NCBI GenBank assembly: GCA_013141065.1
Contig: JABFRR010000008.1
Coordinates: 563,464-627,463, forward strand
Reading direction: 5' to 3'
Origin: Bacteriovoracaceae bacterium
GTDB lineage: Bacteria; Bdellovibrionota; Bacteriovoracia; Bacteriovoracales; Bacteriovoracaceae
DNA length: 64,000 nt
This document shows, piece by piece, positions 1 to 64,000 of this stretch. Made by a program: the position numbers and the translations under genes. Each line of letters opens with the position of its first letter. The first letter of the stretch is position 1. The notes under the pieces were generated by a model that had not been told where the DNA came from, did not search any database, and was given only the letters and a program-made list of their open reading frames with translations.

Positions 1-1
1 T

Positions 2-286
2 AATCCAGATGATAAAAAAACAGATCAAGAAAAACCAAGCAAAAGTGAAAACGAAAAAGAGAATGAATTAAAAAAAGATCCCAAAGACCTTGAAAAGCCA
101 GAACGTCCGACTGAAGGACCTAGCTCAAGAGAAGAAAAAGAAAAAAAGATCGAACAGCAAAGAAAAATGGTAAAGACGCCTGCGATGATAAAACAAATAT
201 TAAGTGATGATCGTGAATTACAAAAAAAAATGATGGATACTTCAACTAGTGAAAGATCCTCTCAGAAGCCTAAGCGAGATTGGTAA
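2..286 (+). CDS. C-terminal end of a Lys/Glu-rich protein, probably a BatB/BatC-like TPR protein (5' end outside window)
   Basis: Open frame from base 2 (NPDDKKTDQEKPSK...KRDW*) ending in TAATG overlap with the batD-like gene; composition and position match BatC tails. Confidence 0.5.
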   Translation, partial: NPDDKKTDQEKPSKSENEKENELKKDPKDLEKPERPTEGPSSREEKEKKIEQQRKMVKTPAMIKQILSDDRELQKKMMDTSTSERSSQKPKRDW

Positions 287-1989
287 TGAAAATATTTATT
301 TGTGTTTTTAGTTTTATCCTAAGTACGTTTGCTTTTGCAGATGATGTAGATGTTGTAATTGAACCAAAAGAACCTATTGTGAATGAAAGTTTTTATGTAA
401 CATTTAAATTGAAAACATCAAGCAGCGAAGACCCCTATATTTCATTTACACCTTATGGTGTAACTGTTTTAGGGAAAAGATCTCAAGGGCTTTCAATCTC
501 TACAGTAGTAATTAATGGGAAATTTACTACCACCAAAGAACAAGCAGTAGTTTATGAGTTAATTGCAGAAAGAGCTGGGCAAGTCTACTTAAGAAATATC
601 AAAGTCGAGCTTGATGGAAAAACAATACCGGTAAAAGAACTACGAATAAGTGTACTAAATGAAGCACGTAAGGTTCCTGATGCTTTTATAGAAGCTGAAG
701 CCTCTAAGACAAAAGTATACCTAGGTGAAGGAATTGATGTAAATTATTACTTGTATTTTAAAAATTCAATTTCTGCCAATGATGTAAAAGAGTTTCCAAA
801 ACTTAACAAGTTTATTAAGCGCTTTCATCATATTAATTCTCCAATAGAATCTGTTCAATACAAAGGACAAGTATTACGTAGAATTTTAGCTTATTCTGCT
901 CGGCTGTATCCTGAAAAAATCGGGCTAGCTAGCCTTGATCCAATGAAAATATCAGTTCAGATCCCAGAAAGTGATTATAATGGTTTTGGCTTTGGCTCCC
1001 AGAGATATAAAAATAAAGATCTCTCTAGCCCCAGAATTGAAATTGAAGTCCTTCCTCTCCCATCAGAAGGAGTGCCGGCAAGCTTTACAGGGCTTGTAGG
1101 TGAACATGATTTTATTTTATCTGCACCCAAGTCTAGATATTTAATTAACGAGCCGATTGAAATAAAACTTGAGGTAAAAGGAAAAGGCGCTGTTGAAAAC
1201 TTAGATGCACCTGTTATATTTAGTGACAAAAATTTAGAGCAATTTGATACAAAATCTGAAGTTGCAGAACTTGGTTTTCAAGCTGCAAAAAAGGTATTTG
1301 AATATACACTTTTGGCGAGGGGCCCTGTTAAACTTGAAGCAAGAGAATTGGAACTTGCATATTTTGACCCATCAACCACGAAATATGTTGTAAAGAAAGT
1401 TTCTGTCCCGGCATTATTTGTAGATGGTACTGCTGCAGTCGGCCCAACGAAGGAAGAGGCAGTCGAAGCCAATCCTGAGCCAAATAGTACGAACAAAGAG
1501 AATTTATTAAATTCGTTTTTTAATAAAAATGCTAACTCACCTATTCAGGCGACCGGCCTCGTCTCTCCAACCTTACGCGGTGATGAAAATTGGCTCAAGA
1601 GTGGATTTGCTGTCTTTAATTGGGTGACATCTTTATTGATAACAATTTTATGCATTTCTTGGATTTATACCAGCCGTTCAAGTAATTCTGTAAATAGTAA
1701 GAAAAGCCTAATTGAAAAAGAGATTCAGACGTTAAAAAAGAAAGGTATGAATTATTCTAATTTGTATCAAGCATTGTCTCATTTAGATAAGTTTAATAAG
1801 ATGTCACAAGGTGGAGTCTCTATCATAAACATTGTAGAAGAAAGTGAATTGCCAAGTCCGAGCAAGGAATATTTTAGTAAGTCGCTAAAGGCATTAGAGG
1901 GAGTGACGTTTGGTGCAAATCAGTCCGGTCCTGCAAAGTTGCCAACATTTGAGCGCAAGCATTTTAAGGAATTATTAAAAAGTTTATGA
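286..1989 (+). CDS. BatD-like (oxygen tolerance) membrane protein
   Basis: Signal peptide, Ig-like region, C-terminal TM; ATG at 286 preferred over the TTG at 280 because it overlaps the preceding stop (TAATG). Confidence 0.75.
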   Translation: MKIFICVFSFILSTFAFADDVDVVIEPKEPIVNESFYVTFKLKTSSSEDPYISFTPYGVTVLGKRSQGLSISTVVINGKFTTTKEQAVVYELIAERAGQVYLRNIKVELDGKTIPVKELRISVLNEARKVPDAFIEAEASKTKVYLGEGIDVNYYLYFKNSISANDVKEFPKLNKFIKRFHHINSPIESVQYKGQVLRRILAYSARLYPEKIGLASLDPMKISVQIPESDYNGFGFGSQRYKNKDLSSPRIEIEVLPLPSEGVPASFTGLVGEHDFILSAPKSRYLINEPIEIKLEVKGKGAVENLDAPVIFSDKNLEQFDTKSEVAELGFQAAKKVFEYTLLARGPVKLEARELELAYFDPSTTKYVVKKVSVPALFVDGTAAVGPTKEEAVEANPEPNSTNKENLLNSFFNKNANSPIQATGLVSPTLRGDENWLKSGFAVFNWVTSLLITILCISWIYTSRSSNSVNSKKSLIEKEIQTLKKKGMNYSNLYQALSHLDKFNKMSQGGVSIINIVEESELPSPSKEYFSKSLKALEGVTFGANQSGPAKLPTFERKHFKELLKSL

Positions 1990-2918
1990 TTATTGTAAAA
2001 AAATTAGAAGAAATTAAGTCAGTTTATAATGAAAAAAAAATAAATGTAACCATTGGTAATTTTGATGGTGTTCATCTTGGACATAAAGAATTTTTATCTG
2101 AAATTAAAAAAGACTCAATTAGGTTTAATTCCAAATTTGTGGTTGTAACCTTTGTCCCTCATCCATTACAAATTTTACGTGCTCAGTCTGGCTTTTTAAT
2201 TAATACATTTGAAGAAAGACGTACGTTGCTTGAAGCCTGTGGCGTGGATTATTTACTTGAAATTGATTTCACTCGAGACTTTAGTACTCTAAGTCCAGAG
2301 GATTTTTTAACCAACTACATTTTTTCATTTTCAGGTATAGAAAAGATTTTTTTAGGACATGATTTCGCTTTTGGTGCAAATAAATCGGGTGACTTTAAAT
2401 TTGCCAAGGATTTTTGTGAATCAAAAAAAACCGAACTAATTCTCCAAAAAGAATTCAAAGTTGCCAACGAAGCAGTTTCTTCAACTGAAATCCGTAATGC
2501 TATTAGTACAGGAAACATCCCCAAGGCATCTTCTCTACTAGGTAGAGACTATTTTCTTTCTGGAAGAGTGATTAAAGGGGAAGGACGTGGAAAGAAAATT
2601 GGATTTCCAACTGCCAATATGGGGTATGACAAAGGGTTATTGATACCAATGAAAGGTGTTTATATCACACAAACTATAATTAACAATATGACTTATAACT
2701 CAATAACAAATATTGGATATAACCCAACATTTAATACTGGTTATGAGATTCATGTTGAAACACATTTGCTCGATTTCACCCTAGATATTTATGGAGAAGT
2801 TATCAAGGTAATGTTCTTAAAAAAAATTCGAGATGAGAAGAAGTTTCCAAGCGTAAATGATTTAGTTGAGCAAATTGATCTCGATGTAAAGATCGCGAGA
2901 GAATATTTCAAAAAATAA
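1986..2918 (+). CDS. ribF: Bifunctional riboflavin kinase/FAD synthetase
   Basis: VTIGNFDGVHLGHKEF, FLGHDFAFGANKSGD, GRGKKIGFPTANM motifs. Confidence 0.95.
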   Translation: MIIVKKLEEIKSVYNEKKINVTIGNFDGVHLGHKEFLSEIKKDSIRFNSKFVVVTFVPHPLQILRAQSGFLINTFEERRTLLEACGVDYLLEIDFTRDFSTLSPEDFLTNYIFSFSGIEKIFLGHDFAFGANKSGDFKFAKDFCESKKTELILQKEFKVANEAVSSTEIRNAISTGNIPKASSLLGRDYFLSGRVIKGEGRGKKIGFPTANMGYDKGLLIPMKGVYITQTIINNMTYNSITNIGYNPTFNTGYEIHVETHLLDFTLDIYGEVIKVMFLKKIRDEKKFPSVNDLVEQIDLDVKIAREYFKK

Positions 2919-3052
2919 ATCTATCAACTATTTTTGGTAGAATTTTATCAATCAAAGTTTAATCAACAAATACTTAAGAATATTAAAGATCGCAATAATA
3001 TCTCCGATAAGTTGTTTAAATATCGTAGAAATTTTTGAGATGAAACAATCAT

Positions 3053-4729
3053 ATGTTTAGAAAAGAATTCGTGGATGTAATTACAAAAACGGGAATGGTT
3101 CCAATAAAGGATCTTCGCCCTCTTGTTGTTGATCGCGATCCAAAGGTAATTACTGAATTAGCGCTTTTGGATTTTAAATTTTTCGATGACATTCGCTTTG
3201 CCAAGCAAGTAGCAGAAAGTTACGGACTTACTTATATTGATTTATCTAAAGCCAAAATTTCTGACAAAATGCTTAAGCTGATAAGAAAAAGTGAAATTAT
3301 AAAATATCGAGTTTTGCCAATCCAAAAAAACTCTAAAGCCGTTTCCCTCGCGATATTTGATCCTTCCTTGATGAAAATCCAAAGTGAACTTCAGTCACTT
3401 TTTCAATACCCTGTCGAATTTATTTTAACAAATATTTCTTCATGGGCCGAAATTTTTTCTCGTGTCGCCGACAGCATGGAAGATGTTTTAGACACTATCC
3501 GTGAAATAAAGGCAGATCATGCAAAGAAAGATGACAATATAAACGAAGATGATATCGGCGATGATGTTATTCGTTATGTAAATAGAATTTTAGCAGAAGC
3601 TTATATTCTCAAATGTTCTGATATACATATTGAGCCTTATGAAAATAACTTTCGAATACGCTATCGCCAAGATGGAAGCTTGGTAGAATCAGCCAAACCA
3701 CCGCGAAGCTTAATGTTGCCAATTATTTCCAGAGTCAAGATTTTAGCTCAGATGGATATTTCTGAAAGACGTAAGCCACAAGATGGTCGAATAAAGTTAG
3801 AAGTTGCCGGTAAGCCAATCGATTATCGTGTCTCTTCATTGCCAACGCTTTTTGGTGAAAAAATAGTTTTACGACTTCTTGATTCTTCAAACTTGCAACT
3901 TGATATGACTAAGCTGGGATTTGAACCAAAACAAATTGATGTCTTCAAGGAAGGTATTTATAAACCGTATGGTATGTGTTTGGTTACGGGACCAACTGGT
4001 TCTGGAAAGACTACGACACTTTATTCTGCTTTGGCTGAATTAAATAAAATCGATACAAATATTTCTACAGCAGAAGATCCAGTTGAGTTTAACTTAGAAG
4101 GTATTAATCAGGTCAACGTTAAAAAAGACATTGGACTAACGTTTGCGGCAGCACTTAAATCATTTCTACGACAAGATCCTGACATTATCATGGTGGGAGA
4201 AATTCGAGACCATGAGGTTGGAGAAATTGCTGTTGAAGCTGCTCTCACCGGCCACTTGGTGCTTTCTACTCTGCACACCAATGATGCTCCAAGTACAATA
4301 ACAAGACTTATTAATATGGGTATTGAGCCTTTTCTTGTTGCAGCTGCACTTAACGTTGTTGTAGCTCAAAGACTTTGTCGCAAGGTTTGTAAAGACTGTA
4401 AAGAGCTCGATGCGTCTGCAACTAAAGAAGCCCTCGTTGCTTGTGGAATTTCACCTGCATCAGCAGAGAAGATTACTGCGTATAAAGGTAAGGGTTGTCA
4501 AACTTGTAACAACACTGGATACAAGGGACGAGTTGCTATTTATGAAGTATTAGAAGTTACTCCTGCAATTAAAGAAATATTATTAAGAAATGGATCTGCT
4601 GATGAAATTAAAAGACAGGCCATTAAAGATGGAATGAAGACTTTAAGAATGTCAGCTTTAACAAAAGTGGCACTTGGTCAAACAACAATGGAAGAGGCTG
4701 TATCAAATTCAGCATCTGATAAAATGTAG
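3053..4729 (+). CDS. pilB: Type IV pilus assembly ATPase PilB
   Basis: GspE/PilB N-domain, Walker A GPTGSGKTTTLYSAL, CRKVCKDC...CQTC zinc motif. Confidence 0.93.
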   Translation: MFRKEFVDVITKTGMVPIKDLRPLVVDRDPKVITELALLDFKFFDDIRFAKQVAESYGLTYIDLSKAKISDKMLKLIRKSEIIKYRVLPIQKNSKAVSLAIFDPSLMKIQSELQSLFQYPVEFILTNISSWAEIFSRVADSMEDVLDTIREIKADHAKKDDNINEDDIGDDVIRYVNRILAEAYILKCSDIHIEPYENNFRIRYRQDGSLVESAKPPRSLMLPIISRVKILAQMDISERRKPQDGRIKLEVAGKPIDYRVSSLPTLFGEKIVLRLLDSSNLQLDMTKLGFEPKQIDVFKEGIYKPYGMCLVTGPTGSGKTTTLYSALAELNKIDTNISTAEDPVEFNLEGINQVNVKKDIGLTFAAALKSFLRQDPDIIMVGEIRDHEVGEIAVEAALTGHLVLSTLHTNDAPSTITRLINMGIEPFLVAAALNVVVAQRLCRKVCKDCKELDASATKEALVACGISPASAEKITAYKGKGCQTCNNTGYKGRVAIYEVLEVTPAIKEILLRNGSADEIKRQAIKDGMKTLRMSALTKVALGQTTMEEAVSNSASDKM

Positions 4730-4737
4730 GATGAAAA

Positions 4738-5880
4738 ATGGTTGATGAATCAAAGACGAGAAATGGAACCTCCACCGTCACGCAAACTGCTCATAGCGGA
4801 GCGAATGAAAATTTAAAAATCCAGCAGCTCTTTAAGCTGATGGTAGATAGCAATGCTTCTGATTTACATGTGACTTCTGGCACTTCACCGGGACTAAGAG
4901 TTCACGGAGAAGTTATCCGTGTAAAAACAGCACCGCTCTCTGGTGAAGATACTAAAAGATTAATTTATCAAATTTTAACAGAAGACCAAAAAAATGAATT
5001 TGAAAAAAAATTAGAACTCGATTTCTCATTTGGTATTAAAGGGCTAGCTCGTTTCAGAGCAAACGTCTTTAATTCAAAGGGAGCAGTCGCAGCTGTGTTC
5101 CGAGTTATTCCAAGCATTATTCCAGATTTTAAAACACTCAACTTGCCAAATGTTCTATTAAAAATGTGTGATGTGAGTAACGGACTAGTTCTTGTTACTG
5201 GGCCTACAGGTTCGGGTAAATCTACAACTCTTGCTGCCCTAATTGATTATCTAAATCAACATGAAGCTGGACATATTATTACCCTTGAAGATCCGGTTGA
5301 ATTCGTTCATCAGCATAAATCATGTCTGGTGAACCAAAGAGAAATTGGAAGTGATTCACTTTCTTTTAGTAGTGCTCTTAAAAGTTTACTCAGACAAGAT
5401 CCAGACATTGTTCTTGTGGGAGAGTTAAGAGATCAGGAAACGATTGAAGCAGCTTTAACAATTGCAGAGACTGGCCACTTGGTTTTTGGAACTCTTCACA
5501 CGAACTCATGTGTTCAGACTATCAATCGAGTTATTAACGTTTTCCCCGCTCATCAGCAAATTCAAATTCGTACACTTATGTCATTTGTTCTTCAGGGAAT
5601 AGTATCTCAGCAACTTATTGCCAAATCTTTTGAGAAAGGACGAGTTGCTGCAATGGAAATCTTAGTTCCAACACCAGGTATTCGAAATTTAATTCGTGAA
5701 GATAAACTTCATCAGGTTTATTCTCAAATGCAAATCGGGCAAGATAAGTCCGGAATGGTGACAATGAACCAAAGTTTAAAAAAACATGTTGATACCGGCG
5801 CCATCACGGCAGAAGTAGCTATGGGATATTCGAATGCACCAGAAGAACTAGCGACTCAACTTGGTATGAAGGTTAAGTAG
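4738..5880 (+). CDS. pilT: Twitching motility/pilus retraction ATPase PilT
   Basis: DLHVTSG, Walker A GPTGSGKSTTLAALID, LRDQETIEAAL. Confidence 0.95.
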   Translation: MVDESKTRNGTSTVTQTAHSGANENLKIQQLFKLMVDSNASDLHVTSGTSPGLRVHGEVIRVKTAPLSGEDTKRLIYQILTEDQKNEFEKKLELDFSFGIKGLARFRANVFNSKGAVAAVFRVIPSIIPDFKTLNLPNVLLKMCDVSNGLVLVTGPTGSGKSTTLAALIDYLNQHEAGHIITLEDPVEFVHQHKSCLVNQREIGSDSLSFSSALKSLLRQDPDIVLVGELRDQETIEAALTIAETGHLVFGTLHTNSCVQTINRVINVFPAHQQIQIRTLMSFVLQGIVSQQLIAKSFEKGRVAAMEILVPTPGIRNLIREDKLHQVYSQMQIGQDKSGMVTMNQSLKKHVDTGAITAEVAMGYSNAPEELATQLGMKVK

Positions 5881-5884
5881 TTTT

Positions 5885-7099
5885 ATGGCAATATTTAAAT
5901 ATGAAGGGATGGATGCGAACGGAAAAAAGGTATTGGGGCAAATAGATGCCTTGACTGAAAAAGAAGTTCGTAAAGTCTTACGTTCCCAAAGTATTAGAGT
6001 TAAAAAAATAATTGCACCAGGACTCCTCGAGTTTGACTTCGGTGCATGGTTGGTGGCGAAGGGCTTTGGTACTTCAGTAGCGCCAAAAGAATTAGCAAGT
6101 TTTACAAAACAGCTCTCTGTCATGATCAGTGCAGGCGTGCCTATCTTACAGTCTTTGGAAATTCTCTATCGATCTGAAAAAAATATAGCTCTTAAAACTG
6201 CCATTAAGCAAATTGCGACGGATGTTGGTGAAGGTAAAACGATTTCTGAGTCCATGGCGACATTGCAACCTTTTTCAAAGCTTTATTGTAACTTAGTTAA
6301 AGCAGGTGAAGCCGGTGGTATATTAGATCAAATTTTAAAGAAGCTCGCTATTCATATGGAAAAAGCAGAAAAAACAAAGGCACAAATTAAATCAGCAATG
6401 ATGTATCCATCAATAGTTGTCAGTGTTGGGACACTTGTTATTTGGGGTATGATGGTTTTTGTTGTTCCGCAGTTTACAGGAATGCTTAAAGAAACAGGAC
6501 AAGAACTTCCTTGGATAACTAAATTTGTAATTGATACCTCGAATTTTTTGGGGACCTATACTCCCATTATGATTCCTGGGGCTATAATAGGCTTAGTATT
6601 GTTTTTAAATTATATAAAAACGCCAGTTGGAAAAGTTATGTGGGATAACTTCAGCATGCGTATGCCCCTCTTTGGTAAAATTATCATCAAGGGTAACTTG
6701 AGTGGCTTTTCAAATACTCTTTCAACATTATTATCAGCCGGTGTTTCTTTAATTGATGCCTTAGATATTTGTATTGAAACGCTAGATAATACTGTTATTG
6801 CCAACGATATTAGTGAAGTGAAGAAAAAAGTTATCGAAGGTAAGACTATCACTGAACCCCTAAGTAAGATTGAATATTTTCCAGAGCTAGTTACTCAGAT
6901 GATTCGAGTAGGTGAGCAAACTGGTCAAATAGATCAAATGCTAGCAAGAGTTGCCGAGGTCTTTGAAGATGAAGTGGATCAACTTATTGGATCTATGACA
7001 AAAATGATAGAACCTATTATTATTGTGGTACTTGGTGGAATCATAGCGGCAATATTAGTTGCCATGTATTTGCCAATGTTCATGTCGGCCGGTGCTTAA
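5885..7099 (+). CDS. pilC: Type IV pilus inner membrane platform protein PilC
   Basis: FTKQLSVMISAGVPI and duplicated GspF domain, three TM helices. Confidence 0.95.
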   Translation: MAIFKYEGMDANGKKVLGQIDALTEKEVRKVLRSQSIRVKKIIAPGLLEFDFGAWLVAKGFGTSVAPKELASFTKQLSVMISAGVPILQSLEILYRSEKNIALKTAIKQIATDVGEGKTISESMATLQPFSKLYCNLVKAGEAGGILDQILKKLAIHMEKAEKTKAQIKSAMMYPSIVVSVGTLVIWGMMVFVVPQFTGMLKETGQELPWITKFVIDTSNFLGTYTPIMIPGAIIGLVLFLNYIKTPVGKVMWDNFSMRMPLFGKIIIKGNLSGFSNTLSTLLSAGVSLIDALDICIETLDNTVIANDISEVKKKVIEGKTITEPLSKIEYFPELVTQMIRVGEQTGQIDQMLARVAEVFEDEVDQLIGSMTKMIEPIIIVVLGGIIAAILVAMYLPMFMSAGA

Positions 7100-7296
7100 G
7101 AGTGTTTTTTAACATTAAGATATTGTTAGAAAATGACGATGAATTAAAAAAAAGAACAAATTTTTTAGTTTACGTATAAAATAAAGATACAAATTTTATT
7201 GATTTAATTAGTGATGCTCTTAATTGTATCAACTAACTAATGAGATAAAAGAATATAAACTATCAGATCTTAATTCTGATAAAAAAGGAGTTTTCT

Positions 7297-7857
7297 ATGA
7301 AGAAGTTACTTTCGAATCCGAAGGGGTTCACCTTGGTCGAGCTCATGGTCGTTGTTGCCATTATTGGTATTTTGTCAGCTATCGCAGTTCCAAACTTTAA
7401 AAAGTATCAAGCAAAATCAAAACAATCTGAAGCAAAAATTCAATTGGCTGCAGTTTATTCTACAGAAGTTGGAGCGAATTCGGATTACGACACCTATGCT
7501 TCTTGTATTCTTGACCTTGGTTATGATAGACCGCCAAAAGGATATTATATTGTTGGGTTTAGTGTAGTAGACGCAGCTTCGAGAACTCAAGTAAACAACC
7601 GTTCGGGAAGTACAATTTGTACAAACGCACTTGCTTCTACTGCAGTTACTCCGGGCCCAGCACTTGGTGCACATGTAAAAGCAAACACATCAGGAGCAGC
7701 TGTATTACCTGCGGCAGCTCAGATCACTTCTGTGGCACCTAGCTCTACAGTTTTTACTGCAGGAGCTTCAGGAAACATTGCACCAGGTTCTGTTATTTGG
7801 GATAGATGGACAATTGACCAAGCAAAAAGTCTTATCAACACAGTTGTTGATCTTTAA
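7297..7857 (+). CDS. pilA: Type IV major prepilin
   Basis: Class III signal [26 protein letters not shown]; strong SD (aaaaggag) upstream. Confidence 0.93.
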
Positions 7858-7877
7858 TTCATAAGTTTCAAAAACAA

Positions 7878-7916
7878 GAAGGCTGCACAGTTAATTTTGT
7901 GCAGCCTTCTTTTTTA
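7878..7916. terminator. Bidirectional intrinsic terminator between pilA and the convergent TPR gene
   Basis: GAAGGCTGCACA-gttaatttt-TGTGCAGCCTTC followed by T-run on + and by an A-run (T-run on -) on the other side. Confidence 0.85.
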
Positions 7917-8712
7917 TCCTATAGGGACTCCAAGACTCCAGCGCGACATATTTTCCAAGATTATTTCGTAGGTATTTGTTTCCACTTAGATCGGTAGTAT
8001 TGCAATTATTTTTTTCTAAATTTAAGCACTCCAAATCTTTTTCGGCTTTAATTGCATATAAATTACTTAAAATCTTATAAGCCAAAGGGTTATTTTTAAC
8101 CTTTAGTTGGTTATATATTTCTGACAATACAATAAATGCATTATCGAGGTTTCCCTGAGAAGACTCAATCCGCGCAAGTGAAGTAAGTAAGAGAGGATTA
8201 ACATTTGGTTGTGCCTTTAACGATTTAAGTACTCTGGCTGCAGTTACGTAATCTTCAGCTTCAAAGTGAAAATGAAAAGCCGCATTTTTTAATAGCAAGT
8301 AGTTTGAAGGATAGTGCTCAAGTCCCTTTTGATATATTAAACTAGCGCCGGGTATATCATCTTTAATAATCGATAAATATGGCCCACCGAAAGTATATGT
8401 TTCCAAAAACTTAGGCTCTAAAAATGTAATAGTTTCAAATCTTAAAAACATCCAAGAGTTTAAATCTTTCTTTTTGTAATGTTCAACATCACTTTCTAAA
8501 ATCGTTGCAATCCAATATAGTGATGAAATTAATCTTTTTTGACCGAAGTGAAAAAGGTCCCAGACTTTTTTATCAAAGTTTATACTGCTGTTTTGTCTAG
8601 AAATAAAAATTGGAGGTTTGGTGCTTTGGCTGGAAATATAATTCGCCAAACCCAAACTGAAGAGAATTGATGAAGTGAATATTATATTGTTAATGTATTT
8701 ACTATTTCTCAT
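7891..8712 (-). CDS. Membrane-anchored TPR protein in the pilus locus (PilG-like by position)
   Basis: N-terminal hydrophobic segment, TPR-like helices; lies between pilA and the ABC genes as in the Myxococcus pilA-pilGHI-pilD order. Confidence 0.5.
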   Translation of the reverse strand: MRNSKYINNIIFTSSILFSLGLANYISSQSTKPPIFISRQNSSINFDKKVWDLFHFGQKRLISSLYWIATILESDVEHYKKKDLNSWMFLRFETITFLEPKFLETYTFGGPYLSIIKDDIPGASLIYQKGLEHYPSNYLLLKNAAFHFHFEAEDYVTAARVLKSLKAQPNVNPLLLTSLARIESSQGNLDNAFIVLSEIYNQLKVKNNPLAYKILSNLYAIKAEKDLECLNLEKNNCNTTDLSGNKYLRNNLGKYVALESWSPYRIKKKAAQN

Positions 8713-8733
8713 GAGTCTTTATACTATGTTAAT

Positions 8734-9597
8734 ATGATTCAATTTTTAAATATATCTAAAAAGTTTCAAAATAACTTCTGGGAAAAAGAGTTTAATGCAC
8801 TTTCAAGTGTAAGTTTCAGCATTAACCAGGGTGAACTAGTCGGATTCTTGGGAGCCAATGGTGCGGGAAAAACAACTTTAATAAAGTGCTTGATGGATTT
8901 TAGTCGTCAAGATTCTGGAGAAATTGTTTTTGATTCGACAATCCTTGGAAATAATCAAGCTGAAATTAAATCCAATATAGGCTATTTGCCAGAGCGTGCT
9001 TATCTTTATCAGCATTTAACGGGCAGAGAGTTTTTAGAATATGCAGGATCCTTAAGCAATGTTTCAAGGAATAATCTTAATTCACTTATAAAAATATGGT
9101 CTGAAAAAATTCAGATAGACCATGCTCTCGATAGACATATTCGGGGCTATTCAAAGGGCATGCAGCAGCGCTTAGGTTTTATTAGTGCTTTAATTCATAA
9201 GCCAAAATTTCTCGTATTAGATGAGCCACTTTCAGGACTAGATCCGATTGGCAGAAGGGATTTTAAAAAAATTTTAAAAGAATTAAATGATGAAGGAACG
9301 ACAATTTTCTTTAGTAGTCACATAGTTTCAGATGTAGAAGAAATTTGTAAAAAAGTGGTTTTTATTGAAAAAGGTAAGTTGATTTATAATGGAAGCATAG
9401 AAGAACTTATTTTAAAAAATTCTAATGACATGTATGTAATAAGTTATGAGATTGATAACAAAATTCATCAAATTCAAGTCAACGAAACTCAAAAAATATC
9501 CAAATTAACAGAATTGCTAAATAGTAAAATTAATTTACTTGGACTCGAAAAAGATAAATTAAGCTTAGAAGAAATTATATACAAGATAAAAAAATGA
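8734..9597 (+). CDS. ABC transporter ATP-binding protein (PilH-like by context)
   Basis: Walker A GANGAGKTT, signature YSKGMQQRLG, Walker B FLVLDEPLSGLDP. Confidence 0.9.
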   Translation: MIQFLNISKKFQNNFWEKEFNALSSVSFSINQGELVGFLGANGAGKTTLIKCLMDFSRQDSGEIVFDSTILGNNQAEIKSNIGYLPERAYLYQHLTGREFLEYAGSLSNVSRNNLNSLIKIWSEKIQIDHALDRHIRGYSKGMQQRLGFISALIHKPKFLVLDEPLSGLDPIGRRDFKKILKELNDEGTTIFFSSHIVSDVEEICKKVVFIEKGKLIYNGSIEELILKNSNDMYVISYEIDNKIHQIQVNETQKISKLTELLNSKINLLGLEKDKLSLEEIIYKIKK

Positions 9598-10361
9598 AAA
9601 ATTTAATAAACGTAGCAAAGTATACATTTTTGGAAGTTTATCGAAGCAAGCTAATGATTAGTCTTGTATTTTTAGCGTTCGGACTAGTGCTGGTAAGCTA
9701 TATTGCTTCAGAATTTGCATACGGCGCACCAGGAAAGGTGTCTTTAGATATCGGGCTGGGATTTATGAGTCTTTCGAATTTAATAATTGCAATTTTTATT
9801 GGCTCAACTCTTTTAAGTCGTGAAATAGAGCAACGAACGCTTTATATGATTATTTCTAGACCGATTTCAAGGCCCTCTTTTTTAATGGGGAAAATACTGG
9901 GTTTATCAAGTTTTTTACTTATTAATACTTTTATACTTGGTTCACTGAGTATTATTTTATTTATACTCCACGGTGGTGATTTTGAAAAACTTTTTATATG
10001 GACAATATATTTTTCATTCATAGAAGCCTTAGTTGTTCTCGTTTTTGCTGTCTTGTTTTCATTAATCACTAATACAACACTTTCGGTAGTATTTAGTATA
10101 TGTATATTTATTGTGGGGCATGCATTAAATGAAACATCAAAATTAATTTTCACTAAGATCTCACCATTCTTTACTAAGATTGTTGAAATTTCTTTTGTCT
10201 TTGTTCCAAATTTTTATCGACTAAACTTAAAGGATTATGTTTTATATAATCAAAAAATCTCTCAAACATACCTCATGCAGACTCAGCTATATATTGTGTT
10301 TTATTTAATTGCACTTTTGTTTCTAATAACCCTAATCTTTAAAAATAAAAACTTGGATTAA
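9594..10361 (+). CDS. ABC-2 type permease (PilI-like by context)
   Basis: Six hydrophobic segments, overlaps the ATPase stop. Confidence 0.85.
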   Translation: MKNLINVAKYTFLEVYRSKLMISLVFLAFGLVLVSYIASEFAYGAPGKVSLDIGLGFMSLSNLIIAIFIGSTLLSREIEQRTLYMIISRPISRPSFLMGKILGLSSFLLINTFILGSLSIILFILHGGDFEKLFIWTIYFSFIEALVVLVFAVLFSLITNTTLSVVFSICIFIVGHALNETSKLIFTKISPFFTKIVEISFVFVPNFYRLNLKDYVLYNQKISQTYLMQTQLYIVFYLIALLFLITLIFKNKNLD

Positions 10362-10363
10362 GC

Positions 10364-11134
10364 TTGGAAAATATTGTGATATTATTTTTTACAATTTTTG
10401 GGCTTCTTGTTGGAAGTTTTTTAAATGCACTAATTTATCGATTACCACGAGACATTAATATTGCCTTACCACGATCAAGTTGTACCCAGTGCAAAAAGCT
10501 TATTTACTGGTATGAAAATATTCCAATATTGAGTTATATTTTTTTAAAAGGAAAATGTTCAGGCTGCCAATCTAAGATTTCTCTCCTTTATCCATTTGTA
10601 GAATTCATTGTCGCTTGCTTTGCTTTTAGTATTGCTCCAAAAAACCTTGAACCAGATTCTTTGCTAAATTTTTTCTTTTATTTTAGTATCTTTTGCGCTT
10701 TTTTAGTCCATTTTATAATTGATCTAAAACATCAGATATTACCAGACTCAATTACAATCTATATGGCCTGCGTATTTTTATTACTATCAATATTCAATAA
10801 GCCATTAACTTTTTGGTTAGTTGGAGGCTTGATTGGTTTGGGTTTTCCCCTCATGGTTACTTGGATTTTTTACAAAATCAAAGGTCAAGTCGGCTTAGGA
10901 GGTGGAGATATTAAACTCTATGGTGCCTTAGGGCTCTATTTAGGGCCCGTCGGAATTATGCAAAATATATTTTTGAGTTGTTTTTTGGGTGCAATTGTAG
11001 GTATTTTCATGATTGCTTTTAAGGTCATGAAAAAAGAAAATCCAATTCCTTTTGGTCCTTTTATAATTGTCGTAGGGGCATTTCAAATTTTTTCACCAGA
11101 GCTCTTTGCTTACCTAATCTCATATATTCCTTGA
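10364..11134 (+). CDS. pilD: Prepilin peptidase/N-methyltransferase
   Basis: GSFLNALIYRLPR, CxxC pairs, GLGGGDIKLYGALG motif. Confidence 0.95.
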   Translation: MENIVILFFTIFGLLVGSFLNALIYRLPRDINIALPRSSCTQCKKLIYWYENIPILSYIFLKGKCSGCQSKISLLYPFVEFIVACFAFSIAPKNLEPDSLLNFFFYFSIFCAFLVHFIIDLKHQILPDSITIYMACVFLLLSIFNKPLTFWLVGGLIGLGFPLMVTWIFYKIKGQVGLGGGDIKLYGALGLYLGPVGIMQNIFLSCFLGAIVGIFMIAFKVMKKENPIPFGPFIIVVGAFQIFSPELFAYLISYIP

Positions 11135-11193
11135 TCAGACTTATTTAATAACTGTATAATTTAAAAACTATAATCAATAATCTGGATAGAAGT

Positions 11194-12309
11194 TTGAATC
11201 TAAAAAGTGTTTCGGAATATATTCAAGAAAAAATTGGTGATATCTTATCGCCCAATACAGCTAGTGTCATAGGAATTGATATAGGAATGAGTGCAATTAA
11301 ATTTGCAGATATTTCAAAGCTTTCAGACGGCAATTACAAAATTAATAGATTTGTTGTTAAAGACCTACCTGATGGCACAGTGATTGAAGATGAAATTCAA
11401 AAAGAAGATGAATTACTTCAGGCTCTTCAGCAAGGCTTAAGAGAACTGAATTCAAGTTCAAAATTTGTATGTCTGGGACTTTCTGGCCCCAATACTTTAA
11501 TAAAAAGACTGCAACTAGCTGGCGGTATGGCAGATGAAGTGGAAGATCAAGTCATTTGGGAGACAGAGCAATACCTACCGTTTCCAGTCGATGAAGGAAA
11601 TATTTCCTTTAGTATTATTGGTGAAAATCCCGGCGGTGGTTTAGATGTTATTGTCGGTGCAGTTCGTAAAAATGTCTTAAAAACTTTTAAAGAATTAGTT
11701 GAAAGAGCAAACGTAAGAGTCAAAATTGTTGATTTGAATGCAGCAGCAGTTTTTAACATGTTCGAATATCTTCTAGGTGAAGGTGCCATGGTAAAAGGTA
11801 AATCCTGGATCATGATGGATTTAGGTGCACAAAAAACTCACTTCATGATTTGTAAAAATGGAATTTTAGTCTTTTTTAAAGAAATTAATATTGGTGGACT
11901 GACCATTACAGAAGAAATCCAAAGACAAATGGGTGTGAGTTACCTTGAAGCGGAAAGTCTAAAAATTCACGGAGATGGTAAAGGTAACATACCAGAAGAA
12001 ATTGTAAACCTAATCAATCAGGTATTGGATACGTTTTTTGCTGAATTAAAAAAGACAGTAGATTTTTGGACAAGTTCTACTTCCGAAGAAGAGTTCGATG
12101 GATGTGTAATCACTGGTGGGTGTTCTCAAATTAATGGCCTTGCTGAAGCCTTGCAAGAACTTTTTGAAACCGAAGTGCAAGTTATCAATCCAATGGATAA
12201 AATGACTTATAATCAAAATAATATTGATGAAGAGACCTTAAGTGATTTATCAAGCCGAGGACTATGTGCCCTTGGTTTAGCTATGCGGGTTTATCAAAAA
12301 AATGATTAA
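11194..12309 (+). CDS. pilM: Type IV pilus assembly protein PilM
   Basis: Actin-like fold: IGIDIGMSAIKFADI, MMDLGAQKTHFMI. Confidence 0.92.
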   Translation: MNLKSVSEYIQEKIGDILSPNTASVIGIDIGMSAIKFADISKLSDGNYKINRFVVKDLPDGTVIEDEIQKEDELLQALQQGLRELNSSSKFVCLGLSGPNTLIKRLQLAGGMADEVEDQVIWETEQYLPFPVDEGNISFSIIGENPGGGLDVIVGAVRKNVLKTFKELVERANVRVKIVDLNAAAVFNMFEYLLGEGAMVKGKSWIMMDLGAQKTHFMICKNGILVFFKEINIGGLTITEEIQRQMGVSYLEAESLKIHGDGKGNIPEEIVNLINQVLDTFFAELKKTVDFWTSSTSEEEFDGCVITGGCSQINGLAEALQELFETEVQVINPMDKMTYNQNNIDEETLSDLSSRGLCALGLAMRVYQKND

Positions 12310-12916
12310 ACTTAACTTACTCGAAAAAAAGAAGCCCTTTCTCCTTCCCAGTGTTTTGGGAATGGATCTTAATGCTGTAAATTTAAAGATGCTAGGAGTT
12401 ACCTTAGTTTTATATTATATGCCTGGATTTACGACTTCTTTGATTTTTGAACAAAGAACATTAGATAAACAAACAGAACTTCAAGCTTTAAACATTGAAA
12501 ATGAAGGCTTAAAGGCAAAAATAGAGAAAGATGCAAATATCAAGGTTCAGGTAGATGCATTTAAAGATCAGGTTTCAAAATTAGAATTAAGATCTAAGCA
12601 AGTCGATGAGATTTTAAAAAATCGCACTAATCCTAAAAAAGTTTTGGAAAAAATTGCTCGTAGTATTCCAGAAGATGTTTGGTTTGATTCAATGGAAATC
12701 AATGACAAGAACGAAATAATAATTACTGGTGGAGCCAATACATCTAGATCTATTGGTGAATTTATCACCAATATTAATGATTCACCTTATTTCGGTGGAA
12801 CCATTGTACCGAGATTGCAGGATAATCGAAAATCATCACCAGATGACATTCATTCGAGTTTTGAGTATTTTGAATTATCTGGAAAAATTGTTAATTATGA
12901 CATGAGGTCTAAGTAA
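12302..12916 (+). CDS. pilN: Type IV pilus assembly protein PilN
   Basis: MIKLNLLE start, one TM, position after pilM. Confidence 0.85.
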   Translation: MIKLNLLEKKKPFLLPSVLGMDLNAVNLKMLGVTLVLYYMPGFTTSLIFEQRTLDKQTELQALNIENEGLKAKIEKDANIKVQVDAFKDQVSKLELRSKQVDEILKNRTNPKKVLEKIARSIPEDVWFDSMEINDKNEIIITGGANTSRSIGEFITNINDSPYFGGTIVPRLQDNRKSSPDDIHSSFEYFELSGKIVNYDMRSK

Positions 12917-12919
12917 ATT

Positions 12920-13570
12920 ATGGATAAATTTTTAAAAAATTTACACTGGTTTATAATTGCTTATGCCGCATACGACTTTTATCGCCTTTACGAAGGAGCT
13001 GGAGTTACGTTAACTGGGATCGAAAGCCAAATTGAATCGCAAAGAATTGAATTAACAAAAAATAAAAAGTCAGAGCAAGACATTAAAAACTACTATTCAA
13101 ATATTGAAACTGAAAAAGCACGTATTGAGACTGTGGCAAAAGAAATTGAAAAAATGCAACAACTCCTTCCAAGTGATATTTCCGATTTGGAAAACATTGC
13201 ACTTTTAAAAAGCTTGGCAGAAGATGCAAATATTAAAGAAGTAAGTATTGTACCAGACATAGATGTTATTAGAGAATTTGTCATTGCTAGGAAGTATAGA
13301 GTAAAGCTAAAAGCTACACATCTTCAAATTCTTATCATGTTTGAGAAAATTGGAGAGAGTTCAAGAATTTTAAACGTTGGTGAAGCCAAATTTGGCAAAA
13401 CTCCCGAGCTCCAACGTGGAAAATTCCAAGTCATTCAAGGCGAGTTCGTTTTAGAAGCCTATAGATACAATCCGGGATTTAAAGAAGATAGAGGAATTGA
13501 AAGTATTGAAAAGAAATTCTCAGAGCCCGAAGGAAGCACTCCTCCGGCTGAAGAGCAGGCAGGTACCTAA
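12920..13570 (+). CDS. pilO: Type IV pilus assembly protein PilO
   Basis: Short N-terminal TM, coiled coil, position between pilN and pilP. Confidence 0.8.
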   Translation: MDKFLKNLHWFIIAYAAYDFYRLYEGAGVTLTGIESQIESQRIELTKNKKSEQDIKNYYSNIETEKARIETVAKEIEKMQQLLPSDISDLENIALLKSLAEDANIKEVSIVPDIDVIREFVIARKYRVKLKATHLQILIMFEKIGESSRILNVGEAKFGKTPELQRGKFQVIQGEFVLEAYRYNPGFKEDRGIESIEKKFSEPEGSTPPAEEQAGT

Positions 13571-14046
13571 TGCGAAAAATTGTAATGCTCTTAATATTTG
13601 CTTGTTATTCTAATCTTTCAAATGCCCAAGAGGGAGAATCTGGTCAATATCAACTTTTTAAAAGTAAGACTTTCGTTAAAAATCCACTTGATTTAAGAGA
13701 TCCGTTTAAAAGAAAAATTACGAAGAAAAAATCAACTCAGGAAAAAAACCAAGCCAGCATGTCGGGAAATTATTCAAATTTCAACCAAAACTTGGATGGA
13801 TTGCCAATTGAGAATCTAATGGTAACAGGAGTCATTATTGGAGACGAGAGAAGAGCAATTGTAAAATTACCTAACGAGAAAGGTGAGTTCACTTCTTATT
13901 ACATTAAAGAAGGCATGCGAATTGGTATGAATAATGCTGAAGTGAAAGCGATTCTACCTGGTGGAATAGTCCTTGTTGAAAAGATTAGAAATGTTTACGA
14001 CTTAGATGAATATCTAGAAACCGTTATTCCGGTATCAAATAAATAA
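13570..14046 (+). CDS. pilP: Type IV pilus assembly lipoprotein-like PilP
   Basis: DLRDPFKR and GVIIGDERRAIVKLP...YYIKEGMRIG pattern. Confidence 0.85.
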   Translation: MRKIVMLLIFACYSNLSNAQEGESGQYQLFKSKTFVKNPLDLRDPFKRKITKKKSTQEKNQASMSGNYSNFNQNLDGLPIENLMVTGVIIGDERRAIVKLPNEKGEFTSYYIKEGMRIGMNNAEVKAILPGGIVLVEKIRNVYDLDEYLETVIPVSNK

Positions 14047-14147
14047 ACTCAACTATTATAAAAGTTATTATTTGCATTAATTTTTCAAAATAATGTTACA
14101 ATCAAAGTAAGTCTTCAAAATAGAAGATATAACATGATAACTTAGGG

Positions 14148-15938
14148 ATGAGTTGCATGAAAAAAGGATTTTTTCTTAGTGTTGTATTTACCTTAATTAG
14201 TTCAAAAGTTTTAGCAGCAGAAATGAAGGCTATTAATTTTGTGCAAAAGGGTGAAATAAGTGAATTAGAGTTTATTTTTGATTCGAATAATGCTCAAGCA
14301 AGTAAGTTTCAAGTTAAAGAAGATAAACAAATCATTATCGACTTTAGTGATGTTGCGACTACTGAAAGAGTAATGCGCGCCTTTGACACCTCAGAGTTTT
14401 CAGGGGGAGTTGTTTTTGTTAAAGCTTATAAAAAACCAAAAACTGAAAAAGATATTAGAGTTGCTGTTCAGTTAAGAGACAACGTACGCTCCGTGCTGGT
14501 TAGAAAACCTAACCGAGTCATACTGCAGATCGAAAATCGTTTTGGAGTATTTTCACAGTCAAAGGTTGAAGATGGCCAAAGTTACAGGGAGAAAGTCTCT
14601 GATGTCACTTCTGCAGAAATGGGCAAACTAAATATTCCTAGATCGGATTCAGTAGAAGACATTCTAGATAATCTAGTAATGTCTGGAAAAAAGAAATATA
14701 TCGGTAAAAAAATAACGATGAATCTCAAAGACGTGACCCCAGAAGAGATTATTAAAATTCTTGCAGAAACTTCAGGATTTAATATTATTCTCACCGAAGA
14801 CGCCAAAAAAGCCCCTCCTATTTCACTTAGCCTTGTTGATATACCTTGGGATCAAGCTCTTGATACAGTTCTAGAAATGAATAAACTTGCAGCAAAAAAA
14901 AATGGAATGATTCTTATTGTTAATACGGCAGCGAAATACTTTCAAGAACAAGAAGAAATTAGAAAAGCGAAAATAGCTTCTTTAGAACAAGAACCTTTAT
15001 TAACAAAAATTTTCCCCATTAGTTTTGCCAACATCACTGAGTTGCAAGGAATTATCGCGGAATACTCTACCAAAGACCGTGGAAAAATCTCTAAGGATTC
15101 ACGCACGAATTCTTTGATTGTCAAAGATACGGGTGAAGTACTTGAGAAAATTAAAAAAATCGTAGAGCTTTTGGATACTCAAACACCACAAGTTTTAATT
15201 GAATCAAAGATTGTAGAAGTTGCAGAAAGATATTCAAAAGAAATTGGCCTGGAAAATGGTCTCAGTTTTGGATATGATCCCTTTGGAGTAGCGGGTGCAA
15301 ATAATTCAGGTTCTTTTTCCTTTAGTACTGCGCCGAGCCCCGGTACCGCTGGGATTTTTGGGTTATCACTAATTAAGTTCAACAGACTAACAAATTTAAA
15401 TTTCCAGCTTAATTTGATGGAAAATGAAGCAAAAGCTAAGATTATATCAAGCCCAAAGATTATTACGAAAAACAATGTAAAGGCAGAAATCACTCAAGAC
15501 GAAGTCGTCTTTTATGACAAAACCACTCAAGGTACTGACAATGGCGCAACAACGAACGAACCAGTGCCACAAAGTGCCAAGTTAAAGCTTTCAGTCACCC
15601 CGCAAATTACCAACGAAGGAGCAATCTCCTTATCAGTAGAATTACAAAAAGATTCATTAGAAGCACAGCTTGGAATTGGTAAGCCTCGACCTGAAACAAA
15701 AAGAAATGTAAAAACAGAAGTACTGGTAGATAACGGTGCAACCGTTGTCGTTGGTGGAATTTACACTTTTACGACGAATGAAAATCATTCGGGAATTCCC
15801 TTTTTGAAAGATATCCCACTTATTGGTTGGCTTTTCCGTACAAAATATAATCCTTCAAATGAAAAAAGAGAGTTAATAATTTTCTTAACTCCAAGAATTA
15901 TTAATCAAGAAGAAGCTGGATTAGTTGATAGAGGATAA
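14148..15938 (+). CDS. pilQ: Type IV pilus secretin PilQ
   Basis: AMIN domain, STN/NO domains, secretin C-terminus VPFLKDIPLIGWLFR-like (SGIPFLKDIPLIGWLFRTK). Confidence 0.95.
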   Translation: MSCMKKGFFLSVVFTLISSKVLAAEMKAINFVQKGEISELEFIFDSNNAQASKFQVKEDKQIIIDFSDVATTERVMRAFDTSEFSGGVVFVKAYKKPKTEKDIRVAVQLRDNVRSVLVRKPNRVILQIENRFGVFSQSKVEDGQSYREKVSDVTSAEMGKLNIPRSDSVEDILDNLVMSGKKKYIGKKITMNLKDVTPEEIIKILAETSGFNIILTEDAKKAPPISLSLVDIPWDQALDTVLEMNKLAAKKNGMILIVNTAAKYFQEQEEIRKAKIASLEQEPLLTKIFPISFANITELQGIIAEYSTKDRGKISKDSRTNSLIVKDTGEVLEKIKKIVELLDTQTPQVLIESKIVEVAERYSKEIGLENGLSFGYDPFGVAGANNSGSFSFSTAPSPGTAGIFGLSLIKFNRLTNLNFQLNLMENEAKAKIISSPKIITKNNVKAEITQDEVVFYDKTTQGTDNGATTNEPVPQSAKLKLSVTPQITNEGAISLSVELQKDSLEAQLGIGKPRPETKRNVKTEVLVDNGATVVVGGIYTFTTNENHSGIPFLKDIPLIGWLFRTKYNPSNEKRELIIFLTPRIINQEEAGLVDRG

Positions 15939-15948
15939 AAAAAGTCGA

Positions 15949-17313
15949 ATGAGTAAAGAAAAACATCAACTTCTTTCACCACTCTTTTTAAAGTACCAAG
16001 CTGATTATGAAAAAAATCCGCGTTCAAGGGTATTTGCACCTCTTGCAGAAACTTATAGAAAAATTGGAATGACGGAAAAAGCGATGGAGATTCTTTCACA
16101 AGGAATTCGTTTTCATCCAGCTTACGTGATGGGATACTTGGGGCTAGCTTTTTGCTATTACGATTTGAAACAGTATAACTTAGCCTATTCAACATTAAGG
16201 CCAGTTGCCCAAGGTAATAGAGACAATATTCGTCTTCAGAAATTATTTGGAGATGTTTGTTTGGAATTAGGTTACAAAGAAGAAGCATTAGAAACTTATA
16301 AATATCTTCTTTTTATAAATCCAAGAGATAAAGATATTGCAAATCAGGTCTTGAGATTGGAAAAAACAATTGAAGATCAGTATCGTCCAAAGCATCAACC
16401 TATATTTATTCCTGAATCAGAGCTAGAAACATCGACTAAGGTAGACAAAAGCTCTTTGCTCTTTGATGTTGATAAGCTGGATAATCGCCCTAATTCAACA
16501 GCAGATGATTATGACAATTGGATTTCTCTAGATCTGGGATCAGATCAAAAAGTTATAAAAAATGAAGATGCATATGCAATGTGGAATCTTAAAAAAACAA
16601 ATGAAACTTTTGAGCCACCAATATCCCACATCAAGAGTTCAAGCCTGGAAGAAATAAGTTTAGATAAAACTTCACCAGGATTAGAATTAGTATTTTTTGA
16701 TGAAGAAAATGAAGAAGATGATCAAGAGCGAATTGAAGCAAAAGAAAATACAAATCTTGATCTACTTGACCTAGACGATGAATTAAAAATTGAAAATTTA
16801 GAAAATATCGAATTTAGTATAAGTCCAGATAGAGAAAATAATGGAATTAAAGAAGACTCACAAGCTTCTATTCCTTTGGTTACTCATACACTAGTTGATT
16901 TGTATTGCGGACAGGGGCATATTGAAAAAGCGCTTCAAGTTTTAGAAAAAATTCTCTTGTTAAACCCCAATGATCAGAAAACGATAGCAAAAATTTCCGA
17001 GATACGTGATTTAATGATGCCAACTTTTGGCCAAGACAATCTAGAGGATCTAGATAGTGATCCAGAAGAAGGTTCAAATGAAGACCATGGCGAATTATTC
17101 GAAGAAGTTTCAGAAGAAGATGGCCGAAAAAACTTAATGGATATCTTTGATCAACAAATGGGTACAATAAGTCTTCCAGAAATCGTCAACGTAAGTCAAA
17201 AATCAAGTAATAAGTCCAACGCGGCGGATAAGGCTAGGCTTCTGGAAGAGAAACTGAGTTTATTTCTAAGGAAAATTCAAAAAAGAGCACTGGATTATCA
17301 AGAGCGTCTTTGA
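15949..17313 (+). CDS. TPR-repeat protein
   Basis: TPR repeats; ATG at 15949 is favoured over the 15925 start in the ORF track, which overlaps pilQ. Confidence 0.65.
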   Translation: MSKEKHQLLSPLFLKYQADYEKNPRSRVFAPLAETYRKIGMTEKAMEILSQGIRFHPAYVMGYLGLAFCYYDLKQYNLAYSTLRPVAQGNRDNIRLQKLFGDVCLELGYKEEALETYKYLLFINPRDKDIANQVLRLEKTIEDQYRPKHQPIFIPESELETSTKVDKSSLLFDVDKLDNRPNSTADDYDNWISLDLGSDQKVIKNEDAYAMWNLKKTNETFEPPISHIKSSSLEEISLDKTSPGLELVFFDEENEEDDQERIEAKENTNLDLLDLDDELKIENLENIEFSISPDRENNGIKEDSQASIPLVTHTLVDLYCGQGHIEKALQVLEKILLLNPNDQKTIAKISEIRDLMMPTFGQDNLEDLDSDPEEGSNEDHGELFEEVSEEDGRKNLMDIFDQQMGTISLPEIVNVSQKSSNKSNAADKARLLEEKLSLFLRKIQKRALDYQERL

Positions 17314-17325
17314 TAGGTTTGCCAG

Positions 17326-17760
17326 ATGAATTCTAATAAATTTCTCATCATCAATGGGCCTAACCTTAATATGCTCGGCACTCGCGAACCAGAGACATAT
17401 GGCTCACTCACGCTAGATCAAATTAAAGAATTTACCGAAAAATCACTCATCTCAGATCAAGTAATTCTTGAATGGTACCAATCAAATATTGAAGGTGAGA
17501 TTGTTACAAAAATTCAAGAAGCTTCAAAACATTCATATAAAGCGCTCATCATCAACCCAGGGGCATACTCTCACACGAGTGTAGCGATTTATGACGCTCT
17601 TCAAATGATTAAGTATCCTGTAATTGAAGTTCACCTTTCGAATACTTACCGACGTGAAGAATTCAGACAGGTCAAGTTGACTGCAAAAGCTTCAACAATT
17701 ATAATGGAAGGCTTGGGAAAAATTGCCTATCTTACAGCTGTTAAAACTCAGCTTTTTTAA
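17326..17760 (+). CDS. aroQ: Type II 3-dehydroquinate dehydratase
   Basis: LIINGPNLNMLGTREP, NPGAYSHTSVAI, EVHLSN. Confidence 0.97.
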   Translation: MNSNKFLIINGPNLNMLGTREPETYGSLTLDQIKEFTEKSLISDQVILEWYQSNIEGEIVTKIQEASKHSYKALIINPGAYSHTSVAIYDALQMIKYPVIEVHLSNTYRREEFRQVKLTAKASTIIMEGLGKIAYLTAVKTQLF

Positions 17761-17771
17761 AAGGAATATAT

Positions 17772-18344
17772 ATGTACGATACAACAGATTTAAAAAGAGG
17801 ATTAAAAATCGAAGTTGAGGGAAAACCTTATGTGATCTTGAAATCAGATTTCACAAATCCCGGAAAGGGATCGGCTTTTGTTATTGCAAGAATTAAAAAC
17901 TTGGAAACTGGACAAGTAATCGAGAGAACTTGGAAATCAGGGGTTTCGACAAACGTTACAGCTCCAGATTTAGAAGAAAAAGAAGTTGAATATACTTATT
18001 CAGATTCAGATGGGTTTAATTTTCTTGATCAGTCTAATTTTGAAACCATTCATCTTACAAACGAACAAGTTGGTGATGATAGATATTACTTAATGGAAGG
18101 ATCAAAGTTAGTAGTTCTTTATTACAAGGGCCGTCCAATATCGATTGAACACCCACATTTCATCAATATTAAAGTTGCAGAAACAGATCCTGGACTAAAG
18201 GGTGATACTGCTTCTGGAGCAACAAAAAAAGCTGTAATGGAAACGGGATTACAAGTAAAAGTGCCTCTTTTTATTAAAGAAGGTGAGTTATTAAAAATCG
18301 ACACACGCACAGGTGAATATGTCGAACGAGCTTCTACAAAGTAA
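17772..18344 (+). CDS. efp: Elongation factor P
   Basis: Full-length EF-P with NPGKGSAF loop. Confidence 0.97.
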   Translation: MYDTTDLKRGLKIEVEGKPYVILKSDFTNPGKGSAFVIARIKNLETGQVIERTWKSGVSTNVTAPDLEEKEVEYTYSDSDGFNFLDQSNFETIHLTNEQVGDDRYYLMEGSKLVVLYYKGRPISIEHPHFINIKVAETDPGLKGDTASGATKKAVMETGLQVKVPLFIKEGELLKIDTRTGEYVERASTK

Positions 18345-18372
18345 AACTCTCAAGTAATGACTTTTCTCATTG

Positions 18373-18397
18373 TGAGGGGCATATATTTCGCCCCTCA
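18373..18397 (+). terminator. Hairpin downstream of efp
   Basis: TGAGGGGC-atatatttc-GCCCCTCA; weak T-tract. Confidence 0.45.
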
Positions 18398-18469
18398 TTC
18401 AAATGCCCTTTTCGAGTTAAAATAAAAATAATCTCAAAGACTTAACTAGCTTTTTCAGAGAGGATTTTT

Positions 18470-19639
18470 TTGGAATTCGAGAACCTAAATCGATTTGATG
18501 AAGATAATAAATGGGAATTAATTCTCAAGGGATTAATTCATACGGTAAAGCATAATTCTAATTTTGAGAACGATGAGAAGATATTAAATATTTTCGAAAG
18601 TTTGGATTTGGATTTTAGAGAAAAAAAAGCCATTCAACTTTATGGAGAGTTGTGGAAAGTAGCTTACCGACAAGGGAAAATTCAACTGTCAAAAGAGTAT
18701 GCTAATTTCTTTATCAATTATCTTTTAGAATATAAAAGAATTCCACAATTAGTGTTGTTACAACATGAATTAAAAAAAACTGGATTTAAAAAAAGCTATG
18801 AAAGGGCTTCCAATTTTGAAGAATTGGTTGGAAAAAGAGAACTAAAAGAAAGTACAGCAGAATACTATCCAAATCTACATCCTGAATTATTTAGATATTC
18901 TAAAGAAAAACTAAAAAAGTATTTAACCGAAGTGGAAGAGTGGGACAGTGAAGACTGGAAGCTTTGTTATGAATTTGTCGTTAGATTTTATTTTGATTCT
19001 GACATCTTTTTAAAACTTCACCAGCAAGCTAAAGTTCTTAATAAGAGTCATCATTTCAAGACACTACAGGTTTTATTAAAAGAGAAAAATATTATAATTC
19101 AAAATGATGTTGAAACAAGCAAGAAGAAGCCGAACGATGGTACGGATAATACGATGTTGGATTATGATCAAATGGCATTGGGATTAATCTCAGGTGTTGC
19201 TCGACCAGATGTTTATGAACAAAAACGAATAATAGTTTTTATAAATCAAATGAATGATGAAGAAATTATTAGTCGTGGTAAAGACATGTCAATTGCTTTT
19301 AATTTTTTAGGTATGGACTTGGTTGTCGCACAACTCTGTAGAAGAATAGCACCACTCGTAAGTGATCTAAAAGAACAAATCTCTCTTTATTTTATTCTGG
19401 CAGAGTCATTATTAAACAGTAGAGAGTATTATGAAGTGGTTGAGCTTTGTAATGAATTAATTTCCGGAAAACCTCTCAATAATGACGAATTACTTGCATT
19501 TGAGTACCTATTGGCAGAAAGTTACTTTTTTTTAGGAAAAACTGATAGGGCCAAGGGAATATTTAAAAGATTAATGAAAAAAAATCCAAATTATCGAATG
19601 ATAGCAATGAGGATCAAAGCTCTTGAAAGTTCTAAATAA
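18470..19639 (+). CDS. Hypothetical TPR-like protein
   Basis: Long ORF; helical repeat-like C-terminus; overlaps next gene start. Confidence 0.6.
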   Translation: MEFENLNRFDEDNKWELILKGLIHTVKHNSNFENDEKILNIFESLDLDFREKKAIQLYGELWKVAYRQGKIQLSKEYANFFINYLLEYKRIPQLVLLQHELKKTGFKKSYERASNFEELVGKRELKESTAEYYPNLHPELFRYSKEKLKKYLTEVEEWDSEDWKLCYEFVVRFYFDSDIFLKLHQQAKVLNKSHHFKTLQVLLKEKNIIIQNDVETSKKKPNDGTDNTMLDYDQMALGLISGVARPDVYEQKRIIVFINQMNDEEIISRGKDMSIAFNFLGMDLVVAQLCRRIAPLVSDLKEQISLYFILAESLLNSREYYEVVELCNELISGKPLNNDELLAFEYLLAESYFFLGKTDRAKGIFKRLMKKNPNYRMIAMRIKALESSK

Positions 19640-22600
19640 GATTATACTTATATTTATTTTTATCTCCATGCTTACATTGTTTGGTGCTTGGAAATTTATT
19701 CATTCAAGAAAGTTTTCAGATCAAGCCTCACAGAAAGTTTCTCAGTTTCTTACCAAAAAGATGGGAACAAATTTAAACTTTAAAGGTGTTGAATTTAGTT
19801 TGTTTCCTTTGTCGACAACGTTTAAAGATGTCACGATTTTAAAAAAATCCGGTGAAGATTTTGAAGTAGGCATTGTACTTAAAGAGTTAATTGTAACTTT
19901 TACATATTCTAGTTTTATTGCCAGTGAGTTAGAAATTGACAAGGTGACTTTATCAAATGGAAATATTAATTTAAAAATTAAAGAAAGTGACACACCAGAC
20001 CCTGTATTAAGAGATATCAGTATCGTTGATATTTTCAAAAAATATAATGAACTCTTATCAACCTCTCCGGTAAAGCTCAATCTTGTTTCAATAGAAAATG
20101 TTAATCTAGTAGTTAATGAATGGAGCTTTAAAGCTAATCAGCTTTTGTTTTCTCCTCAAAAGCTAAGAGCGAGAATTAAAATTGATTTAGAGAATATTAT
20201 TTACAATCATAAAAATGAAAATTATCCCAAAAATCTTGCAGATAGATTGAAGGCTCTAGCAATCCTCGAAAAAGAAGCTGTCCTGGTCGAAAGTTTTCAC
20301 TTTGTTCGGAATGTGAATTCAGTGACTTTAAGCGGACGTTTATTTAATAAGGGGCAATTTCTTAATAGTGAAATTAAGGGTGAACTCATTATCACGCCTG
20401 AGAGCATTAGCTCAGAATTGCCTTTACTAGGAGCTGAGTTTAAAGAAATTAGAGGGAATGTAAACGGATCATTTGATTTAAAAGGAATAATCGATGACCC
20501 GAATATTGAGTTACGCTTTGATGCCAAAGATGTTCAAACAAGATGGGTAAAGTTAAAAAATGTAAATGCGATTGTTTTTAAAAAGAATAAAAAAATAGGG
20601 CTAGCTAAACTCGAAGGAAGAAATGGTTTAGAAGAGTATTCATTATTAAAGTCAGAGATCTTTTTTGATCTATTAGATGGCAAATTCACTGATTTTAATT
20701 TTCAGTTAAAAGTCAAAAATGCTTTCACCAACACTTTTCTTTTCACAATTCAAGATACCTTAAAAACGTTTAAAGGCTATTTGAGTGGTGTAATTAAGAT
20801 TTCACTATTTTCTGAAAAAGCTATCTTTTCAATAAAAGAAAAATTATTGGTAAGTGACTTTCGACTAACTTCCAGTGATGAAAAATCAAATATTTTAAAA
20901 AATCAAGGGTTTTACCTTGAGAACACCGCGGTAGTTCTCAATAAAGATTTATCAGTTGATATCAATGCCAATGTTTTAATGGACAACACTTTTTTACAGG
21001 CAAAAGGAAAAATTACTGAAAAGAATATTGATATAAAAGTTTTGGACTCAAGGATTGATCTCAAAGAATTTGGACCGATTGCGGGAATAAATATTACTGG
21101 CAACGGCCCTTTTGATTTAGAAATTAGTGGCCCATCAAGTGACGTTGATTTTAATTTTAATGTGGACTGGAGTAACTTTAGTTTGCTAGATATCAATTTA
21201 GGAAAGATTAAATCTCAGTTTACCTTTAACGTGAATGATCTCAAGCTAGAAATTGACGAGCTAGTTGGCAGCTATAATAAATCAAATTATGAAGCTTCGG
21301 GAGCTCTGGGATTTAATAAAGCCAATGAAGGAATTGATCTAAAGATTAAATTTACTAATGCGTTGTTTTCAGACACTCGAAAAATGATTAATTTAGTTTT
21401 TAAAAATATAAAATTTCCTTTTTATCCTGAGTTCAGTTTCACATCTGCATACACAATAAAGGGTGGGTTTGACGTAAATAAGTTAATGATCGATGGTGAG
21501 ATTATCGGTTCTGATTTCAAAATTGGTCAAGAAGAAGCTGAAAAGATAAATCTAAAATTCAACCTTTCTAAAAGCATATTGAATTTTAAAAAATTAAAAA
21601 TCAATAAGGCACGTGGTGAATTGAATGCGGGGCTTACATTTAATTTGAAAAACAATTATTTAGAATTCATGGGTAGTGCAATTGGCCTTCGAATGAGAGA
21701 TTTTTTTACGTATAGAAATTTAAACTTAGAATATGATGGTGATTTGTTTGTGGACTTCAATGGCAGCGGAACAACAAATGATTTTAGCTCAAGAGTTAAA
21801 TTAAGGCTTACAAACGCTTTCATTGGAAATTTACCAGCAACCTCTTCAAATGCTGTTATTTATTTTAGTACAAATGATGTCATTACCAATGCTAGCTTGC
21901 TGGCAGGAAAAATTAAGCTCGATTCACTGTTAAGTTTTAAAACTGGAATTGCGGCTATCAAGTGTAGTGTTGATACAAACGACTTAAGAGAATTATTCGG
22001 AGTTCTTTCAAGTCACAACGTTAATGATAAAAAGTTATCTGGAAATATTAAGGCACAATTAAACACTCAAGTAAGTACAGGTTCATTGGGAGTAAGGCGG
22101 TTTTATTTAAACGTTGATCAATTCAATTTAAGCAGAGGAGATTTAGCTTTAAAAATTGACCCCAACTATAAAAACATAGAAGTAGAAGATGGTATTGTTA
22201 AAAATTGGGATATTCGATTAAGAGATAATAATGAATATTTCAATGTTAAGGGAACAAATATCTCTAATGGAGTTATTAATATTGATCATAAGTTTGCTCT
22301 GAAGGCGAGCTTGTTTGAAATACTGCACTCACAAGTTGAAAAAGCAAATGGAGTTATTAAAGGTGAAGCAACTGTAGTCCTAGACAAAAAAATTAACGTG
22401 AAAAAATTTAATCTTTCTGGGGTCAATCATGCCTTTAAAATAAAAAGTCTTCCAGGGTTTTTTACAAACTTTGATTATAATATAATTAATAAATCAGGTT
22501 CGTATGAAATACAGAAAATGAATGGTCGTTACGGAGAGGGTGATTTTAAAATTGGTGGAAAGGTAGTTTTGGATGATTTATACCCATCAATGAATTTAAA

Positions 22601-23654
22601 TTACTCAATAGAGAAATCAACAATTCCTCTTTTTAAACGATCAAGTGTTTTGATTAATAGTATAGGCACATTAACGGGAACAAATCTGCCATACAAGTTA
22701 AATGGAAGAGTCTCTTTTATGTATGGAGAAATTTTAGATGACCCTGCAGAATTGATGAAAGAAAACAAAGTGACGATTGATGAATATAAAAAGTACTTAC
22801 CTGAAAATATCTATTCAGGTAATCGAGGATTAATTGATTTAAATATGGCCTTTGATACAATTAACCCAATCCAAATTAAAAACAATATGGTTGAAATGTT
22901 TGCCAAGGCTTCAGGGCAAGCTACAGGTGATCTTTCGTCACCCGAACTTAATATGCGAGCTGAGATTATTCCTTCTCTTTCTAAGTTTAAATTCAAAGGC
23001 CATGATTTTGCTCTCAATCAAGGATTTGTAGAAATTCGTGATAGGGGAAAAAATAGATTGTCTGAAATAAAGTTTAGTGGTGTCTCTAAAATAAATGACT
23101 ATGAAATGAAATTAGATTTGTCTGGTAGTATCTCAAATGTAAACATTGATCTTTCTTCTGAGCCAGCGTTGTCTAAAGAAGATTTACTCTCTTTGTTAAC
23201 CCTGGGAGTTACATCAGATATTTCAAAAAATCTTGAATCTGGTGAAAGGCGATTTGTAACTACTGTCGGTATAGGAAGTTTATTAGTTGATCGGTTAAAA
23301 ATCAATGAAGACTTAAATTCTTCTTTAGGTCTAAAACTCAGTGTTCAGCCCGAATTTAAGCAAGACGAATCAACTTTGATTCAAGGAAAGTCTGCAATGA
23401 GTGATGGATCAACTAGTCGTTTGAAATCTGCTACTAAGGTCAAGGTTAATAAACAAGTAAGTAAGCGTGTAGATGTTTCACTTTCAAGCACCATCGGTGG
23501 ATCACTCGAGCAAAAACAAGAAATGAATATTAATTTAAATATCAATAAGAATTTTTCACTTGAAGGGGTTTACGAAGTAAAGCCAACCGAAGATGAAAAT
23601 ACCAGTAATCCAAATTCATTGGGAGCTGACTTAAAGTGGAGAAAGTCTTTTTGA
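19623..23654 (+). CDS. AsmA/TamB-like translocation and assembly protein
   Basis: 1343 aa, N-terminal TM, beta-rich repeats, C-terminal TamB/DUF490-like region (DLLSLLTLGVTSD...GIGSLLVDRL). Confidence 0.8.
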   Translation: MKVLNKIILIFIFISMLTLFGAWKFIHSRKFSDQASQKVSQFLTKKMGTNLNFKGVEFSLFPLSTTFKDVTILKKSGEDFEVGIVLKELIVTFTYSSFIASELEIDKVTLSNGNINLKIKESDTPDPVLRDISIVDIFKKYNELLSTSPVKLNLVSIENVNLVVNEWSFKANQLLFSPQKLRARIKIDLENIIYNHKNENYPKNLADRLKALAILEKEAVLVESFHFVRNVNSVTLSGRLFNKGQFLNSEIKGELIITPESISSELPLLGAEFKEIRGNVNGSFDLKGIIDDPNIELRFDAKDVQTRWVKLKNVNAIVFKKNKKIGLAKLEGRNGLEEYSLLKSEIFFDLLDGKFTDFNFQLKVKNAFTNTFLFTIQDTLKTFKGYLSGVIKISLFSEKAIFSIKEKLLVSDFRLTSSDEKSNILKNQGFYLENTAVVLNKDLSVDINANVLMDNTFLQAKGKITEKNIDIKVLDSRIDLKEFGPIAGINITGNGPFDLEISGPSSDVDFNFNVDWSNFSLLDINLGKIKSQFTFNVNDLKLEIDELVGSYNKSNYEASGALGFNKANEGIDLKIKFTNALFSDTRKMINLVFKNIKFPFYPEFSFTSAYTIKGGFDVNKLMIDGEIIGSDFKIGQEEAEKINLKFNLSKSILNFKKLKINKARGELNAGLTFNLKNNYLEFMGSAIGLRMRDFFTYRNLNLEYDGDLFVDFNGSGTTNDFSSRVKLRLTNAFIGNLPATSSNAVIYFSTNDVITNASLLAGKIKLDSLLSFKTGIAAIKCSVDTNDLRELFGVLSSHNVNDKKLSGNIKAQLNTQVSTGSLGVRRFYLNVDQFNLSRGDLALKIDPNYKNIEVEDGIVKNWDIRLRDNNEYFNVKGTNISNGVINIDHKFALKASLFEILHSQVEKANGVIKGEATVVLDKKINVKKFNLSGVNHAFKIKSLPGFFTNFDYNIINKSGSYEIQKMNGRYGEGDFKIGGKVVLDDLYPSMNLNYSIEKSTIPLFKRSSVLINSIGTLTGTNLPYKLNGRVSFMYGEILDDPAELMKENKVTIDEYKKYLPENIYSGNRGLIDLNMAFDTINPIQIKNNMVEMFAKASGQATGDLSSPELNMRAEIIPSLSKFKFKGHDFALNQGFVEIRDRGKNRLSEIKFSGVSKINDYEMKLDLSGSISNVNIDLSSEPALSKEDLLSLLTLGVTSDISKNLESGERRFVTTVGIGSLLVDRLKINEDLNSSLGLKLSVQPEFKQDESTLIQGKSAMSDGSTSRLKSATKVKVNKQVSKRVDVSLSSTIGGSLEQKQEMNINLNINKNFSLEGVYEVKPTEDENTSNPNSLGADLKWRKSF

Positions 23655-26099
23655 AAATATTGTTAAGCCTATTCTTAACATTCTTTTTTATTTCAGCGGC
23701 ACTTGGTGCTGATGTCATAATTCCCAAGGGAGCATTACTTAAAGAGATTGTTTGGGATTCCAGTTTGATTAAAAAGCGATACAATGGCCATTTTCGAGAT
23801 TTGATGAATCGGCCATTTGATTCACTGACTTTTAAAATTCAGTCCGACTTACTTGCGAAAGAATTATTTACAAGTGGATTTTTCAACTCAACTGTTAAGA
23901 ATGATATAAAGGTTGAAGGGCAGGACGTTATTGTCAAGATGACTCTAGACTTCAAAAACCGAGTCAATTTTGAATTTAGAGGAAACACCATTTTTTCGCA
24001 TCAAGAGTTAAGAACAAAGTTAACTGAAAAAATTAAAAACGAATTTGGTAAGGCAGATATTAATAGTTTCACAGGATTCATTCAAAAGGTTTATGAAGAT
24101 GCAGGCTTTTATAATTCGAAAGTTACATTCTATCAACAAGACGGTCTTGATCTTGATCGCAATAAAATTAATAATTATTTCTTTTTAATTGAAGAAGGAA
24201 AAAACTCAAATTTCATAATTTAATTTTCCGAGGAAATTTCTTTTAAAAAAGAAGAGGTCGAAGAAGTCTTTTATAGAGAAGCTTCTGCCTTGGCGAGTGG
24301 TAAGATTTTTTCGATCCACTCTATTTTGAAGAATTTACAAATATTTTAAAAAAGAATATCTAAGTCGTGGTTTCGTGTTTGTTGAGGTGTCAAAACCTAG
24401 GGTTGTAATTAATGAAGAGGATAAGTCTGTAAGTGTTGAATATGGCATCGCTGAAAAACAACAAGTCATTTTAAAAAACATTAAACTCTCAAAAATTAAT
24501 TCTGAGTTACAAAGTGGTGCTAAAAGTATTCTTACCAATCAAGAAGGTAAGCCGATAAACATTGTTGAGTTAGAAAATGATCTCAGAAAATTAATTACTC
24601 ATTTCCAAAATGAAGGTTATTACTTTGCATCGATTACAAACTTAAATTCTAACACTTTAATTAATTATGATAAATCTTTTGCATTTGTAGATTTAAATCC
24701 AGAAATCACACTCGATAAAAAAGTTTGTTTCAACGAGTTTGTAATTAACGGGAACGTTGAAACCAATACCGCTGTAATAGCTAGAGAAATTGACCTAGTT
24801 TCTGGTGAGTTAATTACACCAGTTAAAATAGAAACTATTAGGCAGCGTCTTTCAGGTTTAAATTTATTTTCCTCTCTTCGTATTACTCCTTATATGATTT
24901 ATGAAGCTGAAAGCAATGAATGCCCTAAAACGAATCTCATAGTACAAGTAAAAGAAAAAGACTTTGGGCTCGTTGAAATCGCGCCAGGGTTTAGAACTGA
25001 TCTAGGAGCTAAGCTTTCTACAGGAATAATCTACAACAACTTAAACGGTATGAACCGCTCTGCATCTTTGCGACTCCAAGGCAATAGACGAGTCAATCTT
25101 GATGGCTTTGATAGCCGACGAAAAGAAGAAAATAAAGACTTGATTGAGTATTCAGTTAAAGCGTCTTTTGTAGAGCCTTATCTTTTTCATGATATTTTAA
25201 AGACTCAAGTGGAATTTGAGCTTTCTTCCTCTTTTCAGCGCATAAGGTTTACTAAGTTTGATGCCGATATTTTTCGACTCTCACCTCAATTTTCAAAAAC
25301 GTTTACCAAATGGCTCTCAACATCAGTGCGCTATCAATTCGAGCGCATCATTCAGTTTGATGCAACAGAACTAAAGGATAATGATAATTTTTCAATTGGC
25401 GGTATTACGCCTTCGCTCACCTTTGATTTTCGCGATGATATTATTAATCCTAAAAAGGGAGCTTTTTTTAATCTTTCATCCGAGTGGGCCAATTCAAACT
25501 TTGGTTCGATGAAGTTAGATGATCTTGAAGTGAATTTTGTTAAAGTCATCAGTAGAAATAGATTTTATTATCCGATAGGAAATTTTGTTGTGGCCCTTTC
25601 AATTGCTGGTGGCTATCAAAAAAACTTTGCCAATAAAATTCTCATGGACAGCTCCGGCAATCCAGTATTGCACACAGAGGGTTACGATAAGGGAAAACCT
25701 AAAACTAAAGGATATATTCCAAGTATTAAGGTTTTTAGGCTAGATGGTTATGATGAAATTCGTGGTTATGATGATGGGGAAATTAATCGCCTAATGGATG
25801 GAACTCCAGTCGGCGAAGTTATTGTCCAAAATGAAGCTTATTTTACCGCAATTAAATTTGAACCCCGCTACAGCCTGACAGATAATTTAAAGCTAGGTGT
25901 CTTTTTTGATGCGGGACGAGTCTTTGTTAGCGACTTCAGGCCCTTTAAGCTACGTAGCTCCCTGGGGGCTGGAATCAAGTACGTCACCCCTGTCGGATCC
26001 CTGGACTTTGATTATGGGGTTAAGTTGCAACGCAAGACAAACACAGGTGGAGTTCGGGACTCCATGGGCCGCTTCCACCTTTCAATCGGTTTCTTTTAA
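23636..26099 (+). pseudogene. TamA/BamA-family outer membrane protein, reading frame broken between about 24215 and 24355
   Basis: ORFs 23636..24223 and 24375..26099 are the POTRA N-part and the beta-barrel C-part of one Omp85 protein; the intervening segment encodes POTRA sequence in shifted frames (FRGN, FKKEEVEEVFYREASALASGKIF, DPLYFEEFTNILK, KEYLSRGFVFVEV). Confidence 0.75.
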
Positions 26100-26282
26100 A
26101 TTTAACGCAATTATGACAAGTATCTTTTCAGATTCTTCGCCAAGAATTGCTTGACGGAGGGCCATAAAACTCGCTATAAGGGACAACACTTGCATTTTTC
26201 TGCAATTTATATTTGAATTAATACTTCGTGATTTTCGATTTCGAAAATTTGTACGAAGGGATCTTTTTAAGGAAAAGCGTTT

Positions 26283-26723
26283 ATGTATACTCAAAAATCG
26301 TTCGTATTAAAGCCAGCTGAAGCAGACAAAAAATGGTTTGTGGTCGATGCTCAAGACCAAATCGTAGGAAGATTAGCGACTCAAATCGCAGATATCCTAA
26401 GAGGAAAATTGAACCCAAAATTCACTTACAATACAGATTCTGGTGACTACGTAGTAGTAATCAATGCTGATAAAGTTAAGTTCACAGGAAACAAGTGGGA
26501 GCAAAAAGATTATTTTTGGCACACAAATTTCACTGGTGGGATCAAGAAAAGAACTGCTAAGGAGCAATTAGAGAAACACCCAGAACTAATCGTTCTTGAG
26601 GCTGTAAAAGGTATGCTTCCAAAAAATACACTTGGAAGAAAGCAATTAACTAAGCTTAAAGTTTTCGCTGGTACCACTCATGATCATGCTGCTCAGAACC
26701 CAGTTGAATATAAATTAAAATAA
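26283..26723 (+). CDS. rplM: 50S ribosomal protein L13
   Basis: Full-length L13. Confidence 0.97.
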   Translation: MYTQKSFVLKPAEADKKWFVVDAQDQIVGRLATQIADILRGKLNPKFTYNTDSGDYVVVINADKVKFTGNKWEQKDYFWHTNFTGGIKKRTAKEQLEKHPELIVLEAVKGMLPKNTLGRKQLTKLKVFAGTTHDHAAQNPVEYKLK

Positions 26724-26738
26724 TAAAAGGATCATATC

Positions 26739-27143
26739 ATGGCTGCAAAAGGTAAAACATACGACACTCACGCAATTGGAAGAAGAAAAACTGCTGTTGC
26801 AAGAGTTTACATGGCCGCTGGGTCAGGAAAAATTACTATCAACAAAAGAGATCTTAAAAATTTCTTCAAACAAGAAACTAACCTTTATGTTGTTAATCAA
26901 CCTCTAAACCTAGTTAAGCTTGCAGAAAAATTTGACTTCGTAATCAATGTTGCTGGTGGTGGAATTTCTGGACAAGCTGGAGCAATCAGACTTGGAATAG
27001 CTAGAGCATTAATTAAAGTACAACCAGCTCTTCGCCCTGAATTAAAAGCAGCAGGATTCTTAACTAGAGATCCAAGAGCTGTTGAAAGAAAGAAAGCAGG
27101 TCGTTCTGGTGCAAGAAAAAGATACCAGTTCTCAAAAAGATAA
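26739..27143 (+). CDS. rpsI: 30S ribosomal protein S9
   Basis: AIGRRKTAVARVY...GARKRYQFSKR. Confidence 0.97.
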   Translation: MAAKGKTYDTHAIGRRKTAVARVYMAAGSGKITINKRDLKNFFKQETNLYVVNQPLNLVKLAEKFDFVINVAGGGISGQAGAIRLGIARALIKVQPALRPELKAAGFLTRDPRAVERKKAGRSGARKRYQFSKR

Positions 27144-27170
27144 TACTGTCTACATTTTGTATCTATATGG

Positions 27171-27196
27171 AAGCCCACAGAAATGTGGGCTTTTTT
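27171..27196 (+). terminator. Intrinsic terminator of rplM-rpsI
   Basis: AAGCCCACA-gaaa-TGTGGGCTT then T-run. Confidence 0.85.
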
Positions 27197-27220
27197 GTTA
27201 TAGTGGCTTAATATCCAAAA

Positions 27221-29830
27221 ATGCAAAGCTTAAAAGTTATTAAGGTTCGTGGAGCTAGAACCCACAACTTAAAAAATATTAATATTGATATTTCTCTTGA
27301 AAAAATAACTTGTATCGCTGGTCCATCTGGATCGGGTAAAAGTTCTCTCGCTTTTCATACACTCCTGACGGAGTCTAAAAGAAGATTTATAAACTCACTT
27401 CCCACTGACATGAAATTTTTTTGGGAAGTCCCGCATACTGTAGATGTGGATAGCATTTACCCTGTTCTTCCGGCCTGGGGTCTTCCGCAGCATAATCCAG
27501 TAGTCAATTCTCGACCTGTTGCCCTCGATGTTCTTGGCGGACACACTAGACTTCAAAAAATATTCATGGAGCTAGGAAGCTTTGTTTGTCCCGATCATCA
27601 GATTCCCTTTGAAAAAGTATTTTCATTGGAAGTTGAAATTCAAAAAATTTCTATTGAACATAAGGATAACCGTGAAGACGAAGCTATTCATCTTTTTTGT
27701 CGAGCAGACGACTATCAAAAATTTATTTCAACAGAAATAAAACCCTCTCGATCATTTAATAACTCAGTCAGACAATTTATTGATGAAGACCCATGGTACG
27801 AAATATTTAGGGTGAAAAGAAAAAATCTTGATCAATTCATGAAAAAATTTAAAGAGGTTAAGCTTGAAGCGGGCTCAGAGCTTCTGATCCATCTATTGAA
27901 TTCTAATAAAAGTATTGTCGTTAAAAATGGAATTAAGTATCGATGTCCAGTTTGCACTAAAGAATCTTCTAGTCAAAAAGTGACAAATATTGAATCTCTT
28001 TCTCCACTCAATGCGCTTGGCGCGTGCCCAAGTTGTGAAGGGCATGGAGCAATATTGGTTTATGACCGAGAAAAATTAGTAAAGGATCCGACAAAAAGTA
28101 TTCGTGAAGGTGCCATTAATTTTTTAAATTTTTCACATTTTCAACATTTGTTACCGATTTTTTTAAGAGAAGTTAAAAAACAAGGCTTTGATTTAGATGT
28201 ACCTTTTAATTCACTACCACAATCAATTTGGAAGTTTCTCTACGAAGGAAATGGAAAGTATGAGGGGTTTAATGAATATTTTGAATACTTAAAAGGGCAA
28301 CGCTACAAAAAAAATATTCGAATCTACATGAGAAGTATGCAAACAGAAACACAATGTACAGTTTGTGCAGGAACGAGAGTTTCATCAAATTCAGGTAGTG
28401 TTTCTTTGAGGCTTAAGGATGAAAATTTAAGTTTTAATCAAATTTTGAAATTAAACTTCTTAGAATCTTTAACTTACTTAGTAAAAATAAAAACTGATTT
28501 AAAATCGGACTTGATTCATGAGAAACTAATTTCAACTTTTGAAAAACTTGAAAGACTCTATAAGGTTTCCGTAGATTTGGGATTGGGACATCTTCAAAAT
28601 ACTAGAAAAGTTCGTTCTATGAGTTCCAGTGAATACCAAAGATTGTTGCTTTCAAAATACTTGTCGTATGAAGGATCACAATCACTTTTTGTTTTGGATG
28701 AACCTAGTTTGGGATTAAGTTTAATGACACAAAAAAAACTTTTTAAACATCTTCAAGGTTTACGTGATCAGGGAAATACCATTTTAATTGTTGAGCATTC
28801 AGAATTTTTAAAATCTGTTTCGGATGAGCTTATTTTAATGGGGCCCCTTGCTGGAATAAGAGGTGGAGAAGTTCTCTATCAAGGGCCATACAAAAAAGAT
28901 CAAGATCTTAAGACTCATAGAAAATTTGATCTAACTGCTAAGAAAAATTTTATTGAGCTGAGTGAGTGTGAAATTAGAAATATTAAAAAAGAGAAAATTG
29001 AAATTCAAAAAAATGCTATAAATTGGGTTCGTGGTGAATCTGGAACAGGTAAGACAGCAATTTTAGTTAATGTTATTGCCAATGAAGTTCATAAAAATGT
29101 CTATGGGAATAGGCTATCTTTTGAAGACTATCATTTTAAAAAACTAAAAGGAATTAATGATCTTACAGATGTCATAGTGATTAATAGCAGTCTTGATAAA
29201 ATTAGTTCGAGATCAACTGTAGCGACTTACACAGACTTGGGGGGCTTTGTTCGGAAATATTTTGCAGGACTTGAAGTATCAAAAAAATTAAATTTAAAAG
29301 AAGGACATTTTTCTGCCAATTCAGAGCTCGGTCAATGCTTGAGCTGTGAAGGAAAAGGTGTAAAGCTAGTTGAAATGCATTTTATGGAAGATGTAGAATT
29401 TGTTTGTGAAGATTGTCAGGGTAAAAAGCTAAAACCTTATTATGCCAATATTAGTGATGGGTACTTAAGTGCCTATGAAGCTTTTAATAATCCACTTTCA
29501 GATGTCCTTTCTCATATTAAATTAACCCCCAAAGGAAAAAGAATTTGGGAGTATTTCAAAATTTTAAAATTAGATTATTTGTCTCTTGATAGAACTCTTA
29601 TCTCTCTATCTGGGGGAGAAAGACAAAGGTTACAATTACTCACCTTACTTGACAAAAAAAACCAAGGGGCTTTAATTATTTTTGAAAATCTGACGAGTGG
29701 ATTATCCCATCACGAGCACGGGCCCTTGGCGGAGCTTTTGCACCAATTATCTGGCAGTGGCAACACTATCGTTGTAATTGACCAAAACACTTTTTTTGCA
29801 GATATTTCACACCATCACTTAGAATTCTAA
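27221..29830 (+). CDS. Divergent UvrA-like ABC ATPase
   Basis: UvrA architecture: GARTHNLKNINIDI, GPSGSGKSSLAFHTLL, several CxxC zinc modules, LSGGERQRLQLL; short (869 aa) and divergent. Confidence 0.8.
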   Translation: MQSLKVIKVRGARTHNLKNINIDISLEKITCIAGPSGSGKSSLAFHTLLTESKRRFINSLPTDMKFFWEVPHTVDVDSIYPVLPAWGLPQHNPVVNSRPVALDVLGGHTRLQKIFMELGSFVCPDHQIPFEKVFSLEVEIQKISIEHKDNREDEAIHLFCRADDYQKFISTEIKPSRSFNNSVRQFIDEDPWYEIFRVKRKNLDQFMKKFKEVKLEAGSELLIHLLNSNKSIVVKNGIKYRCPVCTKESSSQKVTNIESLSPLNALGACPSCEGHGAILVYDREKLVKDPTKSIREGAINFLNFSHFQHLLPIFLREVKKQGFDLDVPFNSLPQSIWKFLYEGNGKYEGFNEYFEYLKGQRYKKNIRIYMRSMQTETQCTVCAGTRVSSNSGSVSLRLKDENLSFNQILKLNFLESLTYLVKIKTDLKSDLIHEKLISTFEKLERLYKVSVDLGLGHLQNTRKVRSMSSSEYQRLLLSKYLSYEGSQSLFVLDEPSLGLSLMTQKKLFKHLQGLRDQGNTILIVEHSEFLKSVSDELILMGPLAGIRGGEVLYQGPYKKDQDLKTHRKFDLTAKKNFIELSECEIRNIKKEKIEIQKNAINWVRGESGTGKTAILVNVIANEVHKNVYGNRLSFEDYHFKKLKGINDLTDVIVINSSLDKISSRSTVATYTDLGGFVRKYFAGLEVSKKLNLKEGHFSANSELGQCLSCEGKGVKLVEMHFMEDVEFVCEDCQGKKLKPYYANISDGYLSAYEAFNNPLSDVLSHIKLTPKGKRIWEYFKILKLDYLSLDRTLISLSGGERQRLQLLTLLDKKNQGALIIFENLTSGLSHHEHGPLAELLHQLSGSGNTIVVIDQNTFFADISHHHLEF

Positions 29831-29957
29831 ATTTAAGTCGATTACCTAGCTTAAATGGTCTTTTTACTGTCTAAAATTTAGACGCAATAAACTCTAAATT
29901 TAATCAATTTTCACTCTAGAACTCCGATAAAATATCATTATCAAACTGGAGGCTAAG

Positions 29958-30692
29958 GTGTGTGTCGCTAGATATCTATCATTCTTAATTGTTTTTTATT
30001 CAAGTATAGCGTTAGCTACAACTTTTCAAAAAGCTACATTGGTTCAAATTATTAACCAAGCAGATAGTGCAGCTGAGGTTGAACTCAAAAGTAAAAAAAC
30101 ATTTATGAATAAGATGGGGATTATTCAAACTGAGTATAGCTTCTTGGTTTTAGAAAACTACAATGTAAATGAGTCAGATCTTGAGTTAGATTTGCTTAAA
30201 ATTACCATGGTTGGTGGATCATACGAAGGAGTTACATCTTTCATCGAAGGTGCACCGGAATTTAAAATTGGTGAAAAGTCTTTTTTGCTTTTTAAAAAAA
30301 TAGAGTCAAAAATCTACTTGAGTAATTTCACTTTAGGTAAATTTAAAATTGAAACAAGTAACGGTGAAATTTATTATTCTTCAGTCGTTTTCCCTGAAGA
30401 TGCTGAATTAGGTAAAATAAAAAAAGAAAAGATGATTGAGCTTGTGAAGCAAAAATTTAACATTACTCTTAAGTCTCACGAAACCAAAAAAGCTAACAAG
30501 ACTTACACTCACTACACTCCTGTGAAAAGTTCTTCATTGGAAATTGCTCCAACTGATTATCGAAAACCTGCGCAAGAAATTAGTGAGCCTGATGTCAGTC
30601 TGGGATTGAGCGCAAAGTGGATTTATTTCTTTTTGGTTCTTGGATTAGGAAGTGGTATTTGGTGGCAACTCTGTAAGGGAGCGCGAGATTAA
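29958..30692 (+). CDS. Secreted/membrane protein, partner of the downstream matrixin-like protein
   Basis: N-terminal signal, C-terminal TM followed by short basic tail. Confidence 0.55.
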   Translation: MCVARYLSFLIVFYSSIALATTFQKATLVQIINQADSAAEVELKSKKTFMNKMGIIQTEYSFLVLENYNVNESDLELDLLKITMVGGSYEGVTSFIEGAPEFKIGEKSFLLFKKIESKIYLSNFTLGKFKIETSNGEIYYSSVVFPEDAELGKIKKEKMIELVKQKFNITLKSHETKKANKTYTHYTPVKSSSLEIAPTDYRKPAQEISEPDVSLGLSAKWIYFFLVLGLGSGIWWQLCKGARD

Positions 30693-32499
30693 ATACTTAA
30701 AGGTTAAGCTTTTAATTTTAATTCTGGGTTTACTATTTTTAGTTGACGCTTATTCGTATGTTCAAAATAGAACAAGTAACGACAGCCTTGTCCGTTGGGC
30801 TAGTAATATTTCAACCATAGATATTTTTTTAAATCCCGACAATTCACAAGGTTTTTCTACTTTTTCAGTTGATACGATTGTATCGAGTTCAGTAAGCCAA
30901 TGGGATGGAAAATCTCGACTGAGCCTAAGAAAGAATACGACCGCTGGCACTAATCAACTTGGATTGAATGAAATATATTTCTCCAATGATTCTTCTATTT
31001 TCAACGGATCTCTCATCGTGGGCCTTACTCAAGTTGTTTACACCAATAATTCAGGAGAGATCATAGAAGCAGATATTCTTCTCAATGATCAAATTAGTTT
31101 TTCCAACAATGTGACTGATAAGTACTACCTCGGCAATGTATTAACTCATGAAATGGGACATTTCCTTGGACTTGGTCATAGCCAGGTTATCGGCGCTTCA
31201 ATGTTTTTTATGTTGACCCGTGGACAAAGTCTTGTTGCAGACGATGATGAAGCTGGATTATATGCAATATATCCCAATGGAAATACTTTAAAAGGAAGCC
31301 TGAGTGGCAAAATTATTGGTGGAAATTCAAAAGCCGCAGTTTTTGGCGCTCATGTTCAGGCGATATCTCAATCAACGGGTAAAGTAGCTGGAGCAAATAT
31401 TAGTGAAATTAATGGAAGTTTTGTGATTGATGGATTGGATAAAAATGACCAATATTTTATTTATACTTCTCCATCTGCTTCGGTAGGTCTACCTGCAAAA
31501 TACAGTAATGCTAAATTTGATTTTTGTAATTCAGCTTCAAAGTATCGCGGGAGTTTATTTCAGGCATGTGGATCACAGGGAGAGGGCTTTCCTCAAGCTG
31601 TAAGTCTTAACTCAAATTCGTTGGACGTAGGTAATGTGACCATTAGATGCAGTATTGATGTACCAATAGATTATATTTCCAGAAAAAATTCAAACCCAGC
31701 GGAATTTGAGATTCAGCATTATAATGTTTTAAGTATAGGAAACAATTTTACAGGATATTTTTCAAACTCTGATTTACAAAATGGTCTAGCTGATCGATTC
31801 GCTATCAAGCTTGATACCTTTGATAATGTTGATTGGTCCCAACTAAGTACAACCGGGGACCTTTATTTAGAACTAAAAATTTTAAATCAGTCATTTTATT
31901 CTGCCTACAAGCCTAGGGTTGACGTTACGGCCAGTTCTGGAGCGAGTTATTCTCCAAATGCTAAGTATGAAACTGAAGCAGATGGTTGGTTAAATCTCGA
32001 AACGACGTTGCGCTTACCAATTAATAGAGATGATTCGTCGGATAATAATTTTGAGATAACTGTGACACCAGAGTCTATGGATTTTCCTAATTTCCCAGTA
32101 GGACTACCTGAATCAAAAAGTGACTATTTTCCGTCATCAAGCGACATTGGTGAAACACTATATTTTTATTTGGCCACTGCGTCCTTGGTAAAAGATAATG
32201 GAAATGGGACATACACTAAGATTTCTTCAAAGAGTGAGCAGTCTACTGATAATTCACTATGTCCTGATGCTGCTAATACTTATTCGTTAAGTGATTATAG
32301 TGTGAAGGGGAGTGTGTCAGGATCATCACGTGGAAATAAAGATAATTTTTTAGCTTGTGGTACTGTTGACTTTAATGGTGGCCGAGGAGGCGGACCAGGT
32401 GGATTTTTTATCGGTTTAATCTCAGGCCTTTTGGCGCTTAGTCTTTTAAGTTCAATCTTTAAACATATTAAGTCAAAACAATATAGCAAGTTAGCTTAA
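30688..32499 (+). CDS. Matrixin-like zinc metalloprotease with Gly-rich C-terminal TM anchor
   Basis: HEMGHFLGLGH motif; C-terminus GGRGGGPGGFFIGLISGLLALSLLSSIFKHIKSKQ; start uncertain (ORF track gives 30652 inside previous gene; ATT near 30688 is an alternative). Confidence 0.7.
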   Translation: MKYLKVKLLILILGLLFLVDAYSYVQNRTSNDSLVRWASNISTIDIFLNPDNSQGFSTFSVDTIVSSSVSQWDGKSRLSLRKNTTAGTNQLGLNEIYFSNDSSIFNGSLIVGLTQVVYTNNSGEIIEADILLNDQISFSNNVTDKYYLGNVLTHEMGHFLGLGHSQVIGASMFFMLTRGQSLVADDDEAGLYAIYPNGNTLKGSLSGKIIGGNSKAAVFGAHVQAISQSTGKVAGANISEINGSFVIDGLDKNDQYFIYTSPSASVGLPAKYSNAKFDFCNSASKYRGSLFQACGSQGEGFPQAVSLNSNSLDVGNVTIRCSIDVPIDYISRKNSNPAEFEIQHYNVLSIGNNFTGYFSNSDLQNGLADRFAIKLDTFDNVDWSQLSTTGDLYLELKILNQSFYSAYKPRVDVTASSGASYSPNAKYETEADGWLNLETTLRLPINRDDSSDNNFEITVTPESMDFPNFPVGLPESKSDYFPSSSDIGETLYFYLATASLVKDNGNGTYTKISSKSEQSTDNSLCPDAANTYSLSDYSVKGSVSGSSRGNKDNFLACGTVDFNGGRGGGPGGFFIGLISGLLALSLLSSIFKHIKSKQYSKLA

Positions 32500-32540
32500 G
32501 CTGAATTATACTTTCAAGTGTAATATTAGCAGAGGCTGAC

Positions 32541-33017
32541 ATGAAAATTATTTTAATACCTTTTATTTTGTTTCAACTTTTTATACCAGTTTTTGGTCAA
32601 GATCTTCTTAAAGAAAGAATCAGAAAATTAAGTAATAACAAAACATCAATATACGTTGAAAAAGGAATTTTTCACAACGGTGGTGTGAAGCTTCAATCTA
32701 CACTTAAGTCGCTGAGGCAGTCTTATAATCCTAAACAGGGTTTTGAGAGAATAGTAATAGATTTTACTACGAATGAAGTACCAAAAATTTATGGACATAT
32801 TTCTAGTGACGAGAAAAAAATGTATCTCGATATTTTCGAAACGAACTTGGCTAAAGATTTTAGCTCACCTTCGAATACCCGTTTTGTTGAAAAAATCAAT
32901 TTTTTTCCTATTGAATCGAATCATCTTTCTCTTGATTTAAAATTGAAGAATAAAGTGATTGCAGATATTTTCACTTTGGAAAATCCTGGCAGATTGGTTA
33001 TCGATTTTAAAAATTAA
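32541..33017 (+). CDS. Secreted AMIN-domain-like protein
   Basis: Signal peptide and beta-rich FERIVIDF...PGRLVIDFKN pattern. Confidence 0.5.
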   Translation: MKIILIPFILFQLFIPVFGQDLLKERIRKLSNNKTSIYVEKGIFHNGGVKLQSTLKSLRQSYNPKQGFERIVIDFTTNEVPKIYGHISSDEKKMYLDIFETNLAKDFSSPSNTRFVEKINFFPIESNHLSLDLKLKNKVIADIFTLENPGRLVIDFKN

Positions 33018-33043
33018 TTAGTTAAATTTCCCGGAGTATACTC

Positions 33044-35578
33044 ATGACAGATTTAGATACTGATTTCCAAGTTAAATTAAAACCAGCAAGTAGCAAAGAT
33101 GATTTACCAAAGCTACCAGAAATAGTGGTCATTATCCCAATAATGAACAGTCCTATTTTTCCTGGAATGATCGCTCCCATTATCCTAAGTGAAGAGAAGT
33201 TTACTCAGGAGTTAGATGAATCCCTATTGAAAAGTGGATACGTGGCGCTCAATCTTGTTAAAAATGACTTAAAAGACGAAGAGGGGTCAATCATCCCTGA
33301 AGAAGATATTGATTTTGATAAAAAAGAAATAAAATCAGGCGACATCTACAAAGTTGGAGTCCTCTGTAAGGTTGTTAAAAAGTTAAAGCTCCCAGATGGT
33401 TCAGTGAACGTATTAGTTCACGGGATGAAACGCTATAGAGCTTCTGAAATAATTTCAGAGTCTCCAACATTAAGAACTCGTATCGAAGTTTTTGATGACA
33501 TATTAGAAACAGACGAGGAGCTAGACGCTTATACTAGATCTGTTATCAATCAAGTGAAAAAACTTTCTGAAATAAACCCGTACTTTAACGAAGAAATGAA
33601 ACTGGCAATGCTTAATTCTCCTTCTCCAGGATCCCTGGCAGACTTGGTGGCTTTTGCCATTTCTTTAGACATACCGGAAGCACAAGATTTTTTAGAAACA
33701 TTAGTCGTTAAAAAAAGATTTGCGAAACTTTTAGTTTATTTAAAGCGTGAAAAAGATGTAGCAGATATTCAAAAGAAAATTTCTGATGAAGTGAATGATA
33801 AAGTTAATAAGTATCAAAGAGAATATTTTCTTCGTGAGCAACTTAAAGTCATTCGTTCTGAACTAGGTATGGAAGAAGATGAAAAGTCTCGTGACATAAA
33901 AAGAATAAAAGATGAAATTGAAAACGTTGGAATGCCAGAAGACATTCTTAAAACTGCCAAGGAAGAACTTGAACGCCTTGAGCTAATTCCAGACAGTTCT
34001 CCGGAATATAACGTCGCAAGAACTTACTTAACTTGGCTGATAGATTTACCATGGAAAAAACACACTAAAGACGATCTTGATATTTCTGCATCAAGAAAAA
34101 TTCTAGAGCGTGATCATTATGGATTAGAAAAAGCGAAAGAAAGAATTTTAGAATTCTTAGCAGTGAGAAAATTAAAACCATCTTATGATGGAACAATTCT
34201 TTGCCTTGCAGGTCCTCCAGGGGTTGGGAAAACTTCGCTAGGTAAAAGTATTGCAGCGGCTTTAGGTCGAACTTTTTATCGTTTTTCCCTTGGGGGAATG
34301 AGAGATGAAGCTGAGATTAAAGGACACAGAAGAACTTATGTCGGAGCAATGCCAGGAAAGATAATTCAAGCCCTCAAACGAGTTGAAGTTAATAATCCCG
34401 TTATAATGCTCGATGAGATTGATAAGATTGGAAAAAGTTTTCAAGGTGATCCAGCATCGGCCCTGCTTGAAGTATTGGATCCAGAACAAAATTCTACTTT
34501 TATTGATAATTATTTAGATATTCCTTTTGATTTATCAAAAGTTTTATTTATTGCCACAGCTAATTATATCAATGATATTCCAGAAGCCCTTCTTGATCGT
34601 ATGGAGGTCATTGAGCTTTCAGGGTATACACTTGAAGAAAAAGTCGCCATTACGACAAAGTGGATTATTCCAAGACAACTTAAAAAGCACGGACTCATAA
34701 AAGCAGATTTCTCTCTTAGTTTAAATGTTATCAAGAAAATTATTGCTGATTATGCTCGTGAGCCAGGTGTGCGCGTATTAGAACAACATATCGCAAAACT
34801 TTGTAGAAAAGCTGCTTTAGAGAAAGTCTCTCGTCCAAAAAGCAAAGGGAAAAAGTTTGTTCCAACAACGGATAATCTTGAATCAATGCTTGGGACACCT
34901 CGGTTCCATTCAGACTCGGCTGAAAAGAAAAATAAGCCAGGTGTTGTTACTGGGCTTGCTTGGACAGCCTACGGAGGAGAAATTCTCTTTATTGAAACTT
35001 TACCACTTAAAGGAAAAGGCTTTAAGCTTACTGGTCAGCTTGGTGGTGTTATGAATGAATCGGCGACACTTGCTTATTCGTACGTTAAGAAAATCTTACA
35101 GAATCAAATCGATGCAGATATGGCCTTAACGAATAAGACAATTAAAGCGATTAAGCCTGTAAAGAATAAAAAACCCATTGTTGCTGTTGCACAAGTTGCA
35201 AAACCGATGGCCCAAGAGCCAGAAGATTACTTAGCCTCACATGAGGTGCACCTTCATTTACCAGCTGGTGCCACACCTAAAGATGGCCCTAGTGCCGGTA
35301 TTACAATGGCGCTTGCACTTTATAGTCTTGCAACTAACCAAGCAGTGAATTCTGATATTGCAATGACCGGAGAATTGAGCTTAACAGGTAAAGTTTTGCC
35401 AGTCGGTGGAATCAAAGAAAAGGTTTTGGCGGCGAAACGAGCGGGTATTAAGAACATTATTTTGCCAAAGCAAAATGAAAAAGATCTAAAAGAAGTTCCT
35501 TTGCTTCACAGAAAAGGAATGAAGTTTTATCCGGTTGCTCATTTTGATGAAGTTTTGAAAATTGCACTTAAAAAATAG
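33044..35578 (+). CDS. lon: ATP-dependent protease Lon
   Basis: LON N-domain, GPPGVGKTSLGKSIA, catalytic PKDGPSAG. Confidence 0.97.
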   Translation: MTDLDTDFQVKLKPASSKDDLPKLPEIVVIIPIMNSPIFPGMIAPIILSEEKFTQELDESLLKSGYVALNLVKNDLKDEEGSIIPEEDIDFDKKEIKSGDIYKVGVLCKVVKKLKLPDGSVNVLVHGMKRYRASEIISESPTLRTRIEVFDDILETDEELDAYTRSVINQVKKLSEINPYFNEEMKLAMLNSPSPGSLADLVAFAISLDIPEAQDFLETLVVKKRFAKLLVYLKREKDVADIQKKISDEVNDKVNKYQREYFLREQLKVIRSELGMEEDEKSRDIKRIKDEIENVGMPEDILKTAKEELERLELIPDSSPEYNVARTYLTWLIDLPWKKHTKDDLDISASRKILERDHYGLEKAKERILEFLAVRKLKPSYDGTILCLAGPPGVGKTSLGKSIAAALGRTFYRFSLGGMRDEAEIKGHRRTYVGAMPGKIIQALKRVEVNNPVIMLDEIDKIGKSFQGDPASALLEVLDPEQNSTFIDNYLDIPFDLSKVLFIATANYINDIPEALLDRMEVIELSGYTLEEKVAITTKWIIPRQLKKHGLIKADFSLSLNVIKKIIADYAREPGVRVLEQHIAKLCRKAALEKVSRPKSKGKKFVPTTDNLESMLGTPRFHSDSAEKKNKPGVVTGLAWTAYGGEILFIETLPLKGKGFKLTGQLGGVMNESATLAYSYVKKILQNQIDADMALTNKTIKAIKPVKNKKPIVAVAQVAKPMAQEPEDYLASHEVHLHLPAGATPKDGPSAGITMALALYSLATNQAVNSDIAMTGELSLTGKVLPVGGIKEKVLAAKRAGIKNIILPKQNEKDLKEVPLLHRKGMKFYPVAHFDEVLKIALKK

Positions 35579-35588
35579 TTATTTTAGA

Positions 35589-35616
35589 AGAGGCCAGTCT
35601 CCACTGGCCTCTCTTT
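35589..35616 (+). terminator. Intrinsic terminator of lon
   Basis: AGAGGCCAGT-ctcc-ACTGGCCTCT followed by CTTTT. Confidence 0.85.
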
Positions 35617-35687
35617 TAATAAGTTCCAAAAATTTACAATTCCCCGTTTCTCGTAAATCCCTGATCGAACCTATTACTGGTCCTATC

Positions 35688-35991
35688 GGATCGATTCACT
35701 TAATAATTAAGTTTATTGGTTCAATTTAAACTCAAGAATTGATCTGAATACTTGACCAAAAGAATTATTGGCAAAAAAAAACCGCCTACATGAGGCGGTT
35801 TTTGTGATTTTAAAGATATTTTTTGAAAACTAAAACTCATCTGAATCGTATTCGCTGATTGGAGCATGCTTAATTTTTCCAGCTGCAATCTCTCTAAGTG
35901 CAGTGACGACCTCTTTGTTTTTTGACTTTACGAGAGGCTCAGCACCTTCTCTGAGTTGCTTGACTCTCTTAGTAGCAAGGTGAACAAGTTC
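35688..35991. repeat. 304-bp direct repeat, left copy
   Basis: By eye identical to 37746..38049 (offset 2058). Confidence 0.9.
35830..35991 (-). pseudogene. rpoZ: Truncated rpoZ (3' part only)
   Basis: Encodes only the C-terminal half of omega; joins the IS element at its 5' side. Confidence 0.88.
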
Positions 35992-36622
35992 CAGTTATGG
36001 TGAAATGGCCCAGTCTAGGTTGCAAAGGGCCGATCCTTGTTATCCAAAGTAGTTTTTTTACTCGATTATTCGTAACCTAAGAAGGGTAAACCCGACTTAC
36101 TTACTTGGTAGTATTCTATCGTGTGCTTCTATCCCGGATAACAAGACGCTCACCGAAATGAACTCTTACCGAAAAGTATCAGAACCCACACACGAAACTA
36201 CTTCTTCATCTAACAAGTTTTCTTAAGTAACATCTCGTAAAATATTTTTTAATCTTAAATTTTTTCTTCATTTTTTTAAATTTATTTTTAGCAACATTAG
36301 TATTGTAAAAAATTCTATTCAGTTATTCGTAACCCAGCTAAAAATATTAATATTTTAAAAGCTGCTTACATTTTGATTATCAAAGCGCCCATTAACCTCA
36401 CAACGCAGGTATCTCAGGATTTTTTCAACTAACAATAACTGTTTTTCAACTTCAGCATCCTATGGTTAAACATGACCGTTAATGACAGACTTAAGTCTAT
36501 TTATTTCAAAAAAAATCAGAATCAACAAAGACCACTTTCTCCTCTTGATCTTGAGAGCAACTCGCCCGTAGGGGGAGGCCAGAGAGGCCTCATTGCTCTA
36601 AGAAAAACAGGATGTTTTTATA

Positions 36623-37156
36623 TTACTTTTTATACTGCCTCTCTTCGACAATAACATTATAACAAATTCTCGATAAACGATGTGCTAATGCTACTGTCGC
36701 CTTATTCATTCCTCTTTTATTTTTTAATTTGAATGCCCATCGACGAATCGGCTCTTGGCTATTTTCATTGGAGAAAATCAATATCGATCTCGCTCCATGA
36801 ATTAAATATTTTCTGGCCAAATCTTGCCCGGCCTTCGTAATAGCGCCTCTTCGAACTTTGTCTCCTGATGAACTTTCACTTGGAACTAATCCTAAATAAC
36901 TTGCAAAAGATTTTGCATTGGGAAATCTGCTAAAATCATCGCCAATAGCAAGGAGTGCCGCTGTCGTCATAAGCCCAACTCCAGGAATACTTTGTAAATA
37001 AACGGCACGTGGGTCTCCCGCAAGAAGAATTTTTAAACTCTCTTCAACATCCTTTTCTTTGGCCGCTAATCTTCTTGATTCAAAAACCATATCGGTTAAT
37101 TTTTGTTTCAAAATATCAAAGTCAAGCTGCTCTAATTTACCAGCTATTTCATCCCA
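36623..37156 (-). CDS. IS110-family recombinase, C-terminal part (frame 2)
   Basis: IPGVGLMTTAALLAIGDDFSRFPNAKSFASYLGLVPSESSSG; serine-containing transposase_20-like domain; readable in frame upstream to WDEIAGKLEQLDFDILKQKL. Confidence 0.85.
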   Translation of the reverse strand, partial: WDEIAGKLEQLDFDILKQKLTDMVFESRRLAAKEKDVEESLKILLAGDPRAVYLQSIPGVGLMTTAALLAIGDDFSRFPNAKSFASYLGLVPSESSSGDKVRRGAITKAGQDLARKYLIHGARSILIFSNENSQEPIRRWAFKLKNKRGMNKATVALAHRLSRICYNVIVEERQYKK

Positions 37157-37623
37157 AAATTTTCCGCACCTGCATTTATTGTTATTCCATATTCTCTCAA
37201 AATCCCGCGAGTATGATTTGTGGCGCTAACTCTTGATTGAACATATTGCTCTCTAATCCGAAGTAGCGATTTTAATCTTCGAGCGCCAATGCCTTTGTGA
37301 TAAACCTCTGGAATAAAATTAACTTTTAAGCACTCTGCGAGTGCCTCAGCGTCTTTTATATCGGTTTTCTTTCCACCGATACCAATGCCTCGAAATTTAT
37401 TTGGATTGATTATTTTGACATTGATCCCAGCTGTTTTTAATTGATCGACAACATGATTTACTCCACAACTTGCCTCAATTCCAACAAGCAAATTTTTACG
37501 ATTAACCAATTCTTTTACTAGGTTTTCAGAAAGAACGGTTTTTACATCTTTTTTTCCATCAGGAAAAATAAAACAAATTGTTGAAGTTCTTTTATGATAA
37601 TCAATTCCGGTGTAAACTAACAT
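37144..37623 (-). CDS. IS110-family recombinase, N-terminal RuvC-like part (frame 1)
   Basis: YTGIDYHKRTSTICF...GIEASCG...KTDIKDAEALAECL. Confidence 0.9.
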   Translation of the reverse strand: MLVYTGIDYHKRTSTICFIFPDGKKDVKTVLSENLVKELVNRKNLLVGIEASCGVNHVVDQLKTAGINVKIINPNKFRGIGIGGKKTDIKDAEALAECLKVNFIPEVYHKGIGARRLKSLLRIREQYVQSRVSATNHTRGILREYGITINAGAENFGMK

Positions 37624-37745
37624 TGGCCCTCCCTAGGCATTGTAGGAGATTATTCTCGCTACGCTTTTTTATAGTTTTATAGAAAACTATTTGGGATCAA
37701 CTCCCGTTCGCCTAGGGTAAAAAGGGCCATTTCACCATACTTCCA

Positions 37746-38049
37746 GGATCGATTCACTTAATAATTAAGTTTATTGGTTCAATTTAAACTCAAGAATTGA
37801 TCTGAATACTTGACCAAAAGAATTATTGGCAAAAAAAAACCGCCTACATGAGGCGGTTTTTGTGATTTTAAAGATATTTTTTGAAAACTAAAACTCATCT
37901 GAATCGTATTCGCTGATTGGAGCATGCTTAATTTTTCCAGCTGCAATCTCTCTAAGTGCAGTGACGACCTCTTTGTTTTTTGACTTTACGAGAGGCTCAG
38001 CACCTTCTCTGAGTTGCTTGACTCTCTTAGTAGCAAGGTGAACAAGTTC
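37746..38049. repeat. 304-bp direct repeat, right copy
   Basis: Identical by eye to 35688..35991; includes the rpoZ terminator and 3' half of rpoZ. Confidence 0.9.
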
Positions 38050-38100
38050 ATACCTGTTTTCGACTTTTTCTAAGCAATCTTCAATTGTAATTCTTGCCAT
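37888..38100 (-). CDS. rpoZ: RNA polymerase omega subunit (intact copy)
   Basis: [30 protein letters not shown]; start taken at the internal ATG (38100). Confidence 0.92.
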
Positions 38101-38202
38101 GGATGATCCCCTGATGCTCTTAATAAAGGAGCTAAAATACATTTACGAACTTTAGGTTATAGTCAAAAAGAAGATTTTTGTCAAAATTCAATCAATCAAA
38201 TT

Positions 38203-40032
38203 TTAGCTTTCGAGTCTTTCATACAAAGCGTCAATCTCTTTGTCGTATATTTTGAGTATAACTTTTTTCTTCAGCTTCAAAGAGGGGGTAATTTGGCCAT
38301 TTTCAACGGTAAAATCATTCGCTGCAATAAAAAACCCTTTTATTGACTCAAAGCTAGCAAGATCTTCATTCACACTTTGTATTTCCTTTTCCACAATATC
38401 AAAAACTTTTCTATTTTTTGAAAGCTCCTCATAATCAGGACTACCGCTGATACCTAATTCTTCAAGCTCGTCCATAAATGCGTCACGGTCTAGGCTAATA
38501 ATGGCAATTAAAAACTTTCTTTTATCACCGACGATCATTGCATTGGAAATATGTTTTTTTAATTTTAATAAGTTTTCTATTTTTTGAGGAGCGACGTTTT
38601 TACCCGCACTTGTAATAATAATATCTTTTTTTCTATCGGTTATTTTTATATATCCATCTGTCGTTAATTCGCCAATGTCTCCAGTTAAAAACCATCCGTC
38701 TTTAAAAGCCTCTTTTGTTGCCACATCATTCTTATAATATGAAGAAAAGAGTGCTTCTGTTTTAAGCATAATCTCTCCATCTTCGGCAAATTTAATTTGA
38801 ACGTCTCCTAAAGGTAAGCCAATAGCTCCAGGAATTTGCCTGACAGGTGGATTTAATACACACGGAGCAACTGTTTCGGTGAGCCCGTACCCCTCTAAAA
38901 TTGTTAAATTTGCATTTTGTAAAAAGGTCATTATTTCAGGGGACAGAGGTGCTCCACCTGAAACAAGAAAACGAATCTTTCCACCAAAACGATTGTAAAT
39001 TTTTTCAAAGACGATCTTATAAGCAAGATTTTTTTGAAGAATTTCTAAGGTGCTAGGTGATTTGTCATGATTAATTTTATCAAAGTATTTTTTTGAAGCA
39101 TCAAGTGCCCATTCAAATACAACTTTTTTTAATTCAGATTCCTTTTGTATGTTTTCTAAGATTTTAGAATAAACCTTTTCAAATATTCTAGGTACAGCCA
39201 ATAAGACAGTAGGTTTTGCAATTTGCATATTGTCGACCACTTTATCAATTGATTCTGCAAACACACACTCAAGTTCAAAAATTAAGTTCAACATAGAATC
39301 ACATCGACCAAAAACATGCGACAAAGGAAGGAAAGTAAGAGTTCTGTCGCTAGGAAGTATGTTTGTCTTAAGTGATGCATGTACATTTTTCAACATAGCT
39401 ACAAAGGCTTTTTGGGTAATGACTGCACCTTTTGGGTCACCTGTTGTTCCAGATGTATAAATGATTGAAGCGATATCTAATGGATCACTCGATTCAACGG
39501 TGTCATGAAAAACTGAAGGTGAATTATTCATTTCTTCAACTCCATTGTTAACAAAATCTTGATAACTTAAAAAAATAATATTTTTTGAAAGTTTTCTTTG
39601 TGAATCTTCTGATATCTCTTTGAGACTTATTATATATTTCAAGTGAGTTAATTTATCCTGAATTTCTAAGATTTTTTGAAATTGAGCTTCTTGCTCTAAA
39701 AGCAAAATTTTAGTTTCACTATGATTGAGGATGTATTCAACTTCATGTGAAAGATAAGTTGGATAAATGGGAGTGACGACTGCTCGAGCACAAATTGAGG
39801 CTAAATCAAAAAAATGCCACTCTTTACTTGTTTGGGCGAGGATGGCTACTCGATCTTGCGCTTGAATATTAAGTTTCACGAGTCCATAAAAATAATTTTT
39901 TACCTTACTTAGGTATTCCTCATTATTGATAAATAACAATTCACCATGATCAATCCAACCGATCGCTTTACGATTAGGTGATTTCGAGACTTTTCTTACA
40001 AACAATTTAGAAAGTGTTGATTCGTTTATCAT
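38203..40032 (-). CDS. Long-chain acyl-CoA synthetase (AMP-binding)
   Basis: IIYTSGTTGDPKGAV, YGLTET, GWFLTGDIGELT; start placed near MINESTLSKLF rather than the longest ORF start. Confidence 0.88.
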   Translation of the reverse strand: MINESTLSKLFVRKVSKSPNRKAIGWIDHGELLFINNEEYLSKVKNYFYGLVKLNIQAQDRVAILAQTSKEWHFFDLASICARAVVTPIYPTYLSHEVEYILNHSETKILLLEQEAQFQKILEIQDKLTHLKYIISLKEISEDSQRKLSKNIIFLSYQDFVNNGVEEMNNSPSVFHDTVESSDPLDIASIIYTSGTTGDPKGAVITQKAFVAMLKNVHASLKTNILPSDRTLTFLPLSHVFGRCDSMLNLIFELECVFAESIDKVVDNMQIAKPTVLLAVPRIFEKVYSKILENIQKESELKKVVFEWALDASKKYFDKINHDKSPSTLEILQKNLAYKIVFEKIYNRFGGKIRFLVSGGAPLSPEIMTFLQNANLTILEGYGLTETVAPCVLNPPVRQIPGAIGLPLGDVQIKFAEDGEIMLKTEALFSSYYKNDVATKEAFKDGWFLTGDIGELTTDGYIKITDRKKDIIITSAGKNVAPQKIENLLKLKKHISNAMIVGDKRKFLIAIISLDRDAFMDELEELGISGSPDYEELSKNRKVFDIVEKEIQSVNEDLASFESIKGFFIAANDFTVENGQITPSLKLKKKVILKIYDKEIDALYERLES

Positions 40033-40139
40033 AATTTGACCCAGCAATAAAAAATACTGATTAAATTTCAGTACTTTAAGTAGAAAACATTTAATCACTA
40101 ATTGCAATACGTATGTCTTACATATTAGGAGAGTTATCT

Positions 40140-40388
40140 ATGCAAGAATTAGTTCTAATTTTAAGTCGATGCAAAGCTCTTAGGCAAAGTCACAAAACAC
40201 AAAAGAAATTTTATCGTTTTCATTTTAAAGGGTTTTATAGTGGACTAAAAATCAAGGAAATATGGATTCATTCCGGCGAAGAAATTCAGTTAGAAATTGG
40301 AGAAGACTATTTAATTTGGGTTAAACCCAATTTAATCAAAGATGCAGTATTAGATGTGAGATTAATAAAATTTAAAAAGATTACCTAA
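40140..40388 (+). CDS. Small hypothetical protein
   Basis: ATG with upstream AGGAG; 82 aa. Confidence 0.5.
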   Translation: MQELVLILSRCKALRQSHKTQKKFYRFHFKGFYSGLKIKEIWIHSGEEIQLEIGEDYLIWVKPNLIKDAVLDVRLIKFKKIT

Positions 40389-40422
40389 ACAGGATTTATG
40401 CTACAATGTGCTCTGGAGGTTT

Positions 40423-40659
40423 GAAATGAGTGAAGAAGAACTTAAAACATTGGCACTTGAAGAGCGAACATTTTTGCATGACATGTCAAATCACATTGTA
40501 GTTGCCCATGGTATGGCCACATTTGCCTTAAAGGTTATAAAGACGAATCCTAATGTTGATGTCAAAGAAGTGGAAAGACTCGAAAAATCAATAAGTGCGA
40601 TTAATAAAATGACAGAACTCATACAAGAGCGAAGACTACTTTTACATGAGCGTTCTTAA
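40423..40659 (+). CDS. Small helical protein resembling a histidine kinase DHp hairpin
   Basis: FLHDMSNHIVVAHGMATFAL H-box-like segment, two predicted helices, no ATPase domain; GGAGG upstream. Confidence 0.5.
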   Translation, partial: EMSEEELKTLALEERTFLHDMSNHIVVAHGMATFALKVIKTNPNVDVKEVERLEKSISAINKMTELIQERRLLLHERS

Positions 40660-40663
40660 TCTT

Positions 40664-41068
40664 TTATCTAACTTTAACTGTAACGATATCGCCAATCATC
40701 ATTTTACCAATTTCAAAAACAGGAGTGTCTTCTCCTTCTTCGAGTTTGTTTAAAACTCCAATGGCTGAAGATTCCTCGGCATGAAGAACTTTAACTTCGC
40801 CAATTTTAATTCGGTGATTAAAGCGTTTCTTACTTTCATAGGGGTCAAGGACAGAAACGACTCTGTAGACATCTAAGACACTTCCAGGTTTTACACCTTG
40901 ATTTTTCCCCATATCAACGTAGAAGTTCTTTTTAATGATTTCATCTTTATTTCCCATGGGAATATCTTGAGCAATGCTGTAAATGACATAGTCTTTAGCA
41001 ATGGCCATAGTGGCCGTAAAGGTAAGAGCAATCATAAAGAGTACTGGTAATTCAAAAAATTTTCTCAT
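40664..41068 (-). CDS. Secreted hypothetical protein
   Basis: Signal peptide and short beta-rich domain. Confidence 0.55.
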   Translation of the reverse strand: MRKFFELPVLFMIALTFTATMAIAKDYVIYSIAQDIPMGNKDEIIKKNFYVDMGKNQGVKPGSVLDVYRVVSVLDPYESKKRFNHRIKIGEVKVLHAEESSAIGVLNKLEEGEDTPVFEIGKMMIGDIVTVKVR

Positions 41069-41216
41069 GTTAAATCTCACGCTTATTCAAAGTGCAGTCT
41101 TTGAATCTTAATGAGACTATCGGTGAAATGATTTCTTAAAATAAATAGATCAAGCTTGCGCGGAGAGAAGGGGAAATTATTTCCTCCTTGAAAACTCCAT
41201 TAACTATCTAAGTTAC

Positions 41217-42944
41217 TTATTTTACTTTAATGTACTTTGGATAACTCCAGATGAGATCCGAGGGCCTATAGTTTTTTACATAGTCGTGGTACAAAATAAA
41301 ATTCCTAGAATAGTACTGCATAATCCATGGCAGATCTTCATTCACGATTGCTTCCATTTTAATAATCAGCCCCTTTTTTTCTTCCCCATCAGGAAGCTTG
41401 CTGATTTTTTCATACATGGCATCCAGTTTAGCATTGGAATAAAAAGATGCGTTGGGGCCGGGAGGGTGATTAGTTGAAATGAGAAGTTGAAAAATATTCT
41501 CAGCATCTGGATAATCCAGTGTCCATCCATCTTGGAAAAATTGCAGATGTCCAGTACGAGACTTTTCAAGATACTGCCTAAAATTATTTTGGACAATTTT
41601 AATTTTTATTCCAATTTGAGCGAGTTGGGCTTTAAAATACTCAGCTTGCTGGTAATTAATTTTAGACTCAGCTCTTGTATCATATATTATTTCGGGTAAA
41701 TTTTTTCCACCAGGATATCCGGCTTTAGCTAAAAATTCTTTGGCTTTTTCTAAGTTATATTCATACGGCAAGGTCATGGAAGGATCGTATCCAAATACAC
41801 CCGGAGGCAGTATTGAATTGGCCTGTTGGCCGGTATTATTAGTGAACGACATGATATATTTATTCATATCAACTGCGTGAGCGATAGCCTTTCTCAGATT
41901 AAGATTCTTTCCCAGCAAAGGATCTCTAGCATTAAATGCTAGCCACCAATAGGTGAGTGTCGGCAGAGTTTGAAGTCTGATATCTCTCGCTCGTATTTCC
42001 TCTCTAAGGTTTCCCACATCATCAAAAACTTGAGAATAAAACTCTTGTGGTAGAACAATAATATCTAATTTATTTTTATTAAATAAATCCCATCTTGTAT
42101 TGTTATCATTAATGACTAAAAAATTAATAGTTTCCAAGAAAGGAATTTTCTCACCACTATCTTTTAAGAGACCTCTGCTGTTAGTGAATCGATCACCCTC
42201 GGAAGGATAAAAACTTTCGTGAAAGTGAGTGAATTTAGTAAGAGTGATTTCTTTAGCGGGTTCCATTTTAGTCAAATAAAAAGGGCCGGTACCAATGGGA
42301 TTTTTACTTAAGTCATTTTTATCATGCTCAATAACTTCCAGGGGGACAGGAGAGACAAAACTCATAGAGAGCTTATAGATAAATTGTGGCGAAGGTCTAA
42401 TGAGGTCAATTGCCAAAGTGTGCTCATCAATAGCTTTGATTCCAGAGATTTCTGTTTTTTTAAACTTGTCAAAATCATTACCAACAGTCTTCTTGAAATC
42501 ATTTACACCAACAATGACATCGTCAACTATCCACCATCCAGTGGAATTTAAAGGTGCGTACGATAACCTTTTAAACTGGGTAATAAAGTCTTGTGCTCTA
42601 ACTGTTCTAGCTTGACCCTTAAAGGAAGGGTGATCATGGTAGCGAATATTTTTTTTAATTTTTATAACATATCGTTTTCCATTATTTTCAATCGACGGCA
42701 TGCCATCTGCTAAAAGAGGTTTTAACTCATAAGGACGATTGAGGTAATGATATTCATAGAGCTGCTCACATATATTATAAATGACCATGCCTGAAACATT
42801 GTCATAAGAATTTACTGGGTCCAGTGTTGAGATTTCACTTGTGAGAGCTAAGTTAATAGATTTATCAGTCTTCTCATTGTTTTTTTTAGAACAACTGGAA
42901 AAACTTATAAATACGATAAAGAGAATAAGAATTTTTTGAATCAT
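41217..42944 (-). CDS. Peptide/oligopeptide ABC transporter substrate-binding lipoprotein (SBP family 5)
   Basis: Lipobox FSSCSKK; SBP_bac_5 pattern TLDPVNSYDNVSGMV, GTGPFYL. Confidence 0.9.
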   Translation of the reverse strand: MIQKILILFIVFISFSSCSKKNNEKTDKSINLALTSEISTLDPVNSYDNVSGMVIYNICEQLYEYHYLNRPYELKPLLADGMPSIENNGKRYVIKIKKNIRYHDHPSFKGQARTVRAQDFITQFKRLSYAPLNSTGWWIVDDVIVGVNDFKKTVGNDFDKFKKTEISGIKAIDEHTLAIDLIRPSPQFIYKLSMSFVSPVPLEVIEHDKNDLSKNPIGTGPFYLTKMEPAKEITLTKFTHFHESFYPSEGDRFTNSRGLLKDSGEKIPFLETINFLVINDNNTRWDLFNKNKLDIIVLPQEFYSQVFDDVGNLREEIRARDIRLQTLPTLTYWWLAFNARDPLLGKNLNLRKAIAHAVDMNKYIMSFTNNTGQQANSILPPGVFGYDPSMTLPYEYNLEKAKEFLAKAGYPGGKNLPEIIYDTRAESKINYQQAEYFKAQLAQIGIKIKIVQNNFRQYLEKSRTGHLQFFQDGWTLDYPDAENIFQLLISTNHPPGPNASFYSNAKLDAMYEKISKLPDGEEKKGLIIKMEAIVNEDLPWIMQYYSRNFILYHDYVKNYRPSDLIWSYPKYIKVK

Positions 42945-42946
42945 TT

Positions 42947-45571
42947 TTAACCCAACTTAGCTTTCATTACGGTTTTTGCTTGAAGTGCAATTTTTCCAAT
43001 GAGTGCGGCTTCACCAGATCCCTGTGCCATGTCAGGTTTACCTCCACCTCTACCATTGATGACCGGAAGAATATCTTTTAAGGCATCGCCAGCATTTAAT
43101 TTAGATGCACCTTTTGATGACCTCACTAGTACTGATGCTTTATCACCGTTTAGGTTATACAAAACAACGGCTCCATTTTGAAATTTACTAATAAATAAAT
43201 CGGAGAGTTTACGAAGATCAGAATCAGGACTTGCTTCGATAATGGCATAATCGATCCCACCAAGATTCTCAACGTTATTAAAGAGATCTTTTGATTCATT
43301 TAGTTGAATTTTATCTTTCAAGCTTTCAATTTCTTTTTGTTTCTCTTTTAGGTCCTTGATGAGATTTTCAAGTTTTACTAAAGCGCGTTCTTCTTTATCC
43401 ATAAATAGACTTTCGACTTTTTTGAGTAGCTGTGATCTATGAGATAAATGATGTATGGCCGTTTCAGATGTCGTTGCTTCAATTCTTCTTACCCCTGTAG
43501 CAAGAGAGGATTCACTAAGAACTGTTATGAGTCCAATATCTGATGTGTTGTGAACGTGAACACCACCACATAATTCAGTTGAAAAATCTCCCATTGATAA
43601 CACCCGAACGATGTTGCCATATTTTTCGCCAAATAGTGCCATGGCCCCTTTTTTCTGAGCTTCTTCCATGTTCATAATATTAGCTTCAACTCTATGAGCT
43701 TTACTAATTTCTTGATTGACTAAGTCTTCAACTTTTTCAATTTCTTCTTTGGTCATTGCTTGAAGATGAGTAAAGTCAAAACGCAATTTATCAGCACTCA
43801 CAATCGAGCCTGCTTGTTTAACGTGAGGCCCTAAAACTTTAATAAGTGCTGCTTGCAAAAGATGTGTTGCTGAGTGGTTTCTCATAATGAGTTTTCTGCT
43901 TTTGCTATCAACACTCAATGTATAAGACTTACCAACTTCTAAAGCATCAGCATCATTTGAAAAATGTACATGAAGACTATCGACTGGCTTTTGTGTATCA
44001 CTTATATTCGCCAGAGTGTTTTTTCCTAATTTTACAACACCAATATCTCCAACTTGACCTCCAGATTCTCCATAAAAAGATGTTTTATCAAAGATAAGTC
44101 CTTTTATTTCTCCCATATCTATAATTTCTAAAAGTTTTGCTTCGACTTCTAAATGTTCATATCCAACAAAATTAGAGGCACCATATTTTTCTTTTACAGT
44201 ATGAAAAATTTTATCAGAGTTATCAAAAGCTCCTTTCCAAGATTTTTTAGATAACTCTTTTTGTTCTTTCATCGCTTTATCAAAATTCTCATGATCAAGT
44301 TTAAGTCCATGATCAATGAGATACATTTCGGTCAGGTCTACAGGGAAGCCATAAGTATCGTAGAGCTTGAAAGCGGCTTTACCAGAAAATACTTTATTGG
44401 TGACTTCTTTAGAAAGAGCGTCGGTTAAAAATTTTAATCCGTTTTCTAAGGTTTCTCTAAACTTTTTTTCTTCAAGTTCTAAAAGTTTGACTGCTAATTC
44501 TGCATTGGCAGCATTTTGTGGATATTCCTGGCCCAAGGATTCAAAGACTGCCGGAACAAGTTTGTAAAATGAAAGTTCTTTTACACCAAGTTCGTTTAAA
44601 TACTTTATTGCTCTTCTTATAATTCTTCTTAAAACGTATCCACGTCCTTCATTTGAAGGAATTGCTCCGTCTGTAATGAGCATTGTGGCAGATCTAATAT
44701 GATCAGCTACAACTCTGAAAGCGGCTTTAGTTTTTTCGTCTTTTCCGTAAGGATCATATTTTTTACCAGAGATATCTTCAATTTTTTTCATTATTGGAAA
44801 AAAGATATCGGTATTGTAATTGTTATAACAACCCTGAAGAGCTGCCGTGACTCTTTCAAGACCGGCACCAGTATCAATCGAAGGTTTTGGTAAACTGAAT
44901 TTTCCTTCAGGTGTTTTTTCAAACTGCATGAAAACTAAATTCCAAATTTCAACATAGCGCTTTTCATCTTCCAATAAATCAAGAGGATCGACGCGAACTA
45001 AGTCATGATCAGTATACTCTTCACCATGGTCAAAAAAGATTTCTGAAGAGGGTCCACACGGGCCGAATTCTCCCATCTCCCAAAAATTGTCTTTATCACC
45101 TTTATTGAAAATCTTTTCGTTTGGTAGACCTGCTACTTTCATCCATAGCTTTCGTGCTTCATCATCTGAATAGTGAACAGTGACATAAAGTTTTTCAGGC
45201 GGGATCTTTAGTTCAACTGTTAAAAATTCCCAAGCAAATCTAATGGCCTCTTCTTTGAAATAATCACCAAATGAAAAATTCCCTAGCATTTCAAAAAATG
45301 TATGGTGGCGAGCAGTATGTCCGACATTTTCTAAGTCATTATGTTTTCCACCGGCCCTGACGCATTTTTGAATACTCACTGCTCTTTTGTTGCTAGCTAT
45401 TGATTTGCCAGTGAAATAATCTTTAAATTGATTCATACCTGCGTTGCAAAATAAAAGAGTTTTATCGTTATGCGGGATGAGGGAGCTAGAAGCATTCTTT
45501 TCATGCTGCTTACTAATGAAGTATTGAGTAAATTTATCTCTTATTTGTTGGCCGCTAATTTTTTCAGACAT
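42947..45571 (-). CDS. alaS: Alanyl-tRNA synthetase
   Basis: FCNAGMNQFKD, RAGGKHNDLENVG, HSATHLLQAAL, C-terminal DHHA1 GRGGGKPDMAQGSG. Confidence 0.97.
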   Translation of the reverse strand: MSEKISGQQIRDKFTQYFISKQHEKNASSSLIPHNDKTLLFCNAGMNQFKDYFTGKSIASNKRAVSIQKCVRAGGKHNDLENVGHTARHHTFFEMLGNFSFGDYFKEEAIRFAWEFLTVELKIPPEKLYVTVHYSDDEARKLWMKVAGLPNEKIFNKGDKDNFWEMGEFGPCGPSSEIFFDHGEEYTDHDLVRVDPLDLLEDEKRYVEIWNLVFMQFEKTPEGKFSLPKPSIDTGAGLERVTAALQGCYNNYNTDIFFPIMKKIEDISGKKYDPYGKDEKTKAAFRVVADHIRSATMLITDGAIPSNEGRGYVLRRIIRRAIKYLNELGVKELSFYKLVPAVFESLGQEYPQNAANAELAVKLLELEEKKFRETLENGLKFLTDALSKEVTNKVFSGKAAFKLYDTYGFPVDLTEMYLIDHGLKLDHENFDKAMKEQKELSKKSWKGAFDNSDKIFHTVKEKYGASNFVGYEHLEVEAKLLEIIDMGEIKGLIFDKTSFYGESGGQVGDIGVVKLGKNTLANISDTQKPVDSLHVHFSNDADALEVGKSYTLSVDSKSRKLIMRNHSATHLLQAALIKVLGPHVKQAGSIVSADKLRFDFTHLQAMTKEEIEKVEDLVNQEISKAHRVEANIMNMEEAQKKGAMALFGEKYGNIVRVLSMGDFSTELCGGVHVHNTSDIGLITVLSESSLATGVRRIEATTSETAIHHLSHRSQLLKKVESLFMDKEERALVKLENLIKDLKEKQKEIESLKDKIQLNESKDLFNNVENLGGIDYAIIEASPDSDLRKLSDLFISKFQNGAVVLYNLNGDKASVLVRSSKGASKLNAGDALKDILPVINGRGGGKPDMAQGSGEAALIGKIALQAKTVMKAKLG

Positions 45572-45912
45572 GGGAAATCCTATGGGAAGATGTTTGGGCT
45601 TATTGTACTTCTCCCTTTGAATTTCATCAATTTTTTTATCAATAAGATAGAGCTATGGAGTTAATAATCTTCTGGCATTTCACCACTGATGAGGGAATTG
45701 AGAATTTTTTTAGATTTGGAGTAGTCATGTCCTTTGGATAGGAGAAATCTTAGAACTTTGCCTTGTTCTGCAAAGTCTAATCCTGACTTTGTACCCATTT
45801 TCTTTTGGGCCAAGCGTGCGATTTGGTCTTCTTCGCTGGTACGGTGTTCTCCAAATACTTCTTCTATTTGCTCGTCTGTGACAGTCAAATGTTCTTGCTT
45901 AAGCTTTTGTCT

Positions 45913-47668
45913 GAATCTATTCATCCCGCTGGGGTAATTTTTTAAATGTAAGGCCATGTTAGTTGGCCTTATGTCTTCCATATGAAAGTATTGGTGAATG
46001 CCATTCGCCGATATCAAAAACTTTACCATCGAACTATTTTCCAAGCTTCCGGTCAAAATGCTAGTTGGTGCAATTAAAACTCTTCTCAATAAAGTTGATG
46101 CTCAAGAAAATAAAATAACTGAACTGTCTTCAGAAAATCAAAAGCTCAAGGATGAAATCAATCGCCTCAAAGGCGAAAAAGGCAAGCCAGATATTGCTAA
46201 AAACAAAGATGACAAGAAAGATAGTGATGATAAAAAGAAAGGCGGCAAGAACGGCGGGCGTGGAAAAAATAAAAATGCTAAAGAAATAGAAATCCACAAT
46301 ACGGAAGAAAAAGATGTCGAAAAAAAAGATCTTCCAAAAGATGCACAATACAAAGGTACTAGAGATGTCGTAATTCAAGACATAAATTTTAATCTAAATA
46401 ATACCAAATTTATTATCCATAAATACTATTCACCATTTTTAGGAAAAGTTTTTGAAGGACAACTGCCTCCCGAATATAAAGGTAGTATCTTCGGACCTGG
46501 TATTTGGTCATTTGTCATCCAGTTTCACTACGAGGCAAGAATGACACAAAATCTTCTTTTTTAAAATTTTAACCGGACTTAAAGTCAAAATATCTGTCGG
46601 CGAAATTTCAAATATGATTCTTTGTCATGAGAGATTTGAAGAAGAACGACAAAATGTAAGGGAAGCTGGAATCAGTCGAAGCGATTTTTCTCAAATTGAT
46701 GATACCGGTGCAAGACTTAATGGAAAGAATGGTTACAGCATTGCAGTTTGTAATCAATTTTTACTGATTATTATACAAGTCTTTCAAAAATAGAGAGGCT
46801 GTATTGAGAGCACTTGCCGGAACAGAATTAAAATTTGCAATTAATGAAATTGCACTCAAATATGTTGATGATAAAGTTAACAATAAGGCAATCGTTGGCG
46901 AACTTAGAAAATTACAATCAAATAGATTGTATGGGCCAGATGAGTTTACCAATGAAATCCTAAATGCTCCCTGGGCGAGAGGAAAGATTACTTCGTGGAT
47001 AAAACACATAAAAGAAGGTTGTGCCATTGGTGCATTTAGGGATAATTTTCTTGGAGTGAGGTCAAAAATTTTGATTTGTGATGATGCCCCCCAGTTTAAA
47101 GGCATCCTGGAATTCTTAGGTCTTTGTTTGATTCATGAAGAACGCCATTATAAAAGTTAACTCAAGTCATCCCGATTTTATAAAAGCTGTTGCCGATTTT
47201 AGAGAAACATTTTGGAAATATTACGAAAAGCTAAAGCTTTATAAAATTAATCCCAATGACAAGAAAAAGAAAGAATTGAGTGATGAATTTGATTTAATTT
47301 TTTTAGGTAAGACTTGTTACTTCGCTTTAAATCAATTGATGGAAAAAACTAGAGCAAAAAAAGATGAGCTGCTTTTGGTTTTGGAATTTCCAACTATTCC
47401 TTTGCATAATAATACTTCTGAATTGGCAATGAGAGAAAAAGTTATTCAAAGAAAAATCAGAGGATATTTTAGAAGCTTAGAAGGGGCCATGGCATCAGAT
47501 ATTTTCTTAGGTCTGATGAGTACTTGCCGAAAAATAGGAATTAGCTTTGGTGAATATTTAAAAGACCGATTTTACAATCGCCACGAACTACCGCCGCTCG
47601 GTGATCTCATTTGGATGGCTTAGCACTATTAAACCTGACCGATTTTCCCCATTAAAATGAATAGATTC
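45913..47668 (+). mobile_element. IS66 family (ISBst12-like, single tnpC) insertion sequence with 8-bp target duplication
   Basis: Terminal inverted repeats GAATCTATTCAT/ATGAATAGATTC; TTTTGTCT at 45905..45912 and 47669..47676; IS66-type transposase inside. Confidence 0.88.
45998..47623 (+). pseudogene. IS66-family transposase with several frameshifts
   Basis: ORFs 45998..46564, 46804..47160 and 47135..47623 plus shifted segments form one DDE transposase (IDDTGAR, ICDDAPQFK, LHNNTSELAMREKVIQRKI). Confidence 0.88.
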
Positions 47669-47920
47669 TTTTGTCTGACATAACTTACTGAATAACCTTT
47701 ATTCATGAAGCCTTTAATTCTGGCTTCAGTATAAGCATCCTCCCGTAAATAGCCTCTGGCCTTGATCTCATTAAGCGCAGCTTCGCAGTCTTCAGGTGGG
47801 AATTTTTTTTCACGAAGTTTTTCTCTGAGTTTATGTTCAGAGTAGTCTCGACTTGAGATTATTTTAACGAGGTAACTATAGGCTCTGCTTGATGTCATAA
47901 TGATTTTTTAAATAAAAAAA

Positions 47921-47970
47921 CCACGCTTTCCTTAACGCCTTTTATTCAAAAGGGATTAATTCGAGCGTGG
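47921..47970 (-). terminator. Long hairpin terminator between recA and recX
   Basis: On minus strand CCACGCT...CCCTTTTgaataAAAGGcg...AGCGTGG followed by TTTTTTT. Confidence 0.8.
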
Positions 47971-47980
47971 CTTGGTCAAA

Positions 47981-49102
47981 TTACTGAAGATTCTTTTTTG
48001 ATTTTTTTGTTTTTTCTTCTTCTTGCTTTACTGCTTCTTTGATTTCACCGGTTTCTTCATCGATGATTTCAGTAGCAGGTCCAGCTACAATTCCATACTT
48101 AATAAGAATTTTTTGCTTAATTTCTTCTAACATTTCTGGGTTTCCTTCAAGGAAAGTTTTTGAATTCTCTCTTCCTTGACCAATCTTTGAATTGTTATAT
48201 GCATACCAAGCACCGGCTTTTTCTACGATTCCGCTATTGGCAGCAAGATCGAGAATGTCTCCGACTTTTGAAATTCCTACTCCGTACATAATATCAAATT
48301 CAGCTTCTTTGAATGGAGGAGCAACTTTATTTTTGACAACTTTTACTTTTGTGCGATTACCGATGTGAGTTTCACCGTCTTTAATCGCTGCAGTTCTTCT
48401 AATATCTAAACGAACAGAAGCGTAGAACTTTAGGGCGTTCCCACCAGTTGTTGTTTCTGGGTTTCCAAACATAACACCAATTTTCATACGAAGTTGGTTG
48501 ATGAAAATAACAGTACAGTTCGATCTTGAAATTGATCCAGTTAATTTACGTAATGCTTGTGACATAAGTCTTGCTTGAAGACCCATGTGTGAATCTCCCA
48601 TGTCTCCTTCAAGCTCAGCTTTTGGAGTAAGAGCAGCAACTGAATCGACAATAAGCAGATTAACCGCACCCGAACGAACCAGCATATCTGTGATCTCTAG
48701 AGCTTGTTCACCAGAATCTGGTTGAGAAATAAGTGTATTAGGAATATCAACACCAAGTTTTGCAGCATAAGCAGTATCAAGTGCATGTTCTGCATCGACG
48801 AAAGCGACTGTTCCGCCTTGCTTTTGGCATTCAGCTGCGATGTGAAGTGTAAGAGTTGTTTTACCAGAAGATTCCGGCCCATAAATTTCAATAATTCTTC
48901 CTTGAGGAATACCACCTACACCTAGAGCAAGGTCTAAACTCAAGCAGCCAGTCGGGATCACCGCAAGTTTTTCGACAGCATTTTTGTTGTCGAGTTTCAT
49001 GATTGCACCTTTACCAAACTGCTTTTCGATAGCAGACAAGGCCAGGTCTAGCGCTTTTAATTTTTCAGGTGACGGTGCCGCTGATACTTTCTGTAATGAC
49101 AT
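47981..49102 (-). CDS. recA: Recombinase RecA
   Basis: [47 protein letters not shown]. Confidence 0.98.
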
Positions 49103-49167
49103 GAATCCTCCGAGGGTGGTCTTAGAATGTTTTCCTATGCGTGTGCAATAAAGCTAACATTCTTTAT

Positions 49168-49182
49168 AGTTATTCGATAACT
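49168..49182. promoter_or_regulatory. Perfect palindrome upstream of recA; candidate LexA-type operator
   Basis: AGTTAT-TCG-ATAACT, 66 bp 5' of the recA start. Confidence 0.4.
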
Positions 49183-49345
49183 TAAAACTTATGCAAATTA
49201 ATCAACTTTTAAAAGAATCAAAGGCTTGTAATTATTGGACTAATTTAGTCAAAAAATCACAAATTGAACAATCACTAATCAATTCTTTCTCTAAAAATAG
49301 TTTGTGCGTAATCGATGCGTAAGTCAAACGTAATTTTAGCGTAAT

Positions 49346-49849
49346 TTAAATATAATTTAAGAATCCGCTAAAAAAAGTATTAATGACCAAGTAGAGAAGT
49401 CCGGCAAAAACACCAGAGACAATATCATCGAGAATAGTTCCGGCTCCGTGATGAATCTCTTTATCAAAATAGGAAGCCGGCCAAAATTTAACAATATCAA
49501 AAAAACGAAAAAGAATAAAAAGAATCGCGAGGTGGCTAAGGTTGTGAGTTTGTATAAATAACCAAGCAGTACTCATGCCTAAAACTTCATCAATAACGAT
49601 AAACTGTGGATCGTGCAATTCATATTTTTTTTGCACACTCTCGGCTACAAAAGAAGAAATAAGCGTAACGATAACGATAAAAGGAATAAAAAGAACATAG
49701 GGTGGATTAAAACGGCCAAGTATATAAAGGAAGGGAAGTGTCGCAAGTGTTCCCCAAGTACCAGGTGCCTTAGGTAAAAAACCTACTCCAAAAAAGGAGA
49801 GGAAAAGAATATCTAGTCTTCTTCGATCTGGTCGATTAGTCTCATTCAT
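49346..49849 (-). CDS. pgpA: Phosphatidylglycerophosphatase A
   Basis: GFLPKAPGTWGTLA, VIDEVLGM, HHGAGTILDDIVSG. Confidence 0.92.
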   Translation of the reverse strand: MNETNRPDRRRLDILFLSFFGVGFLPKAPGTWGTLATLPFLYILGRFNPPYVLFIPFIVIVTLISSFVAESVQKKYELHDPQFIVIDEVLGMSTAWLFIQTHNLSHLAILFILFRFFDIVKFWPASYFDKEIHHGAGTILDDIVSGVFAGLLYLVINTFFSGFLNYI

Positions 49850-49894
49850 TAGATAATAGTCTAGCTTGATTATTAGATCTTAAAAAGGTTTTAA

Positions 49895-51136
49895 ATGGAA
49901 AGACCAAGTTATCTTGAAAAGTATTTATTTGATTGGGAGATTTTCGATGTTGTTATCGGAGGTCGCTCGGCATTAGATACAAAAAATTTTTTGGGCCCCA
50001 TGGGCTCGAGCGACGAAGTTAATCAATTTTTAAAAGGCTATGGACTAGACCCAAATGATCCAGTGGCGAAGTCAGAATTATTCGGTAGCTTTCAAGAGGC
50101 CATGCAGTTTATTAGGCGATACTTTCTTACCGAAGGAAATCCCGATGGTCTTGATCTCAAAGTTCCCAACTCTCTTTTAATGATCTCAGACATCAGCCAG
50201 CTTTTTTTAATGGCGACTGACGATAATATTAATAAACGTGAGGATAAACTTTGGGCCGAGGTTGTGCTTAAAGTTATGCACACAATTATTCATGCTGATA
50301 AAGATCTTAGATCAAATTATTTCGGCATTGTTCAAACCCAAATTTTTGACCGGTTTTACAAATATATATTCAGAAGTGATGACGATAAATTGTTTATTGG
50401 AGTCAAGGGAACAGACGACGTCGTTCCTCTCGTAGATTTTGAGACCAAGTCAAAAAAAACCCGAGAGAGTGTGATTATTAAGTTGCTCCATAAAGCAGAA
50501 AATGTCGCTGAAGAATTATTTGATAGAGTAGGAGTTCGCTTCATTACGCACTCACGTTTTGATACCTTACGCTTAATACGATTTTTATTAGAGAAAAATA
50601 TAGTTATTCCTCACAATAATAAACCAAGCCGTGCCGTCAATACCATGATCGACATGGTGAAATTTAAAGAAGCCCATCAAACACTTTTGAAAATGGCGAT
50701 TAGAAATAATCTTTCTGAAGATAGGTTTTTATCTGCCATGGAAAGAGCGGCTGTTGAGTCTCAACTGACACCATCAGAAAGTGAAAAAAACAAACATACC
50801 TCTAAGGCCTATCAGTCAATTCAATTTACCTGTCGACAGTTAATTGAATACAAGAATCCATTTCTGCAAGAATTTAATGAATTGAGAAGATTGGCAAAGT
50901 CTAATAATCCAGAAGAAAATGAATTGGCCCGTAGGGTTTTGAGTATGGACATCTCTTTAGTAGCGAGAGATATTCGCTTTTTTTATCCTTATGAAATTCA
51001 AGTTGTGGATCAAGAGGCTTTTCGAGAAAATTCACAAGGCGATGCTTCCCATCAAGAATATAAGAGACAGCAAGTTCAGTCTGCAATGAGACGCATTTTT
51101 AAATCAATCATTGAATTTAAAAAAATAAAAATTTAG
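49895..51136 (+). CDS. Conserved hypothetical protein (deltaproteobacterial/Bdellovibrio-type)
   Basis: 413 aa ORF with good start and codon usage; no recognised domain. Confidence 0.7.
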   Translation: MERPSYLEKYLFDWEIFDVVIGGRSALDTKNFLGPMGSSDEVNQFLKGYGLDPNDPVAKSELFGSFQEAMQFIRRYFLTEGNPDGLDLKVPNSLLMISDISQLFLMATDDNINKREDKLWAEVVLKVMHTIIHADKDLRSNYFGIVQTQIFDRFYKYIFRSDDDKLFIGVKGTDDVVPLVDFETKSKKTRESVIIKLLHKAENVAEELFDRVGVRFITHSRFDTLRLIRFLLEKNIVIPHNNKPSRAVNTMIDMVKFKEAHQTLLKMAIRNNLSEDRFLSAMERAAVESQLTPSESEKNKHTSKAYQSIQFTCRQLIEYKNPFLQEFNELRRLAKSNNPEENELARRVLSMDISLVARDIRFFYPYEIQVVDQEAFRENSQGDASHQEYKRQQVQSAMRRIFKSIIEFKKIKI

Positions 51137-52023
51137 AAAGATTTTGAAATGAATCGATGCATTCTCGCATTAATCAAATCAGGAAAATCAACTTGTGGAA
51201 CGTGAGAGCCATCTTTGACAATATAGAGTGAACTGCTTGGTAAATATTTAGTGAGAATTTGTTGAAGATAATTGGGAATAATCTTATCTTTATCACCACC
51301 TATAACTAGTGTTGGAGCATTGATTGATTCTAAGTGATTAATGACATCGTGATCTTGCATGAGTTTTAAAAGATGGAAAAATAAGTTTTCCGGTAATTCA
51401 CTTATTTTCTTCATATAGAGTTGCACAAATTCAATCTCAACTTGTTTCTTGTTAAATCCTCCATCAAAAATTGCAAATTGCGCGACTGGGTTTTTGTAGG
51501 AATGTTTCCAAAAAGAAGTGAAGAGATCTGGGAATTTTTTAGTAAAGGATTCAATATAAGGCAAGCCAATATCTACAATATTTGAATCAAACATAATGTT
51601 TTGTGGAGGAACAACGGTTCCTGAAATAAGAATTTGTGCAGAAACGTCCTCCGGGTATCTTCTGGCATGCTCGAGACAAATATTGACACCCATACTGTGG
51701 CCAATAAGCACAGATTTTTTAATATTAAGACTGGCAAGTAATTCATGTAGATCTAATGTGATATTGGGAAATGTGCAAGTTTCGATGTCTCCATCCTGGG
51801 ATGATGAAAAGTGAAAACGATAATCATGCAATAAAATTTGATATCCTAATTCTTCAAAAAAAGGAATTTGGTATTTGTAATGGTAGTTACTGCAAAGCAA
51901 GCCGTAGATAAACACTAATACCGGTTTATGGGGATTGAGGTTTTCTATCTCAAAGTTGGTATTATAAAAGATGCGTATACCTTCATTAGTATAAAAATAA
52001 TTAGGATGGTCTTGTTTAAACAT
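51133..52023 (-). CDS. Alpha/beta hydrolase
   Basis: VLIGHSMGVNICLEHARRYP nucleophile elbow; APTLVIGGDKDKIIP; DGSHVPQVD. Confidence 0.88.
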   Translation of the reverse strand: MFKQDHPNYFYTNEGIRIFYNTNFEIENLNPHKPVLVFIYGLLCSNYHYKYQIPFFEELGYQILLHDYRFHFSSSQDGDIETCTFPNITLDLHELLASLNIKKSVLIGHSMGVNICLEHARRYPEDVSAQILISGTVVPPQNIMFDSNIVDIGLPYIESFTKKFPDLFTSFWKHSYKNPVAQFAIFDGGFNKKQVEIEFVQLYMKKISELPENLFFHLLKLMQDHDVINHLESINAPTLVIGGDKDKIIPNYLQQILTKYLPSSSLYIVKDGSHVPQVDFPDLINARMHRFISKSF

Positions 52024-52456
52024 TTTGAGTCTGCTTTTCTAGGTCCATTAAAACCTCTTCAATGAAATCAAGTGCGACCCGACATTCTGGTGCATTGGCT
52101 TCAAAAGCTTTAAATGGTTCAGTTAAATCAAGCCCGTTTGGGGTCTTCTGAAAGCTGATAATTTTGAGACTTGTTGGTCCAAATGAAATAATGTCATTCG
52201 TTTTAATTTTTAGTGAGCCGCTTATTTTCTTTCCATTAATTTGGTAAAAAGGTTCACGGTTTCTGTTTCTTACCATCAAGTGTTCACCATGAGCATCTTC
52301 AAAAATAGATATTTTTAAAAAAAGTGCAGGCAATTCTTTATTAGAGATAATAATATCATTTCGCTTGGAGCGACCGATATGAATGTAATTAAAATTAAAT
52401 TCATAAACACCAAGTGCTAATTGATCGTCCGATGTCAGTACTTCTAATTGAATCAT
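52016..52456 (-). CDS. FHA-domain protein
   Basis: HIGRSKRNDIIISNKELP...MVRNRNREPFYQINGKKI. Confidence 0.75.
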   Translation of the reverse strand: MIQLEVLTSDDQLALGVYEFNFNYIHIGRSKRNDIIISNKELPALFLKISIFEDAHGEHLMVRNRNREPFYQINGKKISGSLKIKTNDIISFGPTSLKIISFQKTPNGLDLTEPFKAFEANAPECRVALDFIEEVLMDLEKQTQNV

Positions 52457-52497
52457 AGTGATATTATAGCAAGATTTGAGCTATTTTCTAGTTAATA

Positions 52498-54663
52498 TTA
52501 GACGGTAGTGAATACCCGAGTATCTTTTGAAAACTTGTCTAAAAGAATTTCAATTTCAGGATCCTTTTGATCTATTAATCTTAGTGCATCTTCTCGAGCT
52601 TGATAGAGAATATCGGCATGCAATACAATGTTGGCCAATCGCTTTTGAGGAGCGCCACCAGATTGGTCTGTGCCAAAGAGATCTCCTTCACCTCTGAGTT
52701 TGAGGTCTTCTTCAGCAATTTTAAATCCATCGGTATTACTTTCAATTACCTTGAGACGTTCACGACTAAGGGCCGAAATTTGTTTGTCATTAACGAGAAA
52801 ACAAAATCCAGGCTTTTCGCCTCTGCCAACACGTCCCCTTAGTTGATGAAGTGAACTGAGTCCAAATCGCTCTGGATTAATAATTGCCATAACTGTTGCA
52901 TTCAAGACGTTAATACCAACTTCAATAACACTGGTAGAAACTAAAATATCAATTTTATGAAGCTTGAAATCTAAAAAGGTCCTAGCTTTTTCGTCGGACT
53001 TCATTTGTCCATGAAGGCCTTCGACTTTGTGATCGGGAAAATATTTTTTGTAGCGCTCTAGTATGTCGTTAAGATTGTGAAAGTCTTGATCAGGATTTTC
53101 ATTAATCGCCGGTACAACAATATAAATTTGTTCTTTAAGAGACAATCTGGTTTTTAAAAAATTCAAATAAGGCTGATAGGTTTCTTCTGTTACAATTCTT
53201 GTTTTATGTCCCTTTCTCCCACTTGGCATTGATTTGATTGTAGAAATATCGAGATCACCATATTGAGTGAGACTTAATGAGCGAGGAATTGGAGTTGCGG
53301 ACATAATTAAGCAATGAACACCCTGTCCTTTACTGGTAAGTTTGATTCTTTGGTCAACTCCAAACTTATGTTGTTCATCTATAATGGCCAGGGCAAGGGA
53401 TTTAAAAGTGATGCTTTCTTGAATGAGTGAATGAGTTCCAATGATATAATTAATTTCTCCACTTAAAAGCTGTGATTGAATGAGCTTTTTTTCTTTTGCT
53501 GGAGTAGACCCTAAAATGAGCTTAAAATTAACAGTGTTTTCACCAAAGAGTTCTAGGGCGCTTACGTAGTGTTGTATCGCTAGAGCTTCTGTTGGGCACA
53601 TTAAAGCCACTTGATTACCATTTTCTATAACTATCATCGCTGCGATCATGGCGACTGTTGTTTTTCCGCATCCGACATCTCCCTGAATGAGTCTCATCAT
53701 GGGGTGTTCAGAAGCTAGGTCTCGTCTGACATCATTCAAGGCTTTTGATTGATCAACAGTGAGTTCATAGGGGTAAAGACTGGCAAATGACTTTAACATA
53801 GGTTCTGTAATGCTAATTTTTTTCGTTTTAGGTTTTTTAAAAAACTTACGACGAAGATTGATTTTAATTTGATCGATAAAAAATTCTTCGTAAATTAATC
53901 GATGTTCAGCTTTTAATTCAAGCTCAGGTGTAGGCTTGGTTTTAGCATGAATAATTTTGAAAGCATCTCCAAGCGAGAGGAATTTATTTTGTTCGAGGAG
54001 TTTTTTAGGAAGTGTTTCAGGAATATTATTCCACAAGTCGGTCGGAATTTTATCAATGAACTTTTTAATATGAACACCTGAGACAGTATTGATAGTTGGA
54101 TATTGAATTTTAAGATCATTGGAAACAGTAACAAATAATGAAGGGTCATCACTAGATTCAAGCGAATAAAATTCAGGATTTGTGAATTGAAACTGGCCAT
54201 TAAATACTGAAGCCTCACCCATAAATTCGATGAGTGTGCATTTTGATATTTTAGAAGTTATCGATCCATAAGAATTAAACCATTTTAAAGAAATGATTCT
54301 TTCTGATAAAAGATCTTGAACATGAACTATTATATTATAGAGCATGGCCCGGCCCTTGCCCTTGACACGGAAGTTTGGTCTCGCTTGGACGTTTAAAATT
54401 TTAGCTCGCCCGATAAACATTCGGCCTTCTTCGATGTGTTCAAAACTTCGCAGCGGAGGTAGTTCAATAACTCTAAGAGGGAAGACCCATAGGAAGTCAG
54501 CTATTTCTAAGAAATTTGCACTGAGTAATTTTTCATAGGATTTTTTTGAGGCCTTACCAAGCAAATCCTCCAAAGAGGAGTTCCAGCTAATAATTTTTTT
54601 TGATTTAACACTAGGTAATTTAATAGATGTATTAATCGACGAATTCAAAGCCTTCAACCTCAT
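52498..54663 (-). CDS. recG: ATP-dependent DNA helicase RecG
   Basis: GDVGCGKTTVA, DEQHKFGVDQR, SATPIPRSL, QLRGRVGRG; start near MRLKALNSS. Confidence 0.95.
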   Translation of the reverse strand: MRLKALNSSINTSIKLPSVKSKKIISWNSSLEDLLGKASKKSYEKLLSANFLEIADFLWVFPLRVIELPPLRSFEHIEEGRMFIGRAKILNVQARPNFRVKGKGRAMLYNIIVHVQDLLSERIISLKWFNSYGSITSKISKCTLIEFMGEASVFNGQFQFTNPEFYSLESSDDPSLFVTVSNDLKIQYPTINTVSGVHIKKFIDKIPTDLWNNIPETLPKKLLEQNKFLSLGDAFKIIHAKTKPTPELELKAEHRLIYEEFFIDQIKINLRRKFFKKPKTKKISITEPMLKSFASLYPYELTVDQSKALNDVRRDLASEHPMMRLIQGDVGCGKTTVAMIAAMIVIENGNQVALMCPTEALAIQHYVSALELFGENTVNFKLILGSTPAKEKKLIQSQLLSGEINYIIGTHSLIQESITFKSLALAIIDEQHKFGVDQRIKLTSKGQGVHCLIMSATPIPRSLSLTQYGDLDISTIKSMPSGRKGHKTRIVTEETYQPYLNFLKTRLSLKEQIYIVVPAINENPDQDFHNLNDILERYKKYFPDHKVEGLHGQMKSDEKARTFLDFKLHKIDILVSTSVIEVGINVLNATVMAIINPERFGLSSLHQLRGRVGRGEKPGFCFLVNDKQISALSRERLKVIESNTDGFKIAEEDLKLRGEGDLFGTDQSGGAPQKRLANIVLHADILYQAREDALRLIDQKDPEIEILLDKFSKDTRVFTTV

Positions 54664-55108
54664 ACTCGATATCACCCTTCGGGGCTTTGACAATGACTGT
54701 GTCACCTTCTTCTTTGCCAATAAGAGCTTTGCCTAAAGGACTGCTGTATGAAATTTTATGGTCTTTAAACTCTGATTCATCTTCACCAACAATTTTGAAA
54801 GTGACATGCATATTTTTAGCAACATCAAAAACGTGAACAGTGGCACCGAAAACAATTTTTTTACTTCGTATTTTACTCACTTCTACCACACGAGAGCGTG
54901 CCAAAATACCTTGGAGTTGGGCAATTCTGCCTTCGACTATTCCTTGCTTTTCTTTAGCAGCGTGATACTCAGCATTCTCTTTTAGATCACCAAGTTCTCT
55001 GGCTTCTGAAATTGAAATTTTCAATTCTTCTCGCTCGATTTTAACTAGGTGGTTAAGCTCTGCTTCGAGCTTAGTTTTTCCGGCAAGAGTTATTGGCAAT
55101 TCATCCAT
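54632..55108 (-). CDS. greA: Transcription elongation factor GreA
   Basis: ITLAGKTKLEAELNHL...LGDLKENAEYHAAKEKQG; start at MDELPIT. Confidence 0.93.
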   Translation of the reverse strand: MDELPITLAGKTKLEAELNHLVKIEREELKISISEARELGDLKENAEYHAAKEKQGIVEGRIAQLQGILARSRVVEVSKIRSKKIVFGATVHVFDVAKNMHVTFKIVGEDESEFKDHKISYSSPLGKALIGKEEGDTVIVKAPKGDIEYEVEGFEFVD

Positions 55109-55118
55109 TTGAAAGATC

Positions 55119-55409
55119 CTATTTTTTAAAAAGTGAAGCAGCAAGGTTTTCTAAATCTTCTTTCGCAGCTGTTTTGTTGGAACCATCTGAAAGGTTAAAG
55201 TAATCGCAAAAATTAGCTTTTTCTTTGTCGACAATTCTCTCTGCATTTGACTCTCGGCATTCGTTATAAACCTTCGTGTCATAAAAAGAACACATCCTAC
55301 AACAATGAAGACTTGTTGAGCAATAGGGACATTCTTCTGTTCTGAGTATCTTAAAAGCTCCCAAGAGTGGAATCAGCTTTTGGCAGTGATAGCAAGTAAT
55401 GTTATTCAT
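55119..55409 (-). CDS. Small Cys-rich zinc-ribbon protein
   Basis: CYHCQKL...CPYCSTSLHCCRMC. Confidence 0.7.
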   Translation of the reverse strand: MNNITCYHCQKLIPLLGAFKILRTEECPYCSTSLHCCRMCSFYDTKVYNECRESNAERIVDKEKANFCDYFNLSDGSNKTAAKEDLENLAASLFKK

Positions 55410-55421
55410 TAAATTAGTCCT

Positions 55422-55970
55422 TTAGAAAGTCCATTGCTGTGCAAGGCCAATTTTACTTGTGGAAAAATTAAATTGCCCCTGTGTCTCGTCCGGGTTGAAA
55501 AAAATTTTCGGTAGATTTCTTTTATTATATTCGTCTATAGCTTTCGTTAAATTCGATTCATTGCTTACTTCTAGAGTTCTAGCAATGAGAAAATTAACAA
55601 GAATAGTAGCACTTCCTGAAATGAGGAAAATACGTCTATCTTCGGGGTCGGATGTAAAAAATCCATAGAGTAAAAGTCCAGTACCAGCTGTACCCACAAT
55701 TGCAGTGGGCCACATAACACGAGAGTTTTTTTGATAAGTGTCTAAGTGCATTTTAGCAACTGGATCCTTTTCCAGGTGATATCTCAGACCTTCACCTTTA
55801 TCAGAAGAATTTGAATCAATTAAAACTTCTTGGTAATTAATAATAGCCACTCGACTGCAAGTTTCTATTGCAGAGACAGGAAAAGAAGCTAAAAAAATCA
55901 GTGTGAAGAAAAAAAAGCGCAATTTCACCTCAAAAGTTATTTTTCTGATTATAATATAGGGACTTCTCAT
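55422..55970 (-). CDS. Hypothetical membrane/exported protein
   Basis: N-terminal signal and two hydrophobic segments. Confidence 0.55.
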   Translation of the reverse strand: MRSPYIIIRKITFEVKLRFFFFTLIFLASFPVSAIETCSRVAIINYQEVLIDSNSSDKGEGLRYHLEKDPVAKMHLDTYQKNSRVMWPTAIVGTAGTGLLLYGFFTSDPEDRRIFLISGSATILVNFLIARTLEVSNESNLTKAIDEYNKRNLPKIFFNPDETQGQFNFSTSKIGLAQQWTF

Positions 55971-55985
55971 TCAAAAGGTTTTTTC

Positions 55986-57701
55986 ATGGATTTGATTAAA
56001 GCTGGTATCGGACTATCAAAAACGATCAGAAATGTTGGTCGACTGCAAGAAATTGTTATGGTTTTCGCACGTCATGGTTTTGACGAGTTTATTACAAAAA
56101 ATACTACAAATAAGATACCTAACTTTGTCCTTCCTAAATCAAAAAAACGAATTAGAGACGAGCTCGCAAATAAATCTGAAAAAGATTGGAACCAAGTGTT
56201 GGGCTTTCGTCTAAGAAAGTGCTTTGAAGAACTAGGTCCTGCTTTTATCAAATTTGGTCAATTATTGAGCTCGCGCGATGATTTATTTCACGTTTCTTTT
56301 CTCGATGAAATGAGAATGCTTAGAGATAAAGTGAAGCCAGTTGGTTTTGAAGAAGTGAGATCTCACATTGAAGCAAGCATCGGTGGAACAGTAGAAAATG
56401 TTTTTAGCTCATTTCAAAAAGAGGCTATTGGCACAGCGTCTATAGGCGTTGTTTTTCGGGCAACTTTAAAAAATGGCTTACCTGTGGTGGTTAAAGTTCG
56501 ACGCCCTGGAATCGAAAAAGAAATCGAAACTGATTTTTCAATTCTAATGTTCCTTTCTATGCAGGCTGAAAGGGTAAGTAAAGAGCTCAAGTATTTAGGA
56601 ATTTCTCGAGTCGTGAACGATTTTTCACTGACACTTCACAGGGAATTAAATTTTCATGTTGAAGCCTTGAACTGTGAACGTTTGCAGCGAAATATCGAAA
56701 AACATGATGATCAAAAACTTTATTACATCCCAAAGGTTTATAAAGAATATTCTTCTGACAGCGTCTTGGTTATGGAGGAACTCATCGGGATACCGTTTAG
56801 TAGAAATAGTGAAATTCAATCTAAAAGAGATGAAATTATTCCAAAGATGGAATATGGAGTGAGATTATTTTTAAAAACATTTTTAAAGGACGGTTTTTTT
56901 CATGCAGATTTGCACGGAGGAAATTTCTTTTATCTCAATGATGGAAAAATTGGACTCATTGATTTTGGATTAATGGGGAGTTTGAGCAAGAGTGGGCGCC
57001 ATCATTTTATTGCTATTATTTATGCCATTTTATCTTACAATTATGAAAACTTAGTTTATGAATTTTTAGATGTTGCAGAATACGACACTATCCCCGATAC
57101 AGATTCACTCATTAGAGATGTTCGAGAAGCCCTCAGCCCATTTGTGGGCTTAACAGTTAAGCAAACGAATTTCTCGGATTTACTCTCTGTCATTTTAACA
57201 ACATTGAAAAAGCATCAAATTTACCTGCCAAGAGAATGGTACATAATTTTCAGGGCCTTAATTACTCTTGATGGTGTTGGTAAACAACTAGGAATCGATC
57301 TCAACATATTTGGAATTCTAGAAGGTGATATTGAAGAAATCATTGAAAGCACTTTTAGTAAAGATGAGCTTCTAGAGGAAACTGCTTGGGCGGCAAGGGA
57401 CTTAACTTCAACATTAAGACTTCTTCCTCGCCATATTAAATGGTTCCTAAGAGACTTCGCCAAAAAAGGTTATGCAGTTGAAGTGAGGAATACTGGTTAT
57501 GAAAAAGAGTTTCGCTCAGCAACTGGCGCAATTATATTTCTGGGTTATTCACTGCTGTCTTCTGTTTTTCTTTATTCTGGAATCATGATCTTTAATAACA
57601 GAGAAATTAGCCACTGGGCTCAAATACCCACTGGTAGTTGGATCTTGTGGAGTCTTGGGACTTTGCTATTTTCAAGAGGACTCGGCTACGTCAGGCGCTA
57701 A
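55986..57701 (+). CDS. ABC1/UbiB atypical kinase family protein
   Basis: FIKFGQLLSSR, ASIGVVFRATLKNG, VKVRRPGI, FHADLHGGNF, IDFGLMG; C-terminal TMs. Confidence 0.92.
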   Translation: MDLIKAGIGLSKTIRNVGRLQEIVMVFARHGFDEFITKNTTNKIPNFVLPKSKKRIRDELANKSEKDWNQVLGFRLRKCFEELGPAFIKFGQLLSSRDDLFHVSFLDEMRMLRDKVKPVGFEEVRSHIEASIGGTVENVFSSFQKEAIGTASIGVVFRATLKNGLPVVVKVRRPGIEKEIETDFSILMFLSMQAERVSKELKYLGISRVVNDFSLTLHRELNFHVEALNCERLQRNIEKHDDQKLYYIPKVYKEYSSDSVLVMEELIGIPFSRNSEIQSKRDEIIPKMEYGVRLFLKTFLKDGFFHADLHGGNFFYLNDGKIGLIDFGLMGSLSKSGRHHFIAIIYAILSYNYENLVYEFLDVAEYDTIPDTDSLIRDVREALSPFVGLTVKQTNFSDLLSVILTTLKKHQIYLPREWYIIFRALITLDGVGKQLGIDLNIFGILEGDIEEIIESTFSKDELLEETAWAARDLTSTLRLLPRHIKWFLRDFAKKGYAVEVRNTGYEKEFRSATGAIIFLGYSLLSSVFLYSGIMIFNNREISHWAQIPTGSWILWSLGTLLFSRGLGYVRR

Positions 57702-57863
57702 CTTGACCTTTGAACTGCCAACCAAAAGAGTCAGTCAAAATGTGTGAGTTAGCCTGCCTATTTCATGAGTTTCCGGTATTTAGCTAGGTAAAGAATGTAT
57801 TTAGTTTACCCCAGCGGCGTAATCCCTTAAAATAAATATATTAAACTAGTTGCCGAGGTCCTT

Positions 57864-60800
57864 ATGATTAAAATGATTCTTTTATTCTCACTTTTTATCG
57901 GAGCTGCATCTGCTAAAGGCAGGTTTACACCTGAAGATAAAAAGAAATTTATGGAAGAAGTTAAATTATCAATTGCAGAACATAAGCTTGAAAATAAAGG
58001 ACGCGTTGATTTACAAATAATTAAGCCAGAACTCAATCTCTCATTAGAAGACTATTTCAAAAGAGAAAAGTTTACTCGCCAAGAAATGATCAACATTAAG
58101 CAAAATTACGAAAAGTTTTCTAGAGATAGATCAATTGCCCCTGATAAAGCGGAAGAAGAATTTTATAATTTTATTCAAGCCGAGCTCGATAATTTAAGTC
58201 AAAGACCTCTAATCAAAACCGGAAGAGGAGAGATTTGTAATACTTGGGGATGTGAAGAAGGCTTAAGATGTGCTCCAGATCCAAGTCATAGATCACAAGC
58301 AGGTAAGAAAAACCAAGGCGACGCTTGTCGAGAAGACTCTGAATGTTTATCAATGGAATGTGTTGAAGAAAGAGTCGGTTCAAAAAATAAAATTTGTGAA
58401 GATGTTTATCGTTGTTACCAACCACTACAATTAAGTGAGTCGTGTGATCAAAATCCTGTTTGTGGTGTAGGAAGTTGTCTGGCCGTTAATTTTCAAACAG
58501 CTGGAATTGGAGAGTGTGAAGCACTAGGGAAATCATGCAAAAGTAATTCTGACTGCTGTTCGGATTCTTGCATGGGCAATATTTGTAAACCTAAAAAAAT
58601 CTGTAAAGATTGTCTCGGAAACGGAGCAATGCCACAAAGAGGGCAAGTGTGTTGCGAAGGTTTATATAAAAACTTAAAAGGCGTGTGTATTCCCGCGATC
58701 CCTCCTTCTGTCATACCACAAGTAAAAGTGAGTCCTTCAAAAAATATTTATTACACCCTTATAAACATGATTTTCTCAGAAGCAATTGCAGACAGTGACA
58801 ATAGTGGATCTTCTGGTTCGGGTGAGGCAACTCCTGCGCCTGCACCGGCCCCAGCTCCAGCACCTTCTTCGGCAGCCTCAACAAAAGCCGAGATGAAAAG
58901 TGAGATTATGGGTAACAAAGATAAATATGAAAACTTTCAAGCAGAGAGAACAGAAGAAACTCAGGTTATTGATCCAAAAACTAAAAAAGCAGAAATGAAT
59001 TTTTCTAAAAAATCAAACTTTGAAACTTGTGAAATGAATTTCAAAGAAGACTTTTTTAATGAATTAAAAGTAAAAGGTAAGTTTGATCCTGAAGTGGCAA
59101 TGCTTGCGTTTGATTTTGTGAACTCCGGGGACTCTGAACCTGATTATTGGGTCGATGGTGGATCGTCAATTCATAATAGACTTAAAAATGTAGGGACTAA
59201 GAGCCGAGCAAACAGAAAATACTTATTTACTTCAATTACTGAAAATAATCGCCGAATGACTTGTGCTTGTCTGGATGTCAAAGGATACAAAAAAATTGAA
59301 GATGAAGCTAAGAAAAAATTCTTTGAAACTAGTTGTCCAGCAGAATTCGCCAAATATCAGGACCCAAATACTTCATTTGAAAGTTTAGAAGGAGATGCTT
59401 CAGGCTTAAAAGCTAAAAGAATGTTAAAGGTTTGGACTAATTCAATGGTTGGATTTTATACAACACTTTCAACATTGAATCTAAGTAATGCAAGAGATTT
59501 GGATAAAGTTTTATCATGGTCACAAGGCCCAAAGGCGAAGTGGAATGATGCTAAAATTAAAAACTATGATCTTTTTACATTTAATATTAAAAACTCTAAC
59601 GGCCCGGCTGCTGGTCTTGGAGCCTTAGTAGGAGCCCTTTTAGCAGCTGGGATTATTGCAGTATTGGGTGGTTTTGCTTCAGCCTCAATTATTTCTACTT
59701 GGGCAAGTGTTGGTATAATTTCCGCTTCAGCAGTTACAGGTGCTGGAGGTCTCTGGATGATCGCTTCTATGAAAGGGGCATGGGTATCACACCGTCCAGA
59801 AATTACAGATTATAAAGTTCAACCTAGAACTTATAGTTGTGGGAAAAAAGATTCATGTACTGAATACACAAGAACATTAGCACAACCATATAATGATGTT
59901 TGCCGAATTCATGCTTCTTCTAGTGCATGTATTAAAAACTTTGTTGTAGTAAATGAAGGAAATGAACCACGTTATATTATCGATCCATGGATTCCAGTAG
60001 GTGTTAATCGATCGGCTATTTACATGAACCAGCCTCTTTATACATCGAAAATTGAATCAGGATTCCTTGCAGCTAGAGATGAAATGAAAAGAAGAAATCC
60101 AGGAGCTAGCGGTGGTGGCGGTAAGAAAGGTGGAGGTGAGTTCGTAGGTGATGACTACCTTACAGAAGTTTTCATTGAAGCGACAATTTTAGGAAAATAT
60201 GCACCAGATTTTTCACAAGAATCAACTTACCTAATGAATACAGATAAAATTAAATTGATTAAAGATGCAGCTAAGAAATTTGCGATAGAAGAAGGATTTT
60301 TGCTTGATACTGACACTGAAAACCTAGAGTCCTTTGCAGATTATGCTTATGAGTACCATTTTTTATGGCCTAAAAAATCTCATCCAAATGAAATTAGCTA
60401 CCCAACTGTTGGTTTAATTACTTATTTAGAATATATGACGTCGTATGTAGCGGGAGGAAATAGTTCTGATCATGCGAAGAGTGCAATCGCTGCGACTAAG
60501 CTTAATTTAGCTCATACTCAAGATTATGATAACACTCTTAGAATGTATGCTGCTAACGAGGCAGCGACAAATCTTTTGAACCCAACGCAAAAAGCTGCAC
60601 TTAAAAATGAGTTAACGAGATCAGGTGAAGAGTTAAATAATGTACTCACTTTAAATGCAATGCTTAATAACAAAGGACTCGATACAGATTTATCTAAATT
60701 AGGTGCAGGATTTATTGCTGATCAATCTAAATTGGCCGGAGCCAACGCAGTTGCAAATTTCAGTGAAAGCCAAAAGAACTTACTTAAAACAGTAGGTGGT

Positions 60801-61334
60801 TTAAGAAGTATGAGAAAAGAGCAATTGAAGTCTTTAGATGCTTATAATAAAGCTGTCGCTAATGGTGATAAGGACCGAGTGAAAAAAGTAGCACTTGCTT
60901 CTAAAAAATTCAGTGATAGATTTGCAACTGCTAATGGTGCAATTGGTTCAGGCTCTCAATTAGGATCACAAGATACTAATGCTAATGACGATCTAGAAGA
61001 TAAAAATACAAATACTGGAAATTTTGGTTTGGCAGGATTTGGAAATGGATACAATAACTCCGGAAGCAATGGTTCTAGTTCGTATGGCTCGTCGATTTCA
61101 TCTTCGACTAAATCGACAAGCAGTGACCCAAGCGAAAATGATAAATTAAACTCGAATCGTAGTGACCAAAGCAGAATTGCGGAAGCCATTGAAGCAAGAA
61201 ATGCAGCAATCAATAAGTACCAGTCGAATGATAACCAAACGCTATTTGAGAAAGTAACTAATGCTTACATCAGAAACTATGACAGGATTCTGAATAAGAA
61301 AAAAGATAAGGATATCACTGATCAAAAAGAATAG
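57864..61334 (+). CDS. Giant secreted Cys-rich protein with central hydrophobic segment
   Basis: Signal peptide, Cys-rich dickkopf-like repeats, PAPAPAPAPAP linker, Ala/Gly-rich TM-like region, Ser/Gly-rich tail. Confidence 0.8.
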   Translation: MIKMILLFSLFIGAASAKGRFTPEDKKKFMEEVKLSIAEHKLENKGRVDLQIIKPELNLSLEDYFKREKFTRQEMINIKQNYEKFSRDRSIAPDKAEEEFYNFIQAELDNLSQRPLIKTGRGEICNTWGCEEGLRCAPDPSHRSQAGKKNQGDACREDSECLSMECVEERVGSKNKICEDVYRCYQPLQLSESCDQNPVCGVGSCLAVNFQTAGIGECEALGKSCKSNSDCCSDSCMGNICKPKKICKDCLGNGAMPQRGQVCCEGLYKNLKGVCIPAIPPSVIPQVKVSPSKNIYYTLINMIFSEAIADSDNSGSSGSGEATPAPAPAPAPAPSSAASTKAEMKSEIMGNKDKYENFQAERTEETQVIDPKTKKAEMNFSKKSNFETCEMNFKEDFFNELKVKGKFDPEVAMLAFDFVNSGDSEPDYWVDGGSSIHNRLKNVGTKSRANRKYLFTSITENNRRMTCACLDVKGYKKIEDEAKKKFFETSCPAEFAKYQDPNTSFESLEGDASGLKAKRMLKVWTNSMVGFYTTLSTLNLSNARDLDKVLSWSQGPKAKWNDAKIKNYDLFTFNIKNSNGPAAGLGALVGALLAAGIIAVLGGFASASIISTWASVGIISASAVTGAGGLWMIASMKGAWVSHRPEITDYKVQPRTYSCGKKDSCTEYTRTLAQPYNDVCRIHASSSACIKNFVVVNEGNEPRYIIDPWIPVGVNRSAIYMNQPLYTSKIESGFLAARDEMKRRNPGASGGGGKKGGGEFVGDDYLTEVFIEATILGKYAPDFSQESTYLMNTDKIKLIKDAAKKFAIEEGFLLDTDTENLESFADYAYEYHFLWPKKSHPNEISYPTVGLITYLEYMTSYVAGGNSSDHAKSAIAATKLNLAHTQDYDNTLRMYAANEAATNLLNPTQKAALKNELTRSGEELNNVLTLNAMLNNKGLDTDLSKLGAGFIADQSKLAGANAVANFSESQKNLLKTVGGLRSMRKEQLKSLDAYNKAVANGDKDRVKKVALASKKFSDRFATANGAIGSGSQLGSQDTNANDDLEDKNTNTGNFGLAGFGNGYNNSGSNGSSSYGSSISSSTKSTSSDPSENDKLNSNRSDQSRIAEAIEARNAAINKYQSNDNQTLFEKVTNAYIRNYDRILNKKKDKDITDQKE

Positions 61335-62436
61335 TAGTGAGGCGGGCGATAGAATTGTTAATTTAGATTTTTTAAGAGGCATTTTTGTCTTGCTCGCACT
61401 CGACCAACATTTTGCATATTACCTAAACGTTTGGTATATCGATTATTTTCGAGATGCTATTGCACTTGGAACAACCTATGCCCATCTCTTGCCACAAATT
61501 GGTAAAAATTTATCGACTGGGCCGATTGAATATTGGCTGGCATTAATATTTACCCCTTGGGTAAGTCAGATTTACCTAACGATGTCGGCGTTTAATTTGG
61601 CAAAAAAAACACAAGATGAATTTCGTCAAAAATTAATAGAAAAACTTAAAATCCTAGGTCTTATATTTCTCTTCTTTATAATGGAAAATTTCATAGTGGC
61701 CCCAAATACTGGAGAAGCTATTTCATTTTATCCAATTATGCTTTGGATGCTCATTCTTTTTATACTTTCGCTGGCCTATTCATTTGTGGGCATTAGAGGG
61801 ATCTATGTCATAAGTATCCTCGCTCTTTTAAGGTTTATTATTCCCGTTGAATTGCTCTCTGATTTTTTTGAGGAAATCATTAAAACAAGTATTCATCCAG
61901 GTTATGAATATGATGCTAGGATTGAATATTTTATTTTATCTGGATGCCTAGGATTTATTATGGGCCATGTTCATTACCATAAACCGAATTTAAAAAATAA
62001 AAAAAATATTTGCTTCATAGTTGGAGGATTTGCCTTAACTCTTGTTTATGCAGTTTGGGGTGAGCGTTTTGAGGTATTTCGAGACAATGTTTTTTTAACG
62101 GAACATGATTTGGTTCGTTCTTTTTCGGGAACGGCTTATGTTTTGGGAATTCAGGCAATTGTTATCTCAGTATTTTTATTACTCGAAAAATATAATTTTA
62201 AATTAAAAGTTCCAGTGGTGAATTGGGTTGGTAAAAATTCTTTATTAATCTTTTCAATGCATAGGATTCTGTTTGTTAAACTCATTGCTCCTGTGAGCTT
62301 ATTAATTCTCAGCCAGTTTAATTTAACAATACTACCTACATCAGTTCAGCTGTATATTTATATTTCTATTACATTAATGATTTGTTATTTTATTAAAAAT
62401 ACTCCTGTGAGCGAAATTATTCTTCAGAAGAAATAA
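61318..62436 (+). CDS. Polytopic membrane acyltransferase-like protein (start uncertain)
   Basis: RIVNLDFLRGIFVLLALDQHF N-terminus typical of acyltransferase_3/DUF1624-like families lies upstream of the 61390 TTG start in the ORF track. Confidence 0.6.
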   Translation: MIKKNSSEAGDRIVNLDFLRGIFVLLALDQHFAYYLNVWYIDYFRDAIALGTTYAHLLPQIGKNLSTGPIEYWLALIFTPWVSQIYLTMSAFNLAKKTQDEFRQKLIEKLKILGLIFLFFIMENFIVAPNTGEAISFYPIMLWMLILFILSLAYSFVGIRGIYVISILALLRFIIPVELLSDFFEEIIKTSIHPGYEYDARIEYFILSGCLGFIMGHVHYHKPNLKNKKNICFIVGGFALTLVYAVWGERFEVFRDNVFLTEHDLVRSFSGTAYVLGIQAIVISVFLLLEKYNFKLKVPVVNWVGKNSLLIFSMHRILFVKLIAPVSLLILSQFNLTILPTSVQLYIYISITLMICYFIKNTPVSEIILQKK

Positions 62437-62449
62437 ATAGGATTTGAAA

Positions 62450-63517
62450 ATGGACACGAGGTCCCAACATTTACTTTTTGATGCTGTTTGTGAACATGAC
62501 CTCACCGATCGTGATATACAATTAATAAAAGATATCATTGAAAGAGACCTGACAGTTGTTAATAAAATAGAGCACAAATTTACGCCACATGGTGAAACGA
62601 TCGTTTTTATTTTGGCGGAATCACACTTTACCTTACATACTTACCCTGAAAATAAATTTATCACCTTAGATATTTATGTTTGCAATTTAGATGTTAATCT
62701 ACAAAAAATTGTAGATGAAATTTCAAATCAAATTAGTTTCGAAAAAGTTGAGCAAAGAATACTTCCTCGAGGAAAAATTGGTACAAAAACTCGGAATGAT
62801 AATTTAATTCTTGTTTATTTTGTTACTGTATTAGTCGCTTGTTGCAGTATGCTTTATGAATTATTGCTTGCCCAGTCATTATCCACGACAATGGGAAACA
62901 CAGCACTTCGATATAATACTACAATCGGGCTATATATCGCTGCTATGGGATTTGGAGCTTTGCTTTATAAAAAAATTATTAAAAAATCGATCTTTGAAGA
63001 GTTTGTAAAAATTGAATTAGTTCTGTCTTTGGTTGGCGGTGTCGCACCTATAATGGTCTTGTTGGTAGATTATTTTTTTAATAAGATTGCCGTTGGATCG
63101 GGAGTCTCATTTTTTTCTCAATGGATTCAAGTTCCATTATTTACTATTAATCATTTTTTCATTGTGATTATTGGTTTTCTTTCAGGGCTGGAGCTGCCTC
63201 TTTTAATAGATATGGGAAAATTTTTCGATAAAAAAAGGGGAAATTATGTTTTAGCCTATGATTATCTTGGAACATTACTGGGGGCAGTGTTATTCCCCAT
63301 CTTTTTACTACCGAAGTTGCATATTTTTACGATGGGATACTTAGTCTCTGCAATGAATATTCTCGTAGCTCTAATTGTAGTGGTGAAACTAAAAATTAAT
63401 ATCAAAAAATATAATTACTTAATTGGAATTATGTTGTTCTTATGGATTTCAGTGATTATTTATTCTACCAATGTTAATCAATATATTGTTAAACAACTAT
63501 ATTTCGGAGGGCAGTAA
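62450..63517 (+). CDS. SpeD-like (AdoMet decarboxylase) domain fused to a SpeE-type polytopic membrane domain
   Basis: ESHFTLHTYPENKFITLDIYVC matches prokaryotic SpeD S63/H68/C83 spacing; remainder hydrophobic with YELLLAQSLSTTMGNTALRYNTTIGLYIAAMGFGAL. Confidence 0.8.
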   Translation: MDTRSQHLLFDAVCEHDLTDRDIQLIKDIIERDLTVVNKIEHKFTPHGETIVFILAESHFTLHTYPENKFITLDIYVCNLDVNLQKIVDEISNQISFEKVEQRILPRGKIGTKTRNDNLILVYFVTVLVACCSMLYELLLAQSLSTTMGNTALRYNTTIGLYIAAMGFGALLYKKIIKKSIFEEFVKIELVLSLVGGVAPIMVLLVDYFFNKIAVGSGVSFFSQWIQVPLFTINHFFIVIIGFLSGLELPLLIDMGKFFDKKRGNYVLAYDYLGTLLGAVLFPIFLLPKLHIFTMGYLVSAMNILVALIVVVKLKINIKKYNYLIGIMLFLWISVIIYSTNVNQYIVKQLYFGGQ

Positions 63518-64000
63518 TGCACTCACAATTTTATAATTCAAAAGGCTTTAAAAAAGCTGAAGTTTTGGTTGTTACCAGCTTGTTGGCATTTTGTAGCATT
63601 ATTTATGAATTGCTCTTATCAAACACGTTATCGATTGTTACTGGTAACTATATTTGGTGGCAGTCATTAACGATAGGTGTTTATATTGGTGGTCTAGGTC
63701 TCGGTGCCTACTTTTCTGATAAACTAAAAAATAGCTATGAAAGTATTGTTAGAACTGAAATTGGTTTATCATTTCTAGGTGCCCTTAGTGTCGTCTTTAT
63801 CTATATAGTCCATGGAGGCTATAAATATATTGATTCCCTGTTTTTTTATACAGGAGAGTTTCATTCTGCAATTTACCTGCAGAATTTATTTATCCTTAAG
63901 TTAATTTTCTTTATTATTGTTCAGCTCTTTACTTTGGCAATTGGCTTACTTTCTGGTTTTGAAATACCACTCATGGTAAGAATTGCGGAGGAGCACTTAG
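63517..64000 (+). CDS. Second SpeE-type membrane protein (spermidine synthase-like N-terminal TM region), truncated by window end
   Basis: TAATG overlap with preceding gene; YELLLSNTLSIVTGNYIWWQSLTIGVYIGGLGLGAYFSDKL, SGFEIPLMVRIAEEHL. Confidence 0.75.
   Translation, partial: MHSQFYNSKGFKKAEVLVVTSLLAFCSIIYELLLSNTLSIVTGNYIWWQSLTIGVYIGGLGLGAYFSDKLKNSYESIVRTEIGLSFLGALSVVFIYIVHGGYKYIDSLFFYTGEFHSAIYLQNLFILKLIFFIIVQLFTLAIGLLSGFEIPLMVRIAEEHL

Follow-up and report, generated by a model that had tools for sequence, protein, structure and literature searches.

Polyamine enzymes are generally regarded as soluble cytoplasmic proteins with diamine substrates. The closest known systems to the locus described here are the long bacterial SpeE proteins of the PRK03612/NF002956 type from speD-linked operons, including the PSP/DUF350/DUF4178 operons (PMC11237479), and the AdoMetDC-aminopropyltransferase fusions of Pelagibacter (PMC11107197). 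The PRK03612-type proteins carry the same 7TM module and synthase fold, a separate speD is often found nearby, and the charge bias and low cysteine content reported below apply to them as well. However, they have a single module that keeps the DxPDP motif and no adjacent second TM subunit, whereas in the paired clade of our system another 7TM subunit is added and position 176 (human spermidine synthase numbering) is aromatic. In the Pelagibacter fusions a class 1b SpeD is likewise tied to an aminopropyltransferase, but SpeD sits directly on the synthase, no membrane module has been reported, and spermidine/spermine are made (PMC11107197); in our system SpeD is carried by a membrane module and the synthase by a partner protein. 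The SpeD-SpeDC fusions of neofunctionalised SpeD also place a SpeD homologue in a new architecture, but they have two SpeD domains and no membrane module (PMC10407285). Human spermine synthase shares with our system a SpeD-like N-terminal domain and a changed residue 176, but is soluble, whereas our complex is predicted to be membrane-bound and has the Ser/His/Cys residues intact. The SpeD-like part of the human enzyme is catalytically dead. In the literature searched we found no description of the SpeD-7TM/TM-SpeE architecture or of membrane SpeE topology, nor a catalogued function for the architecture.

The SpeD-7TM fusion and its operon

The window, which is the whole stretch of 64,000 nucleotides that was analysed, comes from a contig of 646 kb in a Bdellovibrionota genome. 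Its last four genes, all on the forward strand, form an operon whose order (large Cys-rich secreted protein, LRG-type membrane protein, SpeD-TM, TM-SpeE) is found at related loci where the flanks allow, with gaps of -74 to +78 nt and the last two junctions mostly at -4 to +12. Gene 1 (57864..61334) encodes a secreted protein of 1156 aa with 30 Cys and a signal-peptide-like N-terminus, a candidate acceptor or cargo; at the other SpeD-fused loci with enough flank, its homologues (~1161-1378 aa) lie directly upstream of the LRG gene and the pair. In one genome (G032) the LRG gene is absent from the operon position and the gene 1 homologue is directly upstream of the fusion. Gene 2 (61312..62436) encodes a polytopic membrane protein of the LRG type with an RIxNLDxLRG N-terminus. 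It is weakly Acyl_transf_3-like, since Pfam PF01757 matches two of nine members of its family at a best E of 0.0053; no PDB relative was found, and the searches placed it in no family. The frame of gene 2 is open from 61294, the start Met of its relatives aligns at 61312, which is an Ile codon here, and the first standard start is TTG at 61390. Within 61294-61390 there is thus either an unusual start at the Ile codon or use of the downstream TTG.

Gene 3 (62450..63517) encodes the fusion of 355 aa, starting at the ATG at 62450 with TTG at 62444 as a possible alternative. A SpeD-like N-terminal domain with the S/H/C spacing of Thermotoga-type AdoMetDC, continuing into a SpeE-type membrane domain that ends before the synthase, had been noticed from the letters alone, and profile searches and alignments bore this out. 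The class 1b SpeD domain (residues 1-110, 62450..62779) matched Pfam AdoMet_dc (PF02675) at 68.7 bits against a cut-off of 25, and TIGR03330 at 68.5 bits, which is below its cut-off of 75.65. Ser58 (codon 62621..62623), the predicted pyruvoyl/self-cleavage site, His63 (62636-62638) and Cys78 (62681-62683) have the spacing of S63/H68/C83 of T. maritima, with which they align, and all three are invariant across 11 diverse fusions, as are P46, P66 and E67. The membrane part matched residues 15-239 of the 522-residue NCBIfam PRK03612 model (E 1.5e-39), the match ending before the synthase part of the model. AlphaFold2 gave a model with a mean pLDDT of 84, in which an alpha/beta SpeD domain is followed by seven long helices; the best Foldseek matches were the AdoMetDCs of A. 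aeolicus and T. maritima, and human spermine synthase (3c6k) was also matched. For the 7TM module (residues 117-337, 62798..63460) sequence searches found no solved relative, and the fold search only a weak match to the nucleoside transporter ENT1 (6ob6, E 0.021, TM 0.34).

Considering that SpeD homologues acting on arginine or ornithine are common in bacteria (PMC10407285), and that the TIGR03330 score falls just under its cut-off, the SpeD domain might instead be a SpeDA/SpeDC-type decarboxylase making agmatine or putrescine for the synthase, a possibility that the sequence-only reading had raised. We regard this as very unlikely. Both P46 and P66 are invariant, while one Pro is reported as not conserved in SpeDA, and SpeDC/SpeDA genes occur in genomes without other decarboxylases and are paired with soluble enzymes (PMC10407285). 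With the two central-region prolines conserved, the domain looks like a true AdoMetDC.

Distribution of the paired 7TM modules

The pair of SpeD-7TM and TM-SpeE was found in at least 17 Bacteriovoracaceae-type genomes of several genera, which belong to predatory-type relatives of Bacteriovorax. Nine of the 14 genomes of the same genus, the source genome included, contain the fusion with its neighbour; the adjacent pair occurs at 65-70% identity in eight other genomes of that genus and also in further genera of the family. In a tree of the synthase domains from which the motif columns were left out, the 17 SpeD-fused partners formed one clade (94/89). The co-conservation on which the earlier interpretation depended is thus present, and the same recurrence bears on the suspicion of a frameshift or mis-assembly that fused speD to a truncated speE. 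The unusual architecture alone would speak for such an artefact, but the same intact fusion and adjacent pair recur in relatives (17 genomes of several genera), so that this explanation was rejected and its probability is practically negligible. One genome of the same genus (G010) has the membrane pair without a SpeD domain. In a GTDB-wide pattern scan of limited sensitivity, the fusion was found only in Bdellovibrionota, the named relatives being Bacteriovorax sp. and Bacteriovoracaceae MAGs. A plasmid search returned only SpeE-type and plain SpeD matches, none of them spanning most of the fusion.

The SpeD-7TM/TM-SpeE system is a sub-case of a wider family of 7TM pairs, which we surveyed in 369 Bdellovibrionota genomes. 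The 7TM modules occur in five forms: (a) a lone 7TM-SpeE of the classical kind; (b) a TM-only protein, ~185-260 aa long, adjoining a TM-SpeE; (c) a single gene for both 7TM modules and the synthase; (d) a TM-only subunit with SpeD fused to it, which is the arrangement of the window; and (e) a TM-only gene neighboured by a SpeD gene that is separate and divergent. Most paired systems have no SpeD attached. In the clade of the window, and almost throughout the wider paired clade, the gene of the TM-only subunit adjoins that of the TM-SpeE. Because the two modules are neighbouring genes in dozens of genomes and are joined as single-gene double modules in five, they very probably form one unit, and to this extent the heteromeric complex proposed earlier is strengthened.

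The stand-alone SpeDs of form (e) have His68 replaced by Ser (ESHFIISTWPE; L039:129-1258, L040:7490-8615, L041:8030-9132, L094-L098) and are likely not self-processing. They sit divergently next to the TM-only protein, some of them without a synthase gene nearby.

Active site of the synthase partner and supply of its donor

Gene 4 begins at the ATG at 63517, overlapping the stop of gene 3 (63515-63517) in TAATG as had been read. It occupies 63517..64000 of the window, with the first 161 of its 575 aa, and continues past the right edge to 65244 (L003:6981-8708). Extension past 64000 showed an intact frame in which the 7TM module is repeated, as expected from its first part, and is followed by a Spermine_synth domain (E 1.4e-29), the domain that the earlier reading had proposed to look for there. 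In the AlphaFold2 model of TM-SpeE confidence is low over the C-terminal third, with a pLDDT of 30-50 in places. Downstream, a GNAT acetyltransferase (L003:8708-9757) lies on the opposite strand, convergent with the pair; it is present in four checked genomes of the genus and at the SpeD-less locus of G010.

The active site was mapped by aligning 72 membrane SpeEs on human spermidine synthase, in a numbering that agrees with the residues named in PMC12812037. In the human enzyme D173 is the base that deprotonates the acceptor amine; the distal end of putrescine is held by D176 (D170 in K. lactis), an Asp located three positions later (PMC12812037, PMC10146546). The equivalents of Q49, Q70, Y79, D104, D126 and D173 were kept in all 72 membrane SpeEs, and that of D155 in 71. 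The equivalent of D176 was Asp in 13 of 14 single-module SpeEs (a contig end truncates the remaining one). All 17 SpeD-fused partners have Tyr there, and 31 of the 41 other paired or double SpeEs have Tyr or Phe. In gene 4 the motif reads DFPYP, with Asp423 (the base) kept and Tyr426 in the place of the putrescine-anchoring Asp. The equivalents of human E208 and Q206 were also changed in all 17 SpeD-fused partners. The change at residue 176 is largely confined to one clade, and the many genomes therefore do not represent independent events; the anchor Asp is mostly lost too in those pairings that the tree places with the single-module proteins (G292, G295, G296; G213, G032c). Because the donor residues and the base are kept while the putrescine anchor is aromatic, these patterns point to an aminopropyltransferase that is active and has something other than a free diamine as its acceptor. 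A pseudoenzyme, in which the change of D to Y in DFPDP would be a loss of the base, was considered and rejected, as the first Asp, which serves as the base, is kept and the changed Asp anchors putrescine. Against the NF002956 (PRK03612) equivalog cut-off of 472, TM-SpeE scored 270.0 and SpeD-TM 135.8, and TM-SpeE scored 108.6 bits against the TIGR00417 equivalog cut-off of 249.55. The system would work like an aminopropyltransferase, but it falls short of both the 7TM-SpeE and the spermidine synthase scores and has lost the anchor.

Two other explanations bear on these residues. The pair could be a membrane-bound but ordinary polyamine synthase or synthase-exporter, in which SpeD feeds SpeE to make spermidine or a longer polyamine, perhaps coupled to export. 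The intact donor site and base agree with this, single-module 7TM-SpeEs keeping DxPDP lie near speD in Proteobacterial DUF350/DUF4178 clusters, and human spermine synthase has Ala at position 176 (NDLTAVP). Position 176 can therefore vary with the acceptor, and the anchor Asp is dispensable for some polyamine acceptors. Nevertheless, the source genome already has a soluble SpeD and SpeE, the aromatic anchor position and the changed E208/Q206 equivalents are common to all 17 SpeD-fused partners, and the topology predicted below puts the synthase outward, so that we consider an ordinary synthase somewhat unlikely. Alternatively, the synthase domain could be a non-catalytic sensor or scaffold binding dcAdoMet or MTA, with the 7TM pair as a transporter of polyamine, dcAdoMet or another nucleoside. 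The lost putrescine anchor, the weak likeness of the 7TM part to ENT1 and a weak match of the NCBI MFS_SpdSyn model to one TM module would fit, but the conservation of the Asp173 equivalent and Tyr79 in all 72 proteins is unexpected for a pure sensor, and this role is unlikely.

Besides the fused system, the source genome has a separate class 1a SpeD and a soluble SpeE. We detected an AdoMetDC in 47 of the 48 genomes that carry paired systems vs 65 of 114 in an even sample of the phylum, these counts ignoring kinship. The 12 of 48 paired genomes without PF02675 raised the possibility that they have no dcAdoMet supply, which was rejected: 36 have PF02675, and a class 2 AdoMetDC (PF01536) is present in 11 of the remaining 12, in most cases on a contig that also bears a soluble speE. 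In six genomes (G102, G105, G107, G018, G032, G144) the class 2 enzyme occurs alongside the fused SpeD, which therefore comes in addition to it. The remaining genome (G296, 93% complete) has the pair and no detectable AdoMetDC. This genome, and the fact that most paired systems are without their own SpeD, would suit a donor that is AdoMet or another nucleoside, with the synthase domain methylating or carboxyaminopropylating its acceptor and SpeD having a separate role. Such a donor is improbable, as the aminopropyl-binding Asp of GGGDG (human D104) is kept in 72 of 72 and several lineages have SpeD either fused or adjacent.

The housekeeping AdoMetDC differs between members of one family: it is class 1a in some and the eukaryote-type class 2 (PF01536) in others, and its gene usually shares a contig with the soluble speE. 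This class swap separates G102, G018, G032, G057, G221 and others from G000, G003 and G009.

Predicted membrane topology and mechanism

Family-averaged hydropathy gave seven TM segments in all three module classes. Since the number is odd, SpeD (before TM1) and the synthase (after TM7) should lie on opposite sides of the membrane. Lys and Arg were more frequent on the N-side (N-terminus, loops 2-3, 4-5 and 6-7) in 131 of 132 modules, with one tie (13/13, 53/54 and 65/65 by class), and because of this bias SpeD is placed inside; the module of the fusion is thus predicted to be N-in/C-out. Cysteine was absent from the synthase part of all 17 SpeD-fused and of 30 of 35 paired proteins, and the paired synthase domains that do have Cys usually have two. 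Single-module SpeEs have 0-2 Cys there vs 2-6 in 29 soluble SpeEs of the same phylum, and the TM parts average 2-4. From these features, of which the charge bias and the Cys content are indirect indicators, we predict that SpeD is inside and the synthase outside. Moreover, in all five one-gene doubles examined, hydropathy was read as giving the first module six TM segments and the second seven; because TM7 of the first module is dropped, both modules would share one orientation. Antiparallel (dual-topology) packing was rejected on the grounds of this loss and of the same charge bias in both modules. The sequence features suggest that the synthase domain faces outward in the classical PRK03612 family too, which would affect many annotations beyond Bdellovibrionota.

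Single-module 7TM-SpeEs elsewhere (L149:4902-6452 of Novosphingobium, L151, L154) have the same Lys/Arg bias and low Cys.

Tentatively, and with less than even confidence, we propose that the pair is a two-subunit inner-membrane aminopropyltransferase with SpeD inside, a periplasmic synthase and a non-diamine acceptor. On the cytoplasmic side, the SpeD domain, whose catalytic residues are observed, would cleave itself at Ser58 and decarboxylate AdoMet to dcAdoMet. The 7TM modules of both subunits would pair side by side in the same orientation, as the gene pairing and the single-gene versions with 6+7 TM suggest, and dcAdoMet would pass through the paired modules to the outer face. There the synthase domain, predicted to be periplasmic, would move the aminopropyl group to an acceptor that is no free diamine and is most likely secreted or part of the envelope, the large secreted protein of the operon being the first candidate. 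Of the coupling proposed in the sequence-only reading, the tie between AdoMet decarboxylation and an aminopropyltransferase-type domain stood, but the predicted site of transfer lies outside the cytoplasm instead of being just embedded in the membrane, and the acceptor is probably not putrescine.

The mechanism would need export of a charged nucleoside, and we know of no precedent for extracytoplasmic use of dcAdoMet. The full version, a transmembrane aminopropylation machine in which dcAdoMet is passed by a heteromeric half-transporter pair to an outside enzyme that modifies a secreted protein, lipid or envelope acceptor, is possible but doubtful; if true, it would be, to our knowledge, the first dcAdoMet-dependent modification outside the cytoplasm. 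If the predictions of topology and acceptor hold, a widespread class of 7TM-SpeEs is mis-annotated as spermidine synthase, the real activity being to attach aminopropyl groups covalently at the membrane's outer face, and the retention of a second SpeD/SpeE pair in these genomes would then be explained. Asp423, Tyr426 and Ser58 are testable residues, and a candidate substrate lies in the same operon.

SpeD-less paired systems often belong to a recurrent Bdellovibrionota island whose other genes encode type IV pseudopilin-like proteins, an N-anchored protein, a secreted protein of ~250 aa and an acyltransferase-3-like membrane protein (L119:6015-12427, L126:3432-11067, L116:3485-10335, L112:5575-13008). 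These islands possibly serve pseudopilin or surface modification, and together with the secreted protein of the operon they point to work on the envelope. The products of gene 1 (61230-61334) and of a gene close to the canonical speD/speE locus (L004:12071-12200, minus strand; 779 aa) have a similar C-terminus, LFE(K/R)VT(N/K)AYIRNY, which is perhaps a sorting signal.
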